Of a stretch of 39,168 nucleotides of DNA, positions 1 through 39,168 are shown piece after piece. The stretch's first letter is position 1. Every line of letters starts with the position of its first letter. The notes beneath the pieces were generated by a model. It did no database searches, was not told the origin of the DNA, and was given only the letters and a program-made list of their open reading frames with translations. The stretch is taken from IMG/VR virus record IMGVR_UViG_3300043466_003331, positions 1 through 39,168 of that record; one strand, written 5' to 3'. Source of the stretch: a virus. The translations under genes and the position numbers were made by a program.

Positions 1-361
1 TTTCGTGAGGTTTAATGAACGAGTTTTGCATTCCGGTATTCATTTTATTTTTCTTTGTTAGATGACCGTATTCTCTCATTTTTCTCAATTCATCATTAAC
101 CCAATTTTTTATTTCGACACCACCATTTAAAATAAATGACGGGTCAGTATGTTTTCCTTTAAAATTATCAAAAAAGTTTTTAATTCTTTTTAATTGTTTG
201 TAATCAATGAATTTTTGAGTTTGTAATTCTTTATTTCTATTAAAACCCTCAGTATTTTCATCGGCACCCTTTACCATATGAAAACATTTTTTCATATGTT
301 CCCTTTTATCTTTAGGAAATTCGATTTCTCCTTGGGGTGAATTATATAAATCCTTATTCAC
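1..361 (-). CDS. Unknown protein, N-terminal part (cut by the window edge)
   Basis: An open minus-strand frame runs from about 361 to the left edge without a stop (about 120 codons visible). I do not recognise it. The visible part is charged and mostly helical, with a run reading KNWVNDELRKMREYGHLTKK. The longest start is a GTG at 359-361, which overlaps the end of the upstream gene (354-1166). An ATG at 293-295 (residue 23), preceded by AAAGGGAA, is the alternative. The tight overlap says it is co-transcribed with the neighbouring minus-strand gene. Its function cannot be told from what is visible. Confidence 0.6.
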   Translation of the reverse strand, partial: MNKDLYNSPQGEIEFPKDKREHMKKCFHMVKGADENTEGFNRNKELQTQKFIDYKQLKRIKNFFDNFKGKHTDPSFILNGGVEIKNWVNDELRKMREYGHLTKKNKMNTGMQNSFIKPHE

Positions 362-1166
362 TTTTTAACATTTTAATTAGTTCAGATATTGATACACCTT
401 CTTTTTCGGCTTGTTTTTTCAAGACGGATAAGTTCCTCTTTAATATTCGAGATGCTTCAATATTTTTTTTATTTATATCCGCAGAGTCCGAATTTTTCTT
501 TTTCGCTAACATATCTTCAACAACTTTAATTGCTTTTTGTTTTTGAATTTCGGATAAAGTAGCTCTTGTAATAAAATTTGGGTCTTTATAATATTTTGAT
601 TTTTTGTCTTTTTTACCTGATGGGTCTTTACCTTGTTGTTTTGTTCTTTCTTTTGCATCATCAGGTTCCATTCCCATTTTTTTGATTAAAAATTTGTAAG
701 TGTCTTTTCCATCCATATCCTCAGTTTCTTCATAACCAAACGCTCCTGACATATCAATTTCTTCAATTTCTTCAACAGATTCTCCATAATAACTTCTATA
801 ACCACGAGCAATTGGGTCATTTGTAATTCGAGACATTGCAACTGTTTGGTCCATAGTTTTCTTAGGGTGAAGTCTTGGGTCTAAAATTGGAATTGCTGAA
901 TTAGACATCGCACCATCCGTATTAACCAATTCTTCCAAATCAGTTTTTATTGTTTTGGTTGATTTTTTCTTTTTTTCTTTTGCGATTTTTTCTAAATAAT
1001 TTTTAACTTTTTTTCCATTTTTTTTATCAAAATGGATTACCTCGTCTTTTTTACGAGCTTCACTTAAAGTTTCCTCTACCGAGAAATATAGGGAATATTT
1101 ATCCCCTTTATCCCTAAGGAAAAAGTAATAAGGAGAAGAATAAAATTCTTTATTTACTGAAATCAT
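354..1166 (-). CDS. Charged, helical phage protein of unknown function
   Basis: A 270-residue, Lys/Glu-rich protein with no recognisable enzymatic motif. Residues about 55-75 form a Lys-dense stretch (KIAKEKKKKSTKTIK). The centre holds a Pro/Asp-rich segment (AIPILDPRLHPKKTMDQ), and the C-terminal 70 residues look like a coiled coil ending in SISELIKMLKSE. High charge, absence of cysteine and coiled-coil character would suit a scaffold/core or internal head protein, but that is inference. The ATG at 1166 is supported by a TATTTATA promoter-type motif 14 nt upstream (1181-1188, minus). The gene is divergent from the fibre gene at 1217 and overlaps the next minus-strand gene. Confidence 0.7.
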   Translation of the reverse strand: MISVNKEFYSSPYYFFLRDKGDKYSLYFSVEETLSEARKKDEVIHFDKKNGKKVKNYLEKIAKEKKKKSTKTIKTDLEELVNTDGAMSNSAIPILDPRLHPKKTMDQTVAMSRITNDPIARGYRSYYGESVEEIEEIDMSGAFGYEETEDMDGKDTYKFLIKKMGMEPDDAKERTKQQGKDPSGKKDKKSKYYKDPNFITRATLSEIQKQKAIKVVEDMLAKKKNSDSADINKKNIEASRILKRNLSVLKKQAEKEGVSISELIKMLKSE

Positions 1167-1180
1167 CTGTTCTTTTTATC

Positions 1181-1188
1181 TATAAATA
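1181..1188 (-). promoter_or_regulatory. Phage promoter-type motif TATTTATA
   Basis: Read on the minus strand this is TATTTATA, 14 nt before the ATG of the minus-strand gene at 1166. It is one of about 19 copies of TATTTATN placed upstream of genes in this window. Confidence 0.5.
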
Positions 1189-1200
1189 CTACGAATCAAT

Positions 1201-1208
1201 GTATTTAT
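1201..1208 (+). promoter_or_regulatory. Phage promoter-type motif TATTTATC
   Basis: TATTTATC lies 8 nt before the ATG at 1217. The same arrangement (TATTTATC, a short AT spacer ending TAT, ATG) occurs at 26814. It argues that the fibre gene starts at 1217, not at the ATG at 1199 that overlaps the motif. Confidence 0.5.
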
Positions 1209-1216
1209 CAAGATAT

Positions 1217-3841
1217 ATGGCATATCAAAATATAAATCAGTATAATTTTAGACGATGGGGTCTAAAACCGGTAAATGAAATTACAGACATTTGCCTTGCT
1301 TCAGACGAAAAAGATTACGACCAAGAGGTTGTATTTTCACCTTTGCTTATCGGAGAATTGGATGGTAATCGAATGCCATTCAAATTTGATTTTAATAGTA
1401 GTGCAACAACAATTTGTATAACAAGTGCCAACACTTTTGATTATGATACGATTGTTTCTGAAAATTATTGGAATCCAACAAATACCGACCCAAACTTCTG
1501 CCCTGTAATAACAGATTTATGTGATATTGGTTTAACCGGTATTGATAATGGTTTAGTTAAAAAAATGTCGGGGGAGACAATACAAATCAATACAGGTCTT
1601 TATACAACTGAATCCGATAAATTTAGTAGATACAAATATGATAGGAGAATGAAAATGCATCCTATTACCGGATTTACAACATCTGAAAATAGATTATGGA
1701 ACGATAATTCATATGACTATAATGTTGATTATGTGAATGTTGGTGGTGATATTGGATATGTTGCGAGGTTAAATGGTGGGTTCTTTCAAGGGTTTTATAA
1801 AGTTGCCGGATATGATTATCAGATATTTCCACAAAGACCTAGTTTAGGGTGGACTGCCGAGTTCATGTTAAAATATCGATGGACGGGTGATACTTCAGTA
1901 GGATTAAATGCTCGTTATCCGGAAAATAAAGGAACATTTTTTTATTTAGGTTCTCGAGCTGAAAATAAATTTTATCACTACGCAGATGGTTCTCCGAAAC
2001 AAGACACAGGTTATACTAGAGTCACATCAGGTTTAACTTGTATGGATACTTGTGCATGTCATTTATTGGGTAGTAATCCTCATGATTGTTTAAAAGTTTA
2101 CCAACAATCAGGTAAAACTTCAACTAATTGTAGTTGTGGTTGTGATTGTTCTTGTGAAGTAAAAGTAGAATACCCGGAATTAGACCCACTATATGATGGT
2201 GTATCAAATGGATTATCGTTAAGGTTAAGTGGTGATACAGGAAACCCAAGATTATGTGTAAAAACTTATAGAATAACCGGAGGGTGTGAAACAACCGGAA
2301 CTTGTTTAACAGGTGTAACATATACCACAGGAACATCTGTTACTGAATGGTGTTCGACAAGAGGTATTTTTGATGAATGTAGTGGAACAACCTATGTCGA
2401 TGTTGAGCATTGGGTTCAAATAGATGCCGTATTCCAAAGGAATGAATGGTTTGACACTTGTGATTTAAATAATAAAGGAGGGTTAGGTTTAATTGTTAAT
2501 GAAATTTATACTGCAACAACAGCAAATAATAGTGTTAGTTTGATAGAGCCTCCAATTACTCATGAACCTGATTATGACCCGGCAACAACCGAAATTGTTC
2601 GATTTAATGATAATTGGACTGCGGAAGAAAAATATCGTTTAGGGACTTTAAAATTTTATGTGAACGGTAAATTATTTATGGTTGCTGAAAATTTTGAAGA
2701 AATTATACCAAGATTATTAAACACTCCAAAAGAAAAACAAATTGGGGTTGGATATAATATTTCATTGGGTGGAGGAACTCAAGGATTAAAAGATAATTTG
2801 ACTTTTTCAGGTAAATGTCCTGAAACAATTGAGGAAATTGTTTATCAACAAGACCCTGAATGTTTAACAACTCATGATTTGGATAATACAATTTATTCAG
2901 GTTTAACAACCAATATTAAATTGGAAGAATATTTTGGTGGAAGTTTAATTGGTGATATTAGTGCGTTTAGAATGTATTCTGAACCATTAAATGCGTCTCA
3001 AATTAAACATAACTTTTCATTATTAAAAACAAAATACGATTTATTAAATCCGGATTGTGTTGATTGTGTGTTAAAAATTCCTGTTACTCCAACACCAACT
3101 CCAAGTATTACGCCAACAAATACTCAAACACCAACAGTTACGCCAACAAATACTCAAACACCAACGGTTACACCAACAAACACTTCAACACCTACACCAA
3201 CTCCAACAGTGACAATTGGTTTAACTCCAACTCAAACACCGACAAATACTTCAACACCAACTCCAACACCAACTCCGGCATATTTTGCTTACTTATTCAT
3301 TGAACCAACAACAGGTTCAACTGATATAGGACAATGGATGTATGACAACGGAAGTGATTTTTATGGTTTCACAAATAATACACAACCATCTCAAGACCAA
3401 ACTCAATTTAATATTGAGATGAATCAATATGTTAATTTTACAGGATGGACTAATGGTTCATTCCCTAATATTATCAGTCAAACTGTTCCACAAGTTTCAG
3501 GTGGTGAAGACCAATTTGAGAATATTATTGTTAAATACAATTTCTTAACTACTGAAATACCTAAAAACTATGTGGGAGGAACCGGATGGTATACTTGGAT
3601 AATACCAGTGTCTTTAACTAATAATCAAAGACAAACAATAATTGATATTAACTCAAGTAATAATCCTAATTTATTAACCGCGGTTGGAACTGAAAATACA
3701 ATAAACCAATATACATTTACTTACACAGGAACAACTATACCTCCAACAACATATAGAGTTTATACAACATATCCAAATACAATATTTAGAATAAATGACT
3801 CTCAAAATATTTACATGAGAGGTAATACAATATCACCATAA
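1217..3841 (+). CDS. Large lectin-like tail fibre/adhesin with Cys cluster and Thr-Pro linker
   Basis: About 874 residues, probably a host-recognition or virion surface protein. The middle (about 200-610) looks like a concanavalin/LamG-type lectin sandwich: it has stretches such as GWTAEFMLKYRW and LGTLKFYVNGKLF and ends in GDISAFRMYSEPLNASQIKH, the usual last strands of such domains. A Cys-rich insert (DNA about 2039-2155) holds CSCGCDCSC. A Pro/Thr linker (DNA about 3083-3277) separates the lectin part from a C-terminal domain of about 180 residues rich in aromatic and Thr residues. The start at 1217 (MAYQNINQY) is preferred to 1199 because the promoter-type motif lies at 1201-1208. It is followed at once by the next fibre gene (1-nt gap). 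The fold call is by pattern; the exact family is not recognised. Confidence 0.75.
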   Translation: MAYQNINQYNFRRWGLKPVNEITDICLASDEKDYDQEVVFSPLLIGELDGNRMPFKFDFNSSATTICITSANTFDYDTIVSENYWNPTNTDPNFCPVITDLCDIGLTGIDNGLVKKMSGETIQINTGLYTTESDKFSRYKYDRRMKMHPITGFTTSENRLWNDNSYDYNVDYVNVGGDIGYVARLNGGFFQGFYKVAGYDYQIFPQRPSLGWTAEFMLKYRWTGDTSVGLNARYPENKGTFFYLGSRAENKFYHYADGSPKQDTGYTRVTSGLTCMDTCACHLLGSNPHDCLKVYQQSGKTSTNCSCGCDCSCEVKVEYPELDPLYDGVSNGLSLRLSGDTGNPRLCVKTYRITGGCETTGTCLTGVTYTTGTSVTEWCSTRGIFDECSGTTYVDVEHWVQIDAVFQRNEWFDTCDLNNKGGLGLIVNEIYTATTANNSVSLIEPPITHEPDYDPATTEIVRFNDNWTAEEKYRLGTLKFYVNGKLFMVAENFEEIIPRLLNTPKEKQIGVGYNISLGGGTQGLKDNLTFSGKCPETIEEIVYQQDPECLTTHDLDNTIYSGLTTNIKLEEYFGGSLIGDISAFRMYSEPLNASQIKHNFSLLKTKYDLLNPDCVDCVLKIPVTPTPTPSITPTNTQTPTVTPTNTQTPTVTPTNTSTPTPTPTVTIGLTPTQTPTNTSTPTPTPTPAYFAYLFIEPTTGSTDIGQWMYDNGSDFYGFTNNTQPSQDQTQFNIEMNQYVNFTGWTNGSFPNIISQTVPQVSGGEDQFENIIVKYNFLTTEIPKNYVGGTGWYTWIIPVSLTNNQRQTIIDINSSNNPNLLTAVGTENTINQYTFTYTGTTIPPTTYRVYTTYPNTIFRINDSQNIYMRGNTISP

Positions 3842-3842
3842 A

Positions 3843-5573
3843 ATGAGTAATTTTTTGAATAAAATACCTGTTTCTCCAATTAATGTTCTTGGTAATCCAT
3901 CAGTTCCGAGCGGGTCTGTATTTGGAACCAATTATAGTATTTTACAAACGGGGGGATATATGGAGGTATTTAATCTTTCAGATTTATCTTATATAATACC
4001 ACCGGCAACAACTGGTACGATTCAATTTACAGGGAATACAATACCGATTCAATTTAGTAAAGGTTCAGGTTCGTTTTTCTCACCTGATGTATTAACATTA
4101 AATTCTGACAACATTTCGTCAGGAAGAAGAAAAATTGGAATGTTGGTGTATGTTTATGAAGTAAATAAGATTTATCAACATACCATAGACAATTATGACA
4201 CTTTATGGAATAGTGCGACAGGTGCAACCGGACCTGGTGGAAAAACTGTCGTAATTTCTAATTTTGGAACAACCGTAAAAAATAATACTCCTGAGGGTGT
4301 TGCCTTTATTAACGCTTGGACTGCATCGACAATTGAAGGTTATAACGGATTTGATGATACAAACGCGACTTGGAGGGAGTTAAAAACAGGTGGTGTTTCA
4401 ATCACAGGAGGAACATTTGATAATAATACGGACACTTTATATTTGAATAATACAAGTGGCGGGTCAATTACTATCACAGGGTTCACAGATTATTATACAA
4501 CTGGTTTTACATTTAATCCCGCAACATATGACTTAACAATTCAAAGAAATGATGGTTTACCTGATTTAACAACCAATTTATCAATATTGTCTTCAGATGT
4601 GACAATCACAGGAGGGACATATAACTCTTCAAACGGAACCGCAACATTTACAAATAATACGGGGGGAACTTTCGATGTAACCGGATTTTTAACCGGATTT
4701 ACGGATATATATGTCACCGGTGGAACATTTAACAAATCAACGGAAACATTAACATTAAATCGAAATGATAATAATTTAATTAATATTTCGGGATTTAGTG
4801 ATGTTTATGTTACTGGAGGCACTTATTCCGATGGAACCGCAATATTCACCAATAATACAGGGGGAACATTTAACCTTACAGGTTTAACGACGCCATTTAC
4901 CGGAGGAACCGTTAGTGGTGCAACAAATTTCTTGAATGGGTTAACAGGTTTAACCATATCTGCAACAACATATCAAAATTTACCACCAACACCATTTTTA
5001 CCTTTGAGTGGGGGAACGGTTACAGGAGCGACCAACTTTACGGCGGGATTAACTGCGACCACAATATCCGCAACAACATATCAAAATTTACCAATAGATG
5101 TTTTTGTAACTGGAACCACAAAGTCCGGTGATGTTGCAACATTCACCAATAATACAGGTGGAACCTTTAATTTAACAGGATTAACGGACACTTTTTTAAC
5201 AGGCGGAACTTATGATGTTAATAGCGAAACCATAATTTTAAATAACAATAATGGAAGTAATATTTCCATAACCGGAATAACATTACCATCATTATTGGTA
5301 ACTGATGGTTCAGTCACAGTTACACCTGTCACAGGTATAACATTTAGTGGAGCAACTGTCGTTGATGATGGGGGAGGTGATATTACGGTTGTAACGGGAA
5401 CCATTCGAAGAAATGATACGGTGGAAAATATTAATTATTGTGGGTTTGCTCTAACAGGGTCGTTGGAAAGTGACCCAGTGTGGACAATTACCGTAATAAC
5501 GGTTGCATTAGACGGAAGTGTGACATCAGTGGTCTATTATAATGTTGCATGGACCGACAGATATATTTTATAA
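3843..5573 (+). CDS. Repeat-rich tail fibre protein
   Basis: A 576-residue protein dominated by Thr, Gly and Asn. Short beta-type repeats recur from about residue 180 to 480, with units like ITGGTF or VTGGTY followed by an acidic/Asn turn, a TLxLNxN strand and TGGTFxxTGF. Two longer units carry ATTYQNLP (about 375 and 415). A compact C-terminal domain (about 520-576) contains NYCGFALTGS and ends in VAWTDRYIL, resembling the terminal knob of phage fibres. This pattern fits a trimeric fibre shaft with a C-terminal tip. It sits 1 nt after the upstream gene, so the two are probably co-translated parts of one adsorption apparatus. Confidence 0.75.
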   Translation: MSNFLNKIPVSPINVLGNPSVPSGSVFGTNYSILQTGGYMEVFNLSDLSYIIPPATTGTIQFTGNTIPIQFSKGSGSFFSPDVLTLNSDNISSGRRKIGMLVYVYEVNKIYQHTIDNYDTLWNSATGATGPGGKTVVISNFGTTVKNNTPEGVAFINAWTASTIEGYNGFDDTNATWRELKTGGVSITGGTFDNNTDTLYLNNTSGGSITITGFTDYYTTGFTFNPATYDLTIQRNDGLPDLTTNLSILSSDVTITGGTYNSSNGTATFTNNTGGTFDVTGFLTGFTDIYVTGGTFNKSTETLTLNRNDNNLINISGFSDVYVTGGTYSDGTAIFTNNTGGTFNLTGLTTPFTGGTVSGATNFLNGLTGLTISATTYQNLPPTPFLPLSGGTVTGATNFTAGLTATTISATTYQNLPIDVFVTGTTKSGDVATFTNNTGGTFNLTGLTDTFLTGGTYDVNSETIILNNNNGSNISITGITLPSLLVTDGSVTVTPVTGITFSGATVVDDGGGDITVVTGTIRRNDTVENINYCGFALTGSLESDPVWTITVITVALDGSVTSVVYYNVAWTDRYIL

Positions 5574-5581
5574 ACAAATAC

Positions 5582-5589
5582 TATTTATT
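5582..5589 (+). promoter_or_regulatory. Phage promoter-type motif TATTTATT
   Basis: A variant copy (T in the last place) 13 nt before the ATG at 5603, followed by an A-tract. It supports the internal start of the next gene. Confidence 0.35.
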
Positions 5590-5602
5590 AAAAAAAAATA
5601 TT

Positions 5603-5899
5603 ATGCCAATAACAAGTTCAAATCCAATCGAAATTGATGGGAAAATTTATCCAAATTATTTATTAAACTTATCGATGTCTCCATTATATGGTCATGACAA
5701 AATAGGTCAAAGCGTTGCTTTAAGGTTAACTCCTGAAAGAGTTGAGGATGGAGTATCCATTCAATCTCCGGAAAATGCTAAAAACATTTTAATTTTGGAT
5801 GTGTTTAAAGACATTGCAAATGGTGATGAAGATTTAAGAATTGCCGTTGAAAAAATAACTGAAACATTACAAGAATTTATAAATTCAAGGGGGTTGTAA
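5603..5899 (+). CDS. Small protein in the fibre cluster, unknown function
   Basis: A 98-residue protein beginning MPITSSNPIEIDGKIYPNYL. The reading frame opens further upstream (5549), but those extra 18 residues overlap the end of the preceding gene. The ATG at 5603 directly follows a promoter-type motif and an A-tract, so I choose it. The sequence mixes beta-type segments (SVALRLTPERVEDGVSI) with a C-terminal helix (IAVEKITETLQEFINS). No family is recognised. Its place between fibre genes, 3 nt before the first spike gene, suggests a fibre-attachment or assembly helper; that is inference. Confidence 0.7.
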   Translation: MPITSSNPIEIDGKIYPNYLLNLSMSPLYGHDKIGQSVALRLTPERVEDGVSIQSPENAKNILILDVFKDIANGDEDLRIAVEKITETLQEFINSRGL

Positions 5900-5902
5900 T
5901 AT

Positions 5903-7642
5903 ATGGCTAATTATAGAGCGATAGCAAATGGTAATTGGAGTAATTTAGCAATTTGGCAAGATGATAGTCTTGGGTATTTTGATAATTCAACAGTGTTACC
6001 TACAAGTGATGATGATGTTTACGCAAATAACTTCACTGTTACTATTGACGGAACAAGAAACGCCTTTACAATAAGGAACACTGCGTTTACACCTCCTACT
6101 AATTTAGGTGCTATGTCTATTCCACAGATGAGTAGTAATACAACTCCAAGTGGTGCTGCTGCAGCTAGTAGTGTTCAAAGTGGTAATGCAGCTTGGTTTG
6201 CTTTTGATAGAAATACGGGGACATTTTGGCAAAGTTTAAGTGTAAATTTAGGTTGGTTATCATATCAATTTCCGACAGGTAAAACTATAAAAAGATATGG
6301 TTTTTTTACTTCAGGTAACGCAGGAAGAGCACCAAGAACTTGGACATTTGAAGGTTCAAATAATGGTTCTACTTGGACTACTTTAGATACACAAACAAAC
6401 TTTGTAACAGGAGTATCAACCTTTTATTCTTTTGATATTTCAGCAAATACAACTTCATACACTTATTACAGAATTAATGTGACCGCAGTTCAAACATTAG
6501 GGCAGATTATTGAAATATCAGAACTCGAAATGTCAGAAATTACAAACCTATACGGAGGTACAACTGCAGGTGGTGGATTTACCTTTGCTAATGGTGGAAA
6601 CTTAACTTGTTCTGCTCCTACTAATAGTGTATTTAATAGAGCGGTTGCAGGTGTTTATTGCTTAACCTTTGATTTACCAAGTGGACAAAGTGCTACTTTT
6701 AATGGGAGTGTTAATGAAACCGCAACCAATGCGACAAATGGTAGAAATATTTTAGTTCAAAATACTGGAGCTTTTAATATGGTTGGAAATTATGGATTAA
6801 CTAGTGCAGGATTTAATACTAGAGCTGTTATTACAGTAAATGCGTCAACAACTATTAATTTAATTGGTAATATTACAAATTCACAACTTGTTAATAATTC
6901 AAGTAGTACTTTATGGGTTTTTGCGGGTAATCCAACAATAAATATAACAGGAAATGTTAGTGGTGGAAATACTAATAATTTTTCAGCTGCAATTGGAAAT
7001 GGAATTTATTGTGCGACAACTACAACAATTAATTTAACAGGTAACATAACCACAAATGCATCTCCTTCAATATTTTTTAATACAAGTGGTACATTAAATT
7101 TAATAGGAAATGTAACAGGTGGAACTGCTTTCCCTGCAGTATTTAATCAAACAACTCCTTGTACAATAGACATTTTAGGAACAACCACATCAGGTAGTGG
7201 TTATCCTGCAATACAAGGACTTCTTACAACATTTGTAAAGGTAAGAGGGAATGTTGTAAATACAGATACATATTGTGCAATTTACGCTGGTAGAGTAGTA
7301 ATAGATGACAATGTTACATCTTGGCAATTTAAAGATAGTACAAATACAGTTACACGAACTTTATATACTGCCGGAGTTAACCTTGGAAACCCTACAACAA
7401 ATAATGTTAGAGATGGAGTGACTTATGGACCATCTTTAGAATTAACCGGAACTATGTTTGTTCCTTCACCTATTAACACAAGAATAGGTGTTCCAGTTGA
7501 TAATACAGTTGGAACCGGACAATTAACCGCTGAAGATTTTTTACAAGCTATTGAGAATAGTACAAGTGGTGTGGGATTAAGATTAAAAAATGTTGCAACA
7601 GTCCAAAGTGTTGGAAATCAACTTCAAACATATAGTGTGTAA
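5903..7642 (+). CDS. Tail spike/fibre with discoidin-like domain and beta-helix, copy 1
   Basis: 579 residues. Residues about 65-210 match the discoidin (F5/8 type C) pattern: a GWLSYQFPTG strand, RYGFFTSGNAG, then TWTFEGSNNGSTWTTLDTQ and YYRINVTAVQ. Such domains bind carbohydrate or glycoconjugates. Residues about 230-440 carry repeated INLTGNI or LNLIGNV strands, typical of a right-handed beta-helix. The last 120 residues (from about TDTYCAIYAGRVVIDDNVTS) are conserved with the next gene. The stop overlaps the start of that paralogue by one base. It is probably a receptor-binding spike; no catalytic residues for a glycan lyase are evident. The domain calls rest on motif pattern only. Confidence 0.8.
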   Translation: MANYRAIANGNWSNLAIWQDDSLGYFDNSTVLPTSDDDVYANNFTVTIDGTRNAFTIRNTAFTPPTNLGAMSIPQMSSNTTPSGAAAASSVQSGNAAWFAFDRNTGTFWQSLSVNLGWLSYQFPTGKTIKRYGFFTSGNAGRAPRTWTFEGSNNGSTWTTLDTQTNFVTGVSTFYSFDISANTTSYTYYRINVTAVQTLGQIIEISELEMSEITNLYGGTTAGGGFTFANGGNLTCSAPTNSVFNRAVAGVYCLTFDLPSGQSATFNGSVNETATNATNGRNILVQNTGAFNMVGNYGLTSAGFNTRAVITVNASTTINLIGNITNSQLVNNSSSTLWVFAGNPTINITGNVSGGNTNNFSAAIGNGIYCATTTTINLTGNITTNASPSIFFNTSGTLNLIGNVTGGTAFPAVFNQTTPCTIDILGTTTSGSGYPAIQGLLTTFVKVRGNVVNTDTYCAIYAGRVVIDDNVTSWQFKDSTNTVTRTLYTAGVNLGNPTTNNVRDGVTYGPSLELTGTMFVPSPINTRIGVPVDNTVGTGQLTAEDFLQAIENSTSGVGLRLKNVATVQSVGNQLQTYSV

Positions 7643-9372
7643 TGGCTAATTATAGAGCGATAGCAAATGGTAACTGGAGTAATTTAGCAATTTGGCAAGA
7701 TGATAGTCTTGGGTATTTTGCTAATTCAACAGTATTACCTACAACTGATGATAATGTTTATTCAAATAACTTCACTGTTACTATTGACGGAACAAGAAAT
7801 GCAAGTACTATAAGAAATACTGCATTTACACCACCTACTTTTTTAGGTGCTATGTCTATTCCGCAAATGACTTCAAATACTACTCCAAGTGGTGCTGCTG
7901 CTGCGAGTAGTGTACAAAGTGGGTTTGCTATTTGGAATGCCTTTGACAGAAATACAGGAACAGCTTGGCAATCAAATACAACTAATTCAGGTTGGTTATC
8001 ATATCAATTCCCAACAGGTAGAATAATAAAAAGATATGGATTTTTTACTGGTACAAATAATAATGGAAATATAAGAACTTGGACTTTTGAAGGAAGTAAT
8101 AATGGTTCTACTTGGGTTGTATTAGATACTCAAACAAATTTTGTAACAGGAGTTTCTACATTTTTTTCTTTTGATATTTCTGCAAATACAACATCATATA
8201 CATTTTATAGAATTAATGTAACTGCTGTTCAAGCAGGTGGAAGCAATCCATCAATACCAGAACTCGAAATGTCAGAGGTTACAAACCTATACGGAGGTAT
8301 TGTTGCAGGTGGTAGATTTACCTTTGCTAATGGAGGGGATTTAACTTGTACTACTTCTCCCGCTGTTATTTTAGGAACAACCACTCCAGTACTTGAAATG
8401 AATTTAGCAAGTCCTAATACTGCCACTTTTAGAGGTAGTGTTTTAACAATCGCTAATATTCAAGGTTCTAATGCTATTTTACTATCATCAAATGGAACTC
8501 TTAATTTAATAGGAAATTATAGCGCAGATGGAGTGACAACTAATTCAGGTGGTGCTAAAACTCTTATAAATTCAACAGGAAATGGAACATTAAATATAAT
8601 TGGTAATTTAAACAATACAAGTTCTATTGGAGGAAGTCAAAATAGTAACACTTTAGGATTAACGGGAGGAGTGTTAAATTTAACAGGTAGTGTAAGTGAT
8701 AGTGCCACTGGAGGTATAAATGGACTTGCTTTAACAATCAGTTCATCATCCGCCATTGTAAATATAACAGGAAATATTACAAATCAATCATCACATAGAA
8801 CTATATTAATTAATGGAGGTAATCTTAATGTTATTGGAAATACAACAGGTGGTAGTGTTCAACCCGCTATTCTTAATTCTACAATTAACACAACAATAAA
8901 CATATTAGGAACAACAACTTCAGGTAGTGGTTCTCCTGCTATTCAAGGACTTGTAACTACACTTGTAATAATAAGAGGAAATGTGGTGAATACTGACACA
9001 TATTGTGCGGTTTTGGCCGGAAGAGTAGTTATTGACAATAATGTCACTTCTTGGCAATTCAAAGATTCCACAAACACAATCACAAGAACTTTATATACCG
9101 CCGGAGTTAATCTCGGAAACCCATTACAAAGTGATGTTAGAAATTTAGTAACTTACGGACCATCATTAGAATTAACCGGAACCACATTTGTTCCATCACC
9201 GGCGAATACAAGAAGAGGTGTTCCAGTTGATAATACAGTTGGAACCGCAGATTTAACCGCCAATGATATTTTCTACGCAATTGAAACAAGTAATATACCT
9301 GTTGCAGTTAGATTAAGAAACATTTCAACCGTTGAAACATTCGGAACTCAAATTGCAAGTTACGATACATAA
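7642..9372 (+). CDS. Tail spike/fibre with discoidin-like domain and beta-helix, copy 2
   Basis: 576 residues and a tandem paralogue of the preceding gene: the first 30 residues are identical except one (DNST versus ANST), and the discoidin-like domain and the C-terminal 120 residues are closely similar. The beta-helix in the middle (about 230-430) has diverged strongly. That pattern (conserved attachment ends, variable centre) is what one expects for receptor-binding proteins under diversifying selection or domain swapping. It ends in ASYDT just before a short non-coding gap with a promoter motif. Together the two genes could give two alternative or heteromeric spikes. Confidence 0.8.
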   Translation: MANYRAIANGNWSNLAIWQDDSLGYFANSTVLPTTDDNVYSNNFTVTIDGTRNASTIRNTAFTPPTFLGAMSIPQMTSNTTPSGAAAASSVQSGFAIWNAFDRNTGTAWQSNTTNSGWLSYQFPTGRIIKRYGFFTGTNNNGNIRTWTFEGSNNGSTWVVLDTQTNFVTGVSTFFSFDISANTTSYTFYRINVTAVQAGGSNPSIPELEMSEVTNLYGGIVAGGRFTFANGGDLTCTTSPAVILGTTTPVLEMNLASPNTATFRGSVLTIANIQGSNAILLSSNGTLNLIGNYSADGVTTNSGGAKTLINSTGNGTLNIIGNLNNTSSIGGSQNSNTLGLTGGVLNLTGSVSDSATGGINGLALTISSSSAIVNITGNITNQSSHRTILINGGNLNVIGNTTGGSVQPAILNSTINTTINILGTTTSGSGSPAIQGLVTTLVIIRGNVVNTDTYCAVLAGRVVIDNNVTSWQFKDSTNTITRTLYTAGVNLGNPLQSDVRNLVTYGPSLELTGTTFVPSPANTRRGVPVDNTVGTADLTANDIFYAIETSNIPVAVRLRNISTVETFGTQIASYDT

Positions 9373-9413
9373 TTTTTTTTTTAATTAAATTTTCAATATT
9401 AACAATATCCTAA

Positions 9414-9421
9414 TATTTATA
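9414..9421 (+). promoter_or_regulatory. Phage promoter-type motif TATTTATA
   Basis: TATTTATA in the only gap (9373-9438) of the fibre cluster, 17 nt before the ATG at 9439, in gene orientation. Confidence 0.5.
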
Positions 9422-9438
9422 TAGTAAACAATAATATT

Positions 9439-9984
9439 ATGGCGTGTAGTAAATATACTTTAACAAATACAGGTTCAACATTAGTGAACTTTAACTATAG
9501 AAGATGTGATGATTCTCTATGGCAATATCAGGTTGAATTAGAACCAAACCAAACTAAAAATATTTGGTTAATCAATAACACTTATTCGATAGCACCATCA
9601 TTTAGTAGTGGTGTTGTTTTAGTAAATCAAGGGGTATTTCCTCCTGTAACTGCTAGTAATACACCAACCCCAACTCAAACTCCGACACAAACACAAACCC
9701 CAACACCGAGTACTACTGCAACTAATACTCCAACACCAACGGAAACACCAACACAAACCCCAACACCGAGTACTACTGCAACTAATACTCCAACACCAAC
9801 AAATACCCCAACAGGTACTCCTATGGAAACACCAACAAATACGCCAACAGAAACCCCAACAGGTACTCCTATGGAAACACCAACGGAAACTCCAACTAAT
9901 ACTCCAACAACGACACCAACACCTACACCAACGGAAACTCCAACTAATACTCCAACACCAACACCTACACCAACGGAACCTTAA
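9439..9984 (+). CDS. Small surface protein with mucin-like Thr-Pro tail
   Basis: 181 residues. Residues 1-70 form a small beta-type domain with Cys3 and Cys23 ([32 protein letters not shown]). From residue 74 to the end the chain is almost only Thr, Pro, Asn, Glu and Ser in TPT, TNTPT and TETPT units, with no hydrophobic residue except two Met. This is a classical extended, O-glycosylatable stalk. It is the last gene before a strong terminator and lies directly upstream of four glycosyltransferase-type genes, the first of a polypeptide GlcNAc-transferase type. A glycosylated decoration or fibre protein is inferred. The N-terminal domain's family is not recognised. Confidence 0.75.
9691..9800 (+). 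repeat. 60-bp-period tandem repeat encoding the Thr-Pro tail
   Basis: A 50-nt stretch at 9691-9740 recurs unchanged at 9751-9800. A second, 48-bp-period repeat around GGTACTCCTATGGAAACACC follows at about 9811 and 9859. Both keep the reading frame, so copy-number change would alter stalk length without breaking the gene. Confidence 0.8.
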
Positions 9985-10011
9985 CAAAAAAAAATACAAA
10001 TATTATAAATT

Positions 10012-10040
10012 AAACCCTCGACTTATCTCGAGGGTTTTTT
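10012..10040 (+). terminator. Strong intrinsic terminator after the fibre cluster
   Basis: A 10-bp stem (AAACCCTCGA, 10012-10021, with TCGAGGGTTT, 10028-10037), a 6-nt loop and a T-run separate the fibre operon from the glycosyltransferase operon. Confidence 0.85.
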
Positions 10041-10064
10041 ATTTTTAAAACAAAAAGTAATTAT

Positions 10065-11330
10065 ATGACAATATTTGTTCAAATCGCCTCCTATAGAGAC
10101 CCTCAATTAGAACCAACAATTAAAGATATGTTGGAGAATGCCAAAAAACCTAAAAATATTCGTTTTGGAATTGCAAGACAATTCAGTGATGAGGACGGGT
10201 TTGATAAATTAGAGGATTATAGAAAAGACAAACGATTCAGAATTCTTGATATTCCTCATCAAGAGTCAAAAGGTGTTTGTTGGGCAAGAAATTTAACTCA
10301 ACAATTATATAGTGGTGAAACATACACCCTCCAAATTGACTCTCATATGAGATTTGAAAAAAATTGGGACGAAACTTTAATTAAAATGATTAAAGGATTA
10401 CAAAAAGATGGGTATGAAAAACCATTGTTAACAGGGTATGTTCCATCATTTGACCCTGAAAATGACCCCGCAGGTCGAGTTAATGAAGCGTGGAGAATGG
10501 TGTTTGATAGGTTCATTCCGGAAGGTGCAGTGTTTTTTTTACCTGAAACTATTCCCGGATGGAGAGAAATGAAAAAACCGGTTACTGCTAGATTTTATTC
10601 CGCTCACTTCTGTTTTACCTTAGGAGCATTTTCAATTGAAGTTCAACATAATCCGGAATATTACTTTCATGGTGAAGAAATATCAATTGCTGCTAGAGCA
10701 TATACATGGGGTTATGATTTATTTCATCCACACATTCCTGTTGTTTATCACGAATATACTCGTAAGGGTAGAACCAAACAATGGGACGATGACAAAGAAT
10801 GGGGTGAAAAAAACCGACATTCTCACTTTACCAATAGAAAATTATTTGGTATGGATGGAGAAAAACAAGAAGGGCATGATGGTCCTTTTGGATTTGGTCC
10901 TGTTAGAACTTTAAAAGATTTTGAAAAATATTCAGGTTTATTATTTGAAAAAAGAGCAATTGATAAATACACTTTAGAAAAAAATCACCCACCAAACCCA
11001 TATAATTTTGAAACGGAGCAAGAATGGAAAGATAGTTTCTGTATGATTTTCAAACATTGTATTGATGTTAGTTATGACCAAGTTCCTGAGACAGATTATG
11101 AATTTTGGGTTGTGGCGTTCCATAATGATAAAGATGACACATTGTTTAGAAAAGATGCGGATAAGAATGAAATTGCGGGGTTTATGAGAGACCCGGATAA
11201 ATACTGTAAAATATGGAGAGAATTTCAAACTGATGAATTACCATCGTATTGGGTTGTATGGCCATATTCAACATCAAAAGGGTGGTGTGATAGAATCACC
11301 GGAAGATTACATCATAATTTAGTTAGTTAA
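10065..11330 (+). CDS. Glycosyltransferase of the polypeptide GlcNAc-transferase type (GT60-like)
   Basis: 421 residues. The opening FVQIASYRDPQLEPTIKDML, the later SKGVCWARNLTQQLY, the metal-site DxH motif in LQIDSHMRFEKNWD (Asp92, His94) and HGEEISIAARAYTWGYD (about 202-218) fit the GlcNAc family typified by the Dictyostelium Skp1 and mucin-type GlcNAc-transferases (CAZy GT60). Those enzymes transfer GlcNAc from UDP-GlcNAc to hydroxyproline or Thr of acceptor proteins, with a GT-A fold. It begins 24 nt after the terminator of the mucin-like gene and is first of a four-gene operon. The acceptor is inferred to be the Thr-Pro stalks encoded upstream. The family call is by remembered motifs, moderately sure. 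Confidence 0.75.
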   Translation: MTIFVQIASYRDPQLEPTIKDMLENAKKPKNIRFGIARQFSDEDGFDKLEDYRKDKRFRILDIPHQESKGVCWARNLTQQLYSGETYTLQIDSHMRFEKNWDETLIKMIKGLQKDGYEKPLLTGYVPSFDPENDPAGRVNEAWRMVFDRFIPEGAVFFLPETIPGWREMKKPVTARFYSAHFCFTLGAFSIEVQHNPEYYFHGEEISIAARAYTWGYDLFHPHIPVVYHEYTRKGRTKQWDDDKEWGEKNRHSHFTNRKLFGMDGEKQEGHDGPFGFGPVRTLKDFEKYSGLLFEKRAIDKYTLEKNHPPNPYNFETEQEWKDSFCMIFKHCIDVSYDQVPETDYEFWVVAFHNDKDDTLFRKDADKNEIAGFMRDPDKYCKIWREFQTDELPSYWVVWPYSTSKGWCDRITGRLHHNLVS

Positions 11331-11335
11331 ACCAT

Positions 11336-12181
11336 ATGAAGACATTAATTTATACTTCAATTTATAGCAATCTTTATGGAACCGAATTTGGTGGTAGAAG
11401 TTCAAGAAACTTCCACTACAAATCGTCATTATATAATATCTTAAACTTAAATGCCGACAAGTATATTTGTTTTACTTCAACGGATGAAATAAAAGAATTA
11501 GAAGAATATTTTTATAATCAAAAAAATGTAAGTAGAGACAAACTACAATTCATCATTTTCAATTTAACTGACACCAAATATTTTGATAATATTCGTAGAT
11601 TGAAAAATCTTGAGGAAATGAAAAAAATTGATAGATGTTTTGAAATACAATACAATAAGTTTTTTTGGTTTGATTTAATACCTGATAAAGAAAATTATGA
11701 TAAAATATATTGGGTTGATGCTGGATTATCACATTCGGGATTATTCCCATCTAATTATTCGTTTGGTTTAGGACAAGAAAGATATTATTTCTTTAATTTA
11801 TTTAATCAAAATTTTTTAAATAGATTAAATACCTTAAGCGAATCTAAATTGGTCTTGGTCGGTAAAAATAATAGACACCGATTCTTTTGGTCTCAAACAA
11901 TCCCAACCACATATTATTCAACATATAATAATGATTATCATATTGTTGGTGGTTTTTTCGGTGGAAACAAAGAAGATTTAATTCAGTTAAAATTGGATTT
12001 TGAAAATTTATTATTAAAATTACTTTCAAATGAAAAATCACTTTATATGGAAGAACAAATTTTATGTTGTTTATATGCGAATAATCCCGAAAATTATGAA
12101 TTACTTAAATTCGATGATTGGTATAAACGAGAATCCCATGTGGATGGTGAAGTTAAGTATTTTTATAACCTATTTGAATGA
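11336..12181 (+). CDS. Putative glycosyltransferase (HtrL/YibB-like)
   Basis: 281 residues. YWVDAGLSH (about 124-132), VGGFFGGNKEDL and MEEQILCCLYANNPENYELL are spaced like the WVDGG, GGFFGG and EEQ segments of the HtrL/YibB group of putative GT-A-fold sugar transferases. The same three segments recur in the N-terminal half of the gene at 12908, so the two are paralogous. It starts 5 nt after the preceding glycosyltransferase and overlaps the next gene by 4 nt (ATGA), a sign of translational coupling. Substrate and acceptor are unknown. No signal peptide or membrane segment is seen, so it acts in the cytoplasm of the infected cell. Confidence 0.6.
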   Translation: MKTLIYTSIYSNLYGTEFGGRSSRNFHYKSSLYNILNLNADKYICFTSTDEIKELEEYFYNQKNVSRDKLQFIIFNLTDTKYFDNIRRLKNLEEMKKIDRCFEIQYNKFFWFDLIPDKENYDKIYWVDAGLSHSGLFPSNYSFGLGQERYYFFNLFNQNFLNRLNTLSESKLVLVGKNNRHRFFWSQTIPTTYYSTYNNDYHIVGGFFGGNKEDLIQLKLDFENLLLKLLSNEKSLYMEEQILCCLYANNPENYELLKFDDWYKRESHVDGEVKYFYNLFE

Positions 12182-12915
12182 GAACATTAATAGTTACCGT
12201 TGCAATACAAATCGATAAAGATGATTTTTATTATATGGAAACATCGAAAAAATTAATCAATAGTTATCTTAATTTTACTGATTTTGATATATTAATATTA
12301 ACCAATAATATCAAATATTATGATTTTATAAAAAACGATAGAGTAATTTTATTTGATTATGAAAGTAATTTTAACGAACCCATCAAGTCATCTAATAAGT
12401 TTAACATGCATATTAAAAGATTGGCGATTAGATTAGGTTCCGAATTAAATTACGATATAATTTATCACCACGATTGTGATTGCTATGTTGACGGTTGGGA
12501 TAAGCAAAGTTATGATGATTTGGTAATTCAGGATTATGATGTGATATTCCCAACGAGTGAGAGACCACAATTAGGAAGTTTGAGGGAAAATTATAACCAT
12601 TTTCAAGAAAAAATAGATAATGAATTTAAAGGGTTGTATTACGATGAGTTAGATTTATCCCCAAATCCTGCGGAGACAAGAATTATTTTTAAAAATAATG
12701 AAAAGTTAAAAACTTTTTTAGATTTTTGGGATAAAATATCTGAAAATAATAAAAATTATTTAACATATTATTGTGGAATTTATTTTGGAACTAGTGCGAA
12801 ACATTCAAATATGAAAATGTCTTCGGTTAAAAATGAAATGGAATTTTCAAAATATGGAAAAATTAAACATAGAAATAAAACATTAAATTACTTTGGAAGT
12901 ATAATCAATGAATAA
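12178..12915 (+). CDS. Putative GT-A-fold glycosyltransferase
   Basis: 245 residues. The N-terminus MRTLIVTVAIQIDKDD leads into a nucleotide-sugar-type Rossmann half (DFDILILTNN). It is followed by IYHHDCDCYVDGWD (about 95-108), a DxD-type metal and UDP-sugar motif in the usual place for GT-A enzymes. A late NYLTYYCGIYFGTSAKHS resembles the acceptor-side segment of such enzymes. The family is not recognised with certainty. It overlaps both neighbours (4 nt upstream, 8 nt downstream), so all four genes are probably translated as a coupled set that builds one glycan. Confidence 0.55.
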   Translation: MRTLIVTVAIQIDKDDFYYMETSKKLINSYLNFTDFDILILTNNIKYYDFIKNDRVILFDYESNFNEPIKSSNKFNMHIKRLAIRLGSELNYDIIYHHDCDCYVDGWDKQSYDDLVIQDYDVIFPTSERPQLGSLRENYNHFQEKIDNEFKGLYYDELDLSPNPAETRIIFKNNEKLKTFLDFWDKISENNKNYLTYYCGIYFGTSAKHSNMKMSSVKNEMEFSKYGKIKHRNKTLNYFGSIINE

Positions 12916-14581
12916 TATAACATTAGTAACGGGAATATGGGATATTGGTAGAGGAGATTTGACAGAAGGATGGTCAAGGTCTTACCAACATTATTTAGAT
13001 AAATTCGAACAACTATTACAAGTTGAAGAAAATATGATAATTTTTGGAGATAAAGAACTTAAGGACTTTGTTTTCAAAATTAGAAATGAATCTAACACTC
13101 AGTTTATTGAACGACCATTATCTTGGTTTACCAATTCTGAATTTTATAATATGATTCAAGTTGTTAGAACAAGACCAAGTTGGATAACACAAGTTGGATG
13201 GTTAGAAGAATCAACCCAAGCGAAATTAGCGAATTACAATCCTTTGGTTATGTCCAAAGTATTTCTTCTTCACGATGCCAAGATATTAGATAAATTTGAT
13301 TCCAAATATATGTTTTGGATTGATGGTGGATTAACAAATACAGTACACCCGGGATATTTTACTCATGATAAGGTTTTAGATAAATTATTAAAATACATTT
13401 CAAAATTCTCATTTATTTGTTTTCCTTATAATGCGGAAACAGAAATACATGGGTTCGAATATAATAAATTAAATGAAATTGCCGGTAGTAAAGTAAATAA
13501 AGTTGCCAGAGGTGGTTTTTTCGGTGGTCCTAAAGAAAGTATTGCTGATATTAATTCAATCTATTACACATTATTAAAATCAACTTTAGAAGAAGGGTAT
13601 ATGGGAACTGAAGAATCAATCTTTAGTATTATGACATATAAACATTCTGATTTAATTAATTATTTTGAAATTGAGTCAAACGGACTAGTTGGTAAATTTT
13701 TTGAAGATTTGAAAAATGATAATTTAGTTGTTAAAAATGAGGGTAAAGTGTCTGTTGTTAATAATTTAGACATTAATAAAGTTGGTTTATATGTTATCAC
13801 TTTTAATAGTCCTAATCAATTTGAAACTTTGGTTAAATCGATGTTGGAATATGATTCCGATTTTATAACAAAAACTAAAAAGTTTTTACTCGATAATTCA
13901 ACTGACCTATCAACAACTCCAAGATATAAAGAATTGTGTGAAGAATATGGATTTGAACACATTAAGAAAGATAATTTAGGTATTATGGGTGGTAGGATAT
14001 TTATTGCGGAACATTTTAATGAAACTGATTTGGATTTCCAAATTTTTTTCGAAGATGACATGAATTTATATCCAAAAAAAGGTGAGGTATGTAGAAACGG
14101 GTTTCCTCGTTATGTTGGAAATTTATATCAAAAATCGTTAGAAATTATTCAAAAAGAAAATTTTGATTTTTTAAAATATTCCTTCACCGAGTTCTACGGG
14201 TCAAATGATGTACAATTTTCATGGTACAACGTTCCACAAGATTTTAGAAATACACATTGGCCAAACAACCCTAAATTACCGGTTCAAGGTTTTGACCCAA
14301 ACGCACCAAGAACCAATTTTAAAAATATTAAAGTTCATAAAGGATTACCCTATGTGAATGGTGAAATTTATATTTCAAACTGGCCTATCATATTGAGTAA
14401 AGAAGGTAATTATAAATGTTATTTAGAAACTAAATGGCAATTTGCCTATGAACAGACTAGTATGTCTTATGTCTATCAAGAAACTGTGAAGGGAAATATA
14501 AACCCTGGTATATTATTATTAACCCCAATCGAACACGACCGGTATGAACACTATTCACACGAATTGAGAAAAGAATCTTAA
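12908..14581 (+). CDS. Two-domain glycosyltransferase (HtrL/YibB-like plus GT2-like)
   Basis: 557 residues. Residues 1-275 resemble the gene at 11336 (MFWIDGGLTNTVHPGYF, ARGGFFGGPKES, GTEESIFSIMTY). Residues about 297-557 form a second domain: GLYVITFNSPNQFETLVKSM, a central DNLGIMGGRIFIAEH and the acidic motif FQIFFEDDMNLYPKKG, the EDD type of metal site in GT2-like enzymes. Two catalytic-type domains in one chain suggest consecutive sugar additions. It is the last gene of the glycosyltransferase operon and its stop overlaps the convergent HNH endonuclease gene by 4 nt. The donor and acceptor sugars cannot be told. Confidence 0.65.
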   Translation: MNNITLVTGIWDIGRGDLTEGWSRSYQHYLDKFEQLLQVEENMIIFGDKELKDFVFKIRNESNTQFIERPLSWFTNSEFYNMIQVVRTRPSWITQVGWLEESTQAKLANYNPLVMSKVFLLHDAKILDKFDSKYMFWIDGGLTNTVHPGYFTHDKVLDKLLKYISKFSFICFPYNAETEIHGFEYNKLNEIAGSKVNKVARGGFFGGPKESIADINSIYYTLLKSTLEEGYMGTEESIFSIMTYKHSDLINYFEIESNGLVGKFFEDLKNDNLVVKNEGKVSVVNNLDINKVGLYVITFNSPNQFETLVKSMLEYDSDFITKTKKFLLDNSTDLSTTPRYKELCEEYGFEHIKKDNLGIMGGRIFIAEHFNETDLDFQIFFEDDMNLYPKKGEVCRNGFPRYVGNLYQKSLEIIQKENFDFLKYSFTEFYGSNDVQFSWYNVPQDFRNTHWPNNPKLPVQGFDPNAPRTNFKNIKVHKGLPYVNGEIYISNWPIILSKEGNYKCYLETKWQFAYEQTSMSYVYQETVKGNINPGILLLTPIEHDRYEHYSHELRKES

Positions 14582-15162
14582 TTTAATATTTTATTACTTT
14601 TTTTCAAATTATCTTCGGCCCATAGTGGCTGAAGATTTGTATAATGACAAAGTTTATATATTTCTTCTTCAGTTTTTGCTGATGATAAGGGTGTTATGTG
14701 GTCAATATGCCATTCATTTCTATTTTCCCAAGACATTCCTTTTGTAAATTTTTGTTCTAAATACTCTTTTAAAAATTCCGGAGAACAACCAATAATATGA
14801 AATGTTTTATTATTTTTTGTGACATTTCTGTCTTTTAAAAATAATCCAAGCCTTGACCTCATATTTTTTTTTAACTTAAATAAAACATCGATGTTAGATT
14901 TGATGTACGACCATTCATTTTGATAATTAGGGTTTTTATTAAACCAATCTTTTTTAGATTTTTTTACTTTTTCTTTATTGTTATCAACATATTTTTGTTT
15001 GATTTTATCAACTTTATCTTTGTTTTTTTTGTTATATAAAATAGATTGTTTATTTGTGCAGAATTTACATTCAGGTCTTTTACCGTCAAACTTATCTTTG
15101 TTATTATAAAACTCACAAACATCTTTTTCGATTTTACACTTACTGCATATCTTTTTTTCCAT
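14578..15162 (-). CDS. HNH homing-type endonuclease, module 1
   Basis: 194 residues. An N-terminal zinc finger (Cys6, Cys9, Cys32, Cys35) is followed by a Lys-rich helical linker. A C-terminal HNH nuclease core has WHIDHITPLSSA (His152, Asp154, His155) and HYTNLQPLWAEDNLKKSNK (Asn176, Asn185). This matches free-standing phage HNH endonucleases that cut DNA and spread by homing. Its 5' end overlaps the ribbon-helix-helix gene by 23 nt in another frame. The C-terminal 75 residues and their DNA are nearly the same as in the second module (17035-17745), while the linkers differ in length. Its 3' end overlaps the convergent glycosyltransferase gene. Confidence 0.9.
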   Translation of the reverse strand: MEKKICSKCKIEKDVCEFYNNKDKFDGKRPECKFCTNKQSILYNKKNKDKVDKIKQKYVDNNKEKVKKSKKDWFNKNPNYQNEWSYIKSNIDVLFKLKKNMRSRLGLFLKDRNVTKNNKTFHIIGCSPEFLKEYLEQKFTKGMSWENRNEWHIDHITPLSSAKTEEEIYKLCHYTNLQPLWAEDNLKKSNKILN

Positions 15163-15298
15163 AATACTCTTTTAATAATTTATTAAGTAATGTTGATTTT
15201 TTTACTTTTTCTTTAACCATTCGGTCAAATAAATTACGGTCTAAACTTATTCCAAATTTAACCTTTCTGTCTTCTTCTAATTTTGTCGGTCTTGCCAT
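15140..15298 (-). CDS. Ribbon-helix-helix DNA-binding protein, module 1
   Basis: 52 residues from ATG 15296-15298. A longer frame (to 15343) exists, but the internal ATG sits 4 nt after a TATTTATA motif, and the paralogue at 17879-17881 starts at the same place. The segment KVKFGISLDRNLFDRM (beta strand, then helix A) with KKSTLLNKLLKEYY (helix B) is the Arc/MetJ-type fold of a small dimeric DNA-binding protein. It overlaps the HNH gene by 23 nt, so it is likely an autoregulator or partner of the endonuclease. The box AAAAGTTTCACTAA 26 nt upstream (15324-15337), shared with module 2, is a candidate operator. Confidence 0.75.
   Translation of the reverse strand: MARPTKLEEDRKVKFGISLDRNLFDRMVKEKVKKSTLLNKLLKEYYGKKDMQ
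15160..15284 (+). repeat. 125-bp near-identical direct repeat, copy 1 (second copy 17743-17867)
   Basis: I count two mismatches in 125 bases against 17743-17867. It covers most of the ribbon-helix-helix gene and the HNH start. The ends of the two HNH genes (about 14578-14710 and 17035-17167) are also closely similar. This points to recent duplication or homing of the module. Confidence 0.85.
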
Positions 15299-15302
15299 AT
15301 TA

Positions 15303-15310
15303 TATAAATA
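15303..15310 (-). promoter_or_regulatory. Phage promoter-type motif TATTTATA
   Basis: On the minus strand it reads TATTTATA, 4 nt before the ATG of the ribbon-helix-helix gene (15298). This spacing would leave almost no 5' leader. The identical layout is found in module 2 (17886-17893). Confidence 0.5.
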
Positions 15311-15323
15311 TCTTGTTAATAGT

Positions 15324-15337
15324 AAAAGTTTCACTAA
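15324..15337. promoter_or_regulatory. Shared box upstream of the HNH module, copy 1
   Basis: AAAAGTTTCACTAA occurs here and at 17908-17921, each time 26-27 nt upstream of the ribbon-helix-helix start. It is a candidate operator or upstream promoter element for the module. Confidence 0.4.
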
Positions 15338-15372
15338 AACCAATAATAATTAAATATTTTTATCAAATCAAG

Positions 15373-15380
15373 TATTTATA
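15373..15380 (+). promoter_or_regulatory. Phage promoter-type motif TATTTATA
   Basis: TATTTATA 15 nt before the ATG at 15396, in gene orientation. It is divergent from the HNH module promoter at 15303. Confidence 0.5.
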
Positions 15381-15395
15381 ATAAAAACAAGTTAA

Positions 15396-15773
15396 ATGGA
15401 GTTTTATATCAAACAAAATGCAACCTTACCGGTTTTGAAGATGAGCGTGGTGAAAGACGGTAGAGCCGGATATCAACAACTTATGCGAGATTTAGAGGTG
15501 TCAACAATATTTTTCACAATGATTGATGTGGAAACTGGCATTCCTAAAATAGTATCGGCACCGGCCGAAATAGTAAATTTAATCTTACCTGAAGGTTCTG
15601 AGCCCGAATATTATATTTATTTTAAATTTAGTTCAAGAGATACAAACACTCCGGGAAGATATGAGGGACAATTCTTAATTAAAAACGACGAAGGTAATCT
15701 AATTCTTCCAATTAGAGAAGAATTATATATCAATGTTCAACCAAGTTTTATATCGGAAACGGCTTGTTGCTAA
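15396..15773 (+). CDS. Small beta-sandwich virion-type protein
   Basis: 125 residues: MEFYIKQNATLPVLKMSVVK, a central STIFFTMIDVETGIPKI, then PEYYIYFKFSSRDTNTPGRY and NLILPIREELYINVQPSF. The alternating strands and the order 'input type, Phe/Met-rich strand, PGRYEGQF' recall the Ig-like N-terminal domain of baseplate or fibre proteins such as BppU, here as a stand-alone protein. That likeness is by pattern; no family is recognised with certainty. It ends in two cysteines. It stands alone between the divergent HNH module and the doubled host-type promoter and has its own TATTTATA motif, so it is probably expressed late with the structural genes. Confidence 0.7.
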   Translation: MEFYIKQNATLPVLKMSVVKDGRAGYQQLMRDLEVSTIFFTMIDVETGIPKIVSAPAEIVNLILPEGSEPEYYIYFKFSSRDTNTPGRYEGQFLIKNDEGNLILPIREELYINVQPSFISETACC

Positions 15774-15790
15774 AAAAAAATAAAAAAAAG

Positions 15791-15821
15791 TTTGGCAGGT
15801 TCAAAATAAGTTGTATCTTTG
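15791..15821 (+). promoter_or_regulatory. Bacteroidota-type promoter P1 (-33/-7)
   Basis: TTTGG at 15791 and TATCTTTG at 15814-15821 fit the Bacteroidota TTTG...TAnnTTTG consensus with about 19 nt between them. They are preceded by an A-tract that may act as an UP element. Confidence 0.75.
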
Positions 15822-15840
15822 TCAAAGAAAATAAGTGAAA

Positions 15841-15848
15841 TATTTATC
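15841..15848 (+). promoter_or_regulatory. Phage promoter-type motif TATTTATC between P1 and P2
   Basis: TATTTATC sits in the spacer of the duplicated host-type promoter. It could add late, phage-directed transcription of the downstream RNA. Confidence 0.4.
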
Positions 15849-15869
15849 ACAAAAAAAAATAAAAAAAAG

Positions 15870-15900
15870 TTTGGTAGGTTCAAAATAAGTTGTATCTTTG
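15870..15900 (+). promoter_or_regulatory. Bacteroidota-type promoter P2 (-33/-7)
   Basis: The second copy: TTTGG at 15870, TATCTTTG at 15893-15900, identical spacing to P1. Transcription would start near 15906 and run into the ncRNA. Confidence 0.75.
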
Positions 15901-15905
15901 TCAAA

Positions 15906-16115
15906 GAAAATAAGTGAGGTTTTGTACTTTAACACTAAAAAAAGTATTCGGGAATATTTCGGTATTCTTGTCTTAGTTGAAAATCTCTTGTTACGGCTTG
16001 AGATACGTCGAAAGATGGTGACTTTGGGCTCACGGTATACAGCCTAACCGCGTTGGTCTAACCGATGATAGATGTACTGTTAGAAAAAAAATGGGACTAA
16101 TGTCCCATTTTTTTG
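15906..16115 (+). ncRNA. Probable structured non-coding RNA of unknown family
   Basis: About 205 nt between host-type promoter P2 and an intrinsic terminator, without a credible ORF and richer in G and C than its surroundings. Hairpins visible by eye: a 7-bp stem closed by CGGG (15942-15959); ATCTC/GAGAT (15983-16004); a GAAA tetraloop stem (16006-16017); GTGA/TCAC (16018-16033); CGGT/ACCG (16033-16050); and a 5-bp hairpin TTGGT-CTA-ACCGA (16053-16065). TTTAACA (15928-15934) can pair with TGTTAGA (16078-16084), closing the molecule just before the terminator. CTAACCG occurs twice. It does not resemble tRNA, tmRNA, RNase P RNA or 6S RNA. It may be an early regulatory RNA; the structure is hand-drawn, not computed. 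Confidence 0.55.
16084..16115. terminator. Bidirectional intrinsic terminator
   Basis: ATGGGAC (16091-16097), loop TAAT, GTCCCAT (16102-16108), flanked by an A-run and a T-run. It ends the ncRNA on the plus strand and the gene 16118-16759 on the minus strand. Confidence 0.85.
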
Positions 16116-16117
16116 TT

Positions 16118-16759
16118 TTAATTAACTTTAATTGTTGGTTTGTATTTTTGAAGAGTTTGGTTATCAAATGGAACACCTTTTAATTGAGTAACAAATTTTA
16201 CTTCCATATAATCAGTATCATTAACTGGGGTTCTTTTTATCAGTTCAATAATAATACTAAAAACATTATCAACATCAATCATTAAAAAATTACGACCTGT
16301 GTTTGAATTCCAAGGCTTACGACCCTTTGTTGCGGTATTAGCTTCAATTATTTTTAAGATTAAATTATCAATATGATTGAAGAATAAATTAATTCCTTCA
16401 TATTTTCCAGGATTAATAATATCTTCTCTATCTGAATAAATTGGGTCACTTAATCGATATACTCTATAAGCAAAATGGTCACTTACAGAACCTAGTTTAA
16501 ATAATCGGTTACATTTACCTTTATTATTGTACGAACCACAAAATCCTTTTGGATTATTATAATTACTTATAAAGTAATTTGTCAAATCATTAACAATGTC
16601 TTTAGTGAATATTCTATTACCATCACTATCAATAAATGATGATGGGGTTTTATTTTCCGAAATAATTTGTTTAAGTAATGGAGAATCAGGTGAAATTTCC
16701 GTAATTGTAATTTTTGGTTCGGTATATTCTCTTAATATTTGTCTAATTAAATCCTTCAT
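16118..16759 (-). CDS. Unknown phage protein with head-targeting-like N-terminus
   Basis: 213 residues, no recognised family. It begins MKDLIRQILREYTE, a short amphipathic leader with the (I/L)-x-Glu signature shared by several unrelated proteins of this window. The rest is a mixed alpha/beta domain with PKGFCGSYNNKGKCNRLF (two Cys, about 90-105), SVSDHFAYRVYRL and DNVFSIIIELIKRTPV. It might be a virion-packaged effector or enzyme, but nothing in it proves this. The ATG is only 3 nt after a TATTTATC motif (16763-16770, minus), so its transcript may be leaderless. It is convergent to the ncRNA and shares its terminator. Confidence 0.75.
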   Translation of the reverse strand: MKDLIRQILREYTEPKITITEISPDSPLLKQIISENKTPSSFIDSDGNRIFTKDIVNDLTNYFISNYNNPKGFCGSYNNKGKCNRLFKLGSVSDHFAYRVYRLSDPIYSDREDIINPGKYEGINLFFNHIDNLILKIIEANTATKGRKPWNSNTGRNFLMIDVDNVFSIIIELIKRTPVNDTDYMEVKFVTQLKGVPFDNQTLQKYKPTIKVN

Positions 16760-16762
16760 AAT

Positions 16763-16770
16763 GATAAATA
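16763..16770 (-). promoter_or_regulatory. Phage promoter-type motif TATTTATC
   Basis: On the minus strand it reads TATTTATC followed by ATT and the ATG at 16759. This is the tightest spacing in the window. Confidence 0.5.
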
Positions 16771-16790
16771 TAAAAAAAAATAAAAAAAAG

Positions 16791-16822
16791 TTTGGTAGAT
16801 TGAAATCTAAGTATTACTTTTG
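16791..16822 (+). promoter_or_regulatory. Bacteroidota-type promoter P3 (-33/-7)
   Basis: A third copy of the A-tract plus TTTGGTAG (16791), with TACTTTTG at 16815-16822, fits TTTG...TAnnTTTG. It drives the 37-residue protein gene at 16865. Confidence 0.75.
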
Positions 16823-16864
16823 TCCTGTCAAAATGAAACAATAACATTAACACATACAGAAATT

Positions 16865-16978
16865 ATGAAAACAGTTACCTTCACAATGCAAGAGATATGG
16901 GCGGCTTCAAGACCATCAGTTCAAAAAAGTAAGAAAACTTACAACAGAAAACCAAAACACAAGAAAATGTCTTACTAA
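16865..16978 (+). CDS. 37-residue basic protein with its own host-type promoter
   Basis: A short ORF (ATG at 16865, TAA at 16976-16978). The first half reads MKTVTFTMQEIWAASRPSV; the second is Lys/Arg-rich (KSKKTYNRKPKHKK). I do not recognise it. That it is a real gene is supported by the frame sitting precisely between a Bacteroidota-type promoter (16791-16822) with a 42-nt leader and an intrinsic terminator 7 nt after the stop. Size, strong basic charge and a host-recognised promoter are typical of early phage peptides that act on host RNA polymerase, ribosomes or nucleases; this role is inference. It is near a tandem promoter pair of the same sequence type (15791, 15870). Confidence 0.65.
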   Translation: MKTVTFTMQEIWAASRPSVQKSKKTYNRKPKHKKMSY

Positions 16979-16985
16979 AAAATAA

Positions 16986-17013
16986 CCCCCACCTTTTGGG
17001 GGATTTTTTTTTT
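16986..17013 (+). terminator. Intrinsic terminator of the 37-aa gene
   Basis: CCCCC (16986-16990), 7-nt loop, GGGGG (16998-17002), then a long T-run. It begins 7 nt after the stop codon. Confidence 0.8.
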
Positions 17014-17034
17014 CTATGGATTAAGAAAAGAATG

Positions 17035-17745
17035 TTAAATTAATATTTTATTACTTTTTCTTAAATTATCTTCAGCCCATAGTGGTTGAAGATTTGTATA
17101 GTGACAAAGTTTATATATTTCTTCTTCAGTTTTGGCTGACGATAATGGTATTATATGGTCGATATGCCATCCGTATAATCCGTGATTATCCCAAGACATT
17201 CCTTCAATGAATTGTTGTTCTAAATGTTCTTTTAGAAACTCCGGAGAACAACCAACGATATCGAAAGTTTTATTACTTTTTGTGATATTATTTAGTTTAA
17301 GATATTCTCTTATTCTTTTACGAGTATTATTCCATACTTTAAACACTGGGTTAGGATTATTTTTTATTCGGTGATTTTTACCATATAAGTTAAATTTATC
17401 TCTATTTTTCTTACGATATTCTTTATGGTATGATAAAATATGTTCCTTATTCTTTTTGTAATATATTTTTTTCTGTTCTGAAATGATGTTTTTATTAGAT
17501 TCTCTATATTCTTTTCTCAGTTTATTGAGTTTTTCACGATTTAGTTCTCTCCACTCTTTTATTTTTTCAATATTATCTTCGTAATATTTTTTACGATGTA
17601 ATATAGTTTTTTCTCTATATCTTTTAGAATAAAGTTTTTGACAACTCTTACACTCACTTCTATAACCGGTTGAGTTATGTTTATCCATATTAAAATTACA
17701 AACCTCCTTTTCTTCTTTACACTTACTGCATATCTTTGTTGTCAT
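17035..17745 (-). CDS. HNH homing-type endonuclease, module 2
   Basis: 236 residues, paralogous to the HNH protein at 14578. The same zinc finger is present (Cys6, Cys9, Cys32, Cys35). A longer Lys/Glu/Arg coiled linker (about 40-130, about 40 residues more than copy 1) follows, then SNKTFDIVGCSPEFLKE and the HNH core GWHIDHIIPLSSA ... HYTNLQPLWAEDNLRKSNK. All catalytic positions are kept, so both copies may be active. It overlaps its ribbon-helix-helix partner by 23 nt, as in module 1. It lies next to the DNA polymerase gene, a common address for phage homing endonucleases. Confidence 0.9.
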   Translation of the reverse strand: MTTKICSKCKEEKEVCNFNMDKHNSTGYRSECKSCQKLYSKRYREKTILHRKKYYEDNIEKIKEWRELNREKLNKLRKEYRESNKNIISEQKKIYYKKNKEHILSYHKEYRKKNRDKFNLYGKNHRIKNNPNPVFKVWNNTRKRIREYLKLNNITKSNKTFDIVGCSPEFLKEHLEQQFIEGMSWDNHGLYGWHIDHIIPLSSAKTEEEIYKLCHYTNLQPLWAEDNLRKSNKILI

Positions 17746-17881
17746 AATACTCTTTTAATAATTTATTAAGTAATGTTGATTTTTTTACTTTTTCTTTAAC
17801 CATTCGGTCAAATAAATCACGGTCTAAACTTATTCCAAATTTAACCTTTCTTTCTTCTTCTAATTTTAGTTTTCTACCCAT
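17723..17881 (-). CDS. Ribbon-helix-helix DNA-binding protein, module 2
   Basis: 52 residues (ATG 17879-17881). It is almost identical to the module 1 protein after the first seven residues: KVKFGISLDRDLFDRMVKEK then KKSTLLNKLLKEYY. The nine N-terminal residues differ slightly (MGRKLKLEE versus MARPTKLEE). It is too short for many ORF callers but is supported by the paralogue, by the TATTTATA motif 4 nt upstream and by the shared upstream box at 17908-17921. It probably binds that upstream region and controls the endonuclease; this is inferred. Confidence 0.75.
   Translation of the reverse strand: MGRKLKLEEERKVKFGISLDRDLFDRMVKEKVKKSTLLNKLLKEYYDNKDMQ
17743..17867 (+). repeat. 125-bp near-identical direct repeat, copy 2
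   Basis: The partner of 15160-15284; two mismatches seen by eye. Confidence 0.85.
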
Positions 17882-17885
17882 ATGA

Positions 17886-17893
17886 TATAAATA
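17886..17893 (-). promoter_or_regulatory. Phage promoter-type motif TATTTATA
   Basis: On the minus strand it reads TATTTATA, 4 nt before the ATG at 17881. It is followed upstream by the shared box AAAAGTTTCACTAA (17908-17921). Confidence 0.5.
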
Positions 17894-17991
17894 TCCACAA
17901 ATATAAAAAAAGTTTCACTAATATAAAACAAATAAATAATTTATTTTAGAAACTGATTGTTGTTAATTTGATTCTTAAATTTAAATAACTA

Positions 17992-17999
17992 TATTTATC
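17992..17999 (+). promoter_or_regulatory. Phage promoter-type motif TATTTATC before DNA polymerase
   Basis: TATTTATC, then TACG and an ATG at 18004 that opens a 9-codon leader ORF. The polymerase start is 62 nt downstream. Confidence 0.5.
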
Positions 18000-18003
18000 T
18001 ACG

Positions 18004-18033
18004 ATGAGTAAGGTGAACTTCACAACTAAGTGA
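18004..18033 (+). promoter_or_regulatory. Possible leader peptide / operator upstream of DNA polymerase
   Basis: ATG, eight more codons (product MSKVNFTTK), TGA. It holds the inverted repeat GTGAACTTCAC (18013-18023). Placed between the promoter motif and the polymerase start, it may be a translated leader or a protein-binding site. T4 gp43 is known to bind its own translation start, so autoregulation is conceivable here. Confidence 0.3.
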
Positions 18034-18061
18034 TTGCTAATATGCCACTCCAAGATAATAT

Positions 18062-20785
18062 ATGATAGATAGTAATGAAATTGAGTCATTCCTCCACGGA
18101 AATGACCCGGAAAAATTTATAGTTGCCATTGAGTATGATTACCGAGACAACTGCATTTATAAGGTGAAAGAAACGCCCGGAAAAGGGAAAGAAATTCGTA
18201 AGGATAACTTTGTACCATTCGCTTGGGTAGGTGATTTAAGAAACATAAAATTTTATAACGATTCCAAATCGGCTCAAAAAGAGGCGATGACTAAACATGG
18301 AATTATAATTGAAAAGTTAAATACTCACGGAAATGAGAGACTTGAAAAAGGATTGACCTATATGGTTAAATCCATGAAAGGGTATAGAGAGCTTATTCAA
18401 TTCTTTAAAGAGGGTGGATGTGACCCTTGGGGTGACAAAACCAAAGATAAAGTGACTATTCTACCTCCGGTGGAACAATACCTTATTTCCAAAGAAAAAC
18501 GGTTATTTAAAGGGTTTGAGAATTATAATGAAGTGACCCGAATGGTATATGACTTGGAGACGACCTCCTTGGAACCGAAAGATGGTCGTATTTTTATGAT
18601 TGGAATAAAAACCAATAAAGGTTATCACAAAGTAATTGAATGCACCGATGAGAATGAAGAAAAAGGTGCAATCATGGAATTTTTCAAAATTATCAACGAA
18701 ATTAAACCATCAATTATTGGGGGATATAATTCCGCAAACTTCGACTGGCATTGGATTTTTGAAAGAAGTAGAATCTTAGGTATTGACCTAAAAAAAGTAT
18801 GTAGGTCATTAAATCCCAACCATTCTTACACTCGTAAAGATGGTATGTTAAAACTTGCAAATGAAGTGGAAACTTATACCCAAACATCAATATGGGGTTA
18901 TAATGTTATTGATATTATTCATGCGGTTCGTAGGGCTCAAGCAATTAATTCGAACATTAAAGCCGCCGGATTAAAATACATCACCAAATTTATCAATGCC
19001 GAATCACCAAGTCGTGTTTATATTGACCACTTAGATATTGGTCCGATGTATGCTAAAAAAGAAGAGTATTGGTTAAACACTCAAAATGGTGGTTATAGAA
19101 AAGTTGGTCAAGACCCTAAAATTGATGATATATGTGCTCGTCGTACCGATATCTATGTAAAAATGACCGGGGATAAGTTAGTTGAAAAATACCTTGACGA
19201 TGACTTAGATGAAACCCTTAAAGTTGACCAAGAGTTTAATCAAGGTTCATTCTTGTTGGCTGCAATGATTCCAACAACATATGAAAGAGTTTCAACCATG
19301 GGGACAGCAACATTGTGGAAGATGTTAATGTTGGCTTGGTCATACAAATACAATTTGGCAATACCTGCCAAAGAAGCAAAAACTGATTTCGTGGGTGGTT
19401 TGTCAAGATTATTAAAAGTAGGTTATTCAAAAGATGTATTGAAACTTGACTTTAGTTCCCTATACCCATCAATTCAGTTAGTTCATGATGTATTTCCGGA
19501 TTGTGATGTTACGGGTGCAATGAAAGGAATGTTGACCTATTTCCGTAACACTCGTATCAAATATAAACAATTGGCCGAGGAATATTATGAAATTGATAAA
19601 GCAAAATCTGAATCGTATGGTAATAAACAGTTACCAATCAAGATTTTCATCAATAGTATGTTTGGTGCTTTATCGGCTCCTCAGGTATTTGCTTGGGGGG
19701 ATATGTATATGGGAGAACAGATTACTTGTACCGGAAGACAATATCTTCGTCAAATGATTAAATTTTTTATGTCAAAAGGATATGTTCCATTGGTTATGGA
19801 TACGGATGGGGTGAACTTCTCAACTCCACCTGAGGCAAAAGACCGAGTATATGTTGGAAGAGGTTTGAATTGGAAAGTTAAAGAGGGTAAAGAATATTAT
19901 GGTCCTGAGGCGGATGTTGCCGAATATAATGACACATTCATGAGAGGTGAAATGGCTTTAGATACGGATGGTGTTTGGCCTTCAACAATTAACTTAGCTC
20001 GTAAAAACTATGCGGTTATGGATTCTAAAGGAAAAATTAAATTAACCGGAAATACGATAAAATCTAAAAAACTTCCGTTGTATATTGAAGAATTTTTGGA
20101 TAAAGGGGTTAAATTATTACTTGAAGGGAAAGGACATGAGTTTGTTGAATATTATTACGAATATCTACAAAAAATTTATGATAAACAAATTGCTTTAAGT
20201 AAAATCTCCCAACGAGCTAAAGTTAAATTAAGTCTTGAAGATTACAAGAAAAGATTAACGACTAAAACAAAGGCAGGTAATAGTATGTCGAGAATGGCTC
20301 ATATGGAACTTGCCTTACAAGAAAATTTAAAAGTTAGTTTGGGTGATGTTATTATGTATGTGAATAATGGTTTAAGAGCATCTCATGGAGATGTTCAAAA
20401 GAAAGGTGAAGGTATTCAACTAAATTGCTATATGTTAGATAAAGATATATTGGAGAATGACCCGGATATGTTGGGTGATTATAATGTTCCAAGGGCAATT
20501 ACCACATTTAATAAAAGAATCCAACCCTTAATGGTTGTGTTTCAAGACGAAGTTAGAAATGGTTTAATTGTTAGTGAACCAAGTAAAAGAGGTATTTTCA
20601 CCAAATCACAATGTGAATTAATTAATGGACATCCGTTAGGTGAAGGAGACCAAGACAGATTACAAGAAGATGTTCTTAATATTACGGAACAAGAAATGAA
20701 ATATTGGGAGAAACGAGGTTTATCTCCAGATTATATGTATGAATTGGCTGAAGAAGGTTGGGAGAAAAAATTAATTGAGGTATAA
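18062..20785 (+). CDS. 43: Family B DNA polymerase (T4 gp43-like)
   Basis: 907 residues, the usual size of gp43. The 3'-5' exonuclease has motif I YDLETTSLEP (Asp164, Glu166), motif II GGYNSANFDWHW (about 220-231) and motif III YLDDDLDET (about 377-385). The polymerase has motif A KLDFSSLYPS (Asp463), motif B KIFINSMFGALS (about 527-538) and motif C VMDTDGVNF (Asp580, Asp582). Motif C is DTDG rather than the common DTDS; both catalytic Asp are present, so it should be active. It replicates the phage genome with a clamp and helicase not seen here. It is preceded by a promoter motif and a possible leader, and followed by a terminator shared with the convergent operon. Very sure of family. Confidence 0.97.
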   Translation: MIDSNEIESFLHGNDPEKFIVAIEYDYRDNCIYKVKETPGKGKEIRKDNFVPFAWVGDLRNIKFYNDSKSAQKEAMTKHGIIIEKLNTHGNERLEKGLTYMVKSMKGYRELIQFFKEGGCDPWGDKTKDKVTILPPVEQYLISKEKRLFKGFENYNEVTRMVYDLETTSLEPKDGRIFMIGIKTNKGYHKVIECTDENEEKGAIMEFFKIINEIKPSIIGGYNSANFDWHWIFERSRILGIDLKKVCRSLNPNHSYTRKDGMLKLANEVETYTQTSIWGYNVIDIIHAVRRAQAINSNIKAAGLKYITKFINAESPSRVYIDHLDIGPMYAKKEEYWLNTQNGGYRKVGQDPKIDDICARRTDIYVKMTGDKLVEKYLDDDLDETLKVDQEFNQGSFLLAAMIPTTYERVSTMGTATLWKMLMLAWSYKYNLAIPAKEAKTDFVGGLSRLLKVGYSKDVLKLDFSSLYPSIQLVHDVFPDCDVTGAMKGMLTYFRNTRIKYKQLAEEYYEIDKAKSESYGNKQLPIKIFINSMFGALSAPQVFAWGDMYMGEQITCTGRQYLRQMIKFFMSKGYVPLVMDTDGVNFSTPPEAKDRVYVGRGLNWKVKEGKEYYGPEADVAEYNDTFMRGEMALDTDGVWPSTINLARKNYAVMDSKGKIKLTGNTIKSKKLPLYIEEFLDKGVKLLLEGKGHEFVEYYYEYLQKIYDKQIALSKISQRAKVKLSLEDYKKRLTTKTKAGNSMSRMAHMELALQENLKVSLGDVIMYVNNGLRASHGDVQKKGEGIQLNCYMLDKDILENDPDMLGDYNVPRAITTFNKRIQPLMVVFQDEVRNGLIVSEPSKRGIFTKSQCELINGHPLGEGDQDRLQEDVLNITEQEMKYWEKRGLSPDYMYELAEEGWEKKLIEV

Positions 20786-20790
20786 AAAAA

Positions 20791-20817
20791 GGTGTCGAAT
20801 ATGACACCTTTTTTTTT
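20791..20817. terminator. Bidirectional terminator after DNA polymerase
   Basis: GGTGTC (20791-20796) pairs with GACACC (20803-20808), with A-run before and T-run after. It serves the convergent polymerase and 20816-21151 genes. Confidence 0.8.
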
Positions 20818-21151
20818 ATGATTGTTTTAACCCATCAGACGAGAGCACATACCAGTTACCACCAACAAATCTAAATTCAATACATGAGAATCTATCCGCA
20901 CCTATTTCATCATATTCTTCGTCTATTTTACCAGTATCAGGTTTTATTGTTGTGTTTACCATACATTTCACTACGACATGGTCTGTAGTTGAGGAATCCA
21001 ATATTATTGTTGATTGAGATACTCCTCTAACAATTATACAACTTTCTCCGTTTGTTTTATATTCCAATTCGGACACAACAGATATTTCCGATGTGTTAAT
21101 AACTTCTCCGTTGATTATTCTTCTTGATGGTATTGATTTTACTATTGCCAT
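20816..21151 (-). CDS. Small virion-type beta protein
   Basis: 111 residues, predominantly beta: RIINGEVINTSEISVVSELE, CIIVRGVSQSTIILD and, at the end, SCIEFRFVGGNWYVLSSDGL. The closing 'Phe-x-Phe-x-Gly-Gly-x-Trp-Tyr-x-Leu-Ser-Ser-Asp-Gly' segment is reminiscent of small fibre or decoration domains in phages, but no family is recognised. It lies 4 nt downstream of the gp13-like neck gene in the same operon, so a structural role is likely. It ends inside the shared terminator region. Confidence 0.65.
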   Translation of the reverse strand: MAIVKSIPSRRIINGEVINTSEISVVSELEYKTNGESCIIVRGVSQSTIILDSSTTDHVVVKCMVNTTIKPDTGKIDEEYDEIGADRFSCIEFRFVGGNWYVLSSDGLKQS

Positions 21152-21155
21152 AAAA

Positions 21156-22283
21156 TTATATTACATAAATTTGTCGAGGCATTGCTCTAAATTTCATTTG
21201 TTTATTTAAGTTTTCAGCTAATAACGCCTCTCTTTCCATAACTTTTTCAGGTCTTAATCTTGTTAACCAACCTTCAGCCCCTGTTAATTCTTCCATTAGT
21301 TTTGTTTTTTCATCTTTAGCTTCAGTGGCTAAAGATTGATAATCCATTGTCAACTCACTATCAGGTGTTTTAAGATTACCACTATATTTTCCTCTAACTT
21401 TTGCCAATGTTTCTTTACAATACGCAGTAAACCATCTTCTAACCCATTGTTGTCCTGGTATGTTTAAGTCTTCCCAAGATAAATTATCCATTGGGACATC
21501 CGTAGGTAGTTTAATAACATCCGGATTGTTTTTTAAACAATCTGCTCTGTTGTCCGGAGTTACATCATAATACCAATACCAAACTGCTTTACCAACATAA
21601 CCATTAATATTATTCCAATTAAAACGACCACCAGGTGTGTTATATAAATGAATTAATTTTTTTCCATCAGGTAATCCGGTTATTCTATAAGTAAGTGAAC
21701 CTCCTAAAATTCTACTTAAGACATTTGCTTCTTGCATTCTAACTAAATAATCAAATCCTGACATCATAAAATATGACCCTTGATTTCCCATTTGAGCGAA
21801 TCCCGCCTCACTAGCACCAAGTCCAATACCAGCACCAAAACCTCCAGCGGTGCCACCTAAACCAAATGCGTTCCATGGTCTATCACTAAACCAAAGTAAT
21901 TCGTTAACTTCACGACCTGCGGGTATTTCATATGTTTGTGTGTTAGCACTTAAAACAAAATAGTCTTTCTTTAAAACCCAAGGACCTTCAGTTTGAAGTC
22001 CAACAATTTTAGAATACGAATAACTAAATTGTTGTTCGAAGTCCATAGTTCTCGTAATCAATGCCTTTGCCACCGATTTTTCGTTCATGTTAAGATTAAC
22101 CAAATTAACCCATTGACTATCAATTAACCATTGAAGAACATATTCTTCATAGTCACCAATAGATAATTCCATTAATGAGTCCATCATTTCGTCTTCTAAT
22201 TCAACACTTCTTAGAGGTGCACCTAATTGGTGTTTAACTCTAGTGTAGATTTTACTTCTTTCTGGTTCCGGAATAACTGCCAT
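21156..22283 (-). CDS. Putative neck protein (T4 gp13-like)
   Basis: 375 residues. The N-terminus (SKIYTRVKHQLGAPLRSVEL ... ELSIGDYEEYV) matches the characteristic start of gp13-type head-completion proteins: a short helix, RLGAP, V-E-(L/V) and an acidic EY helix. The centre holds a Gly/Ala-rich insert (GLGGTAGGFGAGIGLGAS, about 140-158) that may be flexible. The C-terminal third is helical with many charged residues. In T4 such proteins close the filled head and join it to the tail. A promoter motif stands 22 nt upstream (22306-22313). The assignment is by weak pattern and by company with gp14- and gp15-like genes. Confidence 0.5.
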   Translation of the reverse strand: MAVIPEPERSKIYTRVKHQLGAPLRSVELEDEMMDSLMELSIGDYEEYVLQWLIDSQWVNLVNLNMNEKSVAKALITRTMDFEQQFSYSYSKIVGLQTEGPWVLKKDYFVLSANTQTYEIPAGREVNELLWFSDRPWNAFGLGGTAGGFGAGIGLGASEAGFAQMGNQGSYFMMSGFDYLVRMQEANVLSRILGGSLTYRITGLPDGKKLIHLYNTPGGRFNWNNINGYVGKAVWYWYYDVTPDNRADCLKNNPDVIKLPTDVPMDNLSWEDLNIPGQQWVRRWFTAYCKETLAKVRGKYSGNLKTPDSELTMDYQSLATEAKDEKTKLMEELTGAEGWLTRLRPEKVMEREALLAENLNKQMKFRAMPRQIYVI

Positions 22284-22305
22284 AATTTATATTAGTATTT
22301 TATAT

Positions 22306-22313
22306 TATAAATA
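22306..22313 (-). promoter_or_regulatory. Phage promoter-type motif TATTTATA
   Basis: TATTTATA on the minus strand, 22 nt before the ATG of the neck-protein gene, directly abutting the end of the upstream SOD-fusion gene (22314). Confidence 0.5.
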
Positions 22314-23846
22314 TTAAGTTATGTCATATAGTAATGAATCTAAAGGAAATAAAAAGTTTCCATTAACTATTATTGGTTTTTCATTGAAAACTAATACATT
22401 TTTTCCTTTTTGAAAAATCATTAAATCTGTTTTGTAAATTTTAACACTGGCAGTTCCTTCAAGTAAAATACCATCATCCGTAATAATTTTATTTCTAAAT
22501 GGTTTGACTTGTGCGGTTTTAGTAACACCGTCTTTAGTTATTTCAATATCCACACCATTAATCGCGTCTTTTTTATTACCAAGACCACCAATTATTTCAA
22601 TTTGATAATCTTTACCTAAATATTTTCGTAATATTGATGCTGTTATCTCTTCTCTTTTATTACCGGCATTGTTTTTTTCGATTAAAATTTTCAATAAGTT
22701 TTGAAATGTTGAACTATCTTTGTTAAAAATTCTAAATTTGAAGTAGTCTAATGCCGTAACAAATCTGTTTGCCTCTTTCTTTTGTTCTTCAGATGTTTTA
22801 TTTCTAAAATCTATTGGTTTAGATTTTGTTAATTTTGTGATAACTTTATTTAAATCATTTAGTAATACACAAAACGAGGTATAGTTTGTATTTAATTTAT
22901 TTATTACAGACCTTCCTTCCCCTTCAAGATTATAAACCCCCGGCATTTCATTATTTGATGGTTTATCAATAAAATTTTCAGAAAAAACTTCTTTCATTAT
23001 TTTATTTATTCCACGCATGTATATCCATTTAACATCTTGGTTTGTGTTAAATAATGTTCTATAAAATTCATTTTCAGATGATGAACACATTTCAGATTTA
23101 CCTTCTTTTAATAATTCTCCCATTTTTTTTGATTCAAGTAATTTGGTTTCACTTTTCATTTCATATAATTTAGAAACAAAGTCCCAATTCACAACTTTCC
23201 AAAAATTTGCGATATACTCATCTCGTTTGTTTCTATACTTAAGATAATAAGCATGTTCCCATAAATCTAAACCTAATAATGGAAATCCACCACCTTCAAT
23301 AACATTCATTAAAGGATTATCTTGATTTGGTGTGGACATAATTTTTAAAGTATTTTTTGAGGTTAATACCAACCATACCCATCCGGAACCAAATCGTTCT
23401 TTTGCAATCTTTTCAAATTCTTTTTTGAATTGGGGAAAACCACCAAATTGTTTGATTATTTTTTTGTGAAGTTCACCTTTAAGTTTTGTCGGTTTTGGTG
23501 TCAACATATTCCAAAATAATGCGTGGTTGAATGCACCACCGGCGTTATTTCTAATTGTCTTATCAAAACGACTTATGGTTTTGATAATTTTCTCTAAATC
23601 TAAATCCCCGTATTTTTTCTTAGATAAAGCATCGTTAAGTTTATCCACATACCCTTTATAATGTTTATTGTAGTGAAAATCCATTGTTTCGGGGTCAATG
23701 AATTGTTTCAAGGCTGAGTAAGAATAAGGTAATTTTTCAATACCTATTTTCTTCATTTCTGTAATCAACAAATTTTTTTCTTTTTGTATGTGTCCTTCAA
23801 GAATTTTAGTTTCAATTTGTTGAATTTTTTTTTCTATTTCTTTCAT
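22314..23846 (-). CDS. Fe/Mn superoxide dismutase fused to a nuclease-like domain
   Basis: 510 residues. Residues about 37-230 form a complete Fe/Mn superoxide dismutase: MDFHYNKHYKGYV (ligand His58, Tyr66), GGAFNHALFWNML (His108) and GLDLWEHAYYLKY (Asp194, His198). All four metal ligands are present, so dismutation of superoxide is expected. The remaining 280 residues are not part of any usual SOD (about 200 residues). After a helical stretch, the end has NKREEITASILRKYLG, NGVDIEITKD and TAQVKPF, spaced like a PD-(D/E)xK nuclease core (Glu399/400, Asp433, Gln446-x-Lys448). The nuclease reading is inference. It is a single-gene unit with a TATTTATA motif at 23868-23875; the next minus-strand gene has its own motif. 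Confidence 0.85.
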   Translation of the reverse strand: MKEIEKKIQQIETKILEGHIQKEKNLLITEMKKIGIEKLPYSYSALKQFIDPETMDFHYNKHYKGYVDKLNDALSKKKYGDLDLEKIIKTISRFDKTIRNNAGGAFNHALFWNMLTPKPTKLKGELHKKIIKQFGGFPQFKKEFEKIAKERFGSGWVWLVLTSKNTLKIMSTPNQDNPLMNVIEGGGFPLLGLDLWEHAYYLKYRNKRDEYIANFWKVVNWDFVSKLYEMKSETKLLESKKMGELLKEGKSEMCSSSENEFYRTLFNTNQDVKWIYMRGINKIMKEVFSENFIDKPSNNEMPGVYNLEGEGRSVINKLNTNYTSFCVLLNDLNKVITKLTKSKPIDFRNKTSEEQKKEANRFVTALDYFKFRIFNKDSSTFQNLLKILIEKNNAGNKREEITASILRKYLGKDYQIEIIGGLGNKKDAINGVDIEITKDGVTKTAQVKPFRNKIITDDGILLEGTASVKIYKTDLMIFQKGKNVLVFNEKPIIVNGNFLFPLDSLLYDIT

Positions 23847-23867
23847 ATTATAGGATTATCCTTTTCA

Positions 23868-23875
23868 TATAAATA
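23868..23875 (-). promoter_or_regulatory. Phage promoter-type motif TATTTATA
   Basis: TATTTATA on the minus strand, 21 nt before the ATG at 23846. Confidence 0.5.
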
Positions 23876-23888
23876 ATCCAAAGTTTGT

Positions 23889-26774
23889 TTAATGACGCAT
23901 TTGATTAATTCTCTTTAAAATTTCTTCTGCGGCATCTGCGGTATTTTGATTATCCCCCATTACGGTTGCAATAACTTGTTTCTTATTATTAAGGATGTCG
24001 TATATGATTCCTTCAATGCTGTTCTCAAATATTGGATAATAAACCAATACATTATTTTTTTGTCCGTATCTATATGCTCGGTCTTCCGCTTGAGCGTGGT
24101 CAGAGGGTAGGAACGATAAATCATTAAAGATTACTGCCTCCGCTGAGGTTAAAGTAATCCCAACACCGGCGGCTTTAATATTCCCCACAAACACTTTTAC
24201 TTTATCATTTTCTTGGAATTGGTCAACACTAAATTGTCTTTCATGTTTTGACATAGACCCATCAAGTTTAACTGCAGATTTACCAAAATGTTCCGTGATT
24301 TTATTTAATGAATCGGTAAAATTACAAAATATGATAACTTTTTTATCTTGTTCAATAATGTTTTCAGCAATCTCAATTGTTTGTGATATTTTTTCGTCGG
24401 CAATAATTTGACGAACTTTGGTTAATTTGGTAAATTGAACTGTAAGTGATTTTGATTCTTCAGGGTTTTTCTCATACCAATTGTAATAATCACCCATAAC
24501 TTCTTCATACATTTTTGATTTTAATCTCAAATATACGGGAGTAATAATCTTGTCTGGTAAATCTAAAACATTTTCTTTTAACCTCCTTAATGTAAGACCT
24601 GATGTTCGGTCTCGCAATTCTTCAAGATTTGATGCTCCTTGAACATTCCAAATCTTTCTTGGGCCAACTTTAAATTGAAAACCGGCACAATAACGAATAA
24701 CATATGCCATCCAATTTTTACTTACAGGGGAGTCAACCAAACTTAATAAGTTAAAATAATCTATTGGACGAGATGTCATAGGTGTACCGGTTAACAACCA
24801 TAATCTGTCAACACTTTTTGTAATGTCGTTAATTAGTTTTGTTCTCTGAGCTTGGGCGTTCTTAATGTAGTGAGCCTCATCAATAATAATCAAATCAAAT
24901 TTTGACATTAATATTAATGATTCATCTTTTTTCTTTGGGTCATGAAAATTTTTGATAATATCGTAATTAACAATAACAAAATCATCTTCAGTGCTAAATT
25001 GTTTTCCTTCTGAAATAAAAATACTTCGGTCTGAGTAATTTTCAATTTCTCTTTTCCAGTTTATTTTTAATGTTGCCGGACAAATAATTAAAATTTTCTT
25101 AGCTCCGGTTTCTAATGCTGCGATAATTGTTGATGTTGTGTTATGTGTAACAATTGCGTGTTCAGTTACATACAATTTATCGGGAGAATCAACTGAAATA
25201 CAAATAGCTTCACCCTTACCCTCAAATTTAATATCTTTAATATATCTACCGACTTTATATTTCTCGGGAGTGTTGTATAATTCGTATTTCCGTTTAAGTT
25301 TAAAAGGATTCATCCCCGATGGTAATTTTATATTAACTCTATAAGATTTTTTACCTTCTTTTTTTTCACCCTTATATGTGTAGTTAGTTTTTCTACTTTT
25401 TTTTCTTGCTATACCACCTAAACTATGAACAATTTCAATAACATCATCACACAATCTTTCTGATATTGTTGAAAATTCAGTACCTTCAAAATTCCCTTTT
25501 TTACCAATAGAACAAGTTCCATCGGTATCCATTAAACCTTTTAAAATTTCTAATCTATCATTAATTGATGAATATTTATATATAGTTGGGATAAATTTAT
25601 TATGTGAACCACAACCCATCAAATCTAATTTTTTTAAACTTTGAATTATTGGATTAGTATGTCCTGTTTTTTTTGTTAATCTATAACCATATTTTGAATT
25701 TTTGTTTTCCGTAATTTGTGAATTTTCAGGTAAAATAGATTTTATATAATTAACGATTTCAACATCCTCAGTTGTAAATGAAACTCCTTTTTGTGTTATA
25801 GACCCATCACCTAAAATCAACCCTAACAAATAAGGGTTTAATTCCAATTCGTTAGAATTAAATTCAATAGGTTTAACCATTGGTATTTGCCATTTGTTAT
25901 TACCTCCGGTTTCTTTATAATAAGTTTTAAATTTGTAATTTCTGTTAGAATTATTTTTATCCCCTAAAACTTCTAAAAATAATTCTTTATTCATCATTTG
26001 GTCAACAGATAAAACAATTTCTTTTTTATTACGAGAGTTTTTAGTGTTATGACCAAAACTTCTTGACCTAACAGAAAATAAATGTTCTTTACAAACTAAA
26101 ATAGAAACACCATCATTAAATGTTACTCGATACAAATCTTTAATTCCTTGTGGATAAACCCCACGAACATTACATTTTTTACCATCGCTACCAATTACTT
26201 CATCACCAATTTTTAAATCTCCAATTCTTTTTCTACCATATGGGGTAAATACTTTATTCTCAACAAATTCCGCTTTTCCCAAACCCATATCATCCGCTAA
26301 AATAAACTTTTTATTTTCAACTAATTTTTGGATTGCTTCTTTTTGGTGTTCAAGAGGAGGACGGTTAGAATATTTAGAATAATCAATAACCACATCCTTA
26401 ACCGTATTATCTTTGATGATTGCTGCTTTTGGTAACCAAAAGTGGTGTAGTTCCTCGGTTTCAAATACTTTACCCCAAATATGAAACGCTTTGTCTTTAT
26501 CACATAATAATTTCTCAACCCAAACTTTTGTTGGTATTTCGGTGTATAATTTATCGTCAGCTAATTTTTGAGCAAAATATGCGTCAAGTATTACCCATTT
26601 TTTTGCGACTTTGGGTTGTTTATCGTGATTATTGATAATGTATTCTGACTGACTTCTAGTTGGATAAAACTTTTTATTTAATTGTGATTTTCGTTTTAAT
26701 TCGAGGATATAATTGTTTGCTCCTTGATATTCTTCCAATAGTGTCAACGCTTTCGATTCTAGACTTATATTCAT
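23889..26774 (-). CDS. SNF2-family helicase/translocase interrupted by an intein
   Basis: 961 residues. The ATPase is split in Walker A (LADDMGLGK then TTSTIIAAL) by a 378-residue intein (168-545). Spliced, the host protein would be about 583 residues: an N-terminal domain (1-135), a Q-like region PLEHQKEAI, Walker A, ICPATLKINW, DEAH box (LIIIDEAHYIKN), LTGTPMTSRP and the C-terminal lobe with VDQFQENDKVKVFVGNIKAAGVGITLT and QAEDRAYRYGQK. This is an SNF2/SMARCAL1-like ATPase that remodels or reanneals forked DNA; T4 UvsW fills a similar role with a different family. It would act in replication or recombination. No exact TATTTATN motif precedes it (nearest TTATTTAC). The family is certain, the function inferred. 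Confidence 0.93.
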   Translation of the reverse strand: MNISLESKALTLLEEYQGANNYILELKRKSQLNKKFYPTRSQSEYIINNHDKQPKVAKKWVILDAYFAQKLADDKLYTEIPTKVWVEKLLCDKDKAFHIWGKVFETEELHHFWLPKAAIIKDNTVKDVVIDYSKYSNRPPLEHQKEAIQKLVENKKFILADDMGLGKAEFVENKVFTPYGRKRIGDLKIGDEVIGSDGKKCNVRGVYPQGIKDLYRVTFNDGVSILVCKEHLFSVRSRSFGHNTKNSRNKKEIVLSVDQMMNKELFLEVLGDKNNSNRNYKFKTYYKETGGNNKWQIPMVKPIEFNSNELELNPYLLGLILGDGSITQKGVSFTTEDVEIVNYIKSILPENSQITENKNSKYGYRLTKKTGHTNPIIQSLKKLDLMGCGSHNKFIPTIYKYSSINDRLEILKGLMDTDGTCSIGKKGNFEGTEFSTISERLCDDVIEIVHSLGGIARKKSRKTNYTYKGEKKEGKKSYRVNIKLPSGMNPFKLKRKYELYNTPEKYKVGRYIKDIKFEGKGEAICISVDSPDKLYVTEHAIVTHNTTSTIIAALETGAKKILIICPATLKINWKREIENYSDRSIFISEGKQFSTEDDFVIVNYDIIKNFHDPKKKDESLILMSKFDLIIIDEAHYIKNAQAQRTKLINDITKSVDRLWLLTGTPMTSRPIDYFNLLSLVDSPVSKNWMAYVIRYCAGFQFKVGPRKIWNVQGASNLEELRDRTSGLTLRRLKENVLDLPDKIITPVYLRLKSKMYEEVMGDYYNWYEKNPEESKSLTVQFTKLTKVRQIIADEKISQTIEIAENIIEQDKKVIIFCNFTDSLNKITEHFGKSAVKLDGSMSKHERQFSVDQFQENDKVKVFVGNIKAAGVGITLTSAEAVIFNDLSFLPSDHAQAEDRAYRYGQKNNVLVYYPIFENSIEGIIYDILNNKKQVIATVMGDNQNTADAAEEILKRINQMRH
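25140..26273 (-). mobile_element. Intein with LAGLIDADG homing endonuclease in the helicase Walker A motif
   Basis: Residues 168-545 of the helicase. The N-terminal splice block reads AEFVENKVFTPYGRKRIGDL, so residue 1 is Ala instead of Cys or Ser. Block B reads LVCKEHLFSV. The C-terminal block reads YVTEHAIVTHN with Thr as the +1 residue. The homing endonuclease has both motifs, LLGLILGDGS (about 316-325) and LKGLMDTDGT (411-420). The insertion lies exactly between Lys and Thr of GLGKT, a favoured intein site. An Ala1 intein would skip the first acyl shift, with Thr+1 attacking directly. The endonuclease looks intact. Confidence 0.9.
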
Positions 26775-26813
26775 CTATACAAAATATTTAGTTAAATATA
26801 GTAAATAACTGAG

Positions 26814-26821
26814 TATTTATC
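26814..26821 (+). promoter_or_regulatory. Phage promoter-type motif TATTTATC
   Basis: TATTTATC, 5 nt (AATAT) before the ATG at 26827. It heads a long plus-strand operon. Confidence 0.5.
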
Positions 26822-26826
26822 AATAT

Positions 26827-27150
26827 ATGAAAATGAATCAACGACAATTAGAGAAAATGATAGGTAAAATGATGAATGTCATTAAGCCAAATGGAGTATC
26901 AAATATTGATTTCAAATTAAGACCTATGGATTTGGTGGGTAATTCTTATAATATGTCTATAACTTATATTGTTCCTGATGATAATATAATGTTAAGAGGT
27001 TTTACTACGGGAAGTCTTGGGGATAGAACTAGAGAACAATGGAATCATGAGATTAGTAAGACAATAAGCGACTATTTTGATGTTGAGGTAATAATAGGTA
27101 GTTCCGGAGTAAGTTCGGAATCATATCATAATAGATTAAAACAATATTAA
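26827..27150 (+). CDS. Small protein of unknown function heading an operon
   Basis: 107 residues: an N-terminal helix (MKMNQRQLEKMIGKMMNVI) followed by alternating strands (NIDFKLRPMDLVGNSYNMSI, IMLRGFTTGSLG) and a C-terminal helix-strand-helix. No family is recognised. The N-terminal helix is slightly like the leader peptides of the later genes but has no clear (I/L)-x-Glu. It opens a plus-strand operon that leads, one base later, into the gp14-like gene. Its leader would be very short because the promoter motif is only 5 nt upstream. Confidence 0.65.
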   Translation: MKMNQRQLEKMIGKMMNVIKPNGVSNIDFKLRPMDLVGNSYNMSITYIVPDDNIMLRGFTTGSLGDRTREQWNHEISKTISDYFDVEVIIGSSGVSSESYHNRLKQY

Positions 27151-27151
27151 T

Positions 27152-27664
27152 ATGCAAAAATTAGTTCCAATAACAAGATTAGGTAAGTTCTTCGGAGCGG
27201 AGGATTACTCATTAGACATTGAAATGGGAAGGCAATGGTTAGAAGGGGATATGAATTTTACCGTTATTCTGTATCGTGTTGATAGATATAAGACGAAGAA
27301 GGATGATGTGTATGGTGAGGTTGTTAAAGACGGAATCCAATTTTTGGCTCCGGTTGAATTACAAGGATTAGTTCAAGTAATGGCTCCAACTCCAAAATTA
27401 TTAGGTAATTCAAAAGTTGGAATACATGAGCCAGGAAATATGAAGTTTTCAATCTATCAAAAAACTCTTGATGACTTGGGTGTTGAAATATTTCAAGGAG
27501 ATTATTTTGGTTATTACGAAACTGAAGACCGAGTTAGATATTATGTGGTGAGTGATGACGGATATGTTGTTTCGGATAACCGCCACTCGTATGGTGGTTA
27601 TAAACCGTTCTATAGAACAATCACTGCAACTTATGTAAGTGAAAACGAATTTAGAGGAATATAA
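27152..27664 (+). CDS. Putative neck/connector protein (T4 gp14-like)
   Basis: 170 residues. The order of segments resembles gp14: a YRVDRYKTKKDDVYGEVVKD strand-turn (compare the 'VPR..V..D.IFGED' segment of T4 gp14), FSIYQKTLDDLGVEIFQGDYF, then YYVVSDD and KPFYRTITATYV. gp14 forms part of the neck, next to gp13 and gp15, and candidates for both are in this window. It starts one base after the preceding gene and its stop overlaps the next start by one base, so translation is coupled. Confidence in the gp14 name is modest; a structural role is likely. Confidence 0.5.
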   Translation: MQKLVPITRLGKFFGAEDYSLDIEMGRQWLEGDMNFTVILYRVDRYKTKKDDVYGEVVKDGIQFLAPVELQGLVQVMAPTPKLLGNSKVGIHEPGNMKFSIYQKTLDDLGVEIFQGDYFGYYETEDRVRYYVVSDDGYVVSDNRHSYGGYKPFYRTITATYVSENEFRGI

Positions 27665-28053
27665 TGAAATACGTAATAACTGAAAGTAAATTATTTAAAG
27701 CCATCTATCAGTATATTGATGAGTATTACGATATGGATAAAATTGATTTTTTCAATCCGGAAACATATGATGAAGATGAAGAGATAGATAAGGAAAATCC
27801 GCATATTATTGAGTTTTATAATAAAGAATATGATGGTGATTATGATGAAAATGGGATGGTATTTATTTATATAGTAAAAGAATATTATGAAGATAGACCT
27901 GATAGTCAGTCTTTTAGAAAAAAAACACCAATTTTAATTGTTAATAATTATGAAAAATTAGAAACAATGTTTGGTGAATATTGGAAAGAACCTTTTAAAA
28001 AATGGTTTAAAGATAAATTCAAATTACCAGTTAAAACAATTGTAGCGGATTAA
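27664..28053 (+). CDS. Acidic small protein, tandem paralogue 1, with head-targeting-like leader
   Basis: 129 residues, strongly acidic in the middle (DEDEEIDKENPHIIEF). It is a paralogue of the next gene: both share MKY(V/I)I(T/P)E(S/T)KL(F/Y)KAI at the start, a (I/V)KEYYE or SKEYYE segment, and FGEYWKEP(F/M)K(K/E)WF followed by LPV at the end. The leader contains Ile-Thr-Glu. No known family. The acidic surface recalls DNA-mimic or anti-restriction proteins, but that is only a guess. It overlaps the upstream and downstream genes by one base each (TAATG). Confidence 0.7.
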   Translation: MKYVITESKLFKAIYQYIDEYYDMDKIDFFNPETYDEDEEIDKENPHIIEFYNKEYDGDYDENGMVFIYIVKEYYEDRPDSQSFRKKTPILIVNNYEKLETMFGEYWKEPFKKWFKDKFKLPVKTIVAD

Positions 28054-28448
28054 TGAAATACATAATACCTGAAACAAAATTATATAAAGCGATTTATGAG
28101 TTCATAGATGACAAGTATTCATCTAAGGATATACAATATATTTATGGAACCGGATATGACCCATACGAAGATGAAAATTTTAATGATGAAAATTTCAGAA
28201 TATTTTACGAAGGTGAATGGGGAGGAGAAGATTATACTGATATTCTTTTTTGGTATTATTCCAAAGAGTATTATGAAGGAGAGCCAAATTCTGAAGTTTG
28301 GATGGAAGATGCACCAATATTGTCAGTATCCACAGATGATTATTGGAGTATGGATGGTTTATTCGGTGAATATTGGAAAGAACCTATGAAAGAATGGTTT
28401 GAAAATAAATTTAATTTACCCGTAACAACGGTAACAGATGACCAATAA
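28053..28448 (+). CDS. Acidic small protein, tandem paralogue 2, with head-targeting-like leader
   Basis: 131 residues, tandem duplicate of the preceding gene with the same leader (MKYIIPETKLYKAI, containing Ile-Pro-Glu) and the same C-terminal motif FGEYWKEPMKEWF. The centre is diverged and acidic (DPYEDENFNDENF, GEWGGEDYTDILFW). Two copies side by side suggest either a heterodimer or dosage. Function unknown; the leader suggests packaging in the head. Confidence 0.7.
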   Translation: MKYIIPETKLYKAIYEFIDDKYSSKDIQYIYGTGYDPYEDENFNDENFRIFYEGEWGGEDYTDILFWYYSKEYYEGEPNSEVWMEDAPILSVSTDDYWSMDGLFGEYWKEPMKEWFENKFNLPVTTVTDDQ

Positions 28449-28451
28449 CCA

Positions 28452-28985
28452 ATGAAAGTATTAGTATTAGAATCACAAATAAGACGAATTTTTGAAACTA
28501 TCACAGATGGTAAAGTAATCTGTGATGAGTGTGGTTGGTCATGGGATTTATCTGATGGAGGAAACGACCCATATATATGTCACAAGTGTGGTCACGACAA
28601 TGAAGAAAAGGAATATATTGGAAAAAAAATAATGTTATATTATAATTTACATAAACATACTTTTTCAATTATCTATAAAGGTCGTGTCGTAATTCATGCG
28701 GATTATGTTAAACTTAAAGATGTTGAGTTCCGAGTTAGACCGGGAGGTAGGGAAAAAGTAATAAAAGAAAAAAGAAAGAATGTTCATTCATTTGTTATTG
28801 GAACACTAATCGATTATTGTAAATATCCTTGTCAGGATATCCCTAATGAACCAAATAATAATATTGTTACTTATAATCCGTATAAATATGACTCTTATGT
28901 TATGAAAGACACTGAAGAACCGATTTATCGGGCTGATGAAGTGGATATGATAAACTTAAAAAATAAGATATTTATAATAAATTAA
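28452..28985 (+). CDS. Zinc-ribbon protein with head-targeting-like leader
   Basis: 177 residues. A leader MKVLVLESQIRRIF (Val-Leu-Glu) is followed directly by a zinc ribbon: CDEC (Cys24, Cys27), WSWDLSDGG, and CHKC (Cys43, Cys46). The remaining 120 residues form an alpha/beta domain with a basic patch (RPGGREKVIKEKRKN, about 96-110) and no recognised family. A zinc ribbon plus basic patch suggests nucleic acid binding. It starts 3 nt after the preceding stop, and its 3' end holds a promoter-type motif for the next gene. Confidence 0.7.
   Translation: MKVLVLESQIRRIFETITDGKVICDECGWSWDLSDGGNDPYICHKCGHDNEEKEYIGKKIMLYYNLHKHTFSIIYKGRVVIHADYVKLKDVEFRVRPGGREKVIKEKRKNVHSFVIGTLIDYCKYPCQDIPNEPNNNIVTYNPYKYDSYVMKDTEEPIYRADEVDMINLKNKIFIIN
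28969..28976 (+). promoter_or_regulatory. Phage promoter-type motif TATTTATA inside a gene end
   Basis: TATTTATA within the last codons of the zinc-ribbon gene, 18 nt before the ATG at 28995. Confidence 0.4.
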
Positions 28986-28994
28986 TTCCCAAAA

Positions 28995-30791
28995 ATGAAA
29001 TTATTAAAAGCACTTAACGAAAATATATTACTTGAAGTTTCTGAGAAACTTAAAAATCAATTATATAATAAATTTAAAGACGAAACTTCTGAGGATAAAG
29101 AAGTGGTTATGTCATATATTGATATGTTTGATAGATTTAAAGAAAGTTTACCATCAAACAAAAGGGACATTACTAAATATTCATATAAAGAATTAAAATC
29201 TTTTATTGATGATAAAAGATTTACCAAGCAAGTGAATGATATTTTTAATAAATTCAAGAAAAAAGAAAAAGGTATTGAAAATGTTGCTCTTAAAAAGGTT
29301 ATTAAGAAATTTTTGGAGATTCAATCTGAATTACCAAAAGAATATCAAGATATTGAAAAATTTAATTATCTTCAATTAATTAAGTTAATTGAAAAGGGTT
29401 ATGTTTCATTATTAAATAAAAAAATGGTGGAAAAATTTACAACAGAAAATCCTAATTTAACTTCTGACCAAATTTTATTTTACATAACAAATTACTTAGA
29501 TAATTTTGATTTAATACCACTTGAAACTAAAGGAATTGATAAAATGTCTTTTTCTGAATTAGAACATTTATTGGATGGTTTAGAAGGTAAAAAAGATGCT
29601 AGTGACAAGACAAAAGAAGATATTGAAGATATTGATTTGAAATATGACCAAAATAACCTTAAAATCTTTGCTCCTAAAACTAAAGACCAATGTATTCGTT
29701 TGAAGAATGGTCGTGGGTGGTGTACAAGTCGTGAAGGTAGTGGTAATATGTATTACAATTATAGATTGGGTCATGAACGAACTCTTTATTATGTAATTGA
29801 TGAAGATAAAAAATATGATGATTTAAATTTTGCGGTCGTAATTCTTGTTGACCCGGACGGAAGAATGGCGTTAGCCGACAAATCCAACTCAGGAAGATAT
29901 GCAGGTAGCACTAATTTACCTTGGAGTGAGATTGTAGATAAAGTTCCGAAACTTGAAGGATTACAAGATATTTTCAAACCAATACCGTTAACACAAGAAG
30001 AAAGAGAATTAATTAACACGGTTAAAAATGCTCGAGTTGGAGATAATCCAATGGAATCTTTTGAAAATCCACAACAAGTTGAGATGTGGTTAGAATATAA
30101 TAGTCCAAAATTAAGTGATGTTCAATATTCAAATTTAATTCCAAATTTGAAAAAGAAATATATTGCGTTAGGAATGGATTTAACACCAGCGATGATTTCG
30201 TCTTCAGAACCTGAAGTGTTAAAGTATTACATGTCGAAGAAAATTGACTCTCTTAAAAATAAAAGTGCTGATAGTTTATCTTCAACTGACATCGCATTAC
30301 TTAACACCCCAATGTTGAAAAAACTTAAGGATGAGTTAAAACCAAAATTAGCAAAAACTTTAACAACAAGTGGAGATAAATTAATTATTGATGATTTTGA
30401 AAGAGGTGCCTCGGGTAAATTTATTTCACTTTATGGGTTAGATGATTTATTTAGAAATTTACCGGAAACACTTAAAGAATTACAAATTCAAAATAAAAAT
30501 AATAAAGGAATGATTATAAACATTCCAAGTGAAATAGGTAGATTCAAAGAATTAAATATGATTATGTTAGATAATTGTATTAACTCAATCCCCGATACGG
30601 TTTGTGAATTACCCAAATTAAAATTTTTAGCATTAATTAACAACGAACAATTAACATCAATACCTAATTGTGTTTCTAACTTACCATCATTATTATTCCT
30701 TAATTTAAAAGGAAGTCCTAATGCTGAAGTTCCTCAATCAATTGAAGAAAAAGGGACTGACATGGGTGGTGGAATGTGGGATTTACATTAA
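28995..30791 (+). CDS. Multi-domain protein with leucine-rich repeats and head-targeting-like leader
   Basis: 598 residues. The leader MKLLKALNENILLEV contains Leu-Asn-Glu. Residues about 15-200 are helical with three repeated 'F-x-Y/S-(K/L)-x-L' elements (KYSYKELKSFI, KFNYLQLIKLI, KMSFSELEHLL). Residues about 220-310 hold a domain around GRGWCTSREGSGNMYYNYRL and TLYYVIDE, a motif I associate with large phage proteins of unknown role. Residues about 489-585 are leucine-rich repeats (LPETLKELQIQN, FKELNMIMLDN, LPKLKFLALINN, LPSLLFLNLKG), a protein-binding scaffold. It may be an injected or host-interaction protein; that is inference. It is co-oriented with the gp15-like gene 12 nt later. Confidence 0.75.
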   Translation: MKLLKALNENILLEVSEKLKNQLYNKFKDETSEDKEVVMSYIDMFDRFKESLPSNKRDITKYSYKELKSFIDDKRFTKQVNDIFNKFKKKEKGIENVALKKVIKKFLEIQSELPKEYQDIEKFNYLQLIKLIEKGYVSLLNKKMVEKFTTENPNLTSDQILFYITNYLDNFDLIPLETKGIDKMSFSELEHLLDGLEGKKDASDKTKEDIEDIDLKYDQNNLKIFAPKTKDQCIRLKNGRGWCTSREGSGNMYYNYRLGHERTLYYVIDEDKKYDDLNFAVVILVDPDGRMALADKSNSGRYAGSTNLPWSEIVDKVPKLEGLQDIFKPIPLTQEERELINTVKNARVGDNPMESFENPQQVEMWLEYNSPKLSDVQYSNLIPNLKKKYIALGMDLTPAMISSSEPEVLKYYMSKKIDSLKNKSADSLSSTDIALLNTPMLKKLKDELKPKLAKTLTTSGDKLIIDDFERGASGKFISLYGLDDLFRNLPETLKELQIQNKNNKGMIINIPSEIGRFKELNMIMLDNCINSIPDTVCELPKLKFLALINNEQLTSIPNCVSNLPSLLFLNLKGSPNAEVPQSIEEKGTDMGGGMWDLH

Positions 30792-30803
30792 AAAATATAT
30801 AAA

Positions 30804-31841
30804 ATGCCATTACCAAAAAAAGTTATACCAACATTACCGTTAGTCCCAAAAAAAACTTTATCAGCAAGAAGAGAAGAGTTATTACAATACATTAAAGAAG
30901 ACGGGACTTATTTACCTAAATCGGTATTACATGCTGATTTGGATAGAGGCATGTTGGATTTTGTTAAAAACGATTTAAAAGTTGTTAGTGAAGGTGAAGT
31001 AATACCAATGGTTGATATTATCATAACAACACAAAACTGGTCTCAATATGTGGAAACAGCTTTATTTGTTGATTTAGATTATAACCCTTCACCACCCTTT
31101 ATTACAGTGGTTAGACAACCTGAAGTTAAGTTTGGAACAAATCCTTCATTACAATATACCATACCGGATAGAAAACAATTTTATTACGCATCGGTTCCAA
31201 CTTGGAATGGAAACGAACAAGGTATGGACATTTACACAATACCTCAACCGGTTCCGGTTGATATTAATTATAGTGTTAAAATTATTTGTAATCGAATGAG
31301 AGAACTTAATCAGTTGAATAAAGTGGTTATGCAGAAGTTTTCATCAAGACAAGCATATACTTTTATTAAAGGACAATATGTCCCAATAATATTAAATAAT
31401 ATTTCTGACGAATCTCAAATGAATTTAGATTCAAGAAAATACTATATTCAAAATTATGATTTTACTATGTTGGGTTATTTAATTGATGAAGAGGAGTTTG
31501 AAGTTAAACCCGCCATTGCAAGAGTTACTCAACTTATGGAACTTACAGGAACCGGAAATACAAAAAGAGAAAAATATCCAAAAAATCCAAACCAATTTTT
31601 GGAGAATTATTTATTTATAGTTGGAAATGATACATTAAGTGATATTGTGGCTTACACCGCAAATTTATCTTTTACAAATTCGACAAATGTTGAAACTTAT
31701 GATGTATTCATAAATGATGATTATTTTGGGACTGATGTTCAAAATATTCAAATCACAACAAACGATGTTTTAAGAATTGATGTTATTAAAATTGATGACT
31801 CATTAGAGTCAACTATTCAGTTTGAAAACACACTTGTTTAA
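30804..31841 (+). CDS. Putative tail completion/sheath stabiliser (T4 gp15-like)
   Basis: 345 residues. The central part, a Pro-rich turn then VPVDINYSVKIICNRMRELNQLNKVVMQKF ('IPQPVPVDINYS' region, about 150-180), is laid out like gp15: a strand, then a helix 'MR.LNQ.....', then PIILNNISDES and NYDFTMLGYLIDEEEF. gp15 caps the tail tube and anchors the last sheath ring, and it lies just upstream of the sheath gene in T4, as here. The first 25 residues are Pro/Lys-rich and the last 70 form an extra beta domain not known from T4. The name is a moderate-confidence inference from order and pattern. Confidence 0.5.
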   Translation: MPLPKKVIPTLPLVPKKTLSARREELLQYIKEDGTYLPKSVLHADLDRGMLDFVKNDLKVVSEGEVIPMVDIIITTQNWSQYVETALFVDLDYNPSPPFITVVRQPEVKFGTNPSLQYTIPDRKQFYYASVPTWNGNEQGMDIYTIPQPVPVDINYSVKIICNRMRELNQLNKVVMQKFSSRQAYTFIKGQYVPIILNNISDESQMNLDSRKYYIQNYDFTMLGYLIDEEEFEVKPAIARVTQLMELTGTGNTKREKYPKNPNQFLENYLFIVGNDTLSDIVAYTANLSFTNSTNVETYDVFINDDYFGTDVQNIQITTNDVLRIDVIKIDDSLESTIQFENTLV

Positions 31842-31999
31842 TTCTCACCGTATATATCTTTCTTTTCTTTACAATTATCTACAATTAATTTTTCTAAAAA
31901 TTTATACATTTTAAACCCCCGTTTTTCACAATACTTTTTTAGTATCTCGTGGATGGCGGGGTCTATTTTAATATTCTTAATTTCTTTTGTTTGTTTCAT
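31838..31999 (-). CDS. Small ribbon-helix-helix-type protein between structural genes
   Basis: 53 residues starting MKQTKEIKNIKIDPAIHEIL. The strand (IKNIKI), a DPAIHEILKKYCEKRG helix and a KMYKFLEKLIVDNC helix fit a CopG/Arc-type fold. A GTG ten codons upstream gives a longer frame, but the ATG at 31997-31999 follows the TATTTATA motif at 32034-32041 by 34 nt and gives the compact domain. It is inserted on the opposite strand between gp15-like and sheath genes and overlaps the former by 4 nt. It may be a regulator of the divergent sheath promoter; this is inference. Confidence 0.6.
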   Translation of the reverse strand: MKQTKEIKNIKIDPAIHEILKKYCEKRGFKMYKFLEKLIVDNCKEKKDIYGEN

Positions 32000-32033
32000 A
32001 GGTAGAAAAAAGGTAGAATTTATTCTCACTCTT

Positions 32034-32041
32034 TATAAATA
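32034..32041 (-). promoter_or_regulatory. Phage promoter-type motif TATTTATA (minus)
   Basis: TATTTATA on the minus strand, 34 nt before the ATG at 31999, back to back with the sheath promoter motif. Confidence 0.45.
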
Positions 32042-32078
32042 GATATTCAAAAGTAAAGTTTTTTCGCTATTTGTTGAA

Positions 32079-32086
32079 TATTTATC
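32079..32086 (+). promoter_or_regulatory. Phage promoter-type motif TATTTATC before the sheath gene
   Basis: TATTTATC, 33 nt before the ATG at 32120. A structural gene behind this motif supports a late promoter reading. Confidence 0.5.
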
Positions 32087-32119
32087 TATAAAATAAATCT
32101 ACAATAGAATAATTAGATA

Positions 32120-35100
32120 ATGGCAACAGCACAAGCAAATCAAAAAGTTTTCGTTTCACCTGGAGTATATACTTCTGAAACTGACTTATCTTTCGTGGCA
32201 CAAAGTGTGGGTGTTACAACATTAGGTTTAGTTGGTGAAACTTTAAGAGGACCAGCATTCGAACCTGTGTTCATTACAAACTATGATGAATTTCAAGCTT
32301 TCTTCGGGGGGACTGAACCAACAAAATTTGTAAACACACAAATACCTAAATATGAAGCAGCATATATTGCTAAATCTTACTTACAACAATCAAATCAATT
32401 GTTTGTAACAAGAGTATTAGGTTTATCGGGATACGATGCGGGACCGTCTTGGAGTATCCGAGTTACGGCAAATGTTGACCCAACAACAATAATTCAAAGT
32501 CCAACAGGAACAACAACTTGGAATGTTAACTTTACAGGTTCAACAAGTGCGGGAACAGTTAATTTTGTGTCGGGTTCATTCCCTAATGCGATAGATGCGA
32601 ATCTATTTACACAATATAGATTATCTGACGGAAGTACTTCAACATACAATCAGGACTTTATATCAAATATTATTAATGCGGTTGGTGATAACACATTAAG
32701 TGCAAATACTGCGTTTATTTATGGTGCAATACCTGAAATGAATTATTACAATATTGAAGGGAGTTACTCAAATATAGTGAATGAATTTGGTTCTGATACT
32801 AATAATTTAGCAACAAATGATTTATCTGCGTCTGAAAATGACCCATGGTATTATGCATCGTTTAATAACTACACAGGAAATGCGTATTCAGGTTATTCAT
32901 TTGATTATAATATTAGTTCATTAACTTTAGTTGGAACTGGTAGTTCACAAACATTCAGTGGTACACTTTCAGGAGAGTATTTCTCTTTCATAGGAACTGC
33001 TTACACTGAATATAACAATATGGTTATAGCAACACTTCGTTCGAGAGGTATTTCATTATTTACTAACTCATCAACAAGTGATAATCATGGTCCTATTTAT
33101 GAAGTAAATGATGAAAATAATGTAACTCTTTTAAATACTGACCAATATTCAAGTATTGATAAAAATCCATTCGCATCATTTGGTTTATCAGGTGTTACAA
33201 AAGATGGTGATACATTTACATTCGAAACGAATTTATCAGCAACTTCATCTAAATTTATAACTAAAGTTTTAGGTGTAGATAATTTTGGAAAATCAAGAAA
33301 TGAAGTTCCTTTATTTGTTGAAGAAATTTATCCAAATTCGTTAAACTACGCATTTAACCAAGGTTACATTAGAGGTATAAATCCTGAATTGGTTGCATTA
33401 CCTGAAGCAAGAAGTGAACAATCAAACTCAATAGCATACAATCTTGAGAGATACCAATCTCCAAGTACACCTTATTTAGTATCTGAATTAAGAGGTAATA
33501 AAGTTTATAAGTTATTCAAATTTGTTTCAATCTCTGATGGAAATTCTGCGAATACTGAAGTTAAAGTTTCAATTGCTAATTTGTCGTTTAATAATATGAC
33601 ATTTGATGTATTGGTTAGAAACTTCTTTGACACGGATTCAAACCCTGTTGTTATTGAGAAATTTACAAATTGTAATTTAGACCCAGCTTCGAATAACTTC
33701 GTGGCTAAAAAAATCGGTTCAACTAATGGAGAATACGCGTTATTGTCAAAATATGTGATGATTGAAATGGCTGATGAAGCTCCAATTGATGCAATACCTT
33801 GTGGTTTTGAAGGTTATACTCAAAGAGAATATGATTCAGTTTCAAACCCTTCACCGGTTCCAGTATTTAAAACTAAATATTTTTTCCCTGGTGAGACAAT
33901 TGCAAATCCTCCTTTTGGAAACCCAACAGGAAGTTCTAATTTAGTAGAATCTCCGGGTGATATTGTAAGAAGAAGTTATTTAGGTTTCTCATCACAATAT
34001 GGTATTGACGAATCGTTATTATCTTATATTGGTAAACAAAATCCATCATCTTGGGTTAATTCTGTTACACCTGTTGAAGGTGCCGCTTGGAATTATGTTA
34101 GTAAAGGTTTCCATATGGACTCAGGAGCTACTGTAGTAACAATTTCAAATTCTTATGATACTAGTGGTCAAACAGCATTTGAATGTGGTGTTGCGGAATT
34201 TAGAAATGACCCTGAAACTCAAGAAAACCCTTATTTTTTCATATTTTCAAGAAAATATACAGTATGTTTTGCAGGTGGATTTGATGGTTGGGACATTTAT
34301 AGAGAATATCGTACAAATGAAGATAGATTCCAATTAGGTCAATCAGGATTCTTGGCGGGAGCGTCAGCATCTACAAGATATCCAAATGCAACAGGTGAAG
34401 GTTTATTCAAAAGAATTGTGGTTGAAAACAATACACAAGATTTTGCAAACACTGATTACTACGCATACTTACTTGGTATTTTGACATTTTCAAATCCTGA
34501 GGCTACTAATATTAATGTATTAGCAACAGCAAGTATTGATTATGTTAATAACTCTAACTTAGTTGAAGAGACAATTGATATGGTTCAATTCCAAAGAGCT
34601 GACTCAGTTTACATCACAACAACACCTGACTATAGAATGTATACTCCGGATTCAACAAATCCTCAAGACATTATATATCCTCAAGAAGCTGTTGATAATT
34701 TAGATAATACAGGAATTGATTCTAACTATACCGCTACTTACTATCCATGGATTTTAGTAAGAGACACTGTAAACAACACTCAAATCTATTTACCACCAAC
34801 TGGTGAAGTTTGTAGAAACTTAGCGTTAACAGACAACATTGCGTTCCCATGGTTTGCATCTGCGGGTTATACAAGAGGTCTTGTAAATTCTATTAAGGCA
34901 AGAGTTAAGTTAACACAAGAAGATAGAGATACTTTATACCAAGGTAGAATCAACCCAATTGCTACTTTTTCAGATGTTGGAACTGTAATTTGGGGTAATA
35001 AAACATTACAAGTTGCAGATACTGCACTTAACAGATTGAATGTAAGAAGATTATTACTTCAAGCTCGTAAGTTGATTTCTGCAGTAGCTGTAAGATTATT

Positions 35101-35341
35101 ATTCGAACAAAATGACCAAATTGTAAGACAACAATTCTTGGATAGTGTTAACCCTATCTTAGATTCAATTAGAAGAGACCGTGGTTTATTCGATTTCCGT
35201 GTAACCGTTTCATCTTCTCCTGAGGATTTAGATAGAAATACATTAACAGGTAAAATTTACTTAAAACCAACGAAAGCTTTAGAATTTATTGATATTGAAT
35301 TCTTTATTACTCCAACAGGAGCATCTTTCGAAAATATTTAA
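32120..35341 (+). CDS. 18: Contractile tail sheath protein (T4 gp18-like)
   Basis: 1073 residues. The start (VFVSPGVYTSETDLSFVAQSV ... LGLVGETLRGPAFEPVFITN) is diagnostic of phage sheath proteins, as is the C-terminal part (QARKLISAVAVRLLFEQNDQ, then DRNTLTGKIYLKPTKALEFI), which forms the sheath core that interlocks subunits. About 400 extra residues compared with T4 gp18 (659) sit in the middle, rich in Ser, Thr, Asn and Tyr; they would form large outward domains. It polymerises around the tube and contracts on injection. It is preceded by a promoter motif and followed by a strong terminator, so it is a separate highly expressed unit. Confidence 0.95.
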   Translation: MATAQANQKVFVSPGVYTSETDLSFVAQSVGVTTLGLVGETLRGPAFEPVFITNYDEFQAFFGGTEPTKFVNTQIPKYEAAYIAKSYLQQSNQLFVTRVLGLSGYDAGPSWSIRVTANVDPTTIIQSPTGTTTWNVNFTGSTSAGTVNFVSGSFPNAIDANLFTQYRLSDGSTSTYNQDFISNIINAVGDNTLSANTAFIYGAIPEMNYYNIEGSYSNIVNEFGSDTNNLATNDLSASENDPWYYASFNNYTGNAYSGYSFDYNISSLTLVGTGSSQTFSGTLSGEYFSFIGTAYTEYNNMVIATLRSRGISLFTNSSTSDNHGPIYEVNDENNVTLLNTDQYSSIDKNPFASFGLSGVTKDGDTFTFETNLSATSSKFITKVLGVDNFGKSRNEVPLFVEEIYPNSLNYAFNQGYIRGINPELVALPEARSEQSNSIAYNLERYQSPSTPYLVSELRGNKVYKLFKFVSISDGNSANTEVKVSIANLSFNNMTFDVLVRNFFDTDSNPVVIEKFTNCNLDPASNNFVAKKIGSTNGEYALLSKYVMIEMADEAPIDAIPCGFEGYTQREYDSVSNPSPVPVFKTKYFFPGETIANPPFGNPTGSSNLVESPGDIVRRSYLGFSSQYGIDESLLSYIGKQNPSSWVNSVTPVEGAAWNYVSKGFHMDSGATVVTISNSYDTSGQTAFECGVAEFRNDPETQENPYFFIFSRKYTVCFAGGFDGWDIYREYRTNEDRFQLGQSGFLAGASASTRYPNATGEGLFKRIVVENNTQDFANTDYYAYLLGILTFSNPEATNINVLATASIDYVNNSNLVEETIDMVQFQRADSVYITTTPDYRMYTPDSTNPQDIIYPQEAVDNLDNTGIDSNYTATYYPWILVRDTVNNTQIYLPPTGEVCRNLALTDNIAFPWFASAGYTRGLVNSIKARVKLTQEDRDTLYQGRINPIATFSDVGTVIWGNKTLQVADTALNRLNVRRLLLQARKLISAVAVRLLFEQNDQIVRQQFLDSVNPILDSIRRDRGLFDFRVTVSSSPEDLDRNTLTGKIYLKPTKALEFIDIEFFITPTGASFENI

Positions 35342-35351
35342 TAAAAATTAT

Positions 35352-35376
35352 AAGTGGGGAGCCATCCCCACTTTTT
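35352..35376 (+). terminator. Intrinsic terminator after the sheath gene
   Basis: AAGTGGGGA (35352-35360), loop GCCA, TCCCCACTT (35365-35373), then T-run. It lies 9 nt before the next gene. Confidence 0.85.
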
Positions 35377-35384
35377 AGCCAATT

Positions 35385-36215
35385 ATGAGAAAAATTAGAA
35401 TTAACGAAGGAATTGACGAGAGAGGTACTCCGGATATGAAATATTATGCATTCGATTGGGATGATAATGTTGTTCATATGCCGACCAAAATTATTTTAAA
35501 AACTGAAGATGGTGATGAAATAGGTATGAGTACTGATGATTTTGCAGAATATAGACATCAAATAGGTAAAGAACCTTTTAATTATAAAGGTGATATGATT
35601 GTTGGATATAGTGAAGACCCATTTAAAAATTTTAGAACAGGCGGGGATAAAGATTTCTTAATTGATGCTATGAGAGCTAAATTAGGACCAGCATTTAATG
35701 ATTTTAGAGAAGCGATAAATAATGGTTCAATTTTTTCGATTATAACCGCTAGAGGTCACAATCCAAACACATTAAAACAAGCAGTATATAATTACATTAT
35801 AGAAGGTTTTAATGGGATTGATAAAGATGAATTAGTGAAAAACTTAAGAAAATATAGGGATATTTCGAATGAAGAAGATATGACTGATGATGAGTTAATA
35901 AAAACTTACTTAGATATGAATAGATATCATCCTGTATCTTATAACGACCCTGAAGGTGCTGCAAATCCTGAGGAGGCTAAAGTTAGAGCTATGGATAAAT
36001 TTGTTGATTATATCAAAGAATTATCTAAAAATTTAGGTGAAAAAGTATATCTTAAAAAAGATATTGGAAATAATTTTATTCCGGCTAAACCAACAATTGG
36101 ATTTTCCGATGATGATATTAGAAATGTAGAAGTAATGAAAAAACATTTCAAAGACAAACCTGATAATATAGTTAAAACTTATTCAACTGCAGGAGGAATA
36201 AAAAAAGAATATTAA
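35385..36215 (+). CDS. HAD-fold hydrolase-like protein with head-targeting-like leader
   Basis: 276 residues. The leader MRKIRINEGIDERGTPD contains Ile-Asn-Glu before Gly, then the HAD motif I KYYAFDWDDNVV (Asp24, Asp26), motif II SIITARGHNP (Thr121) and the acidic motif IGFSDDDIRNV (about 238-248). HAD proteins of this kind are phosphatases such as the 3'-phosphatase half of T4 PseT. The substrate here is unknown. The insert between motifs I and II (about 35-110) is long and would form a cap domain. It starts 9 nt after the sheath terminator and without a promoter motif, so it may depend on readthrough. It ends at an AACTAG repeat cluster. Confidence 0.75.
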   Translation: MRKIRINEGIDERGTPDMKYYAFDWDDNVVHMPTKIILKTEDGDEIGMSTDDFAEYRHQIGKEPFNYKGDMIVGYSEDPFKNFRTGGDKDFLIDAMRAKLGPAFNDFREAINNGSIFSIITARGHNPNTLKQAVYNYIIEGFNGIDKDELVKNLRKYRDISNEEDMTDDELIKTYLDMNRYHPVSYNDPEGAANPEEAKVRAMDKFVDYIKELSKNLGEKVYLKKDIGNNFIPAKPTIGFSDDDIRNVEVMKKHFKDKPDNIVKTYSTAGGIKKEY

Positions 36216-36287
36216 CTAGTATTAAATAACTAGTAATAAATAATTAATAAAAAACTAGTTAAAATAACTAGAATTAAATAAACTAGT
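36214..36287. repeat. Cluster of five AACTAG repeats
   Basis: AACTAG begins at 36214, 36228, 36253, 36266 and 36281 in an otherwise A/T-only stretch; four copies are the palindrome ACTAGT. No ORF of note lies in 36216-36391. This may be a multi-site protein-binding region upstream of the tube gene. Confidence 0.65.
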
Positions 36288-36349
36288 CTGGAATTAAATG
36301 ATAATAAAATAATTTCAGAAAGTCAACTAAAATATTTTCCATTTGGATA

Positions 36350-36357
36350 TATTTATG
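36350..36357 (+). promoter_or_regulatory. Phage promoter-type motif TATTTATG
   Basis: TATTTATG (G in the last place), 34 nt before the tube ATG at 36392, the same spacing as for the sheath gene (33 nt). Confidence 0.4.
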
Positions 36358-36391
36358 ATAATAAACAAAAGAAAAACAAATTTAAAATAAT

Positions 36392-36880
36392 ATGGCTGAT
36401 TTATTAATGAAAATGCCGATTCCTTATGAACCGAAAAGAAAGAATCGATTCATTTTAAGGTTTCCATCAAGTTTAGGAATTAACGAATGGTTTGTGGAGA
36501 CAGCTTCAAGACCATCAATAAAAATTAATTCTACTGAAATACAATTTTTAAACACTTCAACATTCGTTGCAGGTCGTTTTAATTGGGACCCAATTTCAGT
36601 TAAATTTAGAGACCCAATCGGTCCTTCTGCAGCTCAAGCACTTATGGAATGGGTTCGATTACATGCGGAATCTGTGACAGGTCGTATGGGTTATGCTGCG
36701 GGATATAAGAAAGATATTGATTTGGAAATGTTAGACCCAACAGGGGTTGTTGTTGAAAAATGGATTTTATATGGAACATTTTTAACTGATGTTAATTTTG
36801 GTTCTTTAGGATACTCTGATGATGCTTTGGCGGAGATTACAGCTTCGTTAAGGATGGATAGATGTGTATTAGTTTATTAA
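36392..36880 (+). CDS. 19: Tail tube protein (T4 gp19-like)
   Basis: 162 residues, the exact size class of gp19 (163). NRFILRFPSSLGINEWFVET, ASRPSIKINSTEIQFLNTST, WDPISVKFRDPIGPSAAQAL and a final SLRMDRCVLVY are the typical strands and loop of tube subunits, which stack as hexamers inside the sheath. It follows the AACTAG repeat cluster and a promoter-type motif and precedes the chaperone and tape measure genes, which is the classical order for contractile-tail phages. Confidence 0.92.
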   Translation: MADLLMKMPIPYEPKRKNRFILRFPSSLGINEWFVETASRPSIKINSTEIQFLNTSTFVAGRFNWDPISVKFRDPIGPSAAQALMEWVRLHAESVTGRMGYAAGYKKDIDLEMLDPTGVVVEKWILYGTFLTDVNFGSLGYSDDALAEITASLRMDRCVLVY

Positions 36881-36885
36881 TTTTA

Positions 36886-36893
36886 TATTTATA
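36886..36893 (+). promoter_or_regulatory. Phage promoter-type motif TATTTATA
   Basis: TATTTATA right after the tube gene, 61 nt before the ATG at 36955, with a hairpin terminator between them. Confidence 0.4.
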
Positions 36894-36916
36894 AAAAAAC
36901 AAAATCATTTATATTT

Positions 36917-36952
36917 AACCGTAAAGACAATAAACTTTACGGTTATTTTTTT
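36917..36952 (+). terminator. Hairpin terminator directly in front of a start codon
   Basis: AACCGTAAAG (36917-36926), 8-nt loop, CTTTACGGTT (36935-36944), then ATTTTTTT. It ends 2 nt before the ATG at 36955, so the chaperone gene is read only by readthrough or by another route. Confidence 0.8.
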
Positions 36953-36954
36953 AT

Positions 36955-37698
36955 ATGGAAAATCAAACAACAGATTACGGACAACAAAATTTTACATTAC
37001 CTCACGATGTGGTGCCATTACCATCAGGTGGTGTTTTTTATAAAAACAAAAAAAAATCAGTCAAAGTTGGTTATTTAACCGCTGCAGATGAAAATATTTT
37101 AATGGCGGGTGGTAGTGATGTTACTACAAATTTATTAAGAAATAAAATTTATGAACCAGACCTTAGAATAGATGATATGTTAGAAGGTGATGTTGAATCT
37201 ATTTTAATATTTTTAAGAAATACTGCATTTGGACCTGAAATGGAATTAAATCTTATTGATTCATTAACTAGAAAATCATTCAAAGCGACTGTTTCTTTAG
37301 ATGAACTTTCGGTTATTAATGGTCAATTACCTTCTGAAGATGGGACATTTACTACAACATTACCAAAATCAAATGTCACTGTAAAATTAAAACCATTAAC
37401 ATATGGTGAAATAATGGAGATAAGTAAATTAGAATTAACATACCCCCAAGGTAGAGTTGTTCCAAAAATTACTTGGAGACTACAAAAAGAAATTGTGGAA
37501 GTGAATGGAGTTAGTGATAAATCAGAAATTGCTAAGTTTATTGAACAAATGCCGATTGTTGATTCAAAATATATTAGACAATTTATGAATGAAAATGAAC
37601 CAAAATTAGACATGAGTCGAGTTGTTAGCACCCCATCAGGAGAAAAGATGACAGTTAATGTCGGGTTTGGGGTGGACTTTTTTCGTCCTTTCTTCTAA
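36955..37698 (+). CDS. Baseplate hub/tail assembly chaperone (T4 gp26-like, T4_baseplate family)
   Basis: 247 residues. VVPLPSGGVFYKNKKKSVKV, a YLTAADENILM segment, DVESILIFLRNTAFG and the C-terminal GVDFFRPFF match the pattern of the T4 gp26-type family (Pfam T4_baseplate, PF12322), whose members end in Phe-Phe-x-Pro. Its position between tube and tape measure is that of tail assembly chaperones in many phages. At the very end, TTTTTTC (37678-37684) overlaps a second open frame that continues for 50 codons (see 37658-37837). It has a hairpin terminator immediately before the start codon. Confidence 0.75.
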   Translation: MENQTTDYGQQNFTLPHDVVPLPSGGVFYKNKKKSVKVGYLTAADENILMAGGSDVTTNLLRNKIYEPDLRIDDMLEGDVESILIFLRNTAFGPEMELNLIDSLTRKSFKATVSLDELSVINGQLPSEDGTFTTTLPKSNVTVKLKPLTYGEIMEISKLELTYPQGRVVPKITWRLQKEIVEVNGVSDKSEIAKFIEQMPIVDSKYIRQFMNENEPKLDMSRVVSTPSGEKMTVNVGFGVDFFRPFF

Positions 37699-37837
37699 TT
37701 ATAGACAAGGACAGATAGATGAATTCTATTATTTAAATAAATTAATGAACATTTCCTATCATGATTTTCAAACAATGCCATTATTTGTTAGAAAATATTT
37801 GTTAGATAAATGGATTGAAGATAATAAAAAGGACTGA
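37658..37837 (+). CDS. Overlapping second chaperone frame: +1/-2 frameshift extension or separate small gene
   Basis: In the +1 frame relative to 36955-37698, an open stretch reads MSGLGWTFFVLSSNYRQ, then IDEFYYLNKLMNISYHDF and TMPLFVRKYLLDKWIEDN, stopping at TGA 37835-37837. The last part is shaped like the C-terminal half of tail assembly chaperones ('short helix, MP..xRK.L.DK'). It could start at its own ATG (37658) and overlap the upstream gene by 41 nt. Or it may be joined by slippage on TTTTTTC (37678-37684), where a Phe tRNA on TTT can re-pair with TTC, followed by CGT, a codon rarer than AGA here. Either way the frame is coding. Confidence 0.7.
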   Translation: MSGLGWTFFVLSSNYRQGQIDEFYYLNKLMNISYHDFQTMPLFVRKYLLDKWIEDNKKD

Positions 37838-37852
37838 AAACTCAGTCCTTTT
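37829..37852 (+). terminator. Intrinsic terminator before the tape measure gene
   Basis: AAGGACTGA (37829-37837, which includes the stop codon), loop AAAC, TCAGTCCTT (37842-37850), then TT. Confidence 0.75.
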
Positions 37853-37853
37853 G

Positions 37854-37861
37854 TATTTATA
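37854..37861 (+). promoter_or_regulatory. Phage promoter-type motif TATTTATA before the tape measure gene
   Basis: TATTTATA immediately after the terminator, 21 nt before the ATG at 37883. Confidence 0.5.
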
Positions 37862-37882
37862 TAAAAACACAAAGTTAATTTT

Positions 37883-39168
37883 ATGCAAGCAGCTGACCAA
37901 TCACCGGAAGAATATAAAAAATCTTTAACAGACTCATTAAACATAGGACATGAGTTGGGTAAGTATTTAGGTGAGATACAAAGTGCTTCTATTGAAGTAA
38001 ATAAGGTTTTTACTCAAGGTAGACAAAGAGTCTCCGAGTTAATGACTGGTATTGCGGATGCAACTCCTCGAGTAAATAGATTGGGTGGTTCGATGAAAGA
38101 TGTTGCCCAAGTAATGGGTGATGTTGCTGAAGCGTCAAATCGTAATTTAATTGCTAGTGTAGAAGAAACAGAAAAATTATACGCAGCTCAAAAAATTTTA
38201 GGACAACAAGCAGATACATTAGTAAATTCGTTTTCTGATGTTGGTGTTGGTCTTGCTCAAATTCCAAAAGAACTTGAAAATTCAATAAGTTATATTCAAA
38301 GTATTGGTGGTAATGCGAAACAAGTGATGAAAGATGTGACGGATAATATGTCACAAATGAATCGTTTTCAATTTGAAGGTGGTGTTGTTGGTTTAACAAA
38401 AATGGCGGCTCAAGCCTCGATGTTAAGATTTAATATGGGGGAAACTTTTAGATTGGCAGATAAAGTATTAGACCCCGATGGTGCAATAGAAGTTGCGTCA
38501 GCATTTCAAAGATTAGGGGTGTCCGCAGGTAATCTTGTCGACCCATTTCAATTAATGAATATGTCGATAAATGACCCATCAGGATTACAAGATAGTTTGG
38601 CGGATGTTGCAAAACAATTTAGTTATTTTGATGAAGAAACAAAAACATTCAAAATAAATCCTCAAGGTGTTTTAACTTTGAGAGAAATGGAAAAACAAAC
38701 AGGTGTTAGTGCTCAAGAAATGAGTAAAATGGCTGTGGCGGCGGCGGAATTAGATAAAAGATTATCGGCTGTTGATATGGCTGGTATTACAATTGGTAGT
38801 GAGGAGGACAAACAATTTTTGGCGAACATTGCTAAAATGGATAAGAGTGGTGAGTATGTTGTTCAAATCAAAGATGAAAAAGGTGAAGTTCAAACTAAAA
38901 AATTGGCGGAAATAACTCAAACTCAATTTGACAACTTAATTGAAGAACAAAAAAATCGTCCACAAACAATGGAAGATATCGCGAGAGTTCAAATGGGTAT
39001 TTCTGAGACGATTAAGTCTGATGTTAATTCTATTAAGAATTCACTTGCTGGTGGTATAATTTCTTCAAAACAAGTTAGAGAAAATATAATTGGAGCTCAA
39101 AAAACTGTGGATGTTGTGGGTGGTGAAGCTTCAAGAAATTTTGCTAAACCTGAAGTTGTAAGAAAAGA
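37883..39168 (+). CDS. Probable tape measure protein, N-terminal part
   Basis: Open from ATG 37883 to the right edge (428 codons visible, no stop). It starts MQAADQSPEEYKKSLTDSLN and is almost wholly helical with heptad-like repeats: IQSASIEVNKVFTQGRQRVS, GSMKDVAQVMGDVAEAS, LTKMAAQASMLRFNMGETF. Gene order (tube, chaperone, this gene) and helical length are those of the tape measure protein, which sets tail length and is threaded through the tube. A different large virion protein is possible. It has its own promoter motif, after a terminator. The complete size is unknown. Confidence 0.6.
   Translation, partial: MQAADQSPEEYKKSLTDSLNIGHELGKYLGEIQSASIEVNKVFTQGRQRVSELMTGIADATPRVNRLGGSMKDVAQVMGDVAEASNRNLIASVEETEKLYAAQKILGQQADTLVNSFSDVGVGLAQIPKELENSISYIQSIGGNAKQVMKDVTDNMSQMNRFQFEGGVVGLTKMAAQASMLRFNMGETFRLADKVLDPDGAIEVASAFQRLGVSAGNLVDPFQLMNMSINDPSGLQDSLADVAKQFSYFDEETKTFKINPQGVLTLREMEKQTGVSAQEMSKMAVAAAELDKRLSAVDMAGITIGSEEDKQFLANIAKMDKSGEYVVQIKDEKGEVQTKKLAEITQTQFDNLIEEQKNRPQTMEDIARVQMGISETIKSDVNSIKNSLAGGIISSKQVRENIIGAQKTVDVVGGEASRNFAKPEVVRK

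Follow-up and report, generated by a model that had tools for sequence, protein, structure and literature searches.

A 39-kb viral contig (IMGVR_UViG_3300043466_003331, positions 1-39,168; hereafter the window), which encodes a family B DNA polymerase gene and a tail sheath gene, carries an RNA belonging to a family that, as judged by sequence comparison, is covarying, pseudoknotted, absent from Rfam, and previously undescribed, and that is carried by viruses infecting Bacteroidota-type bacteria. We propose that this RNA belongs to a mobile, polymorphic cassette of two genes, together with a convergent late gene whose product would begin with a T4-like capsid-targeting N-terminus. The RNA and the protein swap together between viruses, which suggests a partnership, most likely that of an injected enzyme with its antidote. 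Our preferred reading, to which we assign a probability of about 45%, is that the ORF product is packaged in the virion and injected as an effector, in one of its two families (family B) probably an RNase of the BECR/RelE fold, and that the RNA, made by the host polymerase, serves as the antidote. The sequences show the RNA family and the cassette; toxicity, injection, and neutralization are predictions. The initial annotation of this DNA had described an early structured RNA of no known family, and our analysis supports that description for an RNA that is predicted to be strongly expressed and is probably immediate-early.

The RNA transcription unit and its promoters

The initial annotation had placed a doubled host-type promoter ahead of a terminated, noncoding segment. 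The features of this region are as follows.

15791 to 15821, + strand: Bacteroidota-type (host sigma) promoter, upstream copy (TTTGGCAGGTTCAAAATAAGTTGTATCTTTG), in a window-specific 79-bp tandem duplication
15870 to 15900, + strand: Bacteroidota-type (host sigma) promoter, proximal copy, which is the copy conserved in relatives
15906 to 16115, + strand: structured noncoding RNA (predicted transcript; 5′ end estimated from promoter spacing)
16085 to 16114, + strand: RNA terminator, a 13-bp stem followed by a T-rich tail

Two Bacteroidota-type promoter copies of the form TTTG-N19-TATCTTTG indeed lie exactly 79 bp apart, and TRF detected a 79-bp period across 15772-15917 with 98% matches. The only exact matches to TTTG-N19-TANNTTTG in the 39 kb are these two promoters (0.58 expected), a count that is weak evidence by itself because at least two matches also arose in 14 of 100 shuffles. 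In every relative checked, the promoter upstream of the RNA is kept in both sequence and position. The doubling did not hold up as a meaningful feature: the duplication is private to the window, and a single promoter precedes the RNA at each of twelve further loci examined, namely a bacterial copy and ten phage RNA variants (one represented by two contigs), so that promoter doubling was rejected as a general functional feature. The phage-type TATTTATC reported between the promoters is present (15841-15848), but it lies inside the private duplication and is only mildly enriched (10 copies against 5.5 expected; 2 of 100 shuffles).

About 205 nt separate the proximal promoter from the end of the RNA, without a convincing ORF. 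As had been stated, the region is noncoding: only chance frames of 20-49 aa occur, and these are not kept in relatives, since the spacing between conserved motifs is 17, 20, 21, or 27 nt and one relative has a stop. A coding RNA was rejected as well; some RNAs of the A type, one of the two subtypes described below, have a frame of 16-24 codons starting MSKK, with a stop in locus L288 and a motif spacing that is not a multiple of three. The terminator is strong, and its near-palindromic form means that it probably also stops the transcript of the convergent ORF. The RNA region folds better than shuffled sequences (MFE -54.4 kcal/mol, z -3.0, terminator included), in part because of this terminator. 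One-sided base changes are of the G-U type as written, which favors the + strand as the RNA.

The Rfam 15 covariance models gave 0 matches at the gathering threshold across the whole window, and a permissive scan of the RNA region returned weak matches only, far under the family cut-offs and mostly to the terminator hairpin, in agreement with the earlier view that the RNA belongs to no recognized family. No tRNA or tmRNA was found. The RNA came through each of the computable checks that had been suggested for it, with no match in the Rfam search, compensatory changes in the covariation analysis, and relatives in the conservation analysis.

Structure and covariation of the RNA

The structural elements of the window's RNA are listed below.

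15949 to 15970, + strand: 5′ hairpin (CGGGAATA/TATTCTTG), kept in the bacterial copy (locus L330) with an A-U to G-U change
15975 to 16023, + strand: P2, in which 15975-15978 (AGTT) pairs with 16020-16023 (GACT), enclosing GAAAA (15979-15983), P3, and the core hairpin
15984 to 16003, + strand: P3 (TCTC/GAGA), weak or absent in some relatives and tentatively comparable across the family
16004 to 16019, + strand: core hairpin UAC[A/G]UC-NNNN-GA[U/C]GGU, the most conserved element
16026 to 16050, + strand: H-type pseudoknot, with stem 1 at 16026-16030/16041-16045 and loop 16033-16036 (CGGT) pairing with 16047-16050 (ACCG)
16051 to 16067, + strand: post-pseudoknot hairpin (CGTTGGT-CTA-ACCGATG), from the MFE fold

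The elements named in the initial annotation, a GAAA-capped hairpin, a CGGG element, and two copies of CTAACCG, are all present, but the fold proposed there is not supported. Its closing stem (15928-15934/16078-16084) pairs in the window but loses 2 of 7 pairs in L330, the closest relative (87% identical), and was rejected. The actual architecture, missed by that annotation and by the MFE fold, consists of P2, the core hairpin, and the H-type pseudoknot. Helix P2, GAAAA, the UAC[A/G]UC-NNNN-GA[U/C]GGU hairpin, and the pseudoknot form a core common to all members, in which the P2 arms sit immediately 5′ of GAAAA and immediately 3′ of GA[U/C]GGU.

The P2 arms differ fully between members and are always paired (AGUU/GACU, CUUAAUU/GAUUAAG, GUAGUU/GACUAC, AUAGUC/GACUAU, UGGAC/GUCCA, and UGUC/GACA). 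When the 3′ arms were reassigned among members (40320 permutations), the native pairing was the best possible, with 6 ties; in the corresponding test of the pseudoknot helix, the native assignment was unique (1/5040). The core hairpin is 100% paired in all members, with an A-U to G-C double change in L288 and L324. Across the six B-type sequences, 89.8% of pair cells form and 10 of 20 pairs show double changes, four of them in P2 and four in the pseudoknot, giving a covariation score reached by 0 of 500 shuffles. Across the five A-type sequences, all 32 pairs in 7 helices form in every sequence; five pairs are double changed, one of them in the pseudoknot, and a hairpin at the same place as 16051-16067 covaries. 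These structures were proposed by eye on the same sequences, which makes the pair counts supportive rather than blind; slid controls were far lower. Stem 1 of the pseudoknot also shows a compensatory change between the window and L330 (GGGCU/AGCCU to GAGUU/AGCUU). The case for the pseudoknot rests on the joint tests, because a single-sequence shuffle test was weak (p 0.003 to 0.46).

These features bear on the idea that the RNA regulates phage genes, whether the neighboring ORF or others, acting in cis or through base pairing (in the manner of antisense control or transcription interference), in which case packaging and toxicity would be irrelevant. Such regulation would suit the convergent layout and the shared near-palindromic terminator, yet the RNA stops at that terminator with no overlap with the coding part of the ORF, and a compact covarying pseudoknot is unnecessary for antisense control. 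We regard this explanation as very unlikely.

Distribution of the RNA

The RNA was found on at least 22 viral contigs, which represent 11 distinct phage RNA sequences, some of the contigs being near-identical viruses. The core pattern was derived from the first relatives and scanned in viral contigs, and ORF profiles were searched independently. The pattern searches demanded parts of the core and would pass over diverged members; in two of the three viral scans a promoter-like TTTGT upstream was demanded as well. Most loci among the matches listed for a core-only pattern scan were coincidences in coding sequence. The two subtypes recognize each other: a model built from the B type (R1) retrieves A members with E values of 3e-5 to 1e-3, and a model built from the A type (R2) retrieves L317 with an E value of 2e-5.

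A scan of bacterial genomes found one copy, 87% identical and equipped with its own promoter and terminator.

7080 to 7370 of L330: solitary chromosomal RNA copy in Flavobacterium aciduliphilum DSM 25663

No family B ORF was found in the F. aciduliphilum genome. Matches to R1 occurred in 1 of 399 genomes of the genus and in 1 of 397 genomes of the family, the same genome both times, which suggests that the bacterial copy was probably acquired. The sole R2 match in bacterial genomes (E 0.009) was without the core and was dismissed as chance. Searches of known phages and plasmids gave no relatives of the RNA core, the B ORF, or the A ORF beyond promoter-like or chance matches. As a side observation, the F. 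aciduliphilum copy lies among small unidentified ORFs and a gene with a Fib_succ_major domain.

The convergent ORF and joint replacement of the cassette

Immediately beyond the RNA terminator lies a gene on the opposite strand.

16118 to 16759, - strand: convergent ORF, 213 aa, family B; candidate virion-packaged effector and possible BECR/RelE-fold RNase

All 22 phage contigs with the RNA have, directly past its terminator, a convergent ORF of family A or family B that begins with the N-terminal tag described below; this 22/22 corresponds to 11 RNA variants because several contigs are near-duplicates. The ORF profile searches gave two new loci, L317 and L324, and both proved to have the RNA; the first ORF search had matched L004 through the shared tag only, and later profiles were tagless. 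Family B ORFs are carried by the window, L008, L086, L302, the L198 group, and L317, and family A ORFs by L005, L100, L138, L288, and L324. The families match each other in the tag only (the first ~22 residues), and RNA subtype follows ORF family without exception, A-type RNA accompanying an A ORF in 5/5 variants and B-type RNA a B ORF in 6/6. On all modules the two genes are convergent and have separate promoters, one host-type and one putatively of the TATTTAT type.

The cassettes of the window, L005, and L008 share a position: they lie between the DNA polymerase gene and a gene of 125 aa, two genes that are joined without an insert in most of the 80 closest relatives examined. Elsewhere, the cassette lies upstream of the homologue of the 125-aa gene (L086, L198, L317) or in a different context (L100, L138). 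The DNA polymerase gene is 82-88% identical across the window, L005, and L008. Between the window and L005, identity is 87% in the upstream gene, 86% in the promoter, 90% in the tag region, 85% in a small ORF, and 84% in the DNA polymerase gene; in the RNA and in the ORF body it falls to that of shuffled sequence, for the window against L005 and against L008 alike, and in the comparison with L005 the replaced block is bracketed by the promoter and the tag region. By these alignments, phages that are otherwise similar differ by a joint replacement of RNA and ORF body, and the layout is that of a swappable effector-immunity cassette. The invariant linkage and the joint replacement of RNA and ORF point to the ORF protein as the partner of the RNA.

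The initial annotation had taken the RNA to be possibly regulatory or to sequester a host factor. We keep this suggestion as a rival, but linkage and joint replacement point instead to the convergent tagged ORF, which that annotation had not included. The rival holds that the RNA alone hits a host factor or defense early, perhaps as a decoy for a host RNA-dependent toxin or by titration of a host protein, that the ORF encodes a separate injected counter-defense protein, and that the two travel together as early arms-race cargo. Immediate expression from a host-type promoter and the solitary copy in F. aciduliphilum, which is without a B-family ORF, would both fit such an independent RNA. Precedents are the phage-encoded pseudoknot antitoxin mimic pseudo-ToxI of PhiTE, directed against ToxIN (PMC3475682), and T4 IPI, a packaged anti-restriction protein (PMC9026906). 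Yet independent action leaves the 22/22 linkage, the matching of RNA and ORF types, and the joint replacement unexplained by itself, and the RNA has neither Rfam similarity to ToxI-type families nor tandem repeats. We consider this rival rather unlikely.

The N-terminal tag and predicted packaging

Two features at the start of the convergent ORF suggest when its product is made and where it goes.

16727 to 16759, - strand: N-terminal tag MKDLIRQILRE, similar to a T4 capsid-targeting sequence, with an L-x-E protease-type site at its end
16763 to 16770, - strand: TATTTATC, putative phage late-type promoter of the convergent ORF

The T4 capsid-targeting sequence is a propeptide of ~10 residues that is cut off by gp21; targeting needs residues 4 and 7, and processing needs residues 8 and 10 (PMC9026906; PMC7411985). 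The tag follows the pattern M..LI..IL-x-E, with L9 and E11 invariant in both ORF families, and the tagged ORFs have a short putative N-terminal propeptide ending in a gp21-type L/I-x-E site. The same N-terminus stands on three neighboring, otherwise different genes in L004 (3142-5969), which identifies it as a tag. A prohead protease (Peptidase_S77, PF03420, the gp21 family) is encoded by 6 of 9 related contigs, three of them with the module; these nine are contigs other than the window, which is itself a fragment. Of the 16 tagged ORFs, 13 have TATTTAT no more than 25 nt upstream, compared with 22% of all ORFs. From the tag, Peptidase_S77, and TATTTAT we infer late expression, packaging, and injection of the ORF product, while an L-x-E inside a leucine-rich helix is a short motif, which counts against the packaging reading. 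Further unrelated proteins with an M..LI..IL-x-E N-terminus are encoded near the module in L100 and L304, and a search for this pattern could list the packaged proteins of these phages.

Timing also bears on the proposal that the RNA works with the injected protein as its cofactor, in a ribonucleoprotein whose effector would be guided, activated, or scaffolded by the RNA and not inhibited by it. The same linkage and co-replacement would be expected of such a complex, and a conserved core flanked by variable outer parts is reminiscent of a constant part for protein binding combined with variable specificity. The RNA, however, is predicted to be early and the protein late and injected, which fits a meeting at infection and not joint assembly, and profile library searches found no known RNA-guided domain in the ORFs. 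We find a cofactor role improbable.

Candidate activity of the effector body

The AF2 model of family B is of moderate quality (pLDDT 70.5, pTM 0.71). Its residues 87-194 form a strand, helices, and three strands, a topology compatible with the BECR/RelE fold. Several RelE/ParE-fold toxins were among the weak VIA matches, all over residues 86-206 (Z 2.1-3.1), the best Z of 3.1 being at a level common by chance. In BFVD, a phage site-specific RNA endonuclease of the RegB type was matched without significance (TMt 0.41, E 0.5), and Foldseek searches of the family B model against PDB and BFVD gave nothing at E below 0.001.

BECR RNases have a His-plus-Ser/Thr arrangement, and some are predicted to be injected by phages (PMC5512222). 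In the six family B sequences, H95, R99, R102, and T191 are invariant; the AF2 model places the first three in a helix and T191 in the last strand. H95 and T191 correspond to the His in the N-terminal helix and the Ser/Thr in strand 4 that mark this arrangement. Pfam searches at E up to 10 matched no PBECR or RelE/ParE model, Pfam, PHROG, and PADLOC held no model supporting an RNase in family B, and profile searches of the ORFs against known toxin families gave no sequence match. The model suggests that the family B body may be a BECR/RelE-fold RNase. For family A, the structure model was unusable (pLDDT 38), and PADLOC matched the ORF to a type II restriction-enzyme model (E 0.0017).

Proposed mechanism

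In the antidote reading, the ORF product would be made late and packed in the head, like T4 IPI-III and Alt, where a gp21-like protease would trim it after L-x-E, and the trimmed product would be injected with the next genome. The family B body would then act as a BECR/RelE-fold RNase, and the unrelated-looking family A body would be some other effector or a distant version of B. Host polymerase would transcribe the RNA at once, and the RNA would bind the effector and hold it in check. Perhaps the harm is confined to cells, resident elements, or rival phages without the matching RNA, or the effector acts only until the RNA appears. It speaks against an antidote that the A and B bodies differ, so that one RNA core would have to serve two bodies, and that the RNA of F. 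aciduliphilum has no B-family partner in the genome.

It is tempting to go further and see here a virion-delivered, polymorphic protein-RNA toxin-antidote system, in which T4-like Bacteroidota phages would load an RNase-type effector into the capsid and an immediate-early pseudoknot RNA would shield the productively infected cell, with RNA in the role that immunity proteins have in polymorphic toxin systems and the F. aciduliphilum copy as captured host immunity to the injected effector, an extension that we judge unlikely. What the comparison provides is a new covarying, pseudoknotted RNA family, outside Rfam, tied to a capsid-tagged protein. If the pairing is one of effector and RNA antidote, toxin-antitoxin logic would reach virion-delivered proteins, and there would be a testable answer to the purpose of the variable internal proteins of T4-like phages. 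The A and B types supply cognate and non-cognate RNA-protein pairs for such work, and the bacterial copy may be host immunity.

Comparison with known systems

The antitoxin RNAs of type III toxin-antitoxin (TA) systems are pseudoknots, encoded in bicistronic units with the RNA upstream of the toxin, one promoter, and a terminator between the two (PMC5086642). Like ToxIN, CptIN, and TenpIN, the phage cassette sets an H-type pseudoknot RNA beside a possible endoRNase of similar size, with matched RNA and protein types and a terminator between the two genes. Unlike these single operons with the RNA upstream, it is convergent and has separate promoters, and its RNA is single and long, with an extra multi-helix core, whereas type III antitoxins are tandem short repeats; TRF found no tandem repeat inside the RNA, the promoter region alone being duplicated. 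The phage protein also has a capsid-type tag, and the RNA has no Rfam match to type III antitoxins. Because both the tandem repeats and the single operon are missing, we do not file the cassette as type III TA.

Another parallel is AbiF with its noncoding RNA RCd22, a prophage type III-like pair of Clostridioides difficile in which the RNA neutralizes AbiF toxicity in trans (PMC12373285). Both combine a phage-borne protein with a dedicated, non-repeat structured RNA. AbiF, however, is related to Abi_2 and Cas13, whereas Pfam gave no Abi_2 match for either ORF family and Rfam none for the RNA, and the phage cassette is convergent and capsid-tagged.

Like the products of the convergent ORFs, T4 IPI-III and Alt are polymorphic and otherwise unrelated late proteins that begin with a tag of ~10 residues, closed by a protease-type x-E site, and that come from T4-like phages encoding a gp21-type protease. 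The T4 internal proteins differ in being without a dedicated partner RNA, and packaging is here predicted from sequence. With the PBECR/BECR-fold phage RNases (PMC5512222) and T4 RegB, family B shares a helix with an invariant His and a last strand with an invariant Thr, and with the PBECR proteins also predicted packaging and injection; it differs in lacking a Pfam PBECR match even at a permissive threshold, and the fold similarity is weak. Finally, PhiTE pseudo-ToxI (PMC3475682) is likewise a phage-encoded pseudoknot RNA, one that acts against a toxin, but it is a repeat mimic of a host antitoxin without a linked phage effector.

Genes around the cassette

The window cassette is flanked by two related endonuclease VII/HNH-type genes, at 14578-15162 and 17035-17745, both on the - strand, which may be mobilizers of the cassette. 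Their presence on both sides would also suit a hitch-hiking or artifactual origin, in which a homing or mobile segment between HNH endonuclease genes would give rise to the RNA as a transcript without function, as would the lack of the cassette in most of the 80 closest relatives examined. Against such an origin, both RNA subfamilies show compensatory changes and the promoter-terminator unit has been kept, which points to selection on the RNA; moreover, in the L005 and L008 cassettes the stretch from the RNA to the DNA polymerase gene is free of HNH genes. We consider this explanation extremely unlikely.

A third promoter and a small gene follow the convergent ORF.

16791 to 16822, + strand: third host-type promoter (N20 spacing), which drives a 37-aa small ORF
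16865 to 16978, + strand: small basic ORF, 37 aa (MKTVTFTMQEIWAASRPSVQKS...; MKTVTFTMQEIWAASRPSVQKSKKTYNRKPKHKKMSY)

The 37-aa ORF is kept beside the module in five phage types (the window, L005, L008, L100, and L138), is absent beside the others, and has weak similarity to DUF7230 and to small phage families. Further upstream in the window, genes of the Glycosyltransferase (GlcNAc) family and the HtrL/YibB family (10065-11330 and 12908-14581) adjoin tail and replication genes. Part of the 125-aa gene's end recurs at 17940-17975 (GAAACTGATTGTTGTTAATTTGATTC), just ahead of the DNA polymerase leader, apparently an old junction left by cassette insertion. The leader itself (17992-18061; TATTTATCTACGATGAGTAAGGTGAACTTCAC...CCACTC) precedes the DNA polymerase gene in nearly all relatives and is hairpin-like, possibly forming a structured 5′ leader.
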